Of a stretch of 64,000 bases of DNA, positions 1 through 64,000 are shown one piece after another; the stretch's first letter is position 1, and every line of letters starts with the position of its first letter. The DNA comes from Myxococcus stipitatus (GTDB lineage Bacteria; Myxococcota; Myxococcia; Myxococcales; Myxococcaceae), in the NCBI RefSeq assembly GCF_021412625.1, contig NZ_JAKCFI010000005.1, positions 1 to 64,000 of the forward strand, given 5' to 3'. The position numbers were made by a program, and so were the translations under genes. Under the pieces are notes generated by a model. That model did not search any database. It saw only the letters and a list, made by a program, of their open reading frames with translations, and was not told the DNA's origin.

Positions 1-3000
1 TCGCCGACTCCCACGCCACCACGGTGCACTTCGTCCCCTCCATGCTTCGCGCCTTCCTCGAAGAGGACGGCCTTCAGCAGCTCACGCACCTCAAGCGCGT
101 GGTGTGCAGTGGAGAGGCCCTCTCCGTGGAGTTGGTGAAGAAGGCCCACTCCCGCCTGCCCTCCACCACCGAGGTGCACAACCTCTACGGCCCCACCGAG
201 GCCGCCGTCGACGTCTCCTTCTGGCACTGCCCGCGCGGTGACACCCGCCACGCCATCCCCATTGGCCGCCCCGTCGCCAACACCCGCCTCTACGTCCTCG
301 ACTCCCACGGCCAGCCCTCCCCCATCGGCGTCCCCGGCGAGCTCTTCATCGCTGGCGTCCAGGTGGGCCTGGGCTACTGGAATCGCCCTCAGCTCTCCGC
401 CGAGCGCTTCGTCGAGGACACCTTCTCCGCCACTCCGGGCGCCCGCATGTACCGCACCGGCGACGTGGCCCGCTGGCTGCCTGACGGCACTCTCGAGTAC
501 CTCGGCCGCGCTGACTTCCAGGTGAAGCTGCGCGGGCTTCGCATCGAGCTCGGCGAAGTCGAAGCCGCTCTCGCCACCCATTCCCTCGTCCGCGAAGCCG
601 CCGTCGTCCTGCGTGACGGCCCCGGCGGTCCTCGGTTGGTGGCCTATGTCTCGGGCAACGACGAAACGGCCCTGGACGCGGCCCGTCTCAAGCCCCATCT
701 GCTCCAGCGCCTGCCCGAGTACATGGTGCCCTCGGCCTTCATTCACCTGCCCTCGCTGCCCCTGACTCCCAGCGGCAAGGTGGACCGCAAGGCCCTTCCC
801 CTTCCCGAGGCCCCTGTATCCCACGGCCCCTCGTACGCCGCCCCACGCTCCCCCATCGAGGAGCGCCTCGCCTCCCTGTTCGCCACGGTCCTCGGCCTCG
901 AGAAGGTCGGCATCCACGACGACTTCTTCGAGCTCGGTGGCCACTCCCTCCTCGCCACGCAGATCGTCGTTCGTGTCCGCACGGCGCTCGGCATCGAGCT
1001 GGCACTCCGGACCCTCTTCGAGTCGCCGACCGTGGCGTCGCTCGCCGCGCGGCTGGAGTCCTCTCGACAGGGGCCAGCGTCGGCCCTGGCACCACCGCCG
1101 CTGTCCCGCGTGGACCGCTCGAAGCCGCTCCCCTTGTCGTTCGCCCAGCAGCGCCTCTGGCTCCTCAGTCAGTTCGGCGCGGCGGCGAGTGCCTACAACC
1201 TCCCTCTGGCGCTGAAGCTGGAGGGGCACCTCGACCGCTTGGCGCTCCAGCGGGGCTTCGACGAGCTGGTGCGCCGCCACGAGGCGTTGCGCACCACCTT
1301 CGAGCTGCACGGTGAAGAACCGGTGCAGGTCATCCACCCCGCGCGAGCGCTCGCACTCCGCTTCGAGGATCTCTCCGCCCTGCCGGAGGCCACCGAGCGA
1401 GAGGCCGAGGCAGTCCGGCTCGTGCTGGAGGAGGCGCGACGTCCCTTCGACCTGGGCCGAGGTCCGGTGGCCCGGGCGCTCCTCGTGAAGGTGCGCGAGG
1501 TCGAGCACGTGCTCGTCTTCAACCTCCACCACATCATCTCGGACGGCTGGTCCAACGGGGTCCTCCTGCGGGAGATGGCCACGCTCTACTCGGCCTTCCG
1601 TGAGGGCAAGCCGTCGCAGCTGCCCGAGTTGTCCGTGCAGTACGCGGACTATTCCGTGTGGCAGCGAGGCTGGCTCCAGGGCGCGGTCATGGAGGCGCAG
1701 CTGGCCTACTGGCGTCGCGCGCTGGCCGATGCGCCTCCCCATCTGGAGCTTCCCACCGACCACCCGCGTCCCCCGCAACAGACCTTCGAGGGGGATGTGG
1801 TCCCGTTGCATCTCCCCCTCGCGCTCTCCGAGTCGCTGGAAGCCATGGGGCGCGGCGTGGGGGCCACGCCCTTCATGGTGCTGCTCGCGGCCCTCCAGTT
1901 CCTGCTGCACCGCTATTCGGGCCAGGAGGACATCCTCGTCGGCTCGCCCATCGCGGGGCGCACGACGACGGAGGTCGAGGGCCTCGTCGGCTACTTCGCG
2001 AACACGCTGGTCCTGCGGGCCCGGGTCCACGAGCAGGACACCTTCCGGGAGCTGCTGACCCGCGTTCGCGACACGACGCTCGGCGCCTACGAACACCAGG
2101 AGATGCCTTTCGAGAAGCTGGTCGAGGCCCTCCAGCCTGTCCGGGACCCGAGCCGTACACCGCTGTTCCAGGTCACCTTCGCCCTGCACAGCGAGCCCCT
2201 TCCCGATGTCTCCCTGCCGGGCCTCTCCCTGCATCCCCTCGAGCAAGGGCACGGCGCCGTTCGCTTCGACCTGGAGCTGCACCTCACTCGGCTGCCGGAT
2301 GGCTTCAGGGGCGGTCTCAACTACGGCACCGCGCTGTTCTCGCGAGACACCATCGAGCGGATGTCCAGGCAGCTGGAGGGGTTGCTCGCGGAGGTCGTTC
2401 GCGCGCCCGACGCCCGTCTGTCCCAGGTCTCCCTCCTCCGACCGGAGGAGCGTCGCCGAATCCTCACTGACTGGAACGACACCGGTGTCACCCGGCCCCG
2501 ACAGGCCCCGATCCACGCGCTGTTCGCCGAACAGGTGGCGCGCACGCCGGAGGCCATCGCCTTGTCGTCCTCGGCGGGGCGCATGACCTATGCGGAGCTG
2601 GCCGCCCGCGCCCACCGTCTCGCTCGGCACCTCCGCGAACGCGGCATCCGTCCAGGAAGCCGCGTGGGGCTGTTCCTGGAACGTTCGCCGGACCTCATCA
2701 TCGGCATGCTGGGCATCCTCGAAGCGGGCGCGGCCTACGTCCCGCTCGACCCCAGCCATCCCCCAGAGCGCCTGGACTGGCTCACGCGAGAGGCCGGGGT
2801 CGCCCTCGTGGTGGCCCACCGCGACCTCGTCGACAAGCTGCCTCGAACGGGATGCGACCGGCTCCTCCTCGACGCGGAGTGGGACGTCATCGCGCGTCAG
2901 CCGTCGACCGCGCCAACCGTGGACGTCGGGGCCGATGACCTGGCCTACGTCATGTTCACCTCGGGAAGCACGGGCCACCCCAAGGGCGTGTGCGTGCCCC

Positions 3001-6000
3001 ACCGGGGCGTGACGCGACTGGTGCGCGGCAGCACCTTCATGCGCATGGGTCCCCAGGAGGTCTTCCTCCAGCTCGCGCCCGCGGCGTTCGATGCCTCCAC
3101 GCTCGAAATCTGGGGCGCGCTCCTCAACGGGGGACGTCTGGTCCTCGCGCCGCCAACGGCCTTGTCAATCGAGGCGTTGGGGACGCTCCTGGTCCGCGAG
3201 GGCATCACCGCGCTGTGGCTCACGGCGGCCCTGTTCGATCAGGTCGTCCAGCACCAGGGAGACGCGCTGGCGCGGGTTCGCCAGGTCCTCGCGGGAGGTG
3301 ACGTGCTGTCCGTGCAGCGCGTGCGGGAGCATCTGGCCCGCCTGGGTCCGGACAACGTGCTCATCAACGGGTACGGCCCCACCGAGAACACGACGTTCTC
3401 CACCACGCACGTCATGCGGGCCGGAGAGTCGCCAGGACGCGCGGTACCCATCGGGCGCCCGGTGTCCAACTCCACGGCCTATGTCCTGGACGCGTCGCTC
3501 CGGCCCGTTCCCCCTGGGATGCCGGGCGAGCTGTACGTGGGTGGCGAGGGTCTGGCCTGGGGATACCTGAACCGCGCGGACCTGACCGCCGAGCGCTTCG
3601 TCCCGAACCCGTTCGCGACCACGCCTGGAGAGCGGCTCTACCGCACGGGAGACCGGGCGCGTTGGCGCTCCGATGGCGCGCTCGAGTTCCTGGGGCGCGT
3701 GGACTTCCAGGTGAAGATTCGCGGTTTCCGCATCGAGCCCGGAGAGGTCGAGGCGACGCTCCTGCGCATCGGCGGCGTGAGCGAAGCCGTCGTCGTCGCG
3801 AGGGAGGATGTCCCCGGCGACAGGCGGCTGGTCGCCTATGTCGTGGGAGCGAGGCCCGGCGCACTCGATGGCGCCGCGCTCGAGGCGGCGGTCCGACGCC
3901 AGCTCCCGGAGTACCTGGTGCCGTCCGCGTTCGTGGTGATGGAGGGCCTGCCCCTCACGTCCAACGGCAAGGTGGATCGCAAGGCCCTGCCCGTGCCCGA
4001 GCGCTCGGGCGCGAGCGACCAGTCCGTCGCGCCGCGCGACGAGATGGAGACCCGGCTCGCCGCCATCTGGGCCGAGGTGCTCCACGTGGACTCGGTGGGC
4101 GTCCATGACGACTTCTTCGCGCTGGGGGGCCACTCGTTGCTGGCGACCCAGGTCGTCTCACGGATTCGCGCCTCGCTGGGGGTGGAGCTGCCGCTGGGAG
4201 ACTTCTTCGGGGCGTCCACGGTGGCGGAGCTGGCGAAGAAGCTGGCGACGGCCGGCAAGGCGAAGGTCTCTCCGGTGACGCGCGTGCCGAGGACCGCCGA
4301 CCTGCCGCTGTCGTTCGCCCAGCAGCGCCTGTGGTTCGTGGACCAGCTCCAGCCGGGGTCCATCGTCTACAACAACCCCTTCCCGTTGCGGCTGCGCGGA
4401 ACCCTGGATGAAGGGGTCCTCCGTCGGGCCTTCGAGGAGCTGGTGCGCCGCCACGAGTCGCTGCGCACCACGTTCGAGAACAAGGACGGACACCCCGTCC
4501 AGCGAATCCACGCCGCCAGCTTCATGCCCATGCCGCGGGTGGACCTGTCCCGCATCACCCAGGAGCCGGTGCGCAGGGCCGAGGCGCTGCGGCTGGTGAA
4601 CGAGGAGGCGCGCAAGCCGTTCGACCTGGCGAAGGGGCCGTTGATTCGCACGCTGTTGCTGAAGCTCCAGCCGACGGAGCACATCCTCGTGTTCCACGTC
4701 CACCACATCGTCTCCGACGGGTGGTCCCTGGGCGTGTTCCTGCGCGAGCTGTCGACCCTCTATCGGGCCTTCCGCGAGGGGCGCCCCTCGCCGCTGCCGG
4801 AGCTGCCCATCCAGTACGCGGACTACGCGGTCTGGCAGCGCAACTGGCTCAGCGGGGAGACACTCGCCGCGGAGGTGGGCTGGTGGAAGCGGGCGCTGGC
4901 GGACGCATCGTTCGCGCTGGAGCTCCCGCTGGACAAGCCGCGCCCGCCGGTCTTCAACCACCAGGGGCGCGTGGTGGAGATGCGCCTGCCGAAGGCCCTC
5001 TCCGAATCCCTGGAGGCGCTGGCCCAGCGCGAGGGCGTGACGGCGTTCATGGTGCTGCTGTCCGCCTTCCACCTCCTGCTGCATCGCTACTCGGGACAGG
5101 AGGACATCCTCGTCGGCTCGCCCATCGCGAACCGGGACATCGCGGACACCGAGGGGTTGATCGGCTTCTTCGTCAACACGCTGGTCCTGCGCGCCCGGCT
5201 CCAGCCGCGGATGCGGTTCCGCGAGCTGCTGATGCAGGTCCGGGACAACACCCTGGGCGCGTACGAGCACCAAGGGGTCCCCTTCGAGAAGCTGGTCGAG
5301 GAGCTGCTGCCTCACCGCGACCCGAGCCGACCGCCGCTCTTCCAGGTGATGTTCAATCTCCAGAACGCGCCCTGGGAGCGGGCGGACCTGGGGGGGCTGA
5401 CGCTGGAGGACGTGGAGATGGACGAGTCGCGGCTCGCGATGTTCGAGCTGACGCTCGACATGCAGCGCTTCGACGAGGGCTTCGCGGGTGTGCTCGCCTA
5501 CAGCACGGACCTGTTCTCCCACGAGACGATGGTGCGCTTCGCGCGGCACTACGAACAGCTGCTGCGAGGCATCGTCGCCGATGTGGACGCGCGGCTGACG
5601 GACCTGTCCCTGACGTCGCACGAGGAGCGTCGACGCCTCCTCCAGGACGGAGCTGGAGCGCCCGCGACGGCGACGCCGTCCCTCCGAGCCCATGCGCTCA
5701 TCGAGGCCCAGGTGGCGCGGACGCCAGACGCGGTGGCCATCGTGGACGGTGATGTGTCGGTCTCCTACCGGGACCTGGACGCGAGGGCCACGCGGCTGGC
5801 GTGGATGCTGCGGAACCTGGGGGTGGGGCTCGAGACGCGGGTCGCGATCTGCGTCGAGCGGTCCGCGGAGTTGCTGGTGGCGCTGCTGGGCGTGCTCAAG
5901 GCGGGAGCCGCCTACGTCCCGTTGGATCCAGAGTATCCGCCGGAGCGACTGGCCTTCATGTTGGAGGACAGTGGCGCGCGGGTGGTGGTGGCGCGTGGGC

Positions 6001-9000
6001 GGCTGCGCGAGAAGCTGGGCGGCGCGTCGGGCTGCCTGTGGCTCGATGTGGACTCGGTGCCCGAGTCGGGTGACGTGGCTCCGCTGTCGGTCGACATCCC
6101 GTCCGAGGCGGCGGCCTACGTCCTCTACACGTCTGGCTCGACGGGGCGCCCCAAGGGCGTCGTGGTGGAGCACCGCTCCCTGGTGAACTTCATCCGCGCC
6201 GCGTGGAAGGTGTACCCGGTGGAGCCCGGAGACCGGATGCTCCAGTTCGCCTCCATCAGCTGGGACACCAGCGCGGAGGAGATCTACCCGTGCCTCTCAA
6301 AGGGCGGGACGCTGGTGCTGCGCACGCCGGACATGCTGGACGCGCCAGACGTGTTCCTGGCCCGGTGCGAGGCGGCGGGAGTCACGCAGCTGAACCTCCC
6401 GACGGCCTTCTGGCACGAGGTGGTGGACGCCTTGGTGGCCGGCAAGGCGCGCCTGCCGCGCAAGCTCCAGTGGGTGGTGATGGGTGGAGAGCGCGCCGCG
6501 CCGGAGCGGGTCTCCGCCTGGCGGCGACTCACGGCGGTGCCGCTGGTGAACACCTACGGCCTCACCGAGGTGACGGCCGTCGCGACGTCGGTGGATCTGA
6601 CGCTCGGAGCGGACGAGCCGGGGATGGAGGTGTCCATCGGTCGGCCGCTGTCCAACGTGCAGGTCCATGTGCTCGACGCCGCGGGGGTACCCGTGCCCCC
6701 GGGCCTCGTGGGGGAGCTGTACATCGGCGGCGAAGGGGTCGCGCGCGGCTACCAGGGCCGTCCGGAGCTGACGGCCGAGCGCTTCGTGCCCAGCCCCTTC
6801 GGCCAGGGAGAGCGGCTCTACCGCACGGGAGACAAGGCCCGCTGGCGGCCGGATGGGGGGCTGGAGTTCCTCGGTCGGGCGGACACGCAGGTGAAGGTGC
6901 GTGGCATCCGGATCGAGCTGGGCGAGGTCGAAGCCGCGCTCCGCACGCATCCGGAGGTTCGCGACGCGGTGGCGCTCGTGAGAGAGGTCGCTCCGGACGA
7001 CAAGCGGCTGGTGGCCTATGTCGTGCCGGGCGGCATCCAGACCGCGGCGCTCCACGACCATCTCCTGCGGCGCCTGCCCCGCTACATGATGCCCTCGGCC
7101 TTCGTGTCGCTCTCCGCCCTGCCCTTGACGCCCAACGGCAAGGTGAACCGGGCGGCGCTCCCGACGCCGGACGCGGCGCTGCACGGGGTTACGCGCGAAT
7201 ACGAGGCGCCCGCGACGGAGGTGGAGCGGAAGCTGGCGGAGTTGTGGAGCGAGCTGTTGCGTGTGCCTCGGGTGGGCCGGCGGGACAGCTTCTTCGAGAT
7301 GGGCGGCCACTCGCTGCTGGCCACGCAGTTGGTGGCGCGCGTCCGGACCGCGTTCGACGTGGAGCTGGGACTGCGCGCCTTCTTCGAGGCCCCCACGCTG
7401 GCCGGCCTCGCGGAGCGCATCGAGTCCTCGGACGTGGGCCGGACGCTGCCCGAGCTGACCCGTCCGCGAGGCGAAGGCCCCCCGCCGCTGTCGTTCGCGC
7501 AGCAGCGGCTTTGGTTCCTCGAGCAGCTCCAGCCGGGCACGGCGTTCTATCTCATGCCCGCCGCGCTCCAGGTGTCGGGGCCCCTGGAGCTGCCCCTGTT
7601 CCACCACGCGGTCGACGAGCTGGTGCGTCGGCACGAATCACTCCGCACGTCCTTCCGCGTGGAGCGCGGCGAACCGCATCAGGTCATCCATCCGGCGACG
7701 CCGGGCCTGCTGCGGGTGGTCGACCTGACCGGGCTCGCGGAGGAGCAGCGCCGGGCGGAGGTGACACGGCGCGCGGCGGAGGACGCCCGACTCCCGTTCG
7801 ACCTGAGCACGGGGCCGCTGCTCCGCATGACGATGCTGGTGCTGGCGCCGACCGAGCACGTGCTGCTGCTCTGCATGCACCACACCATCAGCGACGGCTG
7901 GTCGCAGACCCTCCTCGTGCGTGAGCTGGCCGCGCTGTATACGGCCTTCCGTCGAGGACAGCCGTCCCCCCTTCCAGAACTGCCGGTCCAGTACGCCGAC
8001 TACGCCCGCTGGCAGCGGGAGTGGCTGCGCGGCGACGTGCTCGCGGCGCAGCTCGACTGGTGGAAGGAGCGGCTGGAGGGGGCGTCAACGGCCCTGGAGC
8101 TGCTCACGGACCGGCCTCGTCCGGCGGTGCGTTCGTTCCGGGGCGCGACGGTGCCCGTCGTGCTGTCGGCCTCGCTCAGTCAGGCCCTGGAGGTCCTGGC
8201 CGCGCGTGAAGGCGCGACCCCCTTCATGGTGTTGCTCGCGGGGTTCCAGGCCCTGCTGCACCGAATGTCGGGACAGGAGGACCTGCTGGTCGGCACGCCC
8301 ATCGCGGGCCGGCGCGACGCCCGGACGGAGGGCCTGATTGGCTTCTTCGTGAACACGCTCGTGCTGCGCTCCCGCGTCCATCCGACAGAGTCCTTCCGCG
8401 CCTTCCTGGCCCAGGCGAAGGACATGACGCTGGGGGCGTTCGAGCACCAGGACGTGCCGTTCGAGCGGCTGGTGGAAGCGCTCCAGCCCGAGCGGGACCT
8501 GAGCCGCACGCCGCTGTTCCAGGCGATCTTCGCGCTCCAGAACACCCCGGACGCGGAGGCCTCCCTGTCCGAGCTGACGTTCCGTGGACTGGAGGTGGAG
8601 AACACCGTCTCGCGCTTCGAGCTGGAGCTGTCGTTGGTGCGGACGGCGGAGGGCTACCAGGGCGCTCTGGTGTTCGACACGGAGCTGTTCGAGCGGTCGA
8701 CCGCGGAGCGCTTCGTCACCCGCCTCCAACTCCTGCTGGAGGCCGCGATGGCTCAGCCCGACGTGCCGCTGACATCCCATCCACTGCTGACGCGAACAGA
8801 ACGTCACGCGGTCCTGACGGACTGGAACCGGACGCATTCGCGTGGCCACCCCGTGGGGAACATCGCCCAGCACTTCTCCGCGCAGGCGCAGCGTGCGCCC
8901 GACGCGGTGGCCCTCGTGCTGGGCCGCGAGCGCATGACGTACGCGGAGCTCGATGAACGCTCGAGCCGGCTCGCGAACCACCTGCTCGCGCTGGGAGTGG

Positions 9001-11429
9001 GGCTCGAGGCGCGCGTGGGCGTGTGCATGCAGCGGAGCTTCGATCTGGTGGTGGGCCTGCTGGCCATCCTCAAGGTCGGCGCCGCCTACGTGCCGGTCGA
9101 CCCGAGCCATCCCGCCTCCCGCCGCGCCTTCATCCTGGAGGATGCCCGCGTGTCGGTCATCCTCACGCAGGAGGCGTTGGCGGACTCGCTGTCGGCGGGG
9201 GCGCGACCTGTCGTGAGGGTCGACACGGACTGGGCGGTCATCGCCCGACGACCTCGCGACGTGCCGTACATCCACATCGACGCCGAGAACCTCGCGTACG
9301 TCACGTACACCTCGGGCTCCACCGGTCAGCCCAAGGGCGTGGAGATCGCCCACCGGGGCGTGCTGCGGTTGGTGCTCGACCCGGGCTTCGTCTACCTCGA
9401 CTCGCGGGAGGTGCTCCTCCAGCTCTCGCCGCTCGCCTTCGACGCGTCCACGTTCGAGCTGTGGGGCGCGCTGCTCAACGGGGCGAGGTTGGTCCTCCAT
9501 CCCCATGCGACGGTGGACCTGGACGAGCTGGCCGAGACACTCTCGCGACACCAGGTGACGGTGTTGTGGCTGACCGCGGCCTTGTTCGAGCAGGTGCAGC
9601 GGCACCGCCCCGATGCGCTCACGCCCATCCGGCAGGTGCTCGCGGGCGGCGACGTGCTGTCCGTGCCCAGCGTGCGTGAACGGCTGGCCACGGGGCGCCC
9701 GCTGGTGAATGGCTACGGGCCGACCGAGAACACCACCTTCACCACCACGCACCATCTCTCCGGCGAGGAGCACCTCGGCGTCACCGTGCCGATTGGTCAG
9801 CCCATCCACCACACCCAGGTCTACGTGCTGGACGACGCCCTGCGACCGGTGCCGGTGGGCATGGCGGGCGAGCTGTACGTCGCCGGCGCGGGGCTCGCCC
9901 GGGGCTACACGGGGCAGCCCGCGTTGACGGCGGAGCGCTTCGTGCCCAACCCCTTCGCCACGGCGCCGGGCGAGCGGCTCTACCGCACGGGGGATCGCGT
10001 CTACTGGCGCCCGGATGGGACGCTGATGTTCCTGGGGCGTCTCGACGCACAAGTGAAGCTGCGTGGCTTCCGCGTCGAACCGGCCGAGGTCGAGGCGGCG
10101 CTGCGCGCGTGCCCGCAGGTGAGCGAGGCGGTGGTCCTGGTGCACGAGGCGATGCCCGGGGACAAGCGGCTGGTCGCCTGGGTCACGCCCCGGCCGGGTC
10201 AGTCCATCGACGCGGGGGCGCTGCGTGGAGCGCTCCAGCAACACGTCCCCGAGTACATGGTGCCCTCGCACTTCGTGGTGCTGACCGCCCTGCCCCTGAC
10301 TCCGAATGGCAAGGTGGACACGCGGGCGCTCCCCGCGCTCATGCTCGACGCGGGGACCTCCAGCTCATGGCTGGCGCCCAGGGACGTGCTCGAGCTGCGA
10401 CTGGCGAGACTCTGGGAGGAGGTGCTGGGCGTGGAGAACGTGGGCGTGCGCTCCAGCTTCTTCGAACTGGGAGGCCATTCGTTGCTGGCGGTGCGCCTCA
10501 TGGCCGAGGTCGGAGAACGGATGGGGCGGAAGCTGCCGCTCGCCACCCTCTTCCAATCCCCCACCATCGAGCAGCTCGCCGAGGTGCTGCGTCGCGAGGA
10601 CCGGGGCGCGCCCTCGACCCTCGTCCGGTTCGGGCAGCACACACCGGACGGCAAGACGCCGTTCTTCTGCGTGCACCCGGTGGGTGGCAACGTCCTGTGC
10701 TACGCGGAGCTCGCGAGTCTGCTGGGGAAGGACCGGCCCTTCATCGGGCTGCAGGCGCGAGGCGTGGAGGATGAGGGAGCGCCTCGCACGAGCATCGAGG
10801 AGATGGCCTCGGCGTACGTGGAGGCCCTTCGCGAGGTCCAGCCTCGCGGGCCGTACCTGCTCGGTGGCTGGTCGCTCGGCGGGGTCGTCGCGTACGAGAT
10901 GGCCCGGCAGCTCCGGGCGCGCGGCGACGAGGTGGCCCTGGTCGCGCTGTTCGACGCGTACGCGCCGGGACCGACCCGGGACGAGCCGACGCCCACGCGC
11001 CTGGACGAAGTGCTCCTGTTCGCGAGGGACCTGATGGGCGCGTCCCTGGCGACGCTGGAGCTCGACGTGACGACGCTCGCGAGCCTGTCCCCGGACGCCG
11101 TGCTGGAGCGGTTGCTCGAAGCGGGCCACGCGTCGGGGGCGCTGCCTCGGGGGACGGACCTCGCCAGGCTCCAGGCCCTGTTCCAGGTGTTCGCGGCCCA
11201 CCACGCGGCGGTGCTTCGTTACACACCCCCGGTCCTGCGTGAGCGGGTGGTGCTGTTCGAGGCCAGCGAGTCCGAGGATGGAACGGCCGCGGACCGGGGC
11301 TGGGCCGCGCTGGTGGGCCCGCCCCTGGAGCGGCACGTGGTGCCAGGGGACCACTACTCCTTGCTGCGCGAACAGGGCGTCCGGATGCTGGCGGAGAGGC
11401 TGCGCGAGGCGATGAAGTCCAGCCCCTGA
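1..11429 (+). CDS. Non-ribosomal peptide synthetase, terminal part (A-T/C-A-T/C-A-T/C-A-T-TE), 5' partial
   Basis: The frame is open from base 3, so the gene starts upstream of the window. It encodes the last four modules of a modular peptide synthetase. Domains in order: truncated adenylation (to about nt 800), carrier (phosphopantetheine Ser codon 945-947), condensation (HHIISDG at 1527-1547), adenylation (about 2500-4000), carrier (Ser 4134), condensation (HHIVSDG at 4701), adenylation (5690-7170), carrier (Ser 7311), condensation (HHTISDG at 7878), adenylation (8840-10340), carrier (Ser 10479) and a type I thioesterase with GWSLGG (Ser codon 10872) and a GDHYS histidine. All condensation motifs look intact and there is no epimerisation or methylation domain. 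Read by alignment to GrsA, the specificity residues are partial HVSLVD (serine-like, as in EntF), DALWVAGTFK and DAFWVAGTFK (close to the valine code DAFWIGGTFK), and DTENVGTAVK (unassigned). The thioesterase marks the end of the assembly line. The substrate calls are inference. Confidence 0.96.
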
Positions 11430-11440
11430 GTCCGACACGA

Positions 11441-11478
11441 GGTGGCTGCCGTCCGAGAGGCACAGGACGGTAGCCACC
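11441..11478. terminator. Bidirectional hairpin between NRPS and MATE genes
   Basis: A 14-bp stem (11441-11454 pairs with 11465-11478, one G:T pair) encloses a 10-nt loop. It begins 11 bases after the NRPS stop codon and lies 10 bases beyond the stop of the converging MATE gene, so it can serve both. No long T-run follows on either strand. Confidence 0.75.
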
Positions 11479-11488
11479 GAGGGAGGCG

Positions 11489-12883
11489 CTACCCGCTCGC
11501 CACCGCCACGCCGGCGGGCTCCGTCGTCGCCGCGGGCGTGACGAGCGACTTCTGCTCCCAGATGCGGCTCCTCCACCTCAGCCACATGGAGATGCCGCGC
11601 ACCCATTCGTCGGCGGCGACGGCCAGCCACACCCCCGGCAATCCCAGGCCGAGCTCGAAGACCAGGAAGTAGCCCAGCGGCAGGCTCATGCACACCATGG
11701 ACGCGAAGCCCATGTAGACGGTGAACGTGGCATCCCCCGCGGAGCGCAGCGCGTTCACCAGCACGAGGTTGAACGAGCGCCCCGACTCCAGCAGCAACCC
11801 CAGGACGAGGAGCTTCGCCGTGAGCTGGACGATGGCCCCGTCATGCGTGAACAGCCCCACCAGCGGCACGCGGACCAGGATGACGACCACGTCCACCACC
11901 ACGGTGATCGCCACCGCCCACTTCAGGCTCTGGAAAGCCTGTCGGAAGGCGTCGTCGGGGCGGCGCGCGCCCACATGCCTTCCCACGATGATGGCCGTGC
12001 CCATGCCCACCGCGAGGCTGAACAGGAAGACGTACTGGGAGATGGCGTTCGCGTACTGCCGCGCGGCCAGCGCCGTCGAACCCAGGAACGTGACGTAGTA
12101 CAGGAACACCGCCTGGCAGGACTGGTACGTGCCCTGCTCCAGCGCCGAGGGGACCCCCACCCGAAGGATCTTCCGGATGATGTCCGGGGAGAACGTCACG
12201 TAGTCGCGTGCACGCATCCGGACCTCCATCACCCGGTACAGCATCCACGCGAACACGACGAGCGCCACGCCACGGCTGACCACGGTGGAGATGGCGGCGC
12301 CCGCCACCTCCATCCTCGGGAACCCACCCCGGCCGAAGATGAGCAACGCGTTGCCCGCCACGTGCAGCACGTTCATCCCCAGGGCGATGAACATCGACTC
12401 CCGCGTGAAGCCGTAGGTGCGGATGAGCCCGGAGAAGACGTTGATGAGCGCCTGGATGAAGATGAAGCCACCGGCGATGCCCATGTACGTCCGCGCGTGC
12501 TCCAGCACGACGCCGTGCAGGTTCATCCGCTGCAACAGCGCGTCCCCGCCCAACAACAGCCCCGCGCTCACCACCAGCCCCAACATCAGGTTGAGGGTGA
12601 TCGCCAGCGCGGAGATCCGCGAGGCCTCCTCCACGCGCCGCGCCCCCAGATACTGGGACACCACGACCGACGCCCCGTTGCTCACCACCTCCATGACCAG
12701 GATGCAGATGAACAGGAACTGATTGACGAAGCCCACTCCCGCCACGGCGTCGTCCGACACACCGCTGAGCATCAGCGTGTCCGCCGTGCCCATCATCATG
12801 AAGAGGAGAAGCTCGAGGAAGATCGGCCACGTCAGCCGGAACAACTTCAGCTGCGTGGGGCCCTGCATCGACAGATCTGACAT
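11489..12883 (-). CDS. MATE-family multidrug/metabolite efflux protein
   Basis: This 464-residue, very hydrophobic protein has the two-bundle pattern of about 12 membrane helices expected of MATE exporters, which swap Na+ or H+ for organic compounds across the inner membrane. The N-terminal half has the family-like stretches around WPIFLELLLFMMMGTADT and GASVVVSQYLGARR, and the second half repeats the pattern near ALEQGTYQSCQAVFLYYV. The length is normal for the family. The ATG at 12883 gives MSDLSMQG; an internal ATG five codons later is also possible. It converges on the NRPS gene, so it is not in the same operon, but exporters of this family often sit next to biosynthetic clusters and a role in product export or self-resistance is a fair guess only. 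Confidence 0.9.
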   Translation of the reverse strand: MSDLSMQGPTQLKLFRLTWPIFLELLLFMMMGTADTLMLSGVSDDAVAGVGFVNQFLFICILVMEVVSNGASVVVSQYLGARRVEEASRISALAITLNLMLGLVVSAGLLLGGDALLQRMNLHGVVLEHARTYMGIAGGFIFIQALINVFSGLIRTYGFTRESMFIALGMNVLHVAGNALLIFGRGGFPRMEVAGAAISTVVSRGVALVVFAWMLYRVMEVRMRARDYVTFSPDIIRKILRVGVPSALEQGTYQSCQAVFLYYVTFLGSTALAARQYANAISQYVFLFSLAVGMGTAIIVGRHVGARRPDDAFRQAFQSLKWAVAITVVVDVVVILVRVPLVGLFTHDGAIVQLTAKLLVLGLLLESGRSFNLVLVNALRSAGDATFTVYMGFASMVCMSLPLGYFLVFELGLGLPGVWLAVAADEWVRGISMWLRWRSRIWEQKSLVTPAATTEPAGVAVASG

Positions 12884-13001
12884 GGTTCGCCGCGGTGACC
12901 GCGCGCTCGGACTAACAGGCGCCGCACTGCGTCGCCAGTCACATCCAGCTCGCCTGCCGCGCGCGGCGCTCCAGCCCGGATTGCTATGTGCCCCAAAGGA
13001 A

Positions 13002-13030
13002 AAGGCGACGCCGCGGGTGCGGGTCGCCTT
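13002..13030 (-). terminator. Terminator downstream of the DedA gene
   Basis: An 8-bp stem (13002-13009 with 13023-13030) is followed, on the minus strand, by a TTCCTTT stretch. A second 7-bp inverted repeat lies just before it (13036-13042 with 13052-13058). Together they follow the DedA stop codon. Confidence 0.6.
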
Positions 13031-13062
13031 CCGGGCTTCACGTCACGGCGTCGTGAAGGGGC

Positions 13063-13866
13063 CTACTTGAAGAACTCCCGGGTGCGATCCCTGGGGAGCA
13101 CGTCGGTCGCGGCGGGAGCCACCTCGAACAGCCGCTCCGTCGAGCCCTTCACCAGGTTGCGCGAGGACGGCGACGCCTGGGTGCCCACGGTGGACGCCGG
13201 AGTGGACGTGGCGGTCGACGCGGAGGCGGCGTCGCTCGCGCGGCGGGCGGCCGAGCGGCGGCGGCGCCACAGGAAGTAGCCGACGGCGGCCACCGCGAGC
13301 ACGCCCATGACGGCGTACTGGCCCTCCTTGAACTTGTCGATGAGCATGTCCAGCTCGCTGCCGAAGTGGAAGCCGAGCCAGACGAAGATGGGCGCCGACA
13401 ACAGCGCCGCCAGCCCATCCCAGAAGATGAAGCGCCAGTAGGACATGCCCACCGAGCCCGCCGTGAAGTACGTCACCGCGCGGACGCCCGGCATGAAGCG
13501 CGCGATGCAGACGATCTTCTGCCCGTGCACCGTGAAGAGCTTCTCCACCCGCGCGCGCTTCTCCGGCGTGACGATGCGAGCGAAGAAGCCTCCGCCATTG
13601 CCCTGCTCCGCCCTCCCCAGCTTCCCGCCCAGCCGGCGGCCGGCCAGGAAGATGAGGCTGTCGCCCACGAGGATGCCGGCGAAGCCCACCGCCATCATCA
13701 CCGGCAGGTTCGCGGCGCCCTTGTGCGCCAGGAAGCCGCCGAGGATCAGCGAGATGTCCTCCGGCAGCGGCACGCCCAGGCCACATGCCACGAGGATTCC
13801 AAACACCGTGAGATAGGCGATGAAGCCGTGTGCGTCGCCAAGCAGTTGGGTGAGAAGTTCTTGCAC
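13063..13866 (-). CDS. DedA-family (SNARE-associated/VTT domain) membrane protein
   Basis: The 267-residue protein belongs to the DedA family of inner-membrane proteins, implicated in envelope homeostasis and, for some members, undecaprenyl-phosphate recycling. The typical pattern is visible: a hydrophobic N-terminus with GVPLPEDISLILGGFLA (an acidic residue in the re-entrant loop), GDSLIFLAGRRLGG, and the conserved RFMPGVRAVTYFTAG segment with its essential-type arginine and proline. A final membrane helix near residues 185-200 is followed by an Arg-rich stretch and a low-complexity Ala/Ser/Thr cytoplasmic tail of about 65 residues, longer than in most homologues. The start lies 16 bases after the stop of the upstream gene, suggesting co-transcription with the miaB-side genes. 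Confidence 0.92.
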   Translation of the reverse strand: MQELLTQLLGDAHGFIAYLTVFGILVACGLGVPLPEDISLILGGFLAHKGAANLPVMMAVGFAGILVGDSLIFLAGRRLGGKLGRAEQGNGGGFFARIVTPEKRARVEKLFTVHGQKIVCIARFMPGVRAVTYFTAGSVGMSYWRFIFWDGLAALLSAPIFVWLGFHFGSELDMLIDKFKEGQYAVMGVLAVAAVGYFLWRRRRSAARRASDAASASTATSTPASTVGTQASPSSRNLVKGSTERLFEVAPAATDVLPRDRTREFFK

Positions 13867-13882
13867 GCGTCGTCCCGTCCGT

Positions 13883-14902
13883 TCACTTCCGAAGGGCCGG
13901 GTCGGAACTCACCCGAGCCAGCCCATCCAGCGCCCAAGCATCAACCGGGCGCGAGCCCTCAAAACTCCGCGCGAGGTGCTTCAGCCCGAAGTACCCCTCG
14001 CGTCCGGCGGCCTCGTAGGCCCCCGCTGGAGCGCCCGTGGCCATCAGGGCCAGGGCGCGGCTCAGCAGGGCGACCCCATACTCGTCCACCGTCCCCTCGC
14101 CCGCCCCCCGGGCCCGCGCCTCCTTCAGCACCGCGGCGCCACCCGACCAGCGAGGCCCCAGTCGGCCCGCCAGCCTGGCGCCCAGCACGCCTCGGGACAG
14201 CTCGCGCACCACCGGCTCCACCTCGGGAGCGCGCGTCGCAGGCCCCACCACAATCACCCACCCCCGCCCCGTCTCCACCGGCCGGATGCTCCCCTCGGCT
14301 TCGAGCAGATTAACCACCAGGGTGGGGGCTGGCTCACCTTCTGGCAGGCCCAGAAGTCGGGCGGCCTGTTGGAAGGGGGGGTCGAGCCGTGGCAGCCAGG
14401 CGCGCTGCTCCGCTCGGTAGGTCGTCAGCGTCCGAGCGCGCAGCGCGGCCAGGGGCCAGTCGCGCTCGGCCCGCTCCAGCAGGGCCTCCAAGCCGTCGAG
14501 CCGTCGCGCGGCCCCCGACGCGGACGCGCCCCCGAGCACCCTCGCCAGGTACACCTCGATGGGCTCCGGGTGCGCGGCGAAGTAGGCCCGAGCCTCGTCG
14601 AGGACGCCGCGCGACGCTTCCTCCAGGGCCTCCCGGACGTGGGTGCGCGCCGGGCCGTGGCGATGGCGGGGGATGGGGTGTCGCTGCTCCACGGGGCCCG
14701 CGTCGTAGCCGGCGCGGTTCAGCAGCGCGAACAGCGTGAAGACGCGCGCATCCGCCCGGACCTCCTGGCCCCGGGACGTATAGACGCTGGCGAACCAGTC
14801 CTCCTCGCCGCCGACGCCGCGAATCCCTGGCGTCCCCGCTTCCGCGTGGGTCGACGCCAGGACCCCGGTCAGCAGGAGGGAGGCCAGGTGGGGGGCTCGC
14901 AT
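13883..14902 (-). CDS. Secreted protein of unknown function
   Basis: I do not recognise the family. From the ATG at 14902 the protein has about 339 residues and begins with a signal peptide (MRAPHLASLLLTGVLASTHAEA). A GTG four codons upstream (14914) is open but adds nothing useful. The mature part is soluble and mostly helical, with a His/Arg/Pro-rich stretch (HPIPRHRHGP) near residue 75 and many Ala/Leu/Arg residues. No catalytic motif could be assigned. It lies 28 bases downstream of the cyclic-nucleotide-binding gene and 16 bases upstream of the DedA gene, so it is probably part of a minus-strand operon. Confidence 0.75.
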   Translation of the reverse strand: MRAPHLASLLLTGVLASTHAEAGTPGIRGVGGEEDWFASVYTSRGQEVRADARVFTLFALLNRAGYDAGPVEQRHPIPRHRHGPARTHVREALEEASRGVLDEARAYFAAHPEPIEVYLARVLGGASASGAARRLDGLEALLERAERDWPLAALRARTLTTYRAEQRAWLPRLDPPFQQAARLLGLPEGEPAPTLVVNLLEAEGSIRPVETGRGWVIVVGPATRAPEVEPVVRELSRGVLGARLAGRLGPRWSGGAAVLKEARARGAGEGTVDEYGVALLSRALALMATGAPAGAYEAAGREGYFGLKHLARSFEGSRPVDAWALDGLARVSSDPALRK

Positions 14903-14930
14903 ACCGGGCCCCACGCTAGCACGGGGCCAT

Positions 14931-15401
14931 TCAGGCCGCCGGTGCCTTTCCGATGAGGGTGCGAATCATGTCGCGGTTGTCCCGCGCCTTCTGGCCGAAG
15001 TAGCCCACGATTCCCATCAGCAGCTTCACGCAGGCCTGGGGCTTGGTGGCGAGCAGCTTCTGGAAGTCCGCGGCGCGGATCTCCAGCGCGGACACGTCCG
15101 TCACCGCGGTGGCGGTGCACAGCCGCTCCCCCTTCTGCACCAGCGCCAGCTCCCCCAGGGGTTCGCCGGTGCCCACCTCGCCCAGCGACACCTCTTCGCC
15201 GGACGGACTCTTCGCGCTCAACCGCACCGTGCCCTCGCCCACGATGATGAGCGAGTCGCCCGTCTTCCCCTCGGAGAACAGCGCCGTCCCCTTGGGGAAC
15301 GCCCGAGGCACGGCGACTCCCGCGAAAATCTGGATGCCGGTGTCGGTGAAGCCCTTGAACAGCGGGCAGGCCTTGAGGGTGTTCGCAGGCACGAGAGCCA
15401 T
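14931..15401 (-). CDS. Cyclic-nucleotide-binding (Crp-type) domain protein without DNA-binding domain
   Basis: The 156-residue protein is essentially one CNMP-binding beta-roll. The N-terminal CPLFKGFTDTGIQIFAG, the KGTALFSEGKTGDSLIIVGEGTVRL strands and the phosphate-binding-cassette-like GEPLGELALVQKGERLCTATA region follow the family. The canonical cassette Arg-Ser/Thr pair is not clear, so ligand binding is uncertain. There is no winged-helix domain; the C-terminal 40 residues are helical. It may be a stand-alone sensor or a partner-binding module. Neighbours on both sides are on the same strand with gaps of 28 and 39 bases. Confidence 0.88.
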   Translation of the reverse strand: MALVPANTLKACPLFKGFTDTGIQIFAGVAVPRAFPKGTALFSEGKTGDSLIIVGEGTVRLSAKSPSGEEVSLGEVGTGEPLGELALVQKGERLCTATAVTDVSALEIRAADFQKLLATKPQACVKLLMGIVGYFGQKARDNRDMIRTLIGKAPAA

Positions 15402-15440
15402 GGTGCGAGGGTCCTAACACGGGGCGCGAGGGCCCGCGAG

Positions 15441-15956
15441 TCAACGGCTGGCGCGGTACTCGTTGGCCAGCTCCACGTAGTGCCCGGCGGACATGAGGAG
15501 GAAGGCCTTCTCGTCGTCGGTGAGCGGGCGCTTCACCCGCCCCGGGGAGCCCATGACCATGGAGCCCGGCGGCACCTTCGTCCCGGGCGTCAGCAGCGTC
15601 CCGGCGCCGATGATGCAGTCGTCCCCCACCTCCACGCCGTCCAGGAGGATGGCGCCCATGCCCACCAGCACGCGGTTGCCCACGGTGCAGCCATGGAGCA
15701 CCACGTGGTGGCCCACCGTCACGTCGTCACCGATGACGGTGCCGTAGCGCATGCTGGTGACGTGGATGAGGGAGAGGTCCTGGAGGTTGGTGCGCTTGCC
15801 CACCTGGATGGGATTCACGTCGCCGCGCAGCACCGTGTTGAACCAGATGGAGGAGCCCTCCCCCAGCTCCACGTCGCCCACCACCTGGGCGGAGTCCTCC
15901 ACGAAGCAGCTCGGATGGATGCGGGGGGACACCCCGCCGAACGCTCTCAGGGCCAT
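15441..15956 (-). CDS. Gamma-carbonic-anhydrase-like left-handed beta-helix protein
   Basis: The 171-residue protein has repeated hexapeptides of the left-handed beta-helix and the histidine arrangement of the gamma-carbonic anhydrase/YrdA group (LSLIHVTSM, then VGHHVVLHG). FNTVLRGDVNPIQVGKRTNLQD is the characteristic family block. Members bind zinc or iron as trimers; some have carbonic anhydrase activity and many have no known activity. The start chosen is the ATG at 15956 (MALRAFGG); the open frame extends far upstream through the miaB gene, but that part is only antiphase reading. The gene starts 29 bases after the miaB stop. Confidence 0.9.
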   Translation of the reverse strand: MALRAFGGVSPRIHPSCFVEDSAQVVGDVELGEGSSIWFNTVLRGDVNPIQVGKRTNLQDLSLIHVTSMRYGTVIGDDVTVGHHVVLHGCTVGNRVLVGMGAILLDGVEVGDDCIIGAGTLLTPGTKVPPGSMVMGSPGRVKRPLTDDEKAFLLMSAGHYVELANEYRASR

Positions 15957-15985
15957 GGGCGCGACCTCGGACGTGGCGAGAGGCC

Positions 15986-17374
15986 TCAAGCCTCCGCGAT
16001 GACGTGGAACGGCGAGACGGGCGGAGCCACCGGCAGCGGCTCCACCGTCGGCAGCTGGAGCACCTCCACCTGCTTGCCCGCGAGCTGGTTGGGCGTGGAG
16101 CGCTCCACCTTCACCTTGACGAAGGAGCCGGTGGGCGCGTCGCCGTCGAAGTTGACGGTGCGGTTCTCCGGCGTGCGGCCGAAGCGCTTGGTGGCGTCGT
16201 AGCGCGAGTGGCCCTCCACCAGCACCTCGACCTCCGCGCCGACCAGCGCCGCCGTCGTCTCCGCGCTGATGCGCCGCTGCACCTTCTGCAGCCGCTCCAG
16301 CCGGGCGATCTTCACCTCGTGCTCCACGGGGCCCCAGTCCTTCTCGCGCAGCGCCGCGCCCGTCTTCGGGCGGGGGCTGTAGATGAAGGAGAACTGGTTG
16401 TCGTAGCGGACCTGCTCGGTCAGCTTCAGCGTCAGCTCGAAGTCCTCCTCGGTCTCCCCGGGGAAGCCCACGATGATGTCGGTGGTGACGGCGATGCCCG
16501 GCCGCGCCGCGCGCAGCTTCGCGAGCCGCTCCAGGTACTGCTCCACCGTGTAGTCGCGGCGCATCATCTTCAGGATGCGGTCGCTGCCGCACTGCACGGG
16601 CAGGTGGAAGTGCGGGGCGATCTTCGGCTGGACGCGGAAGGCCTCGATGAGCTCGTCGGACAGGTCGTGCGGGTGGCTGGTGGTGAAGCGCACGCGCTCG
16701 ATGCCGGGGACCTCCGCGGTGCGCAGCAGCAGCTGCGCGAAGGAGATGCCGCCCAGGTACGAGTTGACGTTCTGCCCGATGAGCGTCACCTCGCGCACGC
16801 CCACCTTCGCCAGCCCGTCCACCTCCTGGAGCACGTCCGGGAAGGCGCGGCTCACCTCGCGGCCACGGGTGTGCGGGACGATGCAGAACGAGCAGACGTT
16901 GTCGCAGCCCTTCATCACCGTGACGAACTCGGTGACCTTGCCACGGGACGTCTCCGGGTCCGCGCGCGGGAAGACGTACTCCTCGGAGTCCACGAAGGCC
17001 GTCTCGACGACGCGCTCGCGCTCCGCGTGCACGCGGCCGATGATGTCCGGCAGCCGGGCGATGTTGTCCGGGCCGAACACGAAGTCCAGGTACGGCACCT
17101 TCTTCAGGAGCTTGTCCTTCTCCTGCTGCGCCACGCACCCGCCCACTCCGAGGATGGCGCCCCGGCTGGCCTTCACCGGCTTGTAGCGCCCGAGCGCCGA
17201 CAGCATCTTGTCCTCGGCCTTCTCGCGGATGGAGCAGGTGTTGAGGATGATGAGGTCCGCGTTCTCCGGCACCGGGGTCGGCTCGTAGGACATCTTCGCC
17301 AGCACCTCGCTCATGCGGAGCGAGTCGTTGACGTTCATCTGACAGCCGAAGGTGTGGATGAAGTAGCGCTTCAT
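15986..17374 (-). CDS. miaB: tRNA-2-methylthio-N6-dimethylallyladenosine synthase MiaB
   Basis: This 462-residue radical-SAM methylthiotransferase adds the 2-methylthio group to i6A37 in tRNAs. The N-terminal UPF0004 domain has its three cluster cysteines (Cys11 in FGCQMN, Cys47 in NTCSIRE, Cys80 in GGCVAQ). The radical-SAM triad is Cys157/161/164 in GCDNVCSFC, followed by VPHTRGRE. A C-terminal TRAM domain lies near GAEVEVLVEGHSRYD. Length and motif order are those of MiaB rather than RimO or MtaB. It heads a probable minus-strand operon with the beta-helix protein, the nucleotide-binding protein, the secreted protein and DedA. Confidence 0.97.
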   Translation of the reverse strand: MKRYFIHTFGCQMNVNDSLRMSEVLAKMSYEPTPVPENADLIILNTCSIREKAEDKMLSALGRYKPVKASRGAILGVGGCVAQQEKDKLLKKVPYLDFVFGPDNIARLPDIIGRVHAERERVVETAFVDSEEYVFPRADPETSRGKVTEFVTVMKGCDNVCSFCIVPHTRGREVSRAFPDVLQEVDGLAKVGVREVTLIGQNVNSYLGGISFAQLLLRTAEVPGIERVRFTTSHPHDLSDELIEAFRVQPKIAPHFHLPVQCGSDRILKMMRRDYTVEQYLERLAKLRAARPGIAVTTDIIVGFPGETEEDFELTLKLTEQVRYDNQFSFIYSPRPKTGAALREKDWGPVEHEVKIARLERLQKVQRRISAETTAALVGAEVEVLVEGHSRYDATKRFGRTPENRTVNFDGDAPTGSFVKVKVERSTPNQLAGKQVEVLQLPTVEPLPVAPPVSPFHVIAEA

Positions 17375-17445
17375 GGGGATTCTCTGAGCAAGAACGTGCC
17401 CTTATGCGATGCCCCGGACCGGAAATCAACCGGACCGGCGACCGC

Positions 17446-17961
17446 TCACCCCTGACTGAGCAGGCGCGTCATCCGGGTATGCAGGTCCACGAGGAGCGCC
17501 TCCCGCTCGCGCAGGAGCGCCAGGGCGGCCTCGCCATAGCGCCGGCCCAGGGCCTCCGTCTCCCGCTCCTGGTTGAACAGCTCCCCCCGGATGCGCTGGC
17601 GCAGCTCCTCCGCGTCCTCTCCGGCGGCCGTCTTCAGCTGCTCCAGCTTGTCCTGGAGCTTCCGGGCCGTCCACCGGCGCCCTCCGAAGGCGCGCAGCAT
17701 GGCGGTCCCCTGCTCCACCGTCTTGAGGTCCAGGCCGGAGGCCGCCTGGGCCTTCTGGTGGGCGACGGCCAGGGGCTCGCGCTCCGCGCCGGCGTGGGCC
17801 AGGAAGGCTTCCTGGTAGCGCACCAGGGCGTCGAGCATCGCGCCGTCCAGGGCCGGAGCGGCCATGCGGAGGGTGCGGTCATCCGCCGCGCCGAAGTCCA
17901 TACCGGACTCGGAGTTGCGGACGTCCTGGAAGCCGTGGTCGTCGAAGAGCGAGGGGGCCAT
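17446..17961 (-). CDS. Hypothetical helical protein
   Basis: I do not recognise this 171-residue protein. It is charged, has no signal peptide and is predicted helical; the C-terminal half (RKLQDKLEQLKTAAGE onward to the end) looks like a coiled coil rich in Glu, Arg and Leu. The ATG at 17961 is chosen because GGAG lies just upstream; a longer open frame reaches 18084, but that extension is Arg/Cys-rich and looks non-coding. It stands 71 bases upstream of miaB on the same strand and is divergent from the large lipoprotein gene at 18136. Confidence 0.7.
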   Translation of the reverse strand: MAPSLFDDHGFQDVRNSESGMDFGAADDRTLRMAAPALDGAMLDALVRYQEAFLAHAGAEREPLAVAHQKAQAASGLDLKTVEQGTAMLRAFGGRRWTARKLQDKLEQLKTAAGEDAEELRQRIRGELFNQERETEALGRRYGEAALALLREREALLVDLHTRMTRLLSQG

Positions 17962-18135
17962 GAGGGTCTCCGTTTCGTGGGCGGATGTGTAACAGGGCCG
18001 GCGCGTGGGGTGTAGCGCGCGTGCCCGGCGGGATGCCCCCCGGCAAGAAGTCTTGCAGTTCCGACGAATCGCCCGGTCCTTCACAGTCCCATCACTTCAC
18101 GTGACGCGCCGATCCACGGCGCCAAGGGGGCGGGA

Positions 18136-21100
18136 ATGACGAAGAGCGTTCGACGCGGGTGGCTTGCGCTGGGGGCGGCCCTGCTCTGCGGGGGGCTGGG
18201 GCTCCCCCTGGCGGGGTGTGAGGACGGGGAGCTCTCCCTGCCACCCCCGGCCTGGGGATACGCGGACCTGCACGCCCATCCCGCCAGCCACATGAGCTTC
18301 GGCGCGGCGGCGGACGGGACGGACGGGCTGTTCCACGGCAGGCCCGGGGGCTCGCTCGCGGAGGGCCGGCGAGACCTGCTGGCCGACCTGCCCGCCTGCG
18401 ACGGCAACATGCACGGCGGCGAGGCCGACCCCGTCACCCACAAGACGCACGAGGACCTCATCAAGAAGCTGAACACCATCACCGGGCTGCCCCACGGGGT
18501 CTCCGGCGGCGGGCAGTACGACGCGTGGCCGCACTCGCAGAGCCTGATGCACGAACAGATGCACGTGACGGCCATCCACCGGGCCTACCAGGGAGGACTG
18601 CGCCTCATGGTGGCGAGCGTCACCGGCAACCAGATGATCGGCGACCGGCTGTGGCGGGGAGACCACGACGCGCCGTCGAGCGGGCTCGAGTTCGACTCCG
18701 CCGCGCGCCAGCTCGACTTCATCAAGGGCTTCGCGTCGAAGAACCAGGACTGGATGCAGGTCGTCACCTCGCCGTTGGAGGCGCGCCAGGCCATCAAGAA
18801 CGGGAAGCTGGCCGTGGTGCTCGGCGTGGAGATGGACTCGCTCGACTCCACCCAGCTCCACGCGCTCTCCGTGCGCTACGGCGTGCGGACGGTCATCCCC
18901 ATCCACCTCGCGAACAACCCGTCGTTCGGCGGGACGGCGGCCTACGAGGACCTCTTCAACGCGAACAACCACTTCCTCAATGGCGAGTACCTCTCCGTCG
19001 AGGGGGACGCGAACCTCTCCTTCCGCCTGGGCCGGCCCAACTACCTGGCGGGAGGCCCCTTCGGCGCCGTCATCCCCACGCCGGTGTCCGTCGACACCAC
19101 CTGCGAGCTCGGGTACTCGCCGTGCCCGGAGCTCCCCGGCCATCGCTTCATCGCCTGGCAACAGGGCATGAAGAACACCCTCGGCGTCAACAAGCACGAG
19201 CTGCGCCGGCTCCTGAAGCGCGGCCTCATCCTCGACGTGGTCCACATGGGGGAGAAGGCCACCGGAGAGACGCTCGACTTCGTCGAGTCCTTCGACTACC
19301 CGGTCATGTACTCGCACGGCGGCATCCGTCAGGCGGGCAGTCCGGCCGGCAGCGAGCGCGCCCTGCTGTCCACCCATGCGGAGCGCATCGCCGCGAGCGG
19401 CGGCGTCCTCGGGCTCGGGACGGAGGGGGACACCCAGCCCCGGCAACTCGTGCTGCCCGCCCAGGGGCATCGCTTCGAGGGCTCCTCGACGCGGTTCGAG
19501 CTGAACCTGGAGCAGCCGGTGGCCGACCGCGTGGAGGTCGCCGTGGCGACGGGAGGCAACGGCCTGCTGGCGACCACCCAGACCTTCGCGAGGCTGGAGC
19601 TATTGGGGCGCTCGCCCATCGAGGTGCCGCTCAACGACGGCGAGGCCTGGGCCCCGGGGAGCACGCACACCGTCACCGTCCCCCTGCCCACCACGGTGGC
19701 CGCCACGGACGTGCTCGCGGTCCGCCTGCGCGTGGCGGGCGGCGCGGACGCCTTCTGGACGGTCTCCGGCCTGGGCCTCACCGCCATCAGCCCTCGGGGC
19801 GTCCGCCGCACGGTGGCGGTCGCCGTGCCGAACCCGACGGCGGGCTTCGTCGCGGAGCTGTCCCCCACCCGCACGGCGTTCACCCTGCGCGCGCGGATGG
19901 CCCCGGAGACCCCGGTGGCGCGTGCCATCGTCCGCATCTGGACCGGGCCGGGCGGCAACGGGCGGCTGGCCTCGGGTTCCTTCGCCACCGGCAGCCTGCT
20001 GCTCGTCGAGAGCGACGGGCGGCGCCGCGCGGGGCTGGACCAGAACCTCAACGCCGGCGCGACCTGGGAGTCGGGGACCCAGGTCGAGCGGACCTTCACC
20101 CTCCCGGAGGGGACGCGCCTGGCGAACGTGGGCCAGTTCCTCCTGCGGTTCGTGCCGGGCCCGTCCTCGGAATGGGCGGTGAGCCGGGTGAGCGTCGCCG
20201 TGGAGACATCAAGCGGCGACAGCCAGCCGGTGGCGGAATTCCGCGCGTCGGAGGCCCGCGTCTTCAAGTCGGAAGACAACGAGCTGTCCCTCGCGCTCCA
20301 GCCGCCCCGCGTCGTCCCGCACGACGCCGTGGCCGCCGCGCTGCGGCTGAACCTCGACATCAAGGACGAGATGGACAGCACGGGGCGGGACATCAACGCC
20401 ACCGTGCGCACGGTGAGCGGCACGACGGTGGTCCAGAGCATCAACTTCGCGAGCCGGCTGCGCAACGACGGCCTCACCCGGGTGATGGTCCTCCTGCCGG
20501 CGGGGACGCGCGTCGCCGACCTCGATCGGCTGACCATCGACTCGGCGGGCACGGATTCGTGGGACTTCGCGGGGGTGACGGTCGACGTGCTCTCGGACCC
20601 GGTGGTGACGTGGACGGAGGGCTACACGCGCACGCTGCGGGCCATGGGCAACCGGGGCGTCGCGCTGGGGACGGACATCAACGGCATGGCGCCCCAGGTG
20701 CCCTTCACGCGCGTGGACGTCCCCGAGCGCATCGACGTCGCCGCCTCGCGCGCCCCCGAGTCGCTGCGCGCCACGACCCCTACGCTGGACACCAGCCGCT
20801 TGGGCGACACGGTGTTCCGCTTCGAGGACCGGGGGCTGGCCCACTTCGGGATGCTGCCGGACTTTCTCCAGGCCGTCGCCACGCAGCCCACGGGCGACGA
20901 GGCCCTCACCGGCCTGTTCCGCTCCGCGGAGGACTTCCTCGTGATGTGGGACAAGGTCCTGGTGTCCAAGTCGAATGTCACGGGCAACCCCGACCGGACG
21001 CGCGTGCGCCGCTTCCGCGTGACGGTGGGCACCGGCGGCGACGACCTGCGCTGCGACAGCAACGCGGAGGCCTTCGTGGCGCTCGCGGATGGCAACGAGG

Positions 21101-21396
21101 TGAAGGTGGCGCTCGGCAACAGCTTCGCCAACTACACGAGCGTGACGCGGGAGTTCGAGCTGCCCGCGGAGCACGAGCTGCACGAGGTCCGGTGGTTCGG
21201 CGTGCGGGGGCTCTTGAGCAATGGCGACCTGAGGCCCTGTGCGGGCGCCAGCCCCGACAACTGGAACGTGGAGAGCGCCCGGCTGGAGTTCCTCGACCCG
21301 AGCGGAAGCTGGGAGACCTTCATGTTCCGCCGGGGGCATCCGCTCAAGCGCATGGACCACGCCGCGGGCAACCAGGAATGGAAGGACCTGCTGTGA
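18136..21396 (+). CDS. Large lipoprotein, membrane-dipeptidase (peptidase M19)-like with a long insertion
   Basis: The 1,086-residue product starts with a lipoprotein signal (lipobox LAGC, Cys28). The following region resembles M19 dipeptidases, zinc enzymes that hydrolyse dipeptides: D44-L-H46-A-H48, a glutamate in VVLGVEMDSL, histidines in DVVHMGEKA and MYSHGGIR (about residue 392), and, after a gap, GTDINGMAP (about residue 845), the counterpart of the M19 GTDxxG motif. The stretch of roughly residues 440-830 is an insertion made of beta-rich repeats, two or three units that look like jelly-roll or Ig-type modules. M19 enzymes are usually 330-450 residues long, so the catalytic fold seems to be split. 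Activity is not proven, since metal ligands are assigned only by eye. Confidence 0.82.
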   Translation: MTKSVRRGWLALGAALLCGGLGLPLAGCEDGELSLPPPAWGYADLHAHPASHMSFGAAADGTDGLFHGRPGGSLAEGRRDLLADLPACDGNMHGGEADPVTHKTHEDLIKKLNTITGLPHGVSGGGQYDAWPHSQSLMHEQMHVTAIHRAYQGGLRLMVASVTGNQMIGDRLWRGDHDAPSSGLEFDSAARQLDFIKGFASKNQDWMQVVTSPLEARQAIKNGKLAVVLGVEMDSLDSTQLHALSVRYGVRTVIPIHLANNPSFGGTAAYEDLFNANNHFLNGEYLSVEGDANLSFRLGRPNYLAGGPFGAVIPTPVSVDTTCELGYSPCPELPGHRFIAWQQGMKNTLGVNKHELRRLLKRGLILDVVHMGEKATGETLDFVESFDYPVMYSHGGIRQAGSPAGSERALLSTHAERIAASGGVLGLGTEGDTQPRQLVLPAQGHRFEGSSTRFELNLEQPVADRVEVAVATGGNGLLATTQTFARLELLGRSPIEVPLNDGEAWAPGSTHTVTVPLPTTVAATDVLAVRLRVAGGADAFWTVSGLGLTAISPRGVRRTVAVAVPNPTAGFVAELSPTRTAFTLRARMAPETPVARAIVRIWTGPGGNGRLASGSFATGSLLLVESDGRRRAGLDQNLNAGATWESGTQVERTFTLPEGTRLANVGQFLLRFVPGPSSEWAVSRVSVAVETSSGDSQPVAEFRASEARVFKSEDNELSLALQPPRVVPHDAVAAALRLNLDIKDEMDSTGRDINATVRTVSGTTVVQSINFASRLRNDGLTRVMVLLPAGTRVADLDRLTIDSAGTDSWDFAGVTVDVLSDPVVTWTEGYTRTLRAMGNRGVALGTDINGMAPQVPFTRVDVPERIDVAASRAPESLRATTPTLDTSRLGDTVFRFEDRGLAHFGMLPDFLQAVATQPTGDEALTGLFRSAEDFLVMWDKVLVSKSNVTGNPDRTRVRRFRVTVGTGGDDLRCDSNAEAFVALADGNEVKVALGNSFANYTSVTREFELPAEHELHEVRWFGVRGLLSNGDLRPCAGASPDNWNVESARLEFLDPSGSWETFMFRRGHPLKRMDHAAGNQEWKDLL

Positions 21397-21406
21397 GGAG
21401 GCAGTC

Positions 21407-21976
21407 TCAACCCCGGTCCGGCTGTCGCTTGCGGAGGATCTGCTGGAGCAGCTGCCGCGAGATGCCGAGCACCTTCGCCGCGCCACGGATGCTCCCGGTG
21501 GAGCGAGCCATCGCCTCGTCGACGAGCGTGTCGCGCACATAGGCCTCGAGCTCGTGCAGCGGACGGTCCCCCACCTGGGCACGCAGGTGGGGGGTGAGCT
21601 CGGGGGCCGAGGACAGGGTCCGCGTCCAGACCTGCTCCAACTCCTCGAGTTGGAGGGGCTTGGAGAGGAAGGCCCGCACCCCCGCCTCGGCCAGGCGGAA
21701 GGCCTGCTGGGGGGAGGCCGAGCCGCTGATGGCGATGACGCGGGGGGGCGGACTCAGGGCCCGGATGGCGTCGAGCAGGTCGAGCCCCTCGCCATCCGGG
21801 AGGGCCACGTCGAGGAGGACGACGTCGGGAGGGTCGACTTCGAGCACGGCGCGCGCGGAGGCGAGGTCGGCGGCCCACGAAACACGCGGGACGCGAGGGC
21901 CGAGCGTGTCCTCCAACGTCCGGGCCAGCCGTTCCGAGTCCTCGACGATGAGCAGGTGCTGGACGGGCGACATCAC
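21407..21976 (-). CDS. Response regulator with Fis-type C-terminal helix-turn-helix
   Basis: The 189-residue protein has a receiver domain (Asp13 acidic pocket, phosphorylation site Asp56 in DVVLLDVALP, Lys106 in FLSKPLQ) and a C-terminal Fis-type HTH (SIRGAAKVLGISRQLLQQILRKR). This REC-Fis layout without an AAA+ domain is that of the PrrA/RegA/ActR family of transcriptional regulators. The GTG at 21976 or the adjoining ATG at 21973 are both possible starts. It is divergent from the histidine kinase gene, 17 bases away, and is the obvious partner. It converges on the M19-like gene with a 10-base gap. Confidence 0.92.
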   Translation of the reverse strand: MMSPVQHLLIVEDSERLARTLEDTLGPRVPRVSWAADLASARAVLEVDPPDVVLLDVALPDGEGLDLLDAIRALSPPPRVIAISGSASPQQAFRLAEAGVRAFLSKPLQLEELEQVWTRTLSSAPELTPHLRAQVGDRPLHELEAYVRDTLVDEAMARSTGSIRGAAKVLGISRQLLQQILRKRQPDRG

Positions 21977-21992
21977 ATGTTACGATAACATG
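21976..21992. promoter_or_regulatory. 17-bp palindrome between divergent regulator and kinase genes
   Basis: CATGTTACGATAACATG has two perfect 7-base arms with a 3-base centre. It fills essentially the whole gap between the two divergent start codons and touches the GTG of the regulator gene. It could be an operator for autoregulation. The adjacent promoters would have to reach into the coding sequences, so the true starts may lie slightly downstream. Confidence 0.5.
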
Positions 21993-21993
21993 C

Positions 21994-23307
21994 GTGTTGC
22001 GCGCCCCGGAGCCGGTGCCACCGGAGGTCCTGGCCAGGAAGGTCCTCCATCAGGCGGCGAACGACGGCGAGGCGGTGGTGAGCCTCGTGAGGGGGCTGTT
22101 CTGCTCGCTCGTCCTGGTGCGCTTCCTCACCATCGACCAGGGCCCGGCGCCGGGAGGGACCGGCCGGGCGCTGTTCGAAGTCTCCCTGCTCTGCGCCGCC
22201 ATCGCGGGCTCCTTCGTCGCGCTGCTGGCCGCGCGGCGGGGACGCTTCGGCACGGGAGGGCTCGTGGCCTCCATCCTGGGTGACGCGCTGATCTGCTTCG
22301 GCTCGCTGCTCTCCACGGTGCTGTGGCCCACGAACCACTACATGGGCATCCTGCGGTCCCCCGACCCCGCGGCCTTCATCGTGGTCGTCTCCATCAGCGC
22401 GCTGCGGCTCACGCCCGGGGCGGCCTGGGTCGGGACGGTGGCGAACCTGGGGCTGCTCGTCGCGCTCGTGGAGGTAGACCAGCGGCTGAATGGCTTTCCG
22501 GGGATGACGAGTCCGACCCACCTGGGAATGCTGCTGCTCTTCGTCGGTGGCGCCGGCGCGGTCGCCTCGGTGACGTGCGCCATCGGCCGCCGAATCGTCC
22601 TCCAGGCCGGCGAGGAGAGCGGGCGCGTGGCCCATGCCCGGTGGCGCTTCGGCGCCCTGCTCCGGGAGCACCACGACGTCCGGACGCTGCTGTCCGCGGC
22701 CACGCTCCGCGCGGGGTTGCTGGGACGGGAGGTCGCGTCCGAGGCCGCGAAGGGGCATGCCCGGGCGCTCTCGAGCGATCTCGTCGAATTGGCGGGGCTC
22801 CTGGACCACGTGAAGGTCCAGGCCTTCGGGGAGCTGATGGTGTTGGATGCCTCGACGCCGGTGGCGGTGGCGCCCGTCCTGCGCCGCTGCGTGGAGGGGC
22901 TGGCCCCGCGCTTTCCGGACCGCCGCTTCGAGCTGGGCGCGCGCGGCGACGACGTCCTGGTCCGGATGCAGGGCGGCGAGCGCGGCTTGATGCACGTGAT
23001 CTCCAACCTCCTCACCAATGCCTGCGAGGGAGACGGCACTCGCGGCGCGGAGCGCATCCAGGTGGAGGTGTCGAAGACCGGGCAGGATGGCCAGGTGCGC
23101 CTCACCTTCACGGACGATGGCCCGGGCTTCGAGCCCGGCGTCCTGGAGGACGGTCGTCCACGAGGACAGAGCACGAAGTCCCAGGGGAACGGGCTGGGGC
23201 TGCTCCTCGTCACCGCGCTGGTGGAGGCCAGCGGGGGACGCCTGCGCGCCAGCAACCCGGGCGGAGGTGGCGCGCGCGTGGAGGTCTGCCTGCCCCTGGC
23301 GCGCTGA
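21994..23307 (+). CDS. Membrane sensor histidine kinase
   Basis: The 437-residue protein has about five or six membrane helices in the first 205 residues (for example SLVRGLFCSLVLVRFL and HLGMLLLFVGGAGAVASV), with no large extracytoplasmic sensor domain. The dimerisation helix contains LLREHHDVRTLLSAA, whose histidine is the candidate phosphorylation site. The ATPase domain shows the N box (NLLTNACEG), G1 (DDGPGF) and G2 (GNGLGL) motifs. Together with the divergent REC-Fis regulator it resembles the RegB/RegA type of two-component system in domain plan. The GTG at 21994 is the assigned start; the signal sensed is unknown. Confidence 0.9.
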   Translation: MLRAPEPVPPEVLARKVLHQAANDGEAVVSLVRGLFCSLVLVRFLTIDQGPAPGGTGRALFEVSLLCAAIAGSFVALLAARRGRFGTGGLVASILGDALICFGSLLSTVLWPTNHYMGILRSPDPAAFIVVVSISALRLTPGAAWVGTVANLGLLVALVEVDQRLNGFPGMTSPTHLGMLLLFVGGAGAVASVTCAIGRRIVLQAGEESGRVAHARWRFGALLREHHDVRTLLSAATLRAGLLGREVASEAAKGHARALSSDLVELAGLLDHVKVQAFGELMVLDASTPVAVAPVLRRCVEGLAPRFPDRRFELGARGDDVLVRMQGGERGLMHVISNLLTNACEGDGTRGAERIQVEVSKTGQDGQVRLTFTDDGPGFEPGVLEDGRPRGQSTKSQGNGLGLLLVTALVEASGGRLRASNPGGGGARVEVCLPLAR

Positions 23308-23317
23308 GCGCCACGTG

Positions 23318-24715
23318 CTAGGCCGGAACGAGCTGGTCGGCGATGCGGGCCAGGTCGGAGACGGACGACACCACCACGGCCTGGTGGCAGTGCTTCTCGT
23401 AGGTGAGCATCTCGCTGTCGCCGATGCCCCAGTTGCCGCGCTCCTCGGGGCAGATCCACAGCACGCGCTTCGCCTTGCGGCGCAGGTCCTTGAGCGCCCA
23501 GACGTTGTTGGCGTTGTAGTTGTTGCGCCCGTCGCCAATCACCATGACGGTGGTGCGGCGGGTGATGCTGCCCAGGTGGTCGCGCGTGAAGTCCGCGAGC
23601 GCCCGGCCATAGTTGGAGTTCGCGCTCAACGACACCGTCTTGCCGGCGGTGGCGATGTCGATGGCCTCGTCCACGTCGAGGTCCTTGAAGTACTGCGTCA
23701 CCTCGCCCACGTCGGACACGAAGACGAACGAGCGCACACGCACGAACAGCGACTGCATCGTGTGCATGAACAGCAGCATCATCCGCGACGCGTTGCGCAC
23801 GGAGTCGGACACGTCGCACAGCACCACCAGCTCTGGACGCTCCGGCCTGCGCGCGCGGAACTGCGGCACCATGGGCACCCCACCCCACGTCATGTTGCGA
23901 CGCAGCGTCCGGCGGACGTTGAGCGCCCCCTTGCGATGCGAGCGCTGGCGGCGGATGAGGCGGCTGCGCAGCTTCTCCGCGAGCGTCCGCACGGCGGCCT
24001 CCATCTGGTCCACCTCCGCCTGCGTCAGCAGGTGCAGCGGCTTGTCCGCCACGGTGTCCGTGCGGCGGCGGATGCGGGCCTCGGCCTGCCGCTTCACCTC
24101 CTGGCGCGACGCCTCCTCGATCTTCCGCATGGCCGCGGCGACGTGGCGCGAGACGATCTCCACGCCCTCGGGCGCCAGGCCGCGCGCGCGCAGCTCGTCC
24201 TCCAGCGACTTCATGTCGGAGCGGGCCTGGTCGATGCCCGCCGCCGCGAGCATGCGCCGGGAGAAGAAGCCGGTCTGGAGCGGGCTCTCCATGCGGGACA
24301 GGTCGAGCTGGAGCGACGCCATCCGGAAGATCTGCGCGAGCCGCGCCCGGTCTCCCTCCAGCACCGCCTGCGCCAGCGGGGACATCTCCGGCAACAGCAG
24401 GTTCATCTGGTAGAGGACCATCTTCAGCATGTCCCCCTCCAGGTAGCCCTCCTCCTGGAGCTGCGCGGCCAGGGACTTGTCGATGGCCTCGAACGTGGCC
24501 GCCGCGCCGGAGAAGAAGAAGTCGAAGGCGCGGTTGAACGTGTCCACGTCCAGCTCGCGCTTCACCAGCGTGGTGCGCAGCACCGCGCGGAACAGCCCCC
24601 GGTCCGCGAGCCCCACCTCGGCCGCCGCCCTGAGCGCGTCCTGCACCTCGGAGGTGCTCACCCGGACGCCGTTCTGCCGCAGGACCTCCGCGAACTCGAC
24701 GATGCGCGCGTCCAT
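23318..24715 (-). CDS. CoxE-type von Willebrand factor A domain protein
   Basis: The 465-residue protein ends in a VWA domain of the CoxE/YehP group with the metal-site motif DVSDS (within LVVLCDVSDSVRN) and later VMVIGDGRNN. The N-terminal 250 residues are helical, with a strongly basic segment (RSRLIRRQRSHRKG) before the VWA domain. Such proteins usually work with a MoxR-type AAA+ ATPase, but none lies beside it here. Its start codon overlaps the stop of the methyltransferase gene by one base (TGATG), so the two are translationally coupled. It converges on the histidine kinase gene with a 10-base gap. Confidence 0.88.
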   Translation of the reverse strand: MDARIVEFAEVLRQNGVRVSTSEVQDALRAAAEVGLADRGLFRAVLRTTLVKRELDVDTFNRAFDFFFSGAAATFEAIDKSLAAQLQEEGYLEGDMLKMVLYQMNLLLPEMSPLAQAVLEGDRARLAQIFRMASLQLDLSRMESPLQTGFFSRRMLAAAGIDQARSDMKSLEDELRARGLAPEGVEIVSRHVAAAMRKIEEASRQEVKRQAEARIRRRTDTVADKPLHLLTQAEVDQMEAAVRTLAEKLRSRLIRRQRSHRKGALNVRRTLRRNMTWGGVPMVPQFRARRPERPELVVLCDVSDSVRNASRMMLLFMHTMQSLFVRVRSFVFVSDVGEVTQYFKDLDVDEAIDIATAGKTVSLSANSNYGRALADFTRDHLGSITRRTTVMVIGDGRNNYNANNVWALKDLRRKAKRVLWICPEERGNWGIGDSEMLTYEKHCHQAVVVSSVSDLARIADQLVPA

Positions 24716-26043
24716 CAGCCCCTCCCCGCGCCGGTGGCCGCCGGCCGCTCGAACGACATGACCGCCTCCACGTGGTGCGTCTGCGGGAACATGTCCACCA
24801 CCTGGAGCGCCAGCGGCCGGTACCCCGCCTCGACCAGCCCCGCCGCGTCGCGCGCCAGCGAGGCCGGATCGCACGCCACGTACACCACCCGCCGGATGCC
24901 CAGCGCCCCCATCCACTTCGCCAGCCCCGGCGCCCCCGCGCGCGGAGGGTCCACCAGGCACACGTCGAAGCGGCGCCCCTCGGACACCAGCCCGTCGCAC
25001 ACCTTGCGCGCGTCGCCCTGGACGAAGCGCACGTTGGAGACGCCGCCCTCGCGCGCGCTGCGCTGCGCCAGCTCCACGCCCACGGGCGACGACTCCACCC
25101 CCAGGACCGACGCGGCCCCCGCCGCCAGGGGGAACGTGAAGTTGCCGTTGCCCGAATACAGCTCCAGCACCGAATCCTCGTCCCGCGCGCCCAGCTCGTA
25201 GATGGCGGAGGCGACGAGGCCCACGTTGGCCTCCGCGTGCGCCTGGGCGAAGGCGTCCGGACGCAGGTACATGGGCACCTCGGGACGCAGCGGCGAGAAC
25301 GAGCGCAGCGCCGGCTTGCCCACCGCCCGCACCGAGCCCTCCTTGGGGACCAGCACCGCGCCCGCCAGTCGCAGCGCGCGCACCGCACCCTCGGCGGCCT
25401 CCACGTGCTTGCCCGTGACCGGGCCCGTCAGCGTCACCGCGAACGCCGCCTGCTCGCCCTCGGCCAGGAGGAGCACCTCCTCCATGTCCCTGGCGAGCGG
25501 CTTGAGCAGCGGGGCCAGCTTCCCGGGCAGCGACGCCAACACGGGCGTGAGCGCGCCACAGGCGGAGACGAGGATGCGCTCGTGGCTGCGCCGTCCGAAA
25601 TAGCCCAGCAGCCCCTTGCCAGCGGGGTGCAGCACGGCGCGGCGGCGGTAGCCCCAATCCCGGGGCGCCACGAGCAGCGGGCGGACGGCGAAGTCCTCGC
25701 GCTTCAGGTGTCCCAGGTGCTCGAGGGTGGAGAGGACGATCTCCTGCTTCGCGGACCGCTGGGCGGACTCGGCCAGCCCCAGCCAGTCGCAGCCGCCGCA
25801 TTCGCCCGCCACCGGGCATGGCGCCTCGCGGCGCTCCGGCCCCGGCGAGACGACCTGCCGCAAGAGCCCCCGCAGGACACGCCCCTGGGCCTCCAGGTGG
25901 ACACGCACCGTGTCGCCCGGGAAGGCGCCAGGGACGAAGACGGTGCGCCCCTCCCACGAGGCCACGCCCTCGCCGAGCTGGCCGAGGCGTTCGATGGTCA
26001 GGGAGACGGGCAGTTCAGGTAGGGGCAGCATGCAGGCGCTCAT
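24715..26043 (-). CDS. RNA (uracil-5-)methyltransferase, RlmD/TrmA (RumA) family
   Basis: The 442-residue protein has an N-terminal TRAM domain (about residues 13-68), a CxxxxxCxxC cluster (Cys76, Cys82, Cys85, with a further Cys near 162) that binds a 4Fe-4S cluster in RumA-type enzymes, and a C-terminal SAM-dependent fold. SAM motif LELYSGNGNFTF, the DPPRAG loop, the catalytic cysteine in VACDPASLARD and the terminal DMFPQTHHVE block are all in place. Family members methylate U in 23S rRNA or tRNA; which site this one modifies cannot be read from the sequence. It is upstream of and overlaps the VWA gene. Confidence 0.93.
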   Translation of the reverse strand: MSACMLPLPELPVSLTIERLGQLGEGVASWEGRTVFVPGAFPGDTVRVHLEAQGRVLRGLLRQVVSPGPERREAPCPVAGECGGCDWLGLAESAQRSAKQEIVLSTLEHLGHLKREDFAVRPLLVAPRDWGYRRRAVLHPAGKGLLGYFGRRSHERILVSACGALTPVLASLPGKLAPLLKPLARDMEEVLLLAEGEQAAFAVTLTGPVTGKHVEAAEGAVRALRLAGAVLVPKEGSVRAVGKPALRSFSPLRPEVPMYLRPDAFAQAHAEANVGLVASAIYELGARDEDSVLELYSGNGNFTFPLAAGAASVLGVESSPVGVELAQRSAREGGVSNVRFVQGDARKVCDGLVSEGRRFDVCLVDPPRAGAPGLAKWMGALGIRRVVYVACDPASLARDAAGLVEAGYRPLALQVVDMFPQTHHVEAVMSFERPAATGAGRG

Positions 26044-26069
26044 CCCGCGGCGCCCGAGGGCCGCCGCGC

Positions 26070-26447
26070 TTACTTCCGGGTCGCGTCCGGGGGGAGCTGC
26101 TGGCGAAGCCGCTCCACGAACTCCCCGATGCGCGACCGCTTGTCGTCATCAACGTCCACGAACGCCACGGCCATCCCCGGGGACTGCGAGGACGGGGTTC
26201 CCGGCGCGTTGGTGCGCGTCACCCGCCCCTTCAGCTCCACCGGGAAGTGTGCCCCGGGCAACGTCACCAGCAGCTTCACCCAGGTGTCCACCGGCAGCGG
26301 CTTGTCGGTGTTGATGTAGAGGCCGCCCTGGGACAGGTTGACGGCCCAGTCCGTCACGAAGCCCGCCACGCTGCGGTACGCCACCGGAAGCTCGTACTCG
26401 ACGCGGGGCGCCCGTGGATCGGTGGTCTTGTCGGCCGTTTCGCTCAT
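26070..26447 (-). CDS. PilZ domain protein
   Basis: The 125-residue protein is a single PilZ domain, the c-di-GMP receptor fold. The second signature is clear (NLSQGGLYI), while the N-terminal arginine motif is only partly present (PRVEYELPVAYRS), so ligand binding is likely but not certain. The short single-domain form with a VKLLVTLPG strand and a variable tail resembles a group of PilZ proteins common in myxobacteria. It lies 26 bases upstream of the methyltransferase gene on the same strand. Confidence 0.88.
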   Translation of the reverse strand: MSETADKTTDPRAPRVEYELPVAYRSVAGFVTDWAVNLSQGGLYINTDKPLPVDTWVKLLVTLPGAHFPVELKGRVTRTNAPGTPSSQSPGMAVAFVDVDDDKRSRIGEFVERLRQQLPPDATRK

Positions 26448-26459
26448 GTGTGAAGGGCT

Positions 26460-26486
26460 CCGCCGGGGATACCGCTCCCCCGGCGG
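26460..26486 (-). terminator. Hairpin downstream of the CoA-transferase genes
   Basis: A perfect 9-bp GC stem (26460-26468 with 26478-26486) and 9-base loop lies between the stop of the CoA-transferase B gene and the PilZ gene, as expected for a terminator. It is followed on the minus strand by AGCCCTTCA rather than a T-run. Confidence 0.6.
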
Positions 26487-26506
26487 CGCACCTTAGCCCC
26501 ACACGC

Positions 26507-27163
26507 TCAGACTTTCATCTCGCGCACGTCCGGGGCGACCTTCAGCTTCGGCTCGGTGAGCTTCTGGACCAGCTCCACCGTCATGCCCGGGGCCAGCTCG
26601 CGCAGGACGAGCCCCTCCGGCGTCACGTCGATGAAGGCGTGGTCGGAGACGATGTGGTGCACGCACTTGATGCCGGTCAGCGGCAGCGAGCACTTCTTGA
26701 GGATCTTCGGCTGGCCTTCCTTGTTGGCGTGCTCCATGGCCACGTAGATGCGCTTGGCGCCCACCGCCAGGTCCATGGCGCCACCCATCCCCTTCACCAT
26801 CTTCCCGGGGATCATCCAGTTGGCCAGGTCGCCCTCCTCGCTCACCTCCATGGCGCCCAGCACGGCCATGTCGATGTGGCCCCCGCGGATCATTCCGAAC
26901 GACAGGGCCGAGTCGAAGAACGACGCGCCCTTCACCGTCGTCACCGTCTCCTTGCCCGCGTTGATGAGGTCGGGGTCCTCCTGCCCCGCGATGGGGTACG
27001 GGCCGATGCCCAACAGGCCGTTCTCCGACTGGAGCACCACCTCCACGCCCTCCGGGAGGTAGTTGGGGACCAGCGTGGGGATGCCGATGCCCAGGTTCAC
27101 GTAGAAGCCGTCCCGCAGCTCCTGGGCGATGCGCTTGGCGATCTGTTCACGAGTCAGTGGCAT
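26507..27163 (-). CDS. scoB: Succinyl-CoA:3-ketoacid CoA-transferase subunit B
   Basis: The 218-residue protein is the B subunit of a two-subunit 3-oxoacid CoA-transferase, which moves CoA between succinyl-CoA and acetoacetate. The catalytic glutamate is Glu47 in the family motif SENGLLG, and the [11 protein letters not shown] and [14 protein letters not shown] blocks match. Length is typical. It follows the A subunit gene after 7 bases. The related AtoA/PcaJ enzymes cannot be fully excluded, but the neighbouring thiolase fits acetoacetate metabolism. Confidence 0.94.
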
Positions 27164-27170
27164 GGGAGCC

Positions 27171-27869
27171 TCAGGCCTGCTTGCGGACGGTGCGCCGCTC
27201 GATCCACTTCTGGAGGTTCTTCGCCTGGACGATGCGCTTCACGAAGATGCTCGGGATGTGCACCTGGTCCGGGTCGATCTCCCCGGGCTGCACGATCTCC
27301 TCCGCCTCGACGATGGTGACCTTGGCCGCCATGCACATCATCGGGGAGAAGTTGCGCGCGGTCTTGTTGAACACCAGGTTGCCCCAGGTGTCCGCCTTCT
27401 GCGCGTGGATGATGGCGAAGTCCGCCTTCAGCGGCGTCTCCAGGACGTGGAGCCTGCCGTCGATGACGCGCGTCTCCTTGCCCTCCGCCACCTGCGTACC
27501 CGCGCCCGTCGGCGTGAAGAACCCGCCGATGCCGCAGCCGCCCGCGCGGATGCGCTCGGCCAGGGTGCCCTGCGGGTTGAGCTCCACCTCCAGCTCGCCA
27601 GAGAGGAACTGCCGCTCGAACTCCTTGTTCTCCCCCACGTAGCTGGACACCATCTTCTTCACCTGCTTGTTCTGGAGCAGGATGCCGAGCCCGAGCTCGG
27701 TGGTGCCGCAGTTGTTGGAGATGATGGTGAGGTTCTTCACGCCCTTGCGGTGAAGCGCCTCGATCAGGTTCTCCGGATTGCCGCACAGCCCGAAGCCGCC
27801 GCTCATCAGCGTGCAGCCATCCGGGATGTCGGCGACCGCCTCGTCCGCGCTCGCGTAGACCTTGTTCAT
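27171..27869 (-). CDS. scoA: Succinyl-CoA:3-ketoacid CoA-transferase subunit A
   Basis: The 232-residue A subunit has the CoA-transferase family blocks [19 protein letters not shown] and [11 protein letters not shown]. The ATG at 27869 is chosen because it is preceded by GGGAGGG; the open frame runs further upstream through the intergenic palindrome but has no good start. It is followed closely by the B subunit gene, forming the usual scoAB pair. The thiolase gene precedes it with an 83-base gap containing a perfect palindrome. Confidence 0.94.
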
Positions 27870-27925
27870 TCGCCCTCCCGATAACGCAAGCGGGGTGAAG
27901 GCCCGTCTCCCGGCCCCCACCCCGC

Positions 27926-27947
27926 CCCTCTCCCCATGGGGAGAGGG
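27926..27947. terminator. 22-bp perfect palindrome between thiolase and scoA
   Basis: The ten-base arms CCCTCTCCCC and GGGGAGAGGG flank a central AT. It starts five bases after the thiolase stop codon on the minus strand. It may end or attenuate transcription from thiolase into scoAB; this pattern also resembles dispersed palindromic elements of GC-rich genomes. Confidence 0.6.
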
Positions 27948-27952
27948 AGTGT

Positions 27953-29134
27953 CTACCGCTCCACCATCAGCGCGATGCCCTCACCGCCGCCGATGCACAG
28001 CGACGCCACGCCGCGCTTCTTGCCCAGGTCCTTCATCGTCTGCAGCAGCGTCACCAGCACGCGAGCGCCGGACGCGCCGATGGGGTGCCCCAGCACCACG
28101 CCGCCGCCGCGCACGTTCACCTTGGACGGGTCCAGGTTGAGGATGCGGTTGTTGGCGATGGACACCACCGCGAACGCCTCGTTGATCTCCCACAGGTCCA
28201 CGTCCGCCGCCGCCACGCCCTTCTTCTTCAGCAGCGTGTTGATGGCGTCCGCGGGCGCGATGGTGAACTCCACCGGCTTGCGCGCCGCCTGCGCGTACCC
28301 GGTGATGCGGCCCAGGATGGTGCGGCCCTCGGCCTGCGCCTTCTCCTCGCTCATCAGCACCAGCGCCGCGGCGCCGTCGTTGATGGAGGACGCGTTGGCC
28401 GCCGTCACCGTGCCGTCCTTCTTGAACACCGGCTTGAGGCCCGGGATCTTCTCCGGCTTCGCGTTCTTGGGACCCTCGTCCTCCGACACCGTCACGGCCT
28501 CGTCCGGCTTCTTGCCGGGGACCTGCACCGGGACGATCTCCGCCGCGAACAGCCCGTCCTTCTGAGACTGGATGGCGCGCCGGGTGGACTCCAGCGCGAA
28601 CTCGTCCTGCTGCGCGCGGCTGATGCCCTGCGACGTGGCGCACTCCTCGGCGCAGTTGCCCATGTGGACGTTGCCGTACACGTCCCAGAGGCCGTCGAGG
28701 ATCATCGCGTCCTTGAACTCCACGTTGCCCATGCGCGCGCCGCCGCGCATCGTGTGGCTGACGTAGGGCGCGTTGCTCATGGACTCCATGCCGCCCACGA
28801 CCACGACGTCCGCCTCGCCCAGGGCGATGGCCTGCGCGCCCGCGATGACGGCCTTGAGGCCGGAGCCACAGACCTTGTTCAGCGTGGTGGCGGGGACCGT
28901 CTCCGGCAGGCCCGCGAACAGGGTGGCCTGGCGAGCGGGCGCCTGGCCGACACCCGCCTGGAGCACGTTGCCCATGATGACCTCCTGGACCGTCTCCGGC
29001 TTCACACCCGCGCGCTCCAGCGCCGCCTTGATCGCCACCGCGCCGAGCTGCGGGGCCGTCAGCTTGGAGAGCGCCCCCTGGAAGGCGCCGATGGGAGTAC
29101 GGGCCGCGCCCACGATGACGACGTCACGAGCCAT
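27953..29134 (-). CDS. Acetyl-CoA acetyltransferase (thiolase)
   Basis: The 393-residue protein is a complete thiolase II that condenses two acetyl-CoA or cleaves acetoacetyl-CoA. The nucleophile is Cys89 in NKVCGSGLKAV, the histidine is in GHPIGASGAR and the second cysteine in CIGGGEG near the end. A perfect AGGAGG ribosome-binding site precedes the ATG at 29134. Together with the downstream CoA-transferase genes it would link acetoacetate to acetyl-CoA. A broader beta-ketothiolase role in acyl-CoA oxidation is equally possible. Confidence 0.95.
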   Translation of the reverse strand: MARDVVIVGAARTPIGAFQGALSKLTAPQLGAVAIKAALERAGVKPETVQEVIMGNVLQAGVGQAPARQATLFAGLPETVPATTLNKVCGSGLKAVIAGAQAIALGEADVVVVGGMESMSNAPYVSHTMRGGARMGNVEFKDAMILDGLWDVYGNVHMGNCAEECATSQGISRAQQDEFALESTRRAIQSQKDGLFAAEIVPVQVPGKKPDEAVTVSEDEGPKNAKPEKIPGLKPVFKKDGTVTAANASSINDGAAALVLMSEEKAQAEGRTILGRITGYAQAARKPVEFTIAPADAINTLLKKKGVAAADVDLWEINEAFAVVSIANNRILNLDPSKVNVRGGGVVLGHPIGASGARVLVTLLQTMKDLGKKRGVASLCIGGGEGIALMVER

Positions 29135-29189
29135 GAAAACTGCCTCCTCTTGAGGATGTGCGGATGAGCTTCGATAACAGCGGCGGTCG

Positions 29190-29220
29190 CCCTTATCACC
29201 GGGCGTTCCTCGGAGTTCAA
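29190..29220 (-). promoter_or_regulatory. Candidate promoter of the thiolase gene
   Basis: On the minus strand TTGAAC (29215-29220) is followed by TAAGGG (29190-29195) with a 19-base spacer; GATAAG with 17 bases is an alternative reading. It lies 56 bases upstream of the thiolase start codon. Confidence 0.4.
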
Positions 29221-29328
29221 GCGTCCTCGCTCGGCGCCCGGACGAGAGCGTCCACTGCGCGCGACGCGCTGCGACAGCCGCCGTAATCCCCCGAAGTCAC
29301 TCACTCCCGAGCGCCCCACGTCCACCAT

Positions 29329-29340
29329 CCGACCGGTCGG
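29329..29340. promoter_or_regulatory. Palindrome CCGACCGGTCGG, possible TetR operator
   Basis: A perfect 12-base palindrome of the type bound by many TetR dimers sits about 28 bases upstream of a TTGACC (29369-29374) in front of the tetR-family gene, between that gene and the divergent thiolase gene. Confidence 0.45.
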
Positions 29341-29406
29341 GCACCTGAACGGCGCATCATGTTCATATTTGACCTCGAAGTACAAAACCGGCTATCAGCC
29401 CGGGGC

Positions 29407-29985
29407 ATGGCACGACCGAGGAAGTTCGAGGCGGACGACGCCGTGCGCCGGGCGATGGAGGTCTTCTGGGAGAGGGGCTACGCGGCGGCGACGCCCCAGG
29501 AGCTGGGCGAGCGGATGGGGCTGGGGCGCGGCAGCCTCTACAACGCGTTCGAGAGCAAGCAGCACCTCTTCGAGCGCGCGCTCCGGCACTACCACGCGCA
29601 CGAAGCCCCCAAGCTGCTCGCGCTCTTGCGCCCACCCGGCTCCATCAAGGAACGGCTGCGGGCGCTGTTCCTCGCGGTTATCCAGGCGGACGTCGGGGAC
29701 CCGGCGCGCCGGGGCTGCCTGGCCATCAACACCGCCATCGAACTGGCCGGGCGCGACGCCGCCGCGGCCCGACTCGCCTCCGAGATGTTCGCGCGCACCG
29801 AACAGCACTTCCTGGAGCTCGTCGAGGAGGGCCAGCGCACCGGCGAGGTCGACGCCTCGCGCGACGCGCGGGCCCTGGCGAGCCTGCTCCTCAACCACCT
29901 CACCGGCCTCCGCGTGCTCGGAAAGACGGCGGAGGACACCACCCGCCTCACCCGTATCGTCGATGAACTCCTGAGGATCCTCTGA
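29407..29985 (+). CDS. TetR/AcrR-family transcriptional regulator
   Basis: The 192-residue protein has the N-terminal TetR HTH (ATPQELGERMGLGRGSLYNAFESKQHLFERAL) and a helical ligand domain with the RGCLAINTAIELAG segment common in one subgroup of the family. The ATG at 29407 (MARPRKFEADDAV) is chosen over an in-frame ATG at 29359, since TetR proteins typically start just before the first helix and the extra stretch overlaps a possible promoter. The lactonase-like gene starts two bases after its stop codon, so the two form one transcription unit and the regulator probably controls it. Confidence 0.92.
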   Translation: MARPRKFEADDAVRRAMEVFWERGYAAATPQELGERMGLGRGSLYNAFESKQHLFERALRHYHAHEAPKLLALLRPPGSIKERLRALFLAVIQADVGDPARRGCLAINTAIELAGRDAAAARLASEMFARTEQHFLELVEEGQRTGEVDASRDARALASLLLNHLTGLRVLGKTAEDTTRLTRIVDELLRIL

Positions 29986-29987
29986 CC

Positions 29988-30869
29988 ATGGCCCCCTTCC
30001 GTCCCCTCCTCCCGTCGCTGCTCCTGCTCTCCCTCGGCGGCGCCTGCGCGCACCACGCCGAGCCCTCCGCCGACGCCGCCCAAGCCCCCCAGGAGCGCCC
30101 GGCGTCCATCCGCCTCTACACGCTCGACTGCGGCCGCATCGACGTCCACGACATGGGCTTCTTCGCGGACGGCAGCCACCCCAACGGCCAGCGCGGGACG
30201 ATGTCCGTCCCCTGCTTCGTCATCCAGCACCCCCAGGGCGTGCTCCTCTGGGACACGGGGCTGGATGACGCCATCTCGAAGTCCCCGGAGGGCGTGGTGG
30301 ACCCGGTGGGGCCGCGCTTCTTCGTCCACGCCACGCTCCAGGCGCAGCTGGCGCGGCTGGAGCTGTCGACCTCGAACATCCGCTACGTGGGCTTCTCCCA
30401 CCTGCACGCGGACCACGCCGGCAACGCCAACGCGTTCTTCGCGTCCACCTGGCTCGTCCAGCGCAAGGAGCTGGAGTGGGCCACCGCCACGCCCGCGCCG
30501 CTGGGCGTGGACCCCACCAGGTTCTCCGCGTGGCGCCAGGCGAAGGTGGAGCTGCTCGACGGCGACCGGGACGTCTTCGGCGACGGCACCGTGCGCATCC
30601 TCTCCACGCCCGGCCACACGCCCGGCCACCAGTCGCTCCAGGTGACGCTCGCGAAGACAGGGACGCTGGTCCTCTCCGGAGACCTCTGCCACCTGCGTGA
30701 GAACTGGGAGCACGACGGGGTGCCCGGCTTCAACACCAGCCGCCAGGAGACGCTGACCTCCATGGCGCGCGTCCGGTCGCTGGTGAAGGACACCCACGGG
30801 CGCTTCGTCATCCAGCACGTGCCGGAGGACTTCGCGTCGCTGCCGGAGTTCCCCGCGTACCTGGAGTAG
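29988..30869 (+). CDS. Metallo-beta-lactamase-fold lipoprotein, N-acyl-homoserine-lactonase-like
   Basis: The 293-residue protein carries a lipoprotein-type signal ending in GGAC (Cys20) and a metallo-beta-lactamase fold. Zinc motif H138-L-H140-A-D142-H143 is complete, followed by STPGHTPGHQS, an aspartate in LSGDLCH and a histidine in FVIQHVPEDF. The overall plan, with a strand LYTLDCGRIDV at the start and a NTSRQET segment late, is that of AHL lactonases such as AiiA/AttM, which open the lactone ring of quorum signals. Substrate is inferred only. Most characterised lactonases are cytoplasmic, so an envelope-anchored form is unusual. Confidence 0.85.
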   Translation: MAPFRPLLPSLLLLSLGGACAHHAEPSADAAQAPQERPASIRLYTLDCGRIDVHDMGFFADGSHPNGQRGTMSVPCFVIQHPQGVLLWDTGLDDAISKSPEGVVDPVGPRFFVHATLQAQLARLELSTSNIRYVGFSHLHADHAGNANAFFASTWLVQRKELEWATATPAPLGVDPTRFSAWRQAKVELLDGDRDVFGDGTVRILSTPGHTPGHQSLQVTLAKTGTLVLSGDLCHLRENWEHDGVPGFNTSRQETLTSMARVRSLVKDTHGRFVIQHVPEDFASLPEFPAYLE

Positions 30870-30887
30870 CCGCTGGCTGAAACGGCA

Positions 30888-30919
30888 ACGGCCGGGCCCC
30901 CTTTCGGGAACCCGGCCGT
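30888..30919. terminator. Bidirectional terminator between lactonase-like gene and rpsA
   Basis: A perfect 9-bp stem (ACGGCCGGG at 30888 with CCCGGCCGT at 30911) lies in the 78-base gap between two converging genes. On the minus strand it is followed by TTGCCGTTT. Confidence 0.7.
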
Positions 30920-30947
30920 CACGCCGTGAGGCAGCCGACTCGAAGGA

Positions 30948-32660
<1,713 letters not shown>

Positions 32661-32747
32661 GGAGTTGGAAGTCCTTTGAAACGGTACAGCTGCCCCCTGA
32701 TTCGGAATGGACGCGTTCTCCTGCGGGGAGCAACCGGAGGCCGCGGG

Positions 32748-32766
32748 TGTCCCCACCTCGGGGACA
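32748..32766 (-). promoter_or_regulatory. Hairpin in the rpsA leader
   Basis: A 7-bp stem (TGTCCCC with GGGGACA) and 5-base loop falls inside the predicted 5' untranslated region of rpsA. In E. coli S1 represses its own synthesis through leader structure, so this could be part of a similar control; that is inference. Confidence 0.4.
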
Positions 32767-32790
32767 TTGAACTGTTGAGTGAAGCCGCGC

Positions 32791-32820
32791 ACCCTAGACA
32801 CCGGTTATTCCGATAGTCAA
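32791..32820 (-). promoter_or_regulatory. Promoter of rpsA
   Basis: On the minus strand TTGACT (32815-32820) and TAGGGT (32791-32796) are separated by 18 bases, a good housekeeping-sigma promoter. Transcription would start near 32783, about 120 bases before the ATG. Confidence 0.65.
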
Positions 32821-33293
32821 GCAAGGGCGTGCCCCATGTGGTGATCGGTGGATGCCCTACCCCGTCCGTGTCAAGGCGTCCCGAAGCAATCCGCTCGCCG
32901 TGAAGCCTGGCCACCGGCCGCTGCGTGAGCCCGTCCGTCCCTCCCGGGAGGACCGCCTCGACCTCGAAGCCGCCCTCCGGACCACCGCGTTGGTGCGTGT
33001 GCGGGATGTGGCGGCGAAAATCCACGAAAATGCGACGCCCGCCCGCCGGAGCCGTTCCGGACGTGGGTCGAGGCCCACGATCCCTGGGGTCGGCGTGAGT
33101 CATGGGGGAGGTGCGCCCGGGGGGGTGGACTGTTCCCGCACGCCGTCGGCCGTGGGCCTCAGCCCTTCCTCTTCCGCGGCTGTCCGCCTGGTCGCCCGGA
33201 GTGCGGGGAATCACGGATAGGCGTAGAGTCGCCCGCTCGCCGTCCCCCACCGTTCCCCGGGATGACGTCCCGGGTCTCCCCAGGAACCTCTCG
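32821..33293. other. Intergenic region with no convincing gene
   Basis: This stretch lies between the rpsA promoter and the surface protein gene. Open frames on both strands are Arg/Ser/Pro-rich, lack recognisable domains and have no good ribosome-binding site. A 7-bp inverted repeat with a 5-base centre (33256-33274) lies 20 bases before the next start codon. No RNA gene was recognised. Confidence 0.55.
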
Positions 33294-35621
33294 ATGAGAC
33301 GTTGGAGCCTCGCGCCCGTGGCCATGCTGCTGGCCCTCCTCGGAGCCAGTCCGGAGGGCGCCCGAGCGAGCGGCCCGGACCGGGGGACGCTGCGGCTGCC
33401 CTCGTCGCGGGAGCTGGAGGTGCTCGTCGTGGAGGGCGCGGCCAGCGGGAGCGGCGCGCACACCCTGGGGTGGCTCTACTACGACGAGCTGGTGACCCGC
33501 GGGTATGTCGACGTGCGAGACCCCGCGGACCCGGCGGATGACGTGCTGGTGGACGCCGATGGGAACGGGGTGGCGGACTTCCACGACGACCTCTTCAACC
33601 TGAACCCGGAGCGCCCCTATGTGGGCGAGGGCTCCCGGTGTCTGCCGGAGCAGACCTTCTTCCACACGCTCCCGGACGGGCGGGTGGCGCGCTTCCGGGC
33701 GCCGGAGCTGCTGACCGGGGCGTGCGCGCAGGGCCCGGATTACGAGCCCGGTGTGGGCCCCCGGCGCTGGCCCGTGGGGGACTGGAGCCTGCCGTCGCAC
33801 CCGGGAGGCGCCGTGGTGGGACGGACGCCGAGCGCTGAGCCCGGTCTGCTGGTGGGCCCCGGGGCCTCGTCGGTGGAGCGCTTCAGCGACCGTGGCCTGT
33901 TCCCGCGTGTCCCGAACCTGCTGGAGCCCGCGGATCCACTCAATGGCGGCCAGGGGCTCGGGCACCTCGTGGCGCCGCGCGCGGTCGATGGACAGGGACG
34001 GTTGCTCCCCGGGAGCGACCCGACCGTGGATTCGGGCGAGGCGGGGCGCCGGCTGCGCCTGGGGCGGATCGACGCGAACCGCGAGGTGGTCTTCTTCCTC
34101 GTCGCCCAGGGGACGCAGCGCCCTGGCATGTCGGCGGACGCGTGCCTCGTCCCCTACCGCGGCCCGTCGGGCTGGATGGAGTGCTCGCTGTGGGCGCACG
34201 GGGACACGCAGGTCTACTTCTCGAAGACGCTGCTCAACCTGGACCTGCACCAGTTGCCGGATGAGCGGCTCGCGACGAAGAACCTGGGGACGGAGTGGCT
34301 GAGCGCCGCGGGGTACCGCCGGCTGGGCTCGGCGGCGTATGGCGGCATCGTGGTCGAGCAGACGGTCCAGGAGGTGCGGAGCCAGGGGGAGCGCAGCCCT
34401 CACGTCATCCTCCGCTCGCCGCGCTCCCGTCCGGATGTCGTGCTGCTGGGCTTCGAGGACAGCAGCGCGGGCGGGGATCGCTCCTTCAACGACGCCGTCT
34501 TCCTCATCGAGGGCCTGGGCCCGGCCGCCACCCTCGTCACCATCGAGACGGATCCCAATCCCAGTCAGCCGGGGGCCTTCGTCAAGGTCACGGTGCGGGT
34601 CACCACGCCCGAGGGCGCCCCCGTCAGCGATGGAGACATCTCCGTCTACATCGACGGCGTGTTCCAGGCCTCGCTGTCCCTCGCATCCGATGGGACCGCC
34701 AGCATCTCCTTCACACTGCGGGCGGGCACCCACGTCATCACCGCAGAGTACAGCGGCGTCGAGGGCAAGTACGAACCCGGCGTCTCCGACGACTACTACC
34801 AGGAGGTCGGAAGCAGCGATGGCGGGAGTGGTGACGGGGGAAGCTCGGACTCGGGTGTCGACGCGGGCTCGCCCGATGGCGGGCGCCCCGACTCCGGCAC
34901 GGGGGATGGAGGAAGCGATGCGGGCACTGACGCCGGCTCGCCCGACGGAGGGCGCCCGGACTCCGGGACCGTGGACGGTGGCTTCGATGGAGGGAGCGAC
35001 GCCGGCACCGCGGACGCTGGCATCGATGGAGGAACCGATGCAGGCACTCCGGACGGAGGTAGTCCCGATGGAGGCAAGCCCGACGCGGGCCCTGTCGATG
35101 CGGGAACGAGCGATGGTGGCTCCGATGCCGGGACTGGCGACGCGGGGAGCACGGACGCGGGCACGAGCGATGCCGGGACAGGTGATGCGGGCACCGTGGA
35201 TGGTGGCTCCGGTGACGCGGGCAGCACGGATGCGGGCACCGTGGATGGTGGCTCCGGTGACGCGGGCAGCACGGATGCCGGGACGGACGGTGGTGTCCCC
35301 GGCGGCGATGCTGGCAGCGCGGATGGCGGCGCTGGCGAGAACGACGGTGGTGTCCCCGGAGCCGATGCTGGCAGCGACGACGCGGGCAGTGACGCGGGAG
35401 CCTCCGACGGAGGCGAGGACCCCGACGCGGGCAGCCCCGATGCCGGCACACAGGGCGACGCGGGCGTGGACTCCCCCGATGATGAACCAGGGCTCCCCCG
35501 TGATTTGACGGTGACGGGCTGGGGCTGTGCGGCGAGTGATCCGAACGGGATTCCGCTCGGGTGGCTGGGCGCGAGCCTGGGGCTCATGTTGCGCTTGTGG
35601 CGCCGGCGCTCAGGCGGCTGA
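33294..35621 (+). CDS. Surface protein with DUF4114-like domain, Ig-like domain, Asp/Gly/Ala repeat linker and MYXO-CTERM-like tail
   Basis: The 775-residue protein has a signal peptide (to about residue 27), a long unclassified N-terminal region with a calcium-loop-like DADGNGVADFHDD, a DUF4114-like motif (GFEDSSAGGDRSFNDAVFLIEG, near 395-415), an Ig-like domain (about 420-500), and then some 220 residues of DAGS/DGG/DAGT repeats. The end, WGCAASD followed by a hydrophobic stretch and LWRRRSGG, has the Cys, membrane helix and Arg cluster of the MYXO-CTERM sorting signal, by which myxobacteria process and display proteins on the cell surface. The ATG at 33294 is preceded by AGGA. A longer upstream frame is Arg/Ser/Pro-rich and is not accepted. 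Function is unknown, probably structural or adhesive. Confidence 0.85.
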   Translation: MRRWSLAPVAMLLALLGASPEGARASGPDRGTLRLPSSRELEVLVVEGAASGSGAHTLGWLYYDELVTRGYVDVRDPADPADDVLVDADGNGVADFHDDLFNLNPERPYVGEGSRCLPEQTFFHTLPDGRVARFRAPELLTGACAQGPDYEPGVGPRRWPVGDWSLPSHPGGAVVGRTPSAEPGLLVGPGASSVERFSDRGLFPRVPNLLEPADPLNGGQGLGHLVAPRAVDGQGRLLPGSDPTVDSGEAGRRLRLGRIDANREVVFFLVAQGTQRPGMSADACLVPYRGPSGWMECSLWAHGDTQVYFSKTLLNLDLHQLPDERLATKNLGTEWLSAAGYRRLGSAAYGGIVVEQTVQEVRSQGERSPHVILRSPRSRPDVVLLGFEDSSAGGDRSFNDAVFLIEGLGPAATLVTIETDPNPSQPGAFVKVTVRVTTPEGAPVSDGDISVYIDGVFQASLSLASDGTASISFTLRAGTHVITAEYSGVEGKYEPGVSDDYYQEVGSSDGGSGDGGSSDSGVDAGSPDGGRPDSGTGDGGSDAGTDAGSPDGGRPDSGTVDGGFDGGSDAGTADAGIDGGTDAGTPDGGSPDGGKPDAGPVDAGTSDGGSDAGTGDAGSTDAGTSDAGTGDAGTVDGGSGDAGSTDAGTVDGGSGDAGSTDAGTDGGVPGGDAGSADGGAGENDGGVPGADAGSDDAGSDAGASDGGEDPDAGSPDAGTQGDAGVDSPDDEPGLPRDLTVTGWGCAASDPNGIPLGWLGASLGLMLRLWRRRSGG
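35184..35273 (+). repeat. Two perfect 45-bp tandem copies in the linker-coding region
   Basis: Bases 35184-35228 and 35229-35273 are identical and in frame (15 codons each). The exact copies sit within a wider region (about 34810-35470) of degenerate DAG/DGG-coding repeats, pointing to length variation by slippage. Confidence 0.9.
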
Positions 35622-35633
35622 ACCGGCTCGCTC

Positions 35634-35659
35634 CCGGAGGAGCCGTGCGACTCCTCCGG
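35634..35659 (+). terminator. Terminator after the surface protein gene
   Basis: A perfect 9-bp stem (CCGGAGGAG with CTCCTCCGG) and 8-base loop begins 12 bases after the stop. A second 7-bp inverted repeat follows at 35663-35684. Confidence 0.65.
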
Positions 35660-35783
35660 ACAAGCCCTCGGAATAGGGAGGGCTCCCCGGCACAACGGTG
35701 GCCCACGAGGCTTCGCACGAGACGGTCCGCGCGGAGCCGGAGGATGCGCGCGCCGAAGGCGCAACGGCGGCCCACGGCCTCGC

Positions 35784-36191
35784 CTAAGGCGTCTTCCAGT
35801 CCCCGTAGCAGCCCACGAGTCCGCAGTTCGGACACCGGCCCGCGACATAGAACCAGCGGCTGTCCGTGGTCCCCGCGTAGAAGGACACCCCCGTGAGCAG
35901 CTCGAACACCGCGCCGCCACAAGGGCACTCGCACCTCAGCGGAGCCGCCTGGTCGAGGAACTCCTCGCAGTCCCCGAGGGCCACCACGAGAGAGCACCGG
36001 GGGCAACGCTGCGCCCCCACGCCCTCGACATCATCGATGAGCAATTCGAGGACCTCGGCGCCGCACTCGCACAGCAGGGCCTCCATGCGGTCAACGGCAT
36101 AGGGCCCCTCCGCGCTGAATCGCTCGAGGAACGGGCGGAGGTCCACCCGGGAGTCGCCGTGGAAGTACTCGCCCTTCCTCGTCAGCGCCAT
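35784..36191 (-). CDS. Small cysteine-rich (zinc-ribbon) protein of unknown function
   Basis: The 135-residue protein is not recognised by family. Cysteines come in groups: Cys41/43, Cys63/66, Cys87/89/91 and Cys120/123, suggesting two zinc-ribbon sites, with the last in the typical form GRCPNCGLVGC. No signal peptide or membrane helix is present. It is the last gene of the acyl-CoA dehydrogenase run (49 bases after that stop), though it may have its own promoter. Confidence 0.75.
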   Translation of the reverse strand: MALTRKGEYFHGDSRVDLRPFLERFSAEGPYAVDRMEALLCECGAEVLELLIDDVEGVGAQRCPRCSLVVALGDCEEFLDQAAPLRCECPCGGAVFELLTGVSFYAGTTDSRWFYVAGRCPNCGLVGCYGDWKTP

Positions 36192-36240
36192 CGCTCCACG
36201 TCCCTTCTCCCCGAGCGGCGCCGTCGCCTGGAGGCGCCCT

Positions 36241-37386
36241 TCAGCCCAGCAGCCGGAAGCTCTCGCGGGCGATGACCATGCGCTGCACCTCGCTGGTGCC
36301 CTCGTAGATGGTCTGCACGCGGGCGTCGCGGAAGTACCGCTCCACCGGGAACTCGTCGATGTAGCCGTAGCCGCCGTGCAGTTGGACGGCCTTGTCGCAG
36401 ACGCGGTTGCTCGTCTCGCTGGCGAACAGCTTCGCCATGGACGCCTCGCGGCTGAAGGGCTGCTTCAGGTCCTTCAGGTGCGCCGCGCGCAGCGTCAGCA
36501 GCTCGGCCGCGTCGATCTGCGTGCGCATGTCCGCGATCATGAACCGGGGGCCCTGGAAGTCGCCGATGGCCTGGCCGAACGCCTTGCGGTCCTTCACGTA
36601 GCTGACCGTGGCCTCCAGCGCCGCGCGGGCCACGCCACACGCCTGGGACGCGATGCCGATACGACCGCCGTCCAGCGCGACCATCGCCAGCCGGAAGCCC
36701 TGCCCCTCCGCGCCCAGCAGGTTCTCCGCCGGAATCACGCAGTCCTCGAACGTCAGCGCGACCGTGTTCGAGGAGCGCAGGCCCATCTTGTCCTCGTGGC
36801 GGCCCACGATGAGGCCCGGCGTCCCGCCCTCGACGATGAAGCAGGACAGGCCCTTGTTGCCGGTGGGCGCCGTGCGCGCCCAGACCACCATGACGCCCGC
36901 GTGGGCGCCGGAGGTGATCCACTGCTTGCTGCCGTTGAGGACCCACGAGTCCCCCCGGCGAACAGCCGTCGTGCGCAGCGCGCCCGGGTCCGAACCCGCG
37001 TGCGGCTCCGACAGCGCGAATGAACCCGCCACCGCCTCGCCGGAGGTCAGCCGCGTCACGTACTTCTCGCGCTGGGCCTCCGTGCCGAAGGCGTTGATGA
37101 GCTCGGCGCACATGTTGGTGACGGCCATGGCCACCGACGTGGACGCGTCCGCCGCCGCCATCTCCATCATCGCCAGCGAGTACGAGACGGCGCCCGCCTC
37201 GGAGCCGCCGTACTTCGACGGGATGTTGACCCCCAGCAGCCCCAGCTCCCCCAGCGCCTTGAACAGCTCCGTGGGGAAGCGCTCCTGGCGATCCAGCTCG
37301 CGAGCCAGCGGCGCCACGCGCTCGCGGGCGAACTTGCGGGCCGTCTCACGGATCAGCGTCTGCGTCTCGGTCAGCTCGAGGTTCAC
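36241..37386 (-). CDS. Acyl-CoA dehydrogenase
   Basis: This 381-residue FAD enzyme oxidises acyl-CoA to 2-enoyl-CoA. The three-part acyl-CoA dehydrogenase fold is complete, with the FAD/substrate signature (ALSEPHAGSDPGAL), WITSGAHAGV, QLHGGYGYIDEFPVER and the catalytic base glutamate in IYEGTSEVQR. The start is a GTG at 37386. It lies 10 bases after the AgmX-like gene and is probably transcribed with the second dehydrogenase. Chain-length preference cannot be read from sequence; short-chain or branched-chain substrates are likely for this subgroup. Confidence 0.94.
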   Translation of the reverse strand: MNLELTETQTLIRETARKFARERVAPLARELDRQERFPTELFKALGELGLLGVNIPSKYGGSEAGAVSYSLAMMEMAAADASTSVAMAVTNMCAELINAFGTEAQREKYVTRLTSGEAVAGSFALSEPHAGSDPGALRTTAVRRGDSWVLNGSKQWITSGAHAGVMVVWARTAPTGNKGLSCFIVEGGTPGLIVGRHEDKMGLRSSNTVALTFEDCVIPAENLLGAEGQGFRLAMVALDGGRIGIASQACGVARAALEATVSYVKDRKAFGQAIGDFQGPRFMIADMRTQIDAAELLTLRAAHLKDLKQPFSREASMAKLFASETSNRVCDKAVQLHGGYGYIDEFPVERYFRDARVQTIYEGTSEVQRMVIARESFRLLG

Positions 37387-37396
37387 GGCGGTCGTC

Positions 37397-37846
37397 CTAC
37401 TCGATGGCCTTGAGGTTGAACGGATACTCGATGGGGTGGTCGGCGCCGTCCGGAGGCTTGGGGAAGGACATGGACGACAGCACCGCCACCACGCAGTCGT
37501 GCAGCCCGGCGTCCTTCAGGGTGCTGCCCTTCTTCAGGACCTTGGCGCCCTTGACCAGCCCGTTGGCGTCGATGGTGAAGGTGGTCATGAGCCGCCCCTC
37601 CACCTTCTTGTCCTTCTCCGCCATGTGGTCCTCGTAGCACTCCTGGATGCGCCCCTGGTTGTAGAGAACCACCTCGCGGATGGAGTCCGGGGTGAAGGGC
37701 ATGCGGGCGACATCCGGCGCGTCGCTCTTCGCGGGCGCCGGAGCCGTGGGCGCGGGCTTCCCGCCAGCGGGCTTCTTCGCGGGAGTTCCCTGCGCGAACG
37801 CCGCCGCCGACGCCAGGAGCAACATGGGAAGCAACGCCTTCTTCAT
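37397..37846 (-). CDS. Secreted AgmX/PglI C-terminal domain protein
   Basis: The 149-residue protein has a signal peptide (cleavage after AAAFAQ), a Lys/Pro/Ala-rich linker, and then the domain found at the C-terminus of the myxobacterial gliding proteins AgmX/PglI: IREVVLYNQGRIQECYEDHM, GRLMTTFTIDANGLVKGAKV and a final FPKPPDG stretch. This fold is TonB-C-like. A stand-alone secreted copy set between two acyl-CoA dehydrogenase genes, with gaps of 3 and 10 bases, is unexpected, and its role is unknown. No direct link to gliding is shown. Confidence 0.85.
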   Translation of the reverse strand: MKKALLPMLLLASAAAFAQGTPAKKPAGGKPAPTAPAPAKSDAPDVARMPFTPDSIREVVLYNQGRIQECYEDHMAEKDKKVEGRLMTTFTIDANGLVKGAKVLKKGSTLKDAGLHDCVVAVLSSMSFPKPPDGADHPIEYPFNLKAIE

Positions 37847-37849
37847 GGC

Positions 37850-38992
<1,143 letters not shown>

Positions 38993-39071
38993 GAGGGCTC
39001 CATATTACGGGGGGTGCTCCCTGGGAATAGCGAAGGCGCCCACCGCCGCTTCAACAACGCCGACTTCCCGT

Positions 39072-39701
39072 TCAATGAGACGGCTGGTCGACGGCATCCC
39101 CGGAATTCCGGGCCGTTCCCTGAAACATGTTCAACGGGACGGCGATGTCGAAGGAGACGTCCAGGCGGGCCCCCTCTCCTGTCCATGTCCGGCGCAGGAC
39201 CACGGAGGCCGTCCACGGCACGGTGTCCCGGTGGCGCTCGATGAAGTCGAAGCTCGCGCCCATGCCCACCAGGCCGCCCGAGCCGTCGCGCCCCCACAGC
39301 CCCGCTCCCTCGACGAGCGCCCCCAGCCGCCAGGTGTCGGGGAACACATACAGGCGGGCGCCTCCCAGCATGCGGAACGCGGAAGGCGACAATCGGAGCT
39401 GGGGTTCGACGAAGGGGGATAGGACGAGCGTGGGGCCGGGGACGTCCCACGCGGGGAGCGCCCAGGGGTGCACGGGCCAGGAGAGGACCCAGTGCTCTCG
39501 CGAGCGCGGGCCCCACTCGTAGCGCACGTCCGGGACGAGCGGCTCCAGGAAGCAGCCGGTGTAGATGCACAGCGCCCGCTTCCAGGAGACGAGCGCGGGG
39601 GCGCGCTCCTCCAGGGCCTCCTGCGCGGGCGTGGAGGCGCGGGCTGGCGTCGCGGCCAGGAGGACCGAGATGAGGCTCCCGACCGCGAGCGCCCGCGTCA
39701 C
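39072..39701 (-). CDS. Secreted protein of unknown function, possibly outer-membrane
   Basis: The 209-residue protein begins with a signal peptide (to about residue 22, ATPARAS). The rest has alternating hydrophobic/polar strands rich in Trp, Tyr and Gly (for example LVGMGASFDF and ASVVLRRTWTG), as in small outer-membrane beta-barrels. No family was recognised. It starts one base after the enoyl-CoA hydratase stop codon, so it shares that transcript. Confidence 0.7.
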   Translation of the reverse strand: MTRALAVGSLISVLLAATPARASTPAQEALEERAPALVSWKRALCIYTGCFLEPLVPDVRYEWGPRSREHWVLSWPVHPWALPAWDVPGPTLVLSPFVEPQLRLSPSAFRMLGGARLYVFPDTWRLGALVEGAGLWGRDGSGGLVGMGASFDFIERHRDTVPWTASVVLRRTWTGEGARLDVSFDIAVPLNMFQGTARNSGDAVDQPSH

Positions 39702-39702
39702 G

Positions 39703-40479
<777 letters not shown>

Positions 40480-40498
40480 GTGCGAGGCTCCTGGGGAC

Positions 40499-41347
40499 TC
40501 AGTACTTGTAGAAGCCGCGACCGCTCTTCTTGCCGAACCAGCCGGCGTCCACGTACTGGCGCAGCAACGGACACGGGCGGTACTTGGGGTCGCCCAGGCC
40601 CTTGTGCAGGACCTCGGCGATGTAGAGCACGGTGTCCAGGCCGATGAAGTCCGCCAGCTGCAGCGGGCCCATGGGCTGGTTGGTGCCCAGCTTCATCGCG
40701 GTGTCGATGTCCTCCGCGCTGCCCAGGCCCTCCATCAGGGCGTAGCAGGCCTCGTTCAGCATGGGGATGAGGATGCGGTTGACGATGAAGCCCGGGTAGT
40801 CCTTGGAGACGACCGTCGTCTTGCCCATGCGCTCGGAGAGCGCGCGCGTGGTGGCGTAGGTCTCCTCGGAGGTGGCCGCGCCGCGGATGAGCTCCACCAA
40901 CTGCATCACCGGCACCGGGTTCATGAAGTGCATCCCGATGACGGACTCGGGGCGCTTCGTGGACGCGGCGATGCGGGTGATGGGAATGGACGAGGTGTTG
41001 GTGGCGAGGATGCCGCCCGGCCGGACGACGGCGTCCAGGTCCTGGAAGATGCGGCGCTTGAGGTCCTCGTTCTCCGTCACCGCCTCGATGGCGAAGTCGA
41101 CGTCCTTGGCCTCGGTGACGTTCGTCAGCGTGGAGAGGTTGGCCTCGGCGGCCTGCTGCTTCGCCGCGTCCAGCTTGCCCTTCTCCACCAGCTTCTTCAG
41201 GCCCGCGCGGATGCGGTCCGCGCCCTTGGCGAGGCCCTCCTTGGACACGTCCGCGAGCGTGACGCGCAGGCCCGCCTGCAACGCCACCTGCGCGATCCCC
41301 GCGCCCATCTGCCCGGCCCCGACGACGACGATGTGCTCCGTAGCCAT
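40499..41347 (-). CDS. 3-hydroxybutyryl-CoA dehydrogenase
   Basis: The 282-residue protein oxidises 3-hydroxyacyl-CoA with NAD+. The Rossmann motif is GAGQMGAGIA at the N-terminus, the catalytic histidine is in GMHFMNPVPVMQLVE and the C-terminal domain has the GFIVNRILIPMLNEA signature. The ATG at 41347 (MATEHIVVVG) is preferred over an open upstream frame from 41419, because it places the nucleotide-binding strand directly at the start and GAGAGG precedes it. Length fits the stand-alone Hbd family. Confidence 0.95.
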   Translation of the reverse strand: MATEHIVVVGAGQMGAGIAQVALQAGLRVTLADVSKEGLAKGADRIRAGLKKLVEKGKLDAAKQQAAEANLSTLTNVTEAKDVDFAIEAVTENEDLKRRIFQDLDAVVRPGGILATNTSSIPITRIAASTKRPESVIGMHFMNPVPVMQLVELIRGAATSEETYATTRALSERMGKTTVVSKDYPGFIVNRILIPMLNEACYALMEGLGSAEDIDTAMKLGTNQPMGPLQLADFIGLDTVLYIAEVLHKGLGDPKYRPCPLLRQYVDAGWFGKKSGRGFYKY

Positions 41348-41380
41348 GGTCCTCTCAACCCTCTCGGTCGGAATGTGAAT

Positions 41381-41404
41381 GCGTGGGGCGGCCTTAGCCC
41401 ACGC
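41381..41404 (-). terminator. Hairpin downstream of the Mrp operon
   Basis: GCGTGGG (41381) pairs with CCCACGC (41398) across a 10-base loop, between the end of the upstream operon and the 3-hydroxybutyryl-CoA dehydrogenase start. Confidence 0.5.
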
Positions 41405-41415
41405 CTCCGAGACGG

Positions 41416-41820
41416 TCAACGAGTCGCCGGGGGCAACTGGAGCTGTCGGACGATGTACCGCTCCTCCCCCACCGTCAGGGGCTCCTCGAGGCGCACGCGG
41501 GGTTCACGGTCCGCGAGCTTCACGAAGATCAGCGCGCGGAAGGAGCCCTCCGGCAGGTCCACCTTGAAGGTCAGCTCCGGGGGCGCCCCGTGCGAGAAGA
41601 AGCGCTCCTCGCGCTTGAGCACCGTGCCCTCCGCGTCGACCACCTGGAGGTCGAGCGCCCGGGCGGCCTCCCAGCCGGGGCCGGTGGGCTGGAGCACCAG
41701 CTCGCGCTCCGGCGTGCCCGTCACCTGCCAGAGCCACAGGCCCACGGCGACGAGGACGAGCAGCGGCAGCCGCTTCGCCAGGGGCGAGGAGCGCCAGCCC
41801 TTCCGTTCGGAAGTGGACAC
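41416..41820 (-). CDS. Membrane-anchored protein of unknown function
   Basis: The 134-residue protein has one N-terminal membrane segment (LPLLVLVAVGLWLW) and a beta-rich extracytoplasmic part; no family was recognised. It starts 3 bases after the stop of the preceding gene and is the last gene of the Mrp transcription unit. Confidence 0.7.
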   Translation of the reverse strand: MSTSERKGWRSSPLAKRLPLLVLVAVGLWLWQVTGTPERELVLQPTGPGWEAARALDLQVVDAEGTVLKREERFFSHGAPPELTFKVDLPEGSFRALIFVKLADREPRVRLEEPLTVGEERYIVRQLQLPPATR

Positions 41821-41823
41821 GCC

Positions 41824-42336
41824 CTAGTCCTTCTTGCGGCGGGAGCCGGGGCGCCGGGCGTTCAGCTCGGAGATGACCACGCGGGCCGCGGGGGCTGCCT
41901 GGCGCTTCTCCTTGGCGCGGGGCTCGGCGGCCTCGGCGTCGTCGGAGACGAGCGGCTCCGCCTTGTCCGGGGGGACGAGGCGCACCTGGGCCTTGATCTC
42001 CAGCGTCATGCCGGAGATGAGCTTGAGGAACTCGTCGCGCAGCTTCTCGGACTGGAGGAAGCGGCGAAGCTCCTCGGTGATGGCGCCGGTGACCTCGTCC
42101 TTGGTCTTCTCCGCCTGGGAGAGGATGAAGCCGAGGGCTTCCTTGGGCAGCTTGAGCTGCCCGGCGAGGTTGCGGATGCCCTCCTCCGTCATGAAGAGGG
42201 CGCCCAGGCCCGCCACGGCCATGCGGCGGACGAACTCCGGCACGAAGCCCGCGGGACCGGAACGTCCTTCACGGCCCTGCCGCTCGTCGTCGAGCAGCGG
42301 GTCGGGCGGGAAGTCGTCGTTGCCGGCCGGGGCCAT
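41824..42336 (-). CDS. Hypothetical helical protein
   Basis: The 170-residue protein has an acidic N-terminus, a mainly helical centre (RMAVAGLGALFMTEEGI to LKLISGMTLEIKAQV) and a Lys/Arg-rich disordered tail. The centre resembles phasin-like or coiled-coil proteins but no family is certain. It follows the Mrp gene by 18 bases and precedes the small membrane protein by 3, so all three are probably co-expressed. Confidence 0.72.
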   Translation of the reverse strand: MAPAGNDDFPPDPLLDDERQGREGRSGPAGFVPEFVRRMAVAGLGALFMTEEGIRNLAGQLKLPKEALGFILSQAEKTKDEVTGAITEELRRFLQSEKLRDEFLKLISGMTLEIKAQVRLVPPDKAEPLVSDDAEAAEPRAKEKRQAAPAARVVISELNARRPGSRRKKD

Positions 42337-42354
42337 GAAGTCTCTCCTTGGGTG

Positions 42355-43440
42355 TCAGCGAGCCTGTACCACGGGAAGGGGGATTCCCTTCGCGCCCTGG
42401 GCCGAGACGCGGCCGGCGACGTTGCGAGCGACCTCCAGGAAGGCCTTGGCCTCCGGGCTGTCCTTGTGCCCCACCACCACCGGCACGCCCGAGTCTCCCG
42501 ACACACGCACCTTCAAGTCCAGCGGAACCTCTCCGAGGAACGGGATGCCGAACATCTCCGCCGCCTTGCGACCGCCGCCGTGGTTGAAGATGGGCGTGAC
42601 GTGCGAGCAGTTGGGGCAGACGAACTGGGACATGTTCTCCACGATGCCCAGCACGGGGATGTGCACCTTGTCGAACATCTGCTTGGCGCGGACCACGTCG
42701 GCCAGCGCCACGTCCTGCGGCGTCGTCACCAGCACCGCACCGGCGGCGCGGATGGACTGGGACAGAGAGAGGGCCACGTCACCGGTGCCGGGGGGCAGGT
42801 CGAGGACGAGGTAGTCCAGCTCGCCCCAGTTCACGTCGCGCACCAGCTGCATGAGGGCGCCGTGGAGCATGGGGCCGCGCCAGATGAGGGCCTGGTCGGC
42901 TTCGACGAGGAAGCCGATGGACATGACCTTGATGCCGTGGGCCACGAGCGGGTCGAGCGACTTGCCGTCGGGGCTGACGGGCTTCTTGTCGGCCAGGCCC
43001 GTCATGAGGGGGACGGAGGGGCCGTAGAAGTCGGCGTCGAGCAGGCCCACCTTGGCGCCGTGCTGGGCCAGCGCGGTGGCCAGGTTGAGGGCGACGGTGC
43101 TCTTGCCCACCCCGCCCTTTCCGGCGCCCACGAGGATGATGTTCTTCACCTTGGGCAGCAGTCCCCCCGTCGGCATGGCGCCTCCAGCGGCGCGCACCTG
43201 CGCGCCCCACTCGATGTCGAAGGACTTCAGGCCGGGGACGGCCTTGAGGGCGGCCTCCGCGTCCGCCTGGATCTTCCCCTTCATGGGGCAGGCGGGCGTG
43301 GTGAGCTCGATCTTGAGCTTCGCGGTGTCTCCGCTCACGCGGACGTCCTTCACCATCCCCGCCTTCACCAGATCCACGTGGAGCTCGGGGTCCATCACCT
43401 TCGACATCGCCGCGAGGACGTCGGCCTCGGAAACGCTCAT
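42355..43440 (-). CDS. Mrp/ApbC/NBP35-family iron-sulfur cluster carrier ATPase
   Basis: The 361-residue protein has an N-terminal MIP18/DUF59 domain (about residues 4-75, with TTPACPMKG) followed by a ParA/MinD-type ATPase with the deviant Walker A GKGGVGKST (residues 108-116) and the LLDADFYGPSVPLM motif. A CPNC pair near residue 268 is the cluster-binding site. Such proteins carry 4Fe-4S clusters to apo-enzymes. The ATG at 43440 is chosen (MSVSEADV) since the upstream open frame is Pro/Arg-rich and non-coding. The open frame at its 3' end is followed by two small helper-sized genes. Confidence 0.94.
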   Translation of the reverse strand: MSVSEADVLAAMSKVMDPELHVDLVKAGMVKDVRVSGDTAKLKIELTTPACPMKGKIQADAEAALKAVPGLKSFDIEWGAQVRAAGGAMPTGGLLPKVKNIILVGAGKGGVGKSTVALNLATALAQHGAKVGLLDADFYGPSVPLMTGLADKKPVSPDGKSLDPLVAHGIKVMSIGFLVEADQALIWRGPMLHGALMQLVRDVNWGELDYLVLDLPPGTGDVALSLSQSIRAAGAVLVTTPQDVALADVVRAKQMFDKVHIPVLGIVENMSQFVCPNCSHVTPIFNHGGGRKAAEMFGIPFLGEVPLDLKVRVSGDSGVPVVVGHKDSPEAKAFLEVARNVAGRVSAQGAKGIPLPVVQAR

Positions 43441-43497
43441 CGGAACACCTGAAACCTTTTGGAAAACGGGCGCTTGGGGGCGCCCCCAGCGGGCGCG

Positions 43498-43526
43498 GAA
43501 TCTGCCAGCACGCGGGGGCCTGTCAA
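43498..43526 (-). promoter_or_regulatory. Candidate promoter of the Mrp operon
   Basis: On the minus strand a consensus TTGACA (43521-43526) is followed after 17 bases by AGATTC (43498-43503), 57 bases before the ATG. The -10 element is weak. Confidence 0.4.
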
Positions 43527-43624
43527 CGACGTTTAACGCCCCGTGGGAGCAGGCGCACCCTCCCGGCGCCCCCAGGGGCAGGCGGATGTCGGCGGGCTGA
43601 AGCCCCCTATCAGCGGGACTGGGG

Positions 43625-44227
43625 CTATTCGAGGGCGGCCACGCGGTATTCGCCGTCCTCGAGGACCAGGCGCACGGCGCGCTCGTCGCCGAGGGGGAAG
43701 ACGGCCTCCCCCGCCCCCACCCGGACGTGGGCATTGAGGGCGAGCCGGGCGCGGCGCAGGCGCTCCCTGGCCAGGGGCTCACGCTCGAAGTCCTCCTTGA
43801 GGCGCTCCGGCGTGTAGCGGGCGCGCAGCGGAGCGGCGAGCAGGCCGTAGGCCTCCTTCCAGTCGCGGGCGTCGGAGGCGTCGAGGAAGCGGCGGAGGGC
43901 GGCACGGGGGACGTCCGCCGGGCGGGCCTCGACGACGCGCCAGTCCTGGCCGAAGCGCGCGAGCGTCAACGAGGGCGCGCGGGCCTCGAGGACGGCGGCG
44001 CCCTCGCGCACGGCGGCGGCGCGCTCCTTCCGGGCGGTGGGGTCGGAGTAGCGCTCCAGAAAGGCGGCCTCGCCGTCCGGACCGTTGGTGGTGAGGGCGT
44101 AGGCGTCCTGGAGACGGCCGTCGTCGAGGGCGCGGGCGTAGGCCTCCGCGACGGAGACGGGCTCACGCGGCGTGGTGGCACAGGCCGGGGCCAGCAGGAG
44201 GCTGCCGAGGAGGACGGTGCGCTTCAT
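43625..44227 (-). CDS. Lipoprotein of unknown function
   Basis: The 200-residue protein begins with a lipoprotein signal (LLLAPAC, Cys16). The mature part appears to contain two related halves, each an AYARALDDGRLQDAYAL/FLDASDARDWKEAYGLL-type helical segment followed by a beta region, as in NTF2/DUF4878-like folds. That resemblance is weak. It lies on the same strand between the Mrp operon and the YwqK-like gene, with gaps of 184 and 119 bases. Confidence 0.72.
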   Translation of the reverse strand: MKRTVLLGSLLLAPACATTPREPVSVAEAYARALDDGRLQDAYALTTNGPDGEAAFLERYSDPTARKERAAAVREGAAVLEARAPSLTLARFGQDWRVVEARPADVPRAALRRFLDASDARDWKEAYGLLAAPLRARYTPERLKEDFEREPLARERLRRARLALNAHVRVGAGEAVFPLGDERAVRLVLEDGEYRVAALE

Positions 44228-44346
44228 GGGGCGCGGAGGCTAGCACCCGGCCGTTGGGGCCGGGGCGCTTTGATGCAAGCGACGATGAGCCTCCCGACTC
44301 CTCGAGGGGCCCTCCCGCCTCCCGTGTCAGCCTTGGGGCGTGGACG

Positions 44347-44760
44347 TCATGCGGGCTGCGGCCCGTACAGCTTCCTGAAGGACTGGAGGAGCGCGAAGTT
44401 GGGATCCGACTCGTCGAGCACGTACTCCTCGACGAGCGTCCCATCATCGTCCCACTTCCGCTCGCTCTTCTTCACGCCGTACTCGCACACCATCTCGGAG
44501 ATGAGCACGCCCTCCGGCGTCCACTCGCGCGCGACCCCATGGATGACGTCGCGGAGATATTCGGCCTCGTCGACCAGCCTTCCGTTCTTGCTCCATCCCC
44601 TGCTGGGGCCAGAAAGCAGCCCATCCAGATAGGAGGTCTCGCTGCGGAGCGTGCCATCCGGATACTCCGTGTAGGCAACCCCCGTGAAGGGCTGTCCCTC
44701 GCAGTAATGGAGGCCGTCATCGGCCATGGAGACCTTCTTGGCGTGGACACGGGTCGTCAT
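44347..44760 (-). CDS. YwqK/MORN-repeat protein, probable immunity protein of the RHS toxin
   Basis: The 137-residue protein consists of four MORN_2-type repeats (for example TEYPDGTLRSETSYLDG, WSKNGRLVDEAEYLRD, WTPEGVLISEMVCEYG, WDDDGTLVEEYVLDE), the hallmark of the YwqK antitoxin family. It starts 33 bases after the stop of the giant RHS gene on the same strand, with AGGA before its ATG. In Bacillus subtilis YwqK neutralises the deaminase toxin YwqJ, and the RHS tip here has YwqJ-like motifs, so position and family agree. Neutralisation is inferred, not shown. Confidence 0.85.
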   Translation of the reverse strand: MTTRVHAKKVSMADDGLHYCEGQPFTGVAYTEYPDGTLRSETSYLDGLLSGPSRGWSKNGRLVDEAEYLRDVIHGVAREWTPEGVLISEMVCEYGVKKSERKWDDDGTLVEEYVLDESDPNFALLQSFRKLYGPQPA

Positions 44761-44793
44761 GGTTCGTCCTATATACGAGGTTGGATCAGGGGC

Positions 44794-47700
44794 CTAGTCG
44801 GTCAAGGCCCTGACGCCATCGGTGATGGGTGTGCAGTTCACGCATCGGGGCATCTCCGGGGCGGTCTCGAGCGAGATGTCCTCCGTCCGGACGTTGTAGA
44901 CCGCCAGGTCCTCCAGCTTGGCGCCGGGCCGAGCCTCCAAGGCGCGACTCGAGGCCTGTACCTCGGAGTGCGAGCCGGGGATGCCAGCCTTCCTCGACCA
45001 CCCCTCCGGGTAGTTCGAAGGCGCCGGGTGGAGCGCCTGATTGTCCGCGGCGACCTTCAGGGTCCTGCTCGCCAGGGGCTCCTTCAGGGACGTGGGGACG
45101 ACTCCCGTGTTCTGCCCGTAGAAGACCTGCCCCGTGCAGGTGTCCATGACCAATGACAGACAGGGGCCACGCTGCCTCGCGCCATCCCCGACCCGAAGCT
45201 TCGTGCCATCGTCGAGGATCGCCATCCGATCCCCCGCCTCGTAGGCGACGCGCATGCGCCCCCAGGCATCCTGAGCCAACGCGGCCAGCTTCTCCCGGAT
45301 GGCGCCTTCCGACAGCTTCGGTCCTGGAGCGACGTTCGGCTCCTGCGCGGCGGGGGTTGGCTCCTTGGGCGTCGCCCCTCCATCGGTCTGGCTTCCCTCG
45401 CCCTCGTGCCGCGCGGCCTGCGCCATCAGATACGGCAGCTGGCTCGACGGCGGACCGAAGGAGACCCCGGTCGCCGTTGCCGTCATCGCCCTCGACGAGC
45501 CCACGCTCCCGGTCGCGAATTCCGTTCGGGGGAACGACGGCGGGCGCCCGGAGGGCACCAGCTCGAGGACTTGCATCGCCGTCGTATTGGCCCAGTGGAA
45601 GGCCTGATACGTGTCCCGCATCGCGGGCTCGAGGTTGTCGCCCGAGGCATTGGGGTGCAGCGCGCCCAGCACGCCCATGGAGGCCGCGATGCCGGTCCTC
45701 GCGTATTCGTTGGCCAGGATGCTCTTGCGGGCCGCGGCGGTCGTTTTGTTCCCCGACCGGTAATACGCCATCGCATTCTGGAAGAACTTGCAGCCCTGGT
45801 AGTTCGCGCGGTAGCGAGAGCTGAAGTCCGCGAGGTCCTGCTTGTTGTTCAAGAGGACGTCGTCGACCAGCCCGACGTAGCAGGCGCCAGCGGTGTCTCG
45901 GATTCCCTTCTCACTGGGGACCAGGTCGCTCCACGAGAAGAGCCCATACGGGTCCGTGTAGCGCAAGGGATTGCCTCGCGAGTACAGCCACGGATTCAGC
46001 TCGGTCGGCGCGCGCAGGTAGACTTGCGCGCCCATGGGGTCCAGCGAGAGGAACTGCCCCGTCGCGCCGTCGTACCAACGCTGCTGCGCATACGTCAGCC
46101 GCGTCTCGGAGTCCCACGAGTGCCCCGTGTAGCCGATGCTCGGCTGAGCGGCGGTTGGCGCCGTATTGGCCTGGGGGGCGCCCCAGGCATCGAACAGGCT
46201 GACCGACAGGGCGCCACTGCCCCCCAGTCGAGCCACCGCGCTTCCCAACCCGTCCGCCAGGATCCGCTCGCTGCCCGCCGCGACCGTGACGCCCGCGGCG
46301 CGCTGGTACAGCGTCCCGCCCGTCACTCCCGGGAGCTGCTCCTCGATGAGCGTCCCACCGCTCCACAGGTAGCGCGTCGTCTCGGGCGTCGTGCCGACCT
46401 TCGTTCGAGCGCGGCGCAGGCCCGCGTGGTCGTACTGGTAGGACACCTGGTCGATGACCGTGCCCGCCTTCTTCTCCGCCTCGACGAGCCGGCCCGCCGC
46501 GTCGAAGTGGTAGAACTGCTCCACGCCTCCGCGGGTCTCACGCACCCGCCGCCCGGCCCGGTCCGTCGTGAACTCCGCCACCAGGGCGTTCAACCCGTTC
46601 CGGATCTCCTTCAGCCCGCCCAGCTCATCGAAGCCGTACGTCAGATGGTCCGGGGGCAGCGCGTTCGCCGCGCCGAACCCTTGCGGCCCCAGCCCGCCGG
46701 CGTATCCCGTGAGCGCCTTCTCCTCGCGCCGAGCCCCATCCGGGGCGAGCTTGTAGAGGACGGACGTCCCGGACGCGTACCGAACGCCCGTCAGGCGCTC
46801 CGCCGTGTCGTAGCCGTACTGCGTCGTCTCCTGCGCCGCCGGCAGCCCCGACTCGTTCCGGTCCACGACCTCCGACAACCGGTTGTCGCGCTCGTCATAC
46901 GTGTACCGGTAGCGCAGCCTCGGCGCCCCCATCGGCGTCGTGCAGCTCTCCTGCGCCGCGTCGTGTGTCACCGACGCCAGTCGCCCCCGCGCGTCGTGGC
47001 AGTACGTGTGCTTCAGCGCCGAGTTGCCGATCATCGACACCCGGCCGCCACCCGTCTCCCACTGCACGTCCAGCGACGTCCCATCCGCCAGCGTCACCTG
47101 GCTCAGCCGCTGCAACGCATCCACGTCGTAGTTGACGGTCCCCGCGGGCGACTGGATGGACAGCAGCGCATTGCTGTCGTGGTAGTCGTACGTCACCGTC
47201 TGCCCGCCGCCCGACACCGTCTTCAATCGGCTGCGCGTGTCGTACGTCTGGCTGCGCACCAGCTGTGCCGCCCCCCGGTGCTCCGTCGCCGTGCGCAGCT
47301 GGTCCAGGCCGTTGTACGCATAGTCCACGGCCTCCAGGTCCTTGAAGACACGCGCCACGCCCGAGGCGTCCGGGCTCGGCGGCCCGGCCTTGAAGACCTC
47401 TCGCGCCACGCGCCCACGGCCGTCCAGCACCCGCTCGACGCGCTCGCCCAGCTCGTTGAGCACCTCCGGGCTGCCATTCGTCCACGCCGTCGTCCACACC
47501 GCGTTGCCTCGGCGGCGCGTCGCCTCCCGGCCCAGGAAGTCGTACGTGTACTGCACCGTCGCCATGACGGAGCCCGCGGGCGGCGTAATCGTCCGCACCC
47601 GCGACAGGCCGTCGTACGTGTACGTGAAGACGTCGTTCCCCGGCTGCGTCACCTGCACCAGCTCGCCGCGCGGGCCGTACTGGTAGCGCCACACGGTCTC

Positions 47701-50700
47701 CGCGGACGTCCCCGCCGCGTGCCAGACCTCCCTCGCGCGCCCCGCCCCGTCATGCGCCGCGTACCGCGTGCGCCGCACGTCCGAGTCTCGCCCGAACGTC
47801 TCCGTGTCGAGCAGGCCCCGCGCGTTGTACGTCAGCGTCCGCACGCGCTGGTCCGGCGTCGTCACCGTGTGCAGCAGTCCGTCCAGGAGGTACGTGTATT
47901 CCGTCTCCTCCTCGCCGAAGCGCTGCACCTTGAGGCGGCCGCTCGACTCGTACTCCCACGCCGTCGCCGCCTCGTCCGCGTCATACCCGTGCGGCACCAT
48001 CCGCAGCGCCTGGCCGTCCGCGTAGTAGTCCCAGCTGTCCTCCGCGCCGCCCTGCGCGCGACGGACCACGTTGCCGAGCGCGTCCACCTGCACCGTCACC
48101 GTCCGGCTGCCCATGGACTGGCCGCGCATCGACCACGTCTCGCTCGTCGTCGACTGCCGTCCGTTCCAGCCTGTCTGCGTCGTGTACTGGTACTCGAGCC
48201 CCGACCCGGCGGCCCACGACTCCACCTCGTTGCGCGTCCGGCCCCGGTCATCAATCGCCGTCGCCGCGCTTCGGTCCACCACCGTCGTCGAGGCCCCCTC
48301 CACCGCGGCCTGCCGCTTCACCCAGGCGCCGTCGTAGCGCGTGTGCACGGTGCGCTGGCCGCCGGTCCCCGTCCGCACCTCCGTCTCCACCTGGCCGCGC
48401 GCGTTGTACGTCCGCCGCACCACCGTGTCGTCCGGCAGCGTCTCCTCCACCAGCCCCCCACCCAGGTAGTCGTAGCCCCAGTGCGCCACCGCCGTGTGTG
48501 TCGTCGAGGCCAGCGTCCGCGACTCCAGGCGACCGAGCAGGTCGTACGTCATGCTCCAGGACTCGCCGTCCCCCGGTCCCACCTGCGTGAGGACGTTGCC
48601 CTCCGCGTCGTGGGTGAAGCGGGTGCTCACGCTCCCCGGCGCCACCACCTCCACCAGGTTGCCCGAGGCATCGTACTCGCGCGTCGTCGTCCGTCCGGCG
48701 GGGTCCCGGTACAGCGCCACCCGGCCGAGCGCGTCGTACTCCCACGCGTGCTGCGCCAGCTGGCCGTCCACCGTCTCCGTCAGCCCGAGCACCCGCCCCT
48801 GCGTGTCCACGGTGTACGTCCGCGTCTCCTCCCGAATCTCCTCCGGCTCAGAGGCGCGCCCGCTCAAGCTGCGCGTCACCGTCACCGTCGTCTCGCCCCC
48901 CGGCGAGTCGGAGTACGCCCGCGTCTCCGTGAGCGTCCGTGCCCCATTCACCGACTGCACCACGCGCACCTGCCGCGTCATGCGCCCCAGCACGTCGTCG
49001 TAGGCGTACGTCTCGTCGAGCCCCAGCTCGTCGTCCGTCCGCCGCGTCACGCGGCCCGCGCCGTCGTAGAAGGTCTGCGCCTCGATACCGCCATGGCTGC
49101 CGCTGCCGCTCTTCACCGACAGCTCGCGCCCCAGCGCGTCCACCGTCGACTCCAGCACGTGCTTCTTCGTCAGCGTGCCGAACGTCCGCTTCGTCACCGC
49201 CCCGGACGCGTCCAGCACCACCGTCTCGACGTCCTCGTACTGGCACGCGCCGGGGCACTCGTCTCCCGTCCGCTTCGACTCGTACTCCCACCGCACCGCG
49301 CGGCCGAGCACGTCATGGCGCACGCGCGTGCGCAGCCCCAGGTCGTCCGTCGTCTCCTTCACCCGCCCGTCGTCGTCCAGCACGTGGCTGAAGACGGGCG
49401 CCCCCTCCACCGTCTCGCCCGTCATCCGCCCGGCCGTGTCGTACGCCAGTGTGTGCCGCTTGCCCCTCGCGTCCACGTACGACTGCAACCGCGTCCCCTG
49501 GTAACTGTCGTAGCGGAGCTCCGCCTCCACGCCCTGGCCATACGTGTAGCGCTCCGCGCGCAGCAGCCCCTCGCGCAGCTCCGTCACCCGCGTCTGCGTC
49601 CGCCCCCAGCGCCCCAGCGACAGGCTCTCCGTCACCGTCAGCGCGTCCTCGCCCAGCACATACGAATACGTCGTCGTCGTGTCCGGGCTGCCTGACACCG
49701 TCGTCGACAGCAAGCGGCCCACCGCGTCGTAGGTGTGCACCACCTCCGCGCCCGTCGTCTGGTTCCGCTCGGACGTCCGGTTGCCCAGCGCGTCGTACCC
49801 GTACACCACCGTGTACGTCGCCAGTCCCCCAGTCCCCGTCAGAGACCGGCTCACCGTCACCGACCGAGGCAACCCCAGCGGCTGCGTCTCGTGGCCCTCG
49901 AACGTCAGCGTGTTGCCCGCCGCGTCCACGCCGCCCTGCACCACGCCGTCCAGGCTCGGGAACTGCTGCGCCGTGAAGACCACGCCCTTCAGCGGGTCCG
50001 TCACCGTCACGCCTTGCGAGTCGCCCGCGTCCGTCCTCGGCTGCTGGACCGTCGCCGTCCCATGTCCCGTCGCCACCTCCAGCCCCACGGGGCGCCCCGT
50101 CCCCGCGTGCCGCGACGTCACCGCCCACAGCGGCTGCGTCGTCGTCGCCCCGGGGACCGGCAACGCGTCCGAGGGCGCCTCCGCCAGCGTCACGCCGTCC
50201 ACCTGGAGCCGGTCGTTGATGGCACGCGTCACCTTCCGGCCCATCGGAGACGTCGTCGCGTCCGCCTGCACCGGCCCGCCGCGCACGTCACTCCCCCACG
50301 CCACCGTGCTCGTCCCCAACCCGGGCACCTGCGTCGCGGACGTGTTCCCGTACTCGTTCAGATCCAACGTCACCTGGACGCCATCCGGCCGGGTGATGAC
50401 ACGCGTCGTCGCGTCCAACGCGGCGATGATCCAGCCAGGCGCGGGCATGCCCGTGCCCACCACCGACGTGACGACCTCCGCGGGAGTCACGTGCGCGTAC
50501 GCGGCAGACGTCGCCGTGCGCCCGTACGCCACCTGCCACTGCACCACCGGCGTTCCCCCCGTCGGCGGGCTCAGCTTCAGCCGGGCCTTCGTCACCTCGT
50601 TGGAGGCCCTCCACAGCTTGTGGCCGCTCAGCTGGGTGGGCAGCGGCGCGTACTCGTACTCCCATACCTGCGTCGCCGGCAGCGCGGACGTGCGCGCCAC

Positions 50701-53700
50701 GCTCGACAGGTTGCCGCGCTTGTCATGCGTGAAGTCCAGCGCGTGGAGGACGGTGCCGTCCGTCTTCAGGCGCAGCTCCACCCCATCCAGCAGCTCGAAG
50801 CCCTGGTTGCGAGCCAGGTTGCGCAGCCGGTACGCCACCTCCTCGTCCTCGAGGTCGACCGGGACGTAGGTCAGCTTCAGCTGGAGCCGCCCCGGCGTGC
50901 GCTCCACCGTGTCCACGAGGTTGCTGTCCGGCTTGTAGGTGAGGTGCGTCCACCCCTCGCCGTTCGCCCGGCCGTGCCCATCGTGGAAGCGGTCCAGCAG
51001 CCAGCGACGTCGCTCGTCGGACGCGTAGCCCCGGGCCCGGGTCTTGAACTCGTAGACGACGCCGCTCGCCGTCTCGACCACCGCCAGGACCTGCCCCTCC
51101 CGCGACTTCACGTTCAGCCGCATCCCGTGCGAACGGTCCGTCGCGCAGCCCTCGGCCGTGCGCGCGTCCTCGTCCACCGTGGCGCACGATGGGAAGTCAT
51201 AGGCCTGTCCCGCGATGACGACGGTGTAGCGGCCGAGCCGCTCCTCCTGCACGAAGCCGTCGTAGTTGTGCGTCCACCCCACGCCCGTGGGGCTCACCAG
51301 GCTGCTCTGGTTGTTGTACGTGCGCGCGAACCGCACCACCTCGGCCAGCTGCGGCACCGCGAAGTCCTCGTGCTCGAACGACAGGTGCCCGTCCGCCACG
51401 TTGATGCCCTGGACGGTGAGCTGCCCGGGCGCCCGCGCGTTCGCGCTCTCGAAGACCCCCTTCGGCCTTCCCAACGTCTGCACCAGCCTGCGCGGCTCCG
51501 GCTCCTCGATCTCCTGGATCAGGAAGATCCGCCGGGACTCCGCGCCTGACCCCGGCATCGGCACGAGGCTCGCCGGCAGCGGGAGCGAGAACAGGCGCGA
51601 GGCGTTGAGCCCCGTCTGGGAGAGCTGCTCGAGCGGGTCCTCCGCCAACCCGTCCGGCGACTGCGTCACGCCGTAGGTCCCGTTCGCCAGCAGCGACACA
51701 TCCGCCTGTTTCACGAGCGTGCCGGCCTCGCACGCCTCGGAGGTGCACACCTTCACGCGCCCGCGCTGGATGACTCCCGGGTCCAGCGCGAACCGCGCCG
51801 TGGCGGGAATCGACACGGACCGGTCCTTGACGGAGGCGCCATCCGAGCCCGTCTCCACCGAACGGCGCGCAGAGAACTCGCTGCCCGCCTTGAGCAGGTC
51901 CACGCGGGTCGACACGCCCATCAGGTTGAAGCGATAGAGGACGTTGTCCGCGTTCCCGCTGAGGTACAGCTCCAGGTACAGCAGGTCGTTGGCGCTCAGG
52001 ACGTCGTCGATGAACTCGCTGTCACATGTCCCGGTGAGGGCGTCGTCCTCCACGCGGATGTCACACTCCACGCCATACGCGTCCCCGCCGAAGCGCACGA
52101 CGTAGTCGCCCACGGGCGTCGTGGCCCGCCCCTCGTCCACGGGCTCCAACAGCTCCGCGAGGAACTCGTAGGCCAGGTCGTCCGGATCGGCCTCCGCGGA
52201 ATCCCCCTCCAGCTCCCGCGAGTCCAGCGCGCCACGCGCCCGGACCTTCGGGTCCGTCAGCTCCAGCACCCGGAACTCGTGCTCGCGATCCCGATCGTAC
52301 CGCAGCACCCGGAAGCCATCCGGATCGAGGCTCGAGTAGACGTTCTTCATCCCCACGGCCCACGTGGGGAGTCCCGCGGGATGATCCTCCGTGGGCTCGC
52401 TGAAGTCCGGCGGACGCGAGTTGCGCTCCTCCGGCGTCAACACCCCGTCCCCATCCTCGTCACGGGGGAACACCTCGTGCCCGACGATGTGCAGGTAGTA
52501 GTTCGCGCGCGGCAGATTGCCCAGCGTCACACGCTGGCCCCCCGGCGTGACGACGCGCATCGCCGCCTGGAGCGCCGCGGAGCCACGCCCCGGCACCACG
52601 CCGAACTGCGCCACCGCCGGCTCCTCCGCCGCGGACCCCGTCACCCGCACCACCCGCCCCGCGAGCGGCGGCACGCCCGAAGGCACGTCCTCCAAATCAC
52701 CCGCGCGCAGACACGCCAGCGACTTCGTCGCCGAGCCCGCCGCCCCTTCGCCATACTCGGAGCACGTCTCCAGCAGCCGCCCCGAGACGCCCTCGTCCCG
52801 CAGCATCCCCGGGACACACGGCGTCCCCGCGTCGCCGGAGCGGCACGCCGCGACACCTCCGTCGAACCACTCGGGAGGAAGGCCGAGGTCCGCGGGCGTC
52901 TCCCGCACGCCGCCGTCCTCCGTCCGCCACTCCACGGGCGCCATCGTCCGCACCCGCCAGTGCGTGTCCACGTGGACATACGTGTCGCGCGTCGTCGCCG
53001 CGCCCCCGTGGCGGATGAGCGTGGGCGGCGCGTCCTGCCGCACCCCGTCCGCCTCCGCGCTGCGCCAGACGCGAACGTCGATCTCCGGTGGGTAGAGATA
53101 GACGGGCACGTCGATGCCCAGCTCCTCCAGCGAGCAGCGGGAGATGGAGGCCACCTGGCCGAACTCCTCGACCTTCAGCGGCCCCAGCTCGTCGTCCTCG
53201 GCGCAGCGGCCATCCGGCCCGGGCCGCCACTTCACGATGGGCGGCACCTGCACCCGCGTCATGCCCGTGTGGCCCGTCGCGTGGTTCACCGCCACCACGA
53301 CCAGCGGGTCCCCCGCCGTCAGCCGCAGGAAGTTCTCCCGGTTGTCCCGGCACTCGCGCTCGTAATAGGCCCGGTCCTCGTCCTCCAGGGACGGGGGCGG
53401 CGCGGCGCTCGGGTCGTCGTCGATGGACGGGTTGAGCTCCCGGCACCGCTCGCGGATGGCGCGCTTGTAGGGCGTCGTCGGCCCCACGCGCACGCGCGCG
53501 TAGTGCCCCTGTGGAATCCGCTGCCCCGGCTGTGACGGCTCGCACTCCTCGTAGGGAATACCCACGGTGAACTGGGCGATGGGGTGCTCCAGGTCATCCG
53601 CGCGGAAGAAGTGGACCTCCGTCCGCGTGATGTCCGCGTTGGAGATGGTGGAATAGGTCCCGGAGTCCGGGTCGAGGGTGCTCCCCGCGTCCGGCGAGGC

Positions 53701-56700
53701 GCACTCCTGTCGCAGGGAATGTCCCTCGCGGTCCACGAAGTGGAGGGCGCCGTGGAGCAGGCGCGCGTCGACCAGGATGTCCGCCCGCGTCTGGCGGCCG
53801 GAGGACACCCAGAAGGTGGGCGAGCAGGTCGGATAGCTCGCCATCACCATGGAGTGCACCACGGCCGCGCCGGTGTCCGGATCCTTGCCCAGGATGGGAC
53901 GGGGCCCCAGCGGGACGTCCGCGCAGGCGATGCCCATGCTTTCGCCGCCCGCCACGGACACGGGGATTCCGTACTCGCCCTTGTCGCTGGTGGTGCCGCT
54001 CATCGTCGGCCCCGGCCCGGTCACCGTGACGCGCATGTTCGGGAAGCGCACGACCGACTGGAGCGGCACGCCTCCGGTGGTGCTCTGCTCGTCCCGCGTG
54101 AAGACCAGGCGGTAGGCCCCCGCGCCCGCGTCGCCCACGGGGACCGCCTGGACCGTGATCGACTGGGTCCGCAACTCCGTCCCCATCCGCGCGCCGAGCG
54201 TGATGACGGTCGTCCCACGCGTCAGGTCCACGTGTCCGGCGAGCTGCACCTCCGGCTCCGAGGTCCCCTGCGTGCTCGCGCTCCACGACTCACCCGCTGG
54301 CGGGAGGATGTCCATCCCCGCCCCCGTCTTGGCGGCGAGGAAGGCGTCGATGCGCTCGGGCGCCGTGCCCGTCGCCTCGCGCCGGGCGACGAAGGACACG
54401 GGCATGGCGTACGGGAACGTCACCTGCTGCGGCACGGCGATGAACGCCGTCAGCTCCGCCGTGGGCTCCACCGCGAGCTGTCGCTCCTGGGGCGCGCGCA
54501 ACGCGCCCGAGACCACCGCCGGCACCATCTCCTGGATGAAGGCGTCGAGCTGCGGGAAGAGTCCCAGCATGCTCTGCGCGTGGGCCTCGCCGTACACCAG
54601 CGCGTCCAGGGCCCGCTTCCACAGCGGCGCGCGCGGCGGCAGGGGCGGCAGCGCGCCCTCCTGAGTCCCGCCGTCCCCGGAGGTCGACGGGACCCCGATC
54701 GCCTGGCGCACGATGGCGTCCTGCTCCTCCGTGAGGGCCATGTAGCCGATGAGCTCCAGCGAGCGCAGGTCCAGCGGCTCCTCGGTCTCCACCGCGGTGC
54801 CATCCGACGTCACGCGCGCCAGCCCCACGCGCGCCACCAGGTGGTTGCGCGGCTCGTGCGCCAGCACCACCACGTAACGTCCCGCGCCGAGCGTCGTCAC
54901 GTTGGGGAATCGCAGGAGCACCGGGTGCTGGACGCGCACGCCCGCGGGGCCCACCTGCCACATGGCCGTGGGCGTCGCGTTGCTCTCCAGCTTCAGCGGC
55001 AGCGCCACGCCGTCGAGGCGCGTGGCCGTCAGCGTCCCCTCGACACCTCCATCCTCGAACAGCAGGGACTCCGCCGGGCCATCGATGACCAGCTCGTCCT
55101 GCGCGGGACCGAAGTCCACGTGCAGCGCCTGCGTGGTGAGCACGCGCCGGGCGCTCGCCGTGTCCACGGGTGTGAGCACCAGCGGCGTGTCGAACGTCTC
55201 GGCCTCGGGCTGGAGGGTCATCAGGCGCCGCACCGTGGGCAGCGGTCCGCCATCGCGCGTGGTGCCGCCCTCGAAGCGGACCACCCGTGGACCCGACACC
55301 TGCGTGATGAACGACCAGTTCCCGTCCGCGCTCGTCCGGGCCGTCACGTCCGTGCCCTCGAGCACCACGCGCACGCCGGCGCTCGGCTGGAATGCGGCGT
55401 CCATCACATAGCCGCGCACCCGCGTGGGCGGGCGCCGCACCGTCAGCTCACTGACGAAGGGCGCCGCCTGTCCGGGCCCGACCTTCGCGTCCACGTCCTT
55501 CACCCGGACCTGGAGCACCGCGCCTTCGGGGAGCGGCGAGCGGGCGACGAACGTCGCCGTCTGGCCTCCGGGCGCCAGCGAGTGACCTCCCGCCAGGGGT
55601 TGCCCGTCGTGCCACACCGTGAAGCCCTCGCGCACCGACTCCAGCGTGGCTTCCTTGTTGAAGGCCACGCTGATGAGCGAATCCGGCTTCACCTCCGTCG
55701 CGCCGGCCGCCGGCTGGACACCCGTGACGGCGAGCGCCTCCGTCTCCGGAGAGCGATAGCGCACCACGACGCTCGCGGTGCCCACGAGCCCCCGCGCGTC
55801 CGTCGCCCTGACATGGACGGTGCTCACCCCCAGGGGGACCGCGACGGTGGCCTCATAGACACCAGGCGAGACCTCCTCCGCTTCGCCCGTGCCGATGAGG
55901 ACCTCGTCGAGCGCCGCATACGCCTCCACCTGCGCGCGCACCCGCACCAACGGCGTGGGGGACTCGGTGTCGTCGACGGGGAGCAACACGCGGACCTTCG
56001 GCGGCGCGTTGTCGATCCGCAGCCGCACGGTCTCCGTCTTCCGATTGCCCGCGGCGTCCGTGGCGACCACCTCGATGGGCGTCTCACCCTGCGACAGCGC
56101 GACGGACGCGGAGAAGGCGCCGCCGACCACCAGCGCGGGCTGTCCCGCCACCGTGACTCCAGCCAGATGGAGGTCGCCCACCTCGCCCTGGACCCGATAG
56201 GGAGACTCGCTCACCGTCAACGGGCTCGTCGCGGGCCGGGTGACGGACAGGTGCGGCGCCGTGCGGTCCACCGCCACCTCTCGCGAGGTGCTCGCCGTGC
56301 GCCCCTCCGCGTCCGTCACGACGATGGCCAGGGTGTGGTCCCCCTCCGGCAGCGCGAGCGCCATGCTGAAGCTGCGCACCGTCACCGAGGCGTTGACGCC
56401 ATTGACCTGGACCTTCAGCGGCAGTGCGCCCCCCTGGACCTGGCCGGACACGCCCACGGCCGGTCCGTTCAGCACCGCGCCGGGCGCCGGGAAGTCCACG
56501 AGCAACGCGGGAGGCGGCGGCACCGTCCCGGCGTCCGTCGTCCCCGCGTCCGCCGGAGGCCCTCCCGCGTCGGGAGTCCCGCCGGCGTCGGCGGACGTGC
56601 CCCCATCCTGCGGTGAACCCGCGTCCGCGAGGCCCCCATCCGGCAGGACGACGTTGCGTGTGACTCGCACGGAGGACTCGGCTCGCAGGCCATAGCCGTC

Positions 56701-59700
56701 CATCGCGACCACGGCGAGGTGCTGCTCCCCTGGCGCCAGGGGGACCCTGCGCTGGAAGCTCCCGTCGGAGGCCACCGTGGCCAGGGCCCCGGCGACCACC
56801 ACCGTCACGGCGCCGTCCTCGGCGCTCGCCGTTCCCCGGACGAGCACGGACGTGTCCTCCGTCACGAAGCCCTCCGTGGGCGCGGTGAGCGTGAGGGACG
56901 GGGGCGTCGCGTTGGCGCGCAGGTGGAGCGTCTGGGAGGACTCGTTCCGCGCGGCATCGACCGCTCGGACGACGAGCGTGTTGTCGCCCTGGACGAGGGG
57001 CAGCGCCACGACGAAGGAGCCATCCGCCCCCACCGTGGCGGCGGTCCCATTCACGGTGAGCGTCACCGTCGTGGCGTCCAGCACCGTCCCTCGGACGTTC
57101 ACCGTGAGCGCGCCGATGCGCGCCCCCTCCGAGGGCCCCGTCACCGTCAACGCGGGGGCGTCCGAGTCACGCACCACCGTCACGCGCTTCGTCGTCGTGT
57201 TGCCGGCGGTGTCGATGACGTCGACCACCAGGACGTTCGTCCCGGAGACCAGCGGCACCATCCGGCGCCACCAGCCATCCGCGCCTTGCGTGAAGCGCAG
57301 GCCCCCCACCTCCACGTGGTCGACGGGGCTCCCGTCCACCACCTCGACCTCGACCTCGACCTGGGCTTCACGCGTCACCAGCCCGTCGATGGGCTCGTGG
57401 ATGGTGACGGTGGGCAGGCCCTGGTCGATGGTGAAGCTCCGGCGCTCCTCGCGCACGTTGCCCGCGGCGTCCGTCGCGGTGACGACGAGGAGATGGGGCC
57501 CGGGCGCGGAGACGACGCCGCCCCGGGTGAAGCCCGCGCCATCGAGCGTGGCGGAGTCCGTCCCCGGGTGCTCGTCCTCCACCGTCCAGGAGAGGGTGGC
57601 CGGCGTGCTGCGGCGCTCGCCGTCGTGGACACCCGTCACCGTGATGACCGGCTTAACCAGGTCGATGGTGAAGGTCGCGGACTTGCTGTCGGTGTTGTCC
57701 GCCTTGTCCCAGGCGGAGACCACCAGGGTGTAGTCGCCGGACGTGGAGAGGGTGGTGCCAGCCTGGAACTCGCCCCCGTTCAGTCTGGCCTCCACGCGCT
57801 GGAGGTTCGCCTCCGTGAGGGTCCACCCCGCCGTCACCGGCACGTTCACCAGCTGCGCGGTCGGGATGCCCGTGAGCGTGAGCGCGGGCGCCGTGAAGTC
57901 GAGCACGAACGCCACGGTCCTCGGGACGGCGGTGTTGCCGATGCTGTCCGTCGCCGTCACCACCAGCGTGTGGGGCCCCTCGGTGGAGACCTCGCTTCCG
58001 CTCGCGAAGTCGACGCCGTCCAGCTTCGCGGACACGGTGCCGGGGTGCGCGTCCAGCGCCATGTAGTTCACCGTCACCGGCGTCGGGTAATGATGGCCGT
58101 GCCACACCCCCGCCACCTGGATGTCCGGGGGGAGGCGGTCGATGGAGAACGAGTGCGGCGCCGAGGTGACGTTCCCCGCCAGGTCCTCCGCCCGGACGAT
58201 GAGGAGATAGGAGCCGTTCGCGGTGACGGTCGTCCCCGACGCGAACGGATTCCCGTTCAAGGTGGCGCTCAGCGACTTCAGGTTCGGGTCGGTGGCGGTG
58301 AAGGTCGGCGTCACGTCCCGGGCCACGGGGCTCGTCTCCGGGAGCCCTTGCACCGTGAGCTGGGGCGGTATCGTGTCCAACGTGAAGGACCTGCGCGCCG
58401 TCGTCCGGTTCCCCGCGAGGTCCTCCGCGACGACCTCCAGCGTGTGGGGCCCTTCCGCCGACACGGAGTCGCCATGCGTGAACGTGGCGCCGTCCAGCGT
58501 GGCGTGGACGCCCCCCGGCGCCAGGTGGGTGTCCGTGGCGGTCCACGTCAGCACCACGGGCGTCGCGCGCTGCGCCCCCTCCTCCACCCCGGAAATGGCG
58601 ACGACCGGAAAGGTCCGGTCGATGGTGAAGTTCACCGTGGCGAACGCGTAGTTCGCCGCGCGGTCCTTCGCGACGACGAACAGGCGATGAGGCCCTTCGC
58701 TGGTCACCGCCGTGTCGTTCGGGAACCCCACGTCGTCCAACGTGATGACCACTGCTTCCAGGTAGGGACTGTCGACGCGGACCGAGGGCGTCACGGGGCC
58801 CGGCGCATGCTGGCCGTCGTACACTCCCGTCACGGTGATGAGCGGTGCTCGCTTCAGGAGCGTGAAGCGCACCCGCTTCATCGCGATGCGGCCGTCGCGG
58901 TCCTCCGCCGTGACGAGCAGGTCATGCTCCCCTTCCGTGTCCAGCGTCGTGTCGTTCGCGATCTCCACCCCGTCGAGCGTCCCGACCACCGTCACGGTGT
59001 AGGGGCCCACGACGTCCCAGAGGAGCGAGACGGGTCCCTGCGTCACGTCACCGTCCGCCACGCCCCGGATGGTGATGACCGGCGCTTCGCGGTCCAGGAT
59101 CGCCGCGCGGCAGACCCGGGAGATGTTCGCGCACGTGTCGGTCATCTCCATGGTGATGGAGTTGACGCCCGACTGGAGCGAGAAGTCCGTGCGGAACCGG
59201 TCGTTCCCCACGAGGGCGGCGGGCTTGCCGTTGATGGTCAGCGACCGGCCATCCTTCCCATAGTGGCCGGCGACGATGATGTCGGCCTCGGTGAAGTAGG
59301 CCCCGTGCTCCGGCTCCGTGACGGTCAGCGGCGTGGGCGTCGTATCCGCGTCGAACACCGCCACGCGGACGCTGGTGTCCGCTCCCCCCGCGGCCGTCGT
59401 CTCCAGTTGATTGGTCGCGGCCAGCGTGACGACACGCGCGTAGAGGCGCCGCTCGCCGACGGGGACGTTCGCCAGGATGTCGCTGCCATTGAGGAGGACG
59501 CGCGCGTCGGGAGCGCTCCCGAGCATCTCGACCAGGAGGATGGCCAGGGTCCCCAACCCCTTGGGCTCGAAGGAGATGACCGAGGAAGGCTGCCCCGCAG
59601 AGAGGTACCCCGTATCCGCCATCCCGCACGGGAGGGACCCGAGCGTCGTCACCGACGCGCGCACCGAGCCGCCACCCGGCTGCGCGCTCACATCGAGCCG

Positions 59701-60129
59701 ATTGGCCCACCCCGTCTTCGCCTTGAAGACGGCCAGCGGCGTTCCAGCGGAGACGGTCCCGACCAGGACCCCGTTGAGGGACGCGGACGCGGAGGTCACC
59801 TCCCCCGCGCCTTGACCGTCGCCGTTCTGGAGGACGACCAGCGCGTCGAGCCCATTGGACCCCACGAACCCCGCGTTGCGCGTGTCGCCGGCCTGGACCT
59901 CCAGGCCGCCCACGCGCCAGGTCGAGTTGACCGATTCGGGGACGACGCCGAAGCAGGCCGGCTCGAGCTCCGCCTCCGTGAGACGAACCCGCGTGGAGGC
60001 CTGGGCCGGCGCTGGAGCCTTCGGCGCGGCGTCTTGGGGCTCCGTCCTGCTCCTGCACCCCGCCCCCATGGCGAGCACCAGCAGCGACAGCGCGCACCTC
60101 AGCCAGAGTCCTCGGCTTCCCGGGCTCAT
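44794..60129 (-). CDS. Giant RHS/YD-repeat lipoprotein with Ig-like repeats and C-terminal YwqJ-like deaminase toxin
   Basis: The 5,111-residue product begins with a lipoprotein-like signal (LVLAMGAGC, Cys25); the ATG at 60129 has GAGGGG upstream, and a longer frame from 60192 only adds a non-signal stretch. Next come seven Ig-like repeats of about 79 residues (nt 59080-57420), further Ig/adhesin-type modules, a DAG/DGG linker (about 56640-56520), a Big-type and a carboxypeptidase-regulatory-like domain (near 55400) and mixed beta modules. From about residue 2900 a DUF6531 segment (RTYNNQSSL) opens the RHS core of YD repeats, closed by SLDPMG and YTDPYGLF (nt 46060-45930, residue 4733). The last 378 residues form the variable tip: H5054-S-E5056 and C5096-V-N-C5099, the zinc ligands of the cytidine-deaminase fold, in YwqJ-like form. 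Toxin activity is inferred. Confidence 0.93.
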   Translation of the reverse strand: MSPGSRGLWLRCALSLLVLAMGAGCRSRTEPQDAAPKAPAPAQASTRVRLTEAELEPACFGVVPESVNSTWRVGGLEVQAGDTRNAGFVGSNGLDALVVLQNGDGQGAGEVTSASASLNGVLVGTVSAGTPLAVFKAKTGWANRLDVSAQPGGGSVRASVTTLGSLPCGMADTGYLSAGQPSSVISFEPKGLGTLAILLVEMLGSAPDARVLLNGSDILANVPVGERRLYARVVTLAATNQLETTAAGGADTSVRVAVFDADTTPTPLTVTEPEHGAYFTEADIIVAGHYGKDGRSLTINGKPAALVGNDRFRTDFSLQSGVNSITMEMTDTCANISRVCRAAILDREAPVITIRGVADGDVTQGPVSLLWDVVGPYTVTVVGTLDGVEIANDTTLDTEGEHDLLVTAEDRDGRIAMKRVRFTLLKRAPLITVTGVYDGQHAPGPVTPSVRVDSPYLEAVVITLDDVGFPNDTAVTSEGPHRLFVVAKDRAANYAFATVNFTIDRTFPVVAISGVEEGAQRATPVVLTWTATDTHLAPGGVHATLDGATFTHGDSVSAEGPHTLEVVAEDLAGNRTTARRSFTLDTIPPQLTVQGLPETSPVARDVTPTFTATDPNLKSLSATLNGNPFASGTTVTANGSYLLIVRAEDLAGNVTSAPHSFSIDRLPPDIQVAGVWHGHHYPTPVTVNYMALDAHPGTVSAKLDGVDFASGSEVSTEGPHTLVVTATDSIGNTAVPRTVAFVLDFTAPALTLTGIPTAQLVNVPVTAGWTLTEANLQRVEARLNGGEFQAGTTLSTSGDYTLVVSAWDKADNTDSKSATFTIDLVKPVITVTGVHDGERRSTPATLSWTVEDEHPGTDSATLDGAGFTRGGVVSAPGPHLLVVTATDAAGNVREERRSFTIDQGLPTVTIHEPIDGLVTREAQVEVEVEVVDGSPVDHVEVGGLRFTQGADGWWRRMVPLVSGTNVLVVDVIDTAGNTTTKRVTVVRDSDAPALTVTGPSEGARIGALTVNVRGTVLDATTVTLTVNGTAATVGADGSFVVALPLVQGDNTLVVRAVDAARNESSQTLHLRANATPPSLTLTAPTEGFVTEDTSVLVRGTASAEDGAVTVVVAGALATVASDGSFQRRVPLAPGEQHLAVVAMDGYGLRAESSVRVTRNVVLPDGGLADAGSPQDGGTSADAGGTPDAGGPPADAGTTDAGTVPPPPALLVDFPAPGAVLNGPAVGVSGQVQGGALPLKVQVNGVNASVTVRSFSMALALPEGDHTLAIVVTDAEGRTASTSREVAVDRTAPHLSVTRPATSPLTVSESPYRVQGEVGDLHLAGVTVAGQPALVVGGAFSASVALSQGETPIEVVATDAAGNRKTETVRLRIDNAPPKVRVLLPVDDTESPTPLVRVRAQVEAYAALDEVLIGTGEAEEVSPGVYEATVAVPLGVSTVHVRATDARGLVGTASVVVRYRSPETEALAVTGVQPAAGATEVKPDSLISVAFNKEATLESVREGFTVWHDGQPLAGGHSLAPGGQTATFVARSPLPEGAVLQVRVKDVDAKVGPGQAAPFVSELTVRRPPTRVRGYVMDAAFQPSAGVRVVLEGTDVTARTSADGNWSFITQVSGPRVVRFEGGTTRDGGPLPTVRRLMTLQPEAETFDTPLVLTPVDTASARRVLTTQALHVDFGPAQDELVIDGPAESLLFEDGGVEGTLTATRLDGVALPLKLESNATPTAMWQVGPAGVRVQHPVLLRFPNVTTLGAGRYVVVLAHEPRNHLVARVGLARVTSDGTAVETEEPLDLRSLELIGYMALTEEQDAIVRQAIGVPSTSGDGGTQEGALPPLPPRAPLWKRALDALVYGEAHAQSMLGLFPQLDAFIQEMVPAVVSGALRAPQERQLAVEPTAELTAFIAVPQQVTFPYAMPVSFVARREATGTAPERIDAFLAAKTGAGMDILPPAGESWSASTQGTSEPEVQLAGHVDLTRGTTVITLGARMGTELRTQSITVQAVPVGDAGAGAYRLVFTRDEQSTTGGVPLQSVVRFPNMRVTVTGPGPTMSGTTSDKGEYGIPVSVAGGESMGIACADVPLGPRPILGKDPDTGAAVVHSMVMASYPTCSPTFWVSSGRQTRADILVDARLLHGALHFVDREGHSLRQECASPDAGSTLDPDSGTYSTISNADITRTEVHFFRADDLEHPIAQFTVGIPYEECEPSQPGQRIPQGHYARVRVGPTTPYKRAIRERCRELNPSIDDDPSAAPPPSLEDEDRAYYERECRDNRENFLRLTAGDPLVVVAVNHATGHTGMTRVQVPPIVKWRPGPDGRCAEDDELGPLKVEEFGQVASISRCSLEELGIDVPVYLYPPEIDVRVWRSAEADGVRQDAPPTLIRHGGAATTRDTYVHVDTHWRVRTMAPVEWRTEDGGVRETPADLGLPPEWFDGGVAACRSGDAGTPCVPGMLRDEGVSGRLLETCSEYGEGAAGSATKSLACLRAGDLEDVPSGVPPLAGRVVRVTGSAAEEPAVAQFGVVPGRGSAALQAAMRVVTPGGQRVTLGNLPRANYYLHIVGHEVFPRDEDGDGVLTPEERNSRPPDFSEPTEDHPAGLPTWAVGMKNVYSSLDPDGFRVLRYDRDREHEFRVLELTDPKVRARGALDSRELEGDSAEADPDDLAYEFLAELLEPVDEGRATTPVGDYVVRFGGDAYGVECDIRVEDDALTGTCDSEFIDDVLSANDLLYLELYLSGNADNVLYRFNLMGVSTRVDLLKAGSEFSARRSVETGSDGASVKDRSVSIPATARFALDPGVIQRGRVKVCTSEACEAGTLVKQADVSLLANGTYGVTQSPDGLAEDPLEQLSQTGLNASRLFSLPLPASLVPMPGSGAESRRIFLIQEIEEPEPRRLVQTLGRPKGVFESANARAPGQLTVQGINVADGHLSFEHEDFAVPQLAEVVRFARTYNNQSSLVSPTGVGWTHNYDGFVQEERLGRYTVVIAGQAYDFPSCATVDEDARTAEGCATDRSHGMRLNVKSREGQVLAVVETASGVVYEFKTRARGYASDERRRWLLDRFHDGHGRANGEGWTHLTYKPDSNLVDTVERTPGRLQLKLTYVPVDLEDEEVAYRLRNLARNQGFELLDGVELRLKTDGTVLHALDFTHDKRGNLSSVARTSALPATQVWEYEYAPLPTQLSGHKLWRASNEVTKARLKLSPPTGGTPVVQWQVAYGRTATSAAYAHVTPAEVVTSVVGTGMPAPGWIIAALDATTRVITRPDGVQVTLDLNEYGNTSATQVPGLGTSTVAWGSDVRGGPVQADATTSPMGRKVTRAINDRLQVDGVTLAEAPSDALPVPGATTTQPLWAVTSRHAGTGRPVGLEVATGHGTATVQQPRTDAGDSQGVTVTDPLKGVVFTAQQFPSLDGVVQGGVDAAGNTLTFEGHETQPLGLPRSVTVSRSLTGTGGLATYTVVYGYDALGNRTSERNQTTGAEVVHTYDAVGRLLSTTVSGSPDTTTTYSYVLGEDALTVTESLSLGRWGRTQTRVTELREGLLRAERYTYGQGVEAELRYDSYQGTRLQSYVDARGKRHTLAYDTAGRMTGETVEGAPVFSHVLDDDGRVKETTDDLGLRTRVRHDVLGRAVRWEYESKRTGDECPGACQYEDVETVVLDASGAVTKRTFGTLTKKHVLESTVDALGRELSVKSGSGSHGGIEAQTFYDGAGRVTRRTDDELGLDETYAYDDVLGRMTRQVRVVQSVNGARTLTETRAYSDSPGGETTVTVTRSLSGRASEPEEIREETRTYTVDTQGRVLGLTETVDGQLAQHAWEYDALGRVALYRDPAGRTTTREYDASGNLVEVVAPGSVSTRFTHDAEGNVLTQVGPGDGESWSMTYDLLGRLESRTLASTTHTAVAHWGYDYLGGGLVEETLPDDTVVRRTYNARGQVETEVRTGTGGQRTVHTRYDGAWVKRQAAVEGASTTVVDRSAATAIDDRGRTRNEVESWAAGSGLEYQYTTQTGWNGRQSTTSETWSMRGQSMGSRTVTVQVDALGNVVRRAQGGAEDSWDYYADGQALRMVPHGYDADEAATAWEYESSGRLKVQRFGEEETEYTYLLDGLLHTVTTPDQRVRTLTYNARGLLDTETFGRDSDVRRTRYAAHDGAGRAREVWHAAGTSAETVWRYQYGPRGELVQVTQPGNDVFTYTYDGLSRVRTITPPAGSVMATVQYTYDFLGREATRRRGNAVWTTAWTNGSPEVLNELGERVERVLDGRGRVAREVFKAGPPSPDASGVARVFKDLEAVDYAYNGLDQLRTATEHRGAAQLVRSQTYDTRSRLKTVSGGGQTVTYDYHDSNALLSIQSPAGTVNYDVDALQRLSQVTLADGTSLDVQWETGGGRVSMIGNSALKHTYCHDARGRLASVTHDAAQESCTTPMGAPRLRYRYTYDERDNRLSEVVDRNESGLPAAQETTQYGYDTAERLTGVRYASGTSVLYKLAPDGARREEKALTGYAGGLGPQGFGAANALPPDHLTYGFDELGGLKEIRNGLNALVAEFTTDRAGRRVRETRGGVEQFYHFDAAGRLVEAEKKAGTVIDQVSYQYDHAGLRRARTKVGTTPETTRYLWSGGTLIEEQLPGVTGGTLYQRAAGVTVAAGSERILADGLGSAVARLGGSGALSVSLFDAWGAPQANTAPTAAQPSIGYTGHSWDSETRLTYAQQRWYDGATGQFLSLDPMGAQVYLRAPTELNPWLYSRGNPLRYTDPYGLFSWSDLVPSEKGIRDTAGACYVGLVDDVLLNNKQDLADFSSRYRANYQGCKFFQNAMAYYRSGNKTTAAARKSILANEYARTGIAASMGVLGALHPNASGDNLEPAMRDTYQAFHWANTTAMQVLELVPSGRPPSFPRTEFATGSVGSSRAMTATATGVSFGPPSSQLPYLMAQAARHEGEGSQTDGGATPKEPTPAAQEPNVAPGPKLSEGAIREKLAALAQDAWGRMRVAYEAGDRMAILDDGTKLRVGDGARQRGPCLSLVMDTCTGQVFYGQNTGVVPTSLKEPLASRTLKVAADNQALHPAPSNYPEGWSRKAGIPGSHSEVQASSRALEARPGAKLEDLAVYNVRTEDISLETAPEMPRCVNCTPITDGVRALTD
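57420..59080 (-). repeat. Seven tandem Ig-like repeats encoded in the giant gene
   Basis: Units of about 237 bp each encode openings such as ITVTGVYDG, VAISGVEEG, LTVQGLPETS and IQVAGVWHG, then a TLDG hairpin, an EGPH-x-L-V-VTA segment and an AGN-FTID end. DNA identity between units is low, so the duplication is old, in contrast to the repeats at 60.5-63.3 kb. Confidence 0.8.
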
Positions 60130-60163
60130 CCCTCGTCCCCTCTCTACACCCGTCTGGAGCCCA

Positions 60164-60175
60164 CCCTTCGAAGGG
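60164..60175. promoter_or_regulatory. 12-bp palindrome upstream of the giant gene
   Basis: CCCTTCGAAGGG lies 35 bases before the start codon of the RHS gene, in the 200-base gap between it and the upstream repeat protein gene. It might be an operator or an mRNA hairpin. No clear promoter was identified in this gap. Confidence 0.25.
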
Positions 60176-60329
60176 CGCTCCGTCAGTTCCATTGACCAAT
60201 ACGGGCCGGGCTCGCGTGTCTGGTCGCGGACACACGCAATCCCTGGCCCTCACGACACACGTCCGGCGTCCCGGGGGCGGCGATCAGACGCGCCGGCCCC
60301 TGGGGCGCTCGGGACACCTCCCGCTCGAC

Positions 60330-63300
60330 TCAGGGGAGGTTGAGGTTCTGGGACTGGAGCTGCGAGTCGGCGGCGACCGACAGCGTGCCCTGAACCTGGA
60401 TGGACTCCGGCGTGTAGACCCGGGCCTTTCCGCTCACGGTGAGGTCGCGGAAGACCAGCGACTCCCCGGACGGGTCGAACAGCAGCCCCGCGTTGACCAA
60501 CGTGGCCGCCTGGGAATGGCCGCCGTTGTCGAAGACCAGGCTCCCATACAGGTAGCGGGTGTCCTTCAGGTACACCGAGCCCGCGCCGCCGCTGGGCGAG
60601 CCATGCGCGCGCACGTTGCTCATCGTGAAGTCCGTGAAGCCCTCCCCTCCGTTGTAATAGACGGCGACGCGTCCACCACCGCCGTAGTTGGAGCCGTCGC
60701 TCTCCGCCGTGGAGCCACGGCTGGCCGCCTCGATGAGTCCCGTTCCAGTGATGGTGGGCGCTTCCACGCGGATGCTGCCGCCCGCGCCCGCGCGCCACCC
60801 CTCGCGGCCGTTGGCCCTCAGCGCACCCTCCAACCGCAGGCGCACCGCCCGCAGCCACAGGACACCGCCGCCCGTGCCTCCCAGGTTGGAGGTATTGTAA
60901 CCCGCGCCTCCGGAGCCGAAGTCCGACGGGTTCTTGAAGTCGCCATACACCGGCATTGGCGACTGCAGGGTGTAGGTGCCCCCGCCATTGGTGAACTGGG
61001 CGCCATAGCCACCGTGGCTGCCTCCCGAATACGGCATCTCGCTGGAGACGTTGCCCTTCGTCCGGCCCGGCATCTGCTGGTTGTCTCCCTGGAAGCCTCC
61101 CAGGTACCCGCGCCCGCTCACGTCGATCGACGCTCCCGCGCCGACGATGACGTCCCCACTGACGTCCAGTTCCAGGGCGTGGGTCTGCGTCGACGTCGAC
61201 GCCACGGTGGAGAGAGCCGCGTTGGTGCCGGTCACGGTCAACGCCCCCAGGTACAGCGGCGCGCCACCCGCCACGGTCAGCTTCGCGCCCGCGCCGGAGA
61301 TCTCCACCGGGATGCCTTCCGGGAAGGCCCAGGGCTGACGCAGTTCGACCTGTCCGACGTTCGAGCCCGTGTTGCGCACGTTCAACGCCGTGATGTCTCC
61401 ACTCACCGTTCCCAGGAAGAGGACTCGCCCACCCTCGACCCCGAGGCCCCCCGTCCAGACGTTGCCCAGGAACTCCGCGCTGCCCTGGTCCGCGACCACG
61501 ATCCGCTCGAAGAACCGATCCCCTGTAACAGGCGTGTAGCGGATCAGCGTCGGGTCGGTGTCATGGCCGTCGTTGTCGACGATGAGCTGGCCGTAGGAGT
61601 GCTGGACATCCTTCAAAAACACCGTGCCCGCCCCACCCTTCGGTGAGCCTCGCGCAGACACGTTGCTCCAGCTGAAGCCGCTGGTGCTCCCGTCGTAGTA
61701 GACCGCGACGCGTCCACCGCCGCCGTAGTTGGAGCCGTCGCTCTCCGCCGTGGAGCCACGGCTGGCCGCCTCGATGAGCCCCGTTCCGGTGAGGGTGGGC
61801 ACTTCCACGCGGATGCTGCCGCCCGCGCCCGCGCGCCACCCCTCGCGGCCGTTGGCCCTCAGCGCACCGTCCAGCCTCAGGCTCGCCGCTTTCAGCCTCA
61901 GCACGCCACCGCCCGTGCCTCCCAGGTTGGAGGCATTGTAGCCCGCGCCTCCCGAGCCGAAGTCCGACGGGTCCGCGTAGTCGCCGTACACCTCCATCGG
62001 CGACTGCAGGGTGTGGGTGCCCCCACCATTGGTGAACTGGGCGCCATAGCCACCGTGGCTTCCTCCCGCGTACGGCATCTCGCTGGAGACATTGCCCTTC
62101 GTCCGGCCCGGCATCTGCTGGTTGTCTCCCTGGAAGCCTCCCAGGTACCCGCGCCCGCTCACGTCGATCGACGCCCCCGCTCCCACCACGACCTCGCCGC
62201 TCACGTCCAGCTCCAGCGCGTGGACCTTCGTCGACGTCGGCACGGGCGTGGTGAGGAGCGCGTTGACCCCCGTCACCGTCAGGGCCGCCAATCGCATCGG
62301 GGCACCGCCCGGCACGGTCAGCTTCGCGCCCGCGCCGGAGATCTCCACGGGGATGCCCTCCGGCAGACTCCACGGTTGACGCAGCTCGACCTGTCCGACG
62401 TTCGAGCCCGTGTTGCGCACGTTCAACGCCGTGATGTCTCCATCCACCGTCCCGCGGAAGATGATGCGGCCACCATTCACGTCCAGCGTCTCGACCCAGA
62501 CATCGCCCATGACCTCGGCGCTACCCTGGTCGAGCACCGCCAGGCGTTCGTAGGTTCCACCCTCGACCGGGGTGTAGCGGATCAGCGTCGGGTCGGTGTC
62601 ATGGCCATCGTTGTCGACGATGAGCTGGCCGTAGGGGTGCTGGACATCCTTCAGGAACACCGTGCCCGCCCCACCCTTCGGCGAGCCTCGCGCAGACACG
62701 TTGCTCCAGCTGAAGCCGCTGGTGCTCCCGTCGTAGTAGACCGCGACGCGTCCACCGCCGCCGTAGTTGGAGCCGTCGCTCTCCGCCGTGGAGCCACGGC
62801 TGGCCGCCTCGATGAGCCCCGTTCCGGTGAGGGTGGGCACTTCCACGCGGATGCTGCCGCCCGCGCCCGCGCGCCACCCCTCGCGGCCGTTGGCCCTCAG
62901 CGCACCGTCCAGCCTCAGGCTCGCCGCTTTCAGCCTCAGCACGCCACCGCCCGTGCCTCCCAGGTTGGAGGCATTGTAGCCCGCGCCTCCCGAGCCGAAG
63001 TCCGACGGGTCCGCGTAGTCGCCGTACACCTCCATCGGCGACTGCAGGGTGTGGGTGCCCCCACCATTGGTGAACTGGGCGCCATAGCCACCGTGGCTTC
63101 CTCCCGCGTACGGCATCTCGCTGGAGACATTGCCCTTCGTCCGGCCCGGCATCTGCTGGTTGTCTCCCTGGAAGCCTCCCAGGTACCCGCGCCCGCTCAC
63201 GTCGATCGACGCCCCCGCTCCCACCACGACCTCGCCGCTCACGTCCAGCTCCAGCGCGTGGGCCTTCGTCGACGTCGGCGCCAGCGTGGTGAGCACGGCA

Positions 63301-64000
63301 TTGGTGCCGGTCACGGAGAGAGTGCTCAAGGGAATCGGCGCGTCACCGGACACCGTCAGCTTCGCGTTCGTGCCGGTCACCGCGGCCTGGATGCGTCCGG
63401 CGAAGGGCCACGCCTGGCTCAACGTCAAGGCGCCAGGAGCCACCACGTCGAGCCGGGTCATCGCCGGGGCGACGAGTTGGTCGACGGTGACGCCACCCGT
63501 GATGCGCAGGGCCGTGGCGTTGGGCGCGGAGAGGGAGACGAAGGAGACATCGCCGATCAGCGAGAGCTGCCCGACGACCTGCGTCGTCACCGCGCCCGTG
63601 AACACGGTGCTGCCCGACGGCAACCGCAGGTCCGCGATGTCCGCGGCGCCGATGACCTCGACGCGCGAGGTGCCACGCACCTCGAAGCCATCGAGGGCGC
63701 CCGCGACGACAGGGGTGGCCCGGACATAGGTGCTGGAGTTCGAGTACGTCGAGTTGTCCACGACGAGCGCGCCATGAGCCTGCGCGCTGCCCTTGAGGAA
63801 CACCGTGCCCGGCCCGCCGTGGTAGGAGCCATACGCCGTGACGGTGAGCCCCGAGAGGCTGCTCGTCGCCGAGTCGTAGTAGACGGCGACGCGTCCACCG
63901 CCGCCGCGATTGCCACCACCATTGGCCGTGATGGACCCCGTGCCGGAGAGCGCGCCGACATCGACCCGGATGCCGCCTCCCGCGCCGCCAAGGTTCAGGC
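60330..64000 (-). CDS. Large glycine-rich repeat surface protein, 5' partial
   Basis: The frame stays open to the right edge, so the N-terminus is missing; at least 1,222 residues are visible. A GTG at 63803 is internal, since the same motif (GTVFLK) recurs in each unit as an ordinary valine. The protein is built from units of about 346 residues, each with a Gly-rich block (VSGRGYLGGFQGDNQQMPG, then GGGGRVAVYYDG, then GAGTVFLKD) and a beta-helix-like part (DITALNVRNTGSNVGQVELR). Three full or nearly full copies and one diverged copy at the edge are seen. No catalytic motif is evident; a surface or matrix structural protein is likely. It is upstream of the RHS gene on the same strand, 200 bases away. 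Confidence 0.85.
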   Translation of the reverse strand, partial: LNLGGAGGGIRVDVGALSGTGSITANGGGNRGGGGRVAVYYDSATSSLSGLTVTAYGSYHGGPGTVFLKGSAQAHGALVVDNSTYSNSSTYVRATPVVAGALDGFEVRGTSRVEVIGAADIADLRLPSGSTVFTGAVTTQVVGQLSLIGDVSFVSLSAPNATALRITGGVTVDQLVAPAMTRLDVVAPGALTLSQAWPFAGRIQAAVTGTNAKLTVSGDAPIPLSTLSVTGTNAVLTTLAPTSTKAHALELDVSGEVVVGAGASIDVSGRGYLGGFQGDNQQMPGRTKGNVSSEMPYAGGSHGGYGAQFTNGGGTHTLQSPMEVYGDYADPSDFGSGGAGYNASNLGGTGGGVLRLKAASLRLDGALRANGREGWRAGAGGSIRVEVPTLTGTGLIEAASRGSTAESDGSNYGGGGRVAVYYDGSTSGFSWSNVSARGSPKGGAGTVFLKDVQHPYGQLIVDNDGHDTDPTLIRYTPVEGGTYERLAVLDQGSAEVMGDVWVETLDVNGGRIIFRGTVDGDITALNVRNTGSNVGQVELRQPWSLPEGIPVEISGAGAKLTVPGGAPMRLAALTVTGVNALLTTPVPTSTKVHALELDVSGEVVVGAGASIDVSGRGYLGGFQGDNQQMPGRTKGNVSSEMPYAGGSHGGYGAQFTNGGGTHTLQSPMEVYGDYADPSDFGSGGAGYNASNLGGTGGGVLRLKAASLRLDGALRANGREGWRAGAGGSIRVEVPTLTGTGLIEAASRGSTAESDGSNYGGGGRVAVYYDGSTSGFSWSNVSARGSPKGGAGTVFLKDVQHSYGQLIVDNDGHDTDPTLIRYTPVTGDRFFERIVVADQGSAEFLGNVWTGGLGVEGGRVLFLGTVSGDITALNVRNTGSNVGQVELRQPWAFPEGIPVEISGAGAKLTVAGGAPLYLGALTVTGTNAALSTVASTSTQTHALELDVSGDVIVGAGASIDVSGRGYLGGFQGDNQQMPGRTKGNVSSEMPYSGGSHGGYGAQFTNGGGTYTLQSPMPVYGDFKNPSDFGSGGAGYNTSNLGGTGGGVLWLRAVRLRLEGALRANGREGWRAGAGGSIRVEAPTITGTGLIEAASRGSTAESDGSNYGGGGRVAVYYNGGEGFTDFTMSNVRAHGSPSGGAGSVYLKDTRYLYGSLVFDNGGHSQAATLVNAGLLFDPSGESLVFRDLTVSGKARVYTPESIQVQGTLSVAADSQLQSQNLNLP
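60520..63280 (-). repeat. Tandem repeats with 1,038-bp period inside the partial gene
   Basis: About 675 bp at 61550-62225 recurs almost unchanged at 62588-63263, an offset of 1,038 bases (346 codons). A third copy at about 60520-61190 is offset by roughly 1,041 and is a little more diverged. The near-identity at synonymous sites points to recent duplication or gene conversion. Confidence 0.9.

Follow-up and report, generated by a model that had tools for sequence, protein, structure and literature searches.

By sequence comparison, a TetR-family regulator gene and the gene of a lactonase-like hydrolase constitute a real and conserved regulator-enzyme module in Myxococcus stipitatus and its relatives. 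The TetR/lactonase-like lipoprotein pair appears to be a compact, sound, and fairly ordinary two-gene unit of some predatory myxobacteria and, by analogy with the tested precedent QsdR/QsdA, a unit of a kind already known. We consider that it probably acts as a self-contained inducible module for lactone hydrolysis, in which a self-repressing TetR protein and a lactone-cleaving lipoprotein would be made when a lactone-like compound appears.

The gene pair and its distribution

The window, a stretch of 64,000 nucleotides, carries the TetR gene at positions 29407-29985 and the hydrolase gene at 29988-30869, both on the forward strand, and reading of the open reading frames places 2 bases between them. 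The same gap between the TetR stop codon and the ATG of the enzyme frame was observed in all 13 ortholog pairs, including that of the window, confirming the close spacing described in an earlier note. At L010, L011, and L014, the enzyme frame also offers a TTG or GTG codon 6 bases upstream of this ATG. On the upstream side of the pair, genes whose translations were read as a thiolase and two CoA-transferase subunits run in the opposite direction, and on the downstream side lies a convergent gene read as that of ribosomal protein S1.

The regulator consists of 192 amino acids, and its TetR_N (44.8 bits; cut-off, 24) and TetR_C_13 (48 bits; cut-off, 27) domains both scored above the Pfam gathering score. 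Its start at 29407 (MARPRKF) is common to the orthologs. The dN/dS values, 0.20-0.36 for the TetR protein and 0.31-0.52 for the enzyme with three relatives compared for each, indicate that both are under purifying selection. The nearest solved structure by sequence was that of CifR (6nsn; E value, 1.8e-19), which senses epoxides. A TetR paralog of 44% identity is encoded in the same genome (L125:3754-4338) beside a gene that, as read from sequence, is aldo/keto-reductase-like. Given the kinship with CifR and the neighbor of this paralog, a role as a sensor of electrophiles would suit the TetR protein equally well.

The distribution of the pair was compared across 27 genomes of the genus (Myxococcus in the wide sense), that of the window included. 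Both genes were found between the thiolase and S1 genes in nine genomes and were absent from this site in 18, indicating that the pair is no general trait of predators. In Corallococcus, four of the five loci found (L009, L010, L011, and L014) hold the pair amid other neighbors, and the fifth (L012) holds the enzyme alone. The enzyme also occurs without this TetR in Archangium (L013) and at the same-family loci L067 and L068, and these four orthologs count against a self-contained module. In one Myxococcus genome from which the pair is absent (G008; L091), the upstream element described below is retained, followed by approximately the last three dozen lactonase codons and then the S1 gene; judged by its sequence, this remnant is the scar left by deletion of the pair. 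The coupling of a TetR gene to an exported lactonase-like enzyme, as proposed earlier, is borne out, the two genes being kept as a unit across orthologs.

Two candidate sites upstream of the regulator

A conserved TATTTGACCTCGAAGTACAAAA element at 29366-29387 of the forward strand is proposed, on the basis of column conservation and presence/absence comparison, as an operator overlapping the promoter. The sequence TTTGACCYNNRRGTACAAA within it (29368-29386) lies 20 bases upstream of the TetR start and was present in all nine genus genomes with the pair, compared with one of the 18 without it, the sole exception being the deletion scar of G008. In Corallococcus, the element likewise stands ahead of the three pairs with enough upstream sequence, and it is kept in 12/12 ortholog upstream regions, which span two genera and differing neighborhoods. 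Mean column conservation in these 12 regions was 94% within columns -3 to 20, compared with 50% before and 55% after. In the 10.1-Mb genome of the window strain, the only match at up to two mismatches was the pair's own site. A wider regulon of the TetR protein was considered, and the search of this genome for a second copy of the element at the same threshold returned none. Because the inverted repeat is imperfect, with six of nine symmetric pairs in the window, the element could be mostly promoter. It includes TTGACC at 29369-29374, which, by comparison with the consensus, we take to be a -35-like box. With the ATG only 20 bases after the element, the message of the pair may be nearly leaderless.

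By contrast, the palindrome CCGACCGGTCGG at 29329-29340, which had been put forward as the operator of this TetR, goes with the divergent thiolase gene and not with the pair. It is an exact palindrome, as described, occurs once in this genome, and lies 66 bases upstream of the TetR start. However, every one of the 27 genus genomes has it, with up to one mismatch, at a distance of 123-203 bases upstream of the thiolase gene. Because 18 of these genomes lack the pair, the palindrome is tied to the thiolase side, and for the three Corallococcus pairs tested, the best match within the preceding 260 bases had four mismatches. A perfect 12-bp palindrome arose in 196 of 2,000 shuffles of the 272-base intergenic stretch. 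That it serves as the TetR operator is therefore hardly tenable, even though it is perfect, upstream of the regulator, and present at up to one mismatch with all nine genus pairs, and TTTGACCYNNRRGTACAAA is the better operator candidate by this comparison. The palindrome is likely to be a regulatory site of the thiolase. A conspicuous palindrome beside a regulator need not be the operator of that regulator.

A predicted exported lactonase-like enzyme with His in place of the catalytic Tyr

The second gene of the pair (29988-30869) encodes a 293-residue hydrolase of metallo-β-lactamase (MBL) fold that appears to be exported, and its Lactamase_B domain scored above the Pfam cut-off. The first 60 bases (29988-30047, forward strand) encode a signal with the lipobox-like SLGGAC, ending at Cys20, which is predicted to be lipid modified. 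The lipobox pattern matched 13 of the 16 N-termini examined, with the window counted among them and L009 outside the test. The three misses were L013 and L068, both of which have a Cys after the hydrophobic stretch, and L067, whose start was misassigned in the analysis. The lipoprotein signal recorded in the earlier note is accordingly present as a sequence pattern, with lipidation predicted. The full HxHxDH site that it recorded is also there, as HLHADH at residues 138-143 (30399-30416, forward strand) with H138, H140, D142, and H143 invariant in 23 sequences, yet this motif is generic to the fold. The dinuclear HxHxDH ~ H ~ D ~ H site is complete (H138, H140, D142, H143, H210, D232, and H277).

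The predicted model of the enzyme (pLDDT, 89.7) had the overall fold of AiiA/AttM-type lactonases, with Z scores of 31-33 over 237-249 residues. Its nearest neighbors were AhlX (9khq_B; Z 33.2, rmsd 2.0, 248 residues aligned), GcL (6n9i; Z 32.5, rmsd 1.9, 243 aligned), AiiA (2a7m; Z 31.5, rmsd 2.1, 243 aligned), and 4-pyridoxolactonase (4keq; Z 31.1, rmsd 2.1, 245 aligned). The enzyme shares a predicted fold and the metal site with AiiA, GcL, AaL, AhlX, and 4-pyridoxolactonase, at sequence identities of ~22%-28%. The nearest NCBIfam model was AttM/BlcC (141 bits; cut-off, 390), at a score short of the equivalog level, and the AiiA model (108 bits; cut-off, 375) was likewise not reached; that these cut-offs lie far above the scores obtained counts against a lactone module.

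The enzyme differs from these lactonases at one catalytic position. In D232-L-C-H235 (30681-30692, forward strand), alignments place the metal ligand Asp and, three residues after it, a His at the site of AiiA Tyr194 and GcL Tyr223. Tyr194 in AiiA numbering contacts the lactone carbonyl. AiiA, AhlX, and pyridoxolactonase, the three read, have Tyr here, and AttM also has it; the three AttM/BlcC copies read have DAAY, not DLCH. His was found in the window enzyme and in 40 of 43 other distinct relatives, the exceptions being L083 (Tyr), L084 (Asp), and L045 (Pro). In a 48-row tree (42 His and 6 Tyr), which omits the distant L084, L051, L085, L052, L053, L002, and L045 and the frame-broken L117, His occupies one side of a branch. 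A 36-row tree, in which the seven distant rows were restored and other rows thinned out, contained 28 His, 6 Tyr, and 2 other rows (L045 Pro and L084 Asp). In this tree, a 99/99 branch divided the Tyr-type lactonases of proven activity from a group of 25 rows that includes the window enzyme (24 His and 1 Pro), and four distant His rows (L051, L052, L053, and L002) fell across that branch, on the Tyr-type side. A single derived His clade was discarded, since His in this second distant group means that the residue needs three changes on the 36-row tree; His may accordingly be an ancient state and not a derived one.

The His-type branch extends to further relatives. In a plasmid sample (10 of the 274 plasmid records with a match), His is present in five proteins that bear the annotation "N-acyl homoserine lactonase family protein" (Variovorax, Sphingomonas, Sinorhizobium, Methylocapsa, and Sodalis) and in an unannotated Cupriavidus protein; a sixth protein so named (Agrobacterium, L121) resembles AttM and carries Tyr. 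At L016-L019 (Rudaea and three MAGs), His-type relatives follow genes that read as MurD-like and aspartokinase-like. A protein of 661-685 amino acids, encoded in at least 8 of the 100 genomes searched, joins a serine hydrolase domain (PF00144) to a His-type lactonase domain that follows it (L069-L076, e.g., L071:5155-7167). These fusions carry SxxK, YS, and WGG motifs, which we take to be family VIII esterase-like, and two of the eight were checked against Pfam. All eight lie beside a divergent TetR-like gene whose product is 26%-33% identical to the window TetR (two Pfam-checked). An operator common to the pair and the fusion paralogs was also considered and dropped, because the intergenic regions of the latter hold another repeat (TAGCAGTCACTA-like in some, by eye). 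No paper on the pair, sought under its present description, was found in the open-licence literature, a body outside which most subscription journals lie; within the same literature, none was found on the fusion.

Proposed mode of action and candidate substrates

We propose that the TetR protein would repress its own gene and that of the enzyme together by occupying the TTTGACC...GTACAAA element that overlies its promoter. The repressor would come off when it meets a small lactone-like compound, probably the enzyme's substrate or its product. The enzyme would then be exported and lipid anchored in the envelope, where its two-metal site may open a lactone ring with His235 in place of the usual Tyr. 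QsdA of Rhodococcus erythropolis, a phosphotriesterase-like lactonase, is not known to be a lipoprotein. Its gene adjoins that of QsdR, a TetR protein whose repression is lifted by the homoserine lactone ring and which serves as a tested precedent (PMC6262395). Unlike the pair, the QsdR-QsdA operon also includes an acyl-CoA ligase, and transcription of qsdR and that of qsdA begin at different sites (PMC6262395). AttM/BlcC (blcABC) of Agrobacterium resembles the enzyme of the pair as an MBL-fold lactonase under repressor control (PMC5924552) and differs in beginning without a signal and in having dehydrogenase neighbors.

What the module acts on is less certain than its existence. There is a substantial, if less than even, chance that it detoxifies or uses some other lactone or an ester, such as a gamma- or delta-lactone, a lactone antibiotic, or a mycotoxin, and that any cleavage of AHLs is no more than a side activity. 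The AttM/BlcC operon offers a precedent, since it serves gamma-butyrolactone breakdown and its expression is unaffected by AHLs (PMC5924552). Furthermore, sister proteins carry the same enzyme domain fused to a PF00144 serine hydrolase, a hint that substrates of the branch may be esters or lactones, and TetR relatives have possible detoxification partners. However, the pair is not accompanied by any catabolic gene, and the neighboring thiolase is also present in the 18 genomes without it.

AHLs are possible substrates, because AidC, MomL, and LrsL also have His at this position and are active on AHLs (PMC9441902), although we hold it less likely than not that an AHL is the natural substrate. 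The earlier reading as a whole, in which AHLs from prey induce a lactonase for them on the cell surface as the quorum-quenching tool of a predator, is less likely than not, with evidence on both sides. In its favor, AHL lactonases are the neighbors by fold and by sequence, MomL and LrsL are described as potentially secreted (PMC9441902), and several plasmid relatives carry the annotation given above. M. xanthus responds to AHLs (PMC5348527). C6-AHL is reported to upregulate a TetR regulator in M. xanthus and Cystobacter ferrugineus (PMC9257966), and nothing links that TetR to the present one. A domain search found no LuxR autoinducer-binding domain in this genome, with the E. coli control matched, which supports that part of the earlier reading; a LuxI search returned no match here, but the control also had no match anywhere, so the result is uninformative. 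Against the earlier reading, Tyr is replaced by His relative to the nearest fold group, and in GcL the Tyr223Phe change lowered catalytic efficiency on C8 and C10 AHLs by more than two orders of magnitude (PMC11423328). LrsL (Z 22.7, rmsd 3.1, 228 aligned) and AidC (Z 21.6, rmsd 3.1, 230 aligned) have more distant folds, approximately ten Z units below the best match, and MomL was not in the fold listing. LrsL was among the sequence matches listed (31 in one search and the best 60 of 69 in another) and AidC was not. The absence of the pair from 18/27 genus genomes also weighs against this reading. Since GcL Tyr223Phe loses efficiency whereas AidC, MomL, and LrsL work with His, the His neither proves nor excludes AHL activity.

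That the enzyme is no lactonase and instead a β-lactamase, a phosphotriesterase, or another MBL-fold hydrolase is improbable. The generic HxHxDH motif, weak matches to B3 β-lactamases and methyl parathion hydrolase, and the ~11-fold gain in paraoxonase activity of GcL on loss of the Tyr hydroxyl (PMC11423328) are consistent with it. However, the B3 β-lactamase model scored 36 bits, well below AttM and AiiA, and the β-lactamases listed had Z scores of ~16-17 and methyl parathion hydrolase ~24-25, compared with 31-33 for lactonases.

We return to the pair as an inducible lactone-hydrolysis module, the reading we prefer. As a tentative extension, it may belong to a myxobacterial family of TetR-controlled, envelope-exposed lactone hydrolases, comprising the lipoprotein form and the fusion of a serine hydrolase with a His-type lactonase, that disarm lactone signals or antibiotics of prey or competitors and also sense them. 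If this extension holds, the His-type branch would represent a large class of lactonases that are exported and use another residue in catalysis. On the preferred reading, the pair would be a myxobacterial counterpart of QsdR/QsdA, with an enzyme acting outside the cytoplasm. The conserved element, the natural deletion scar, and the genomes with and without the pair would provide a clean test case for how a predator handles lactone signals.
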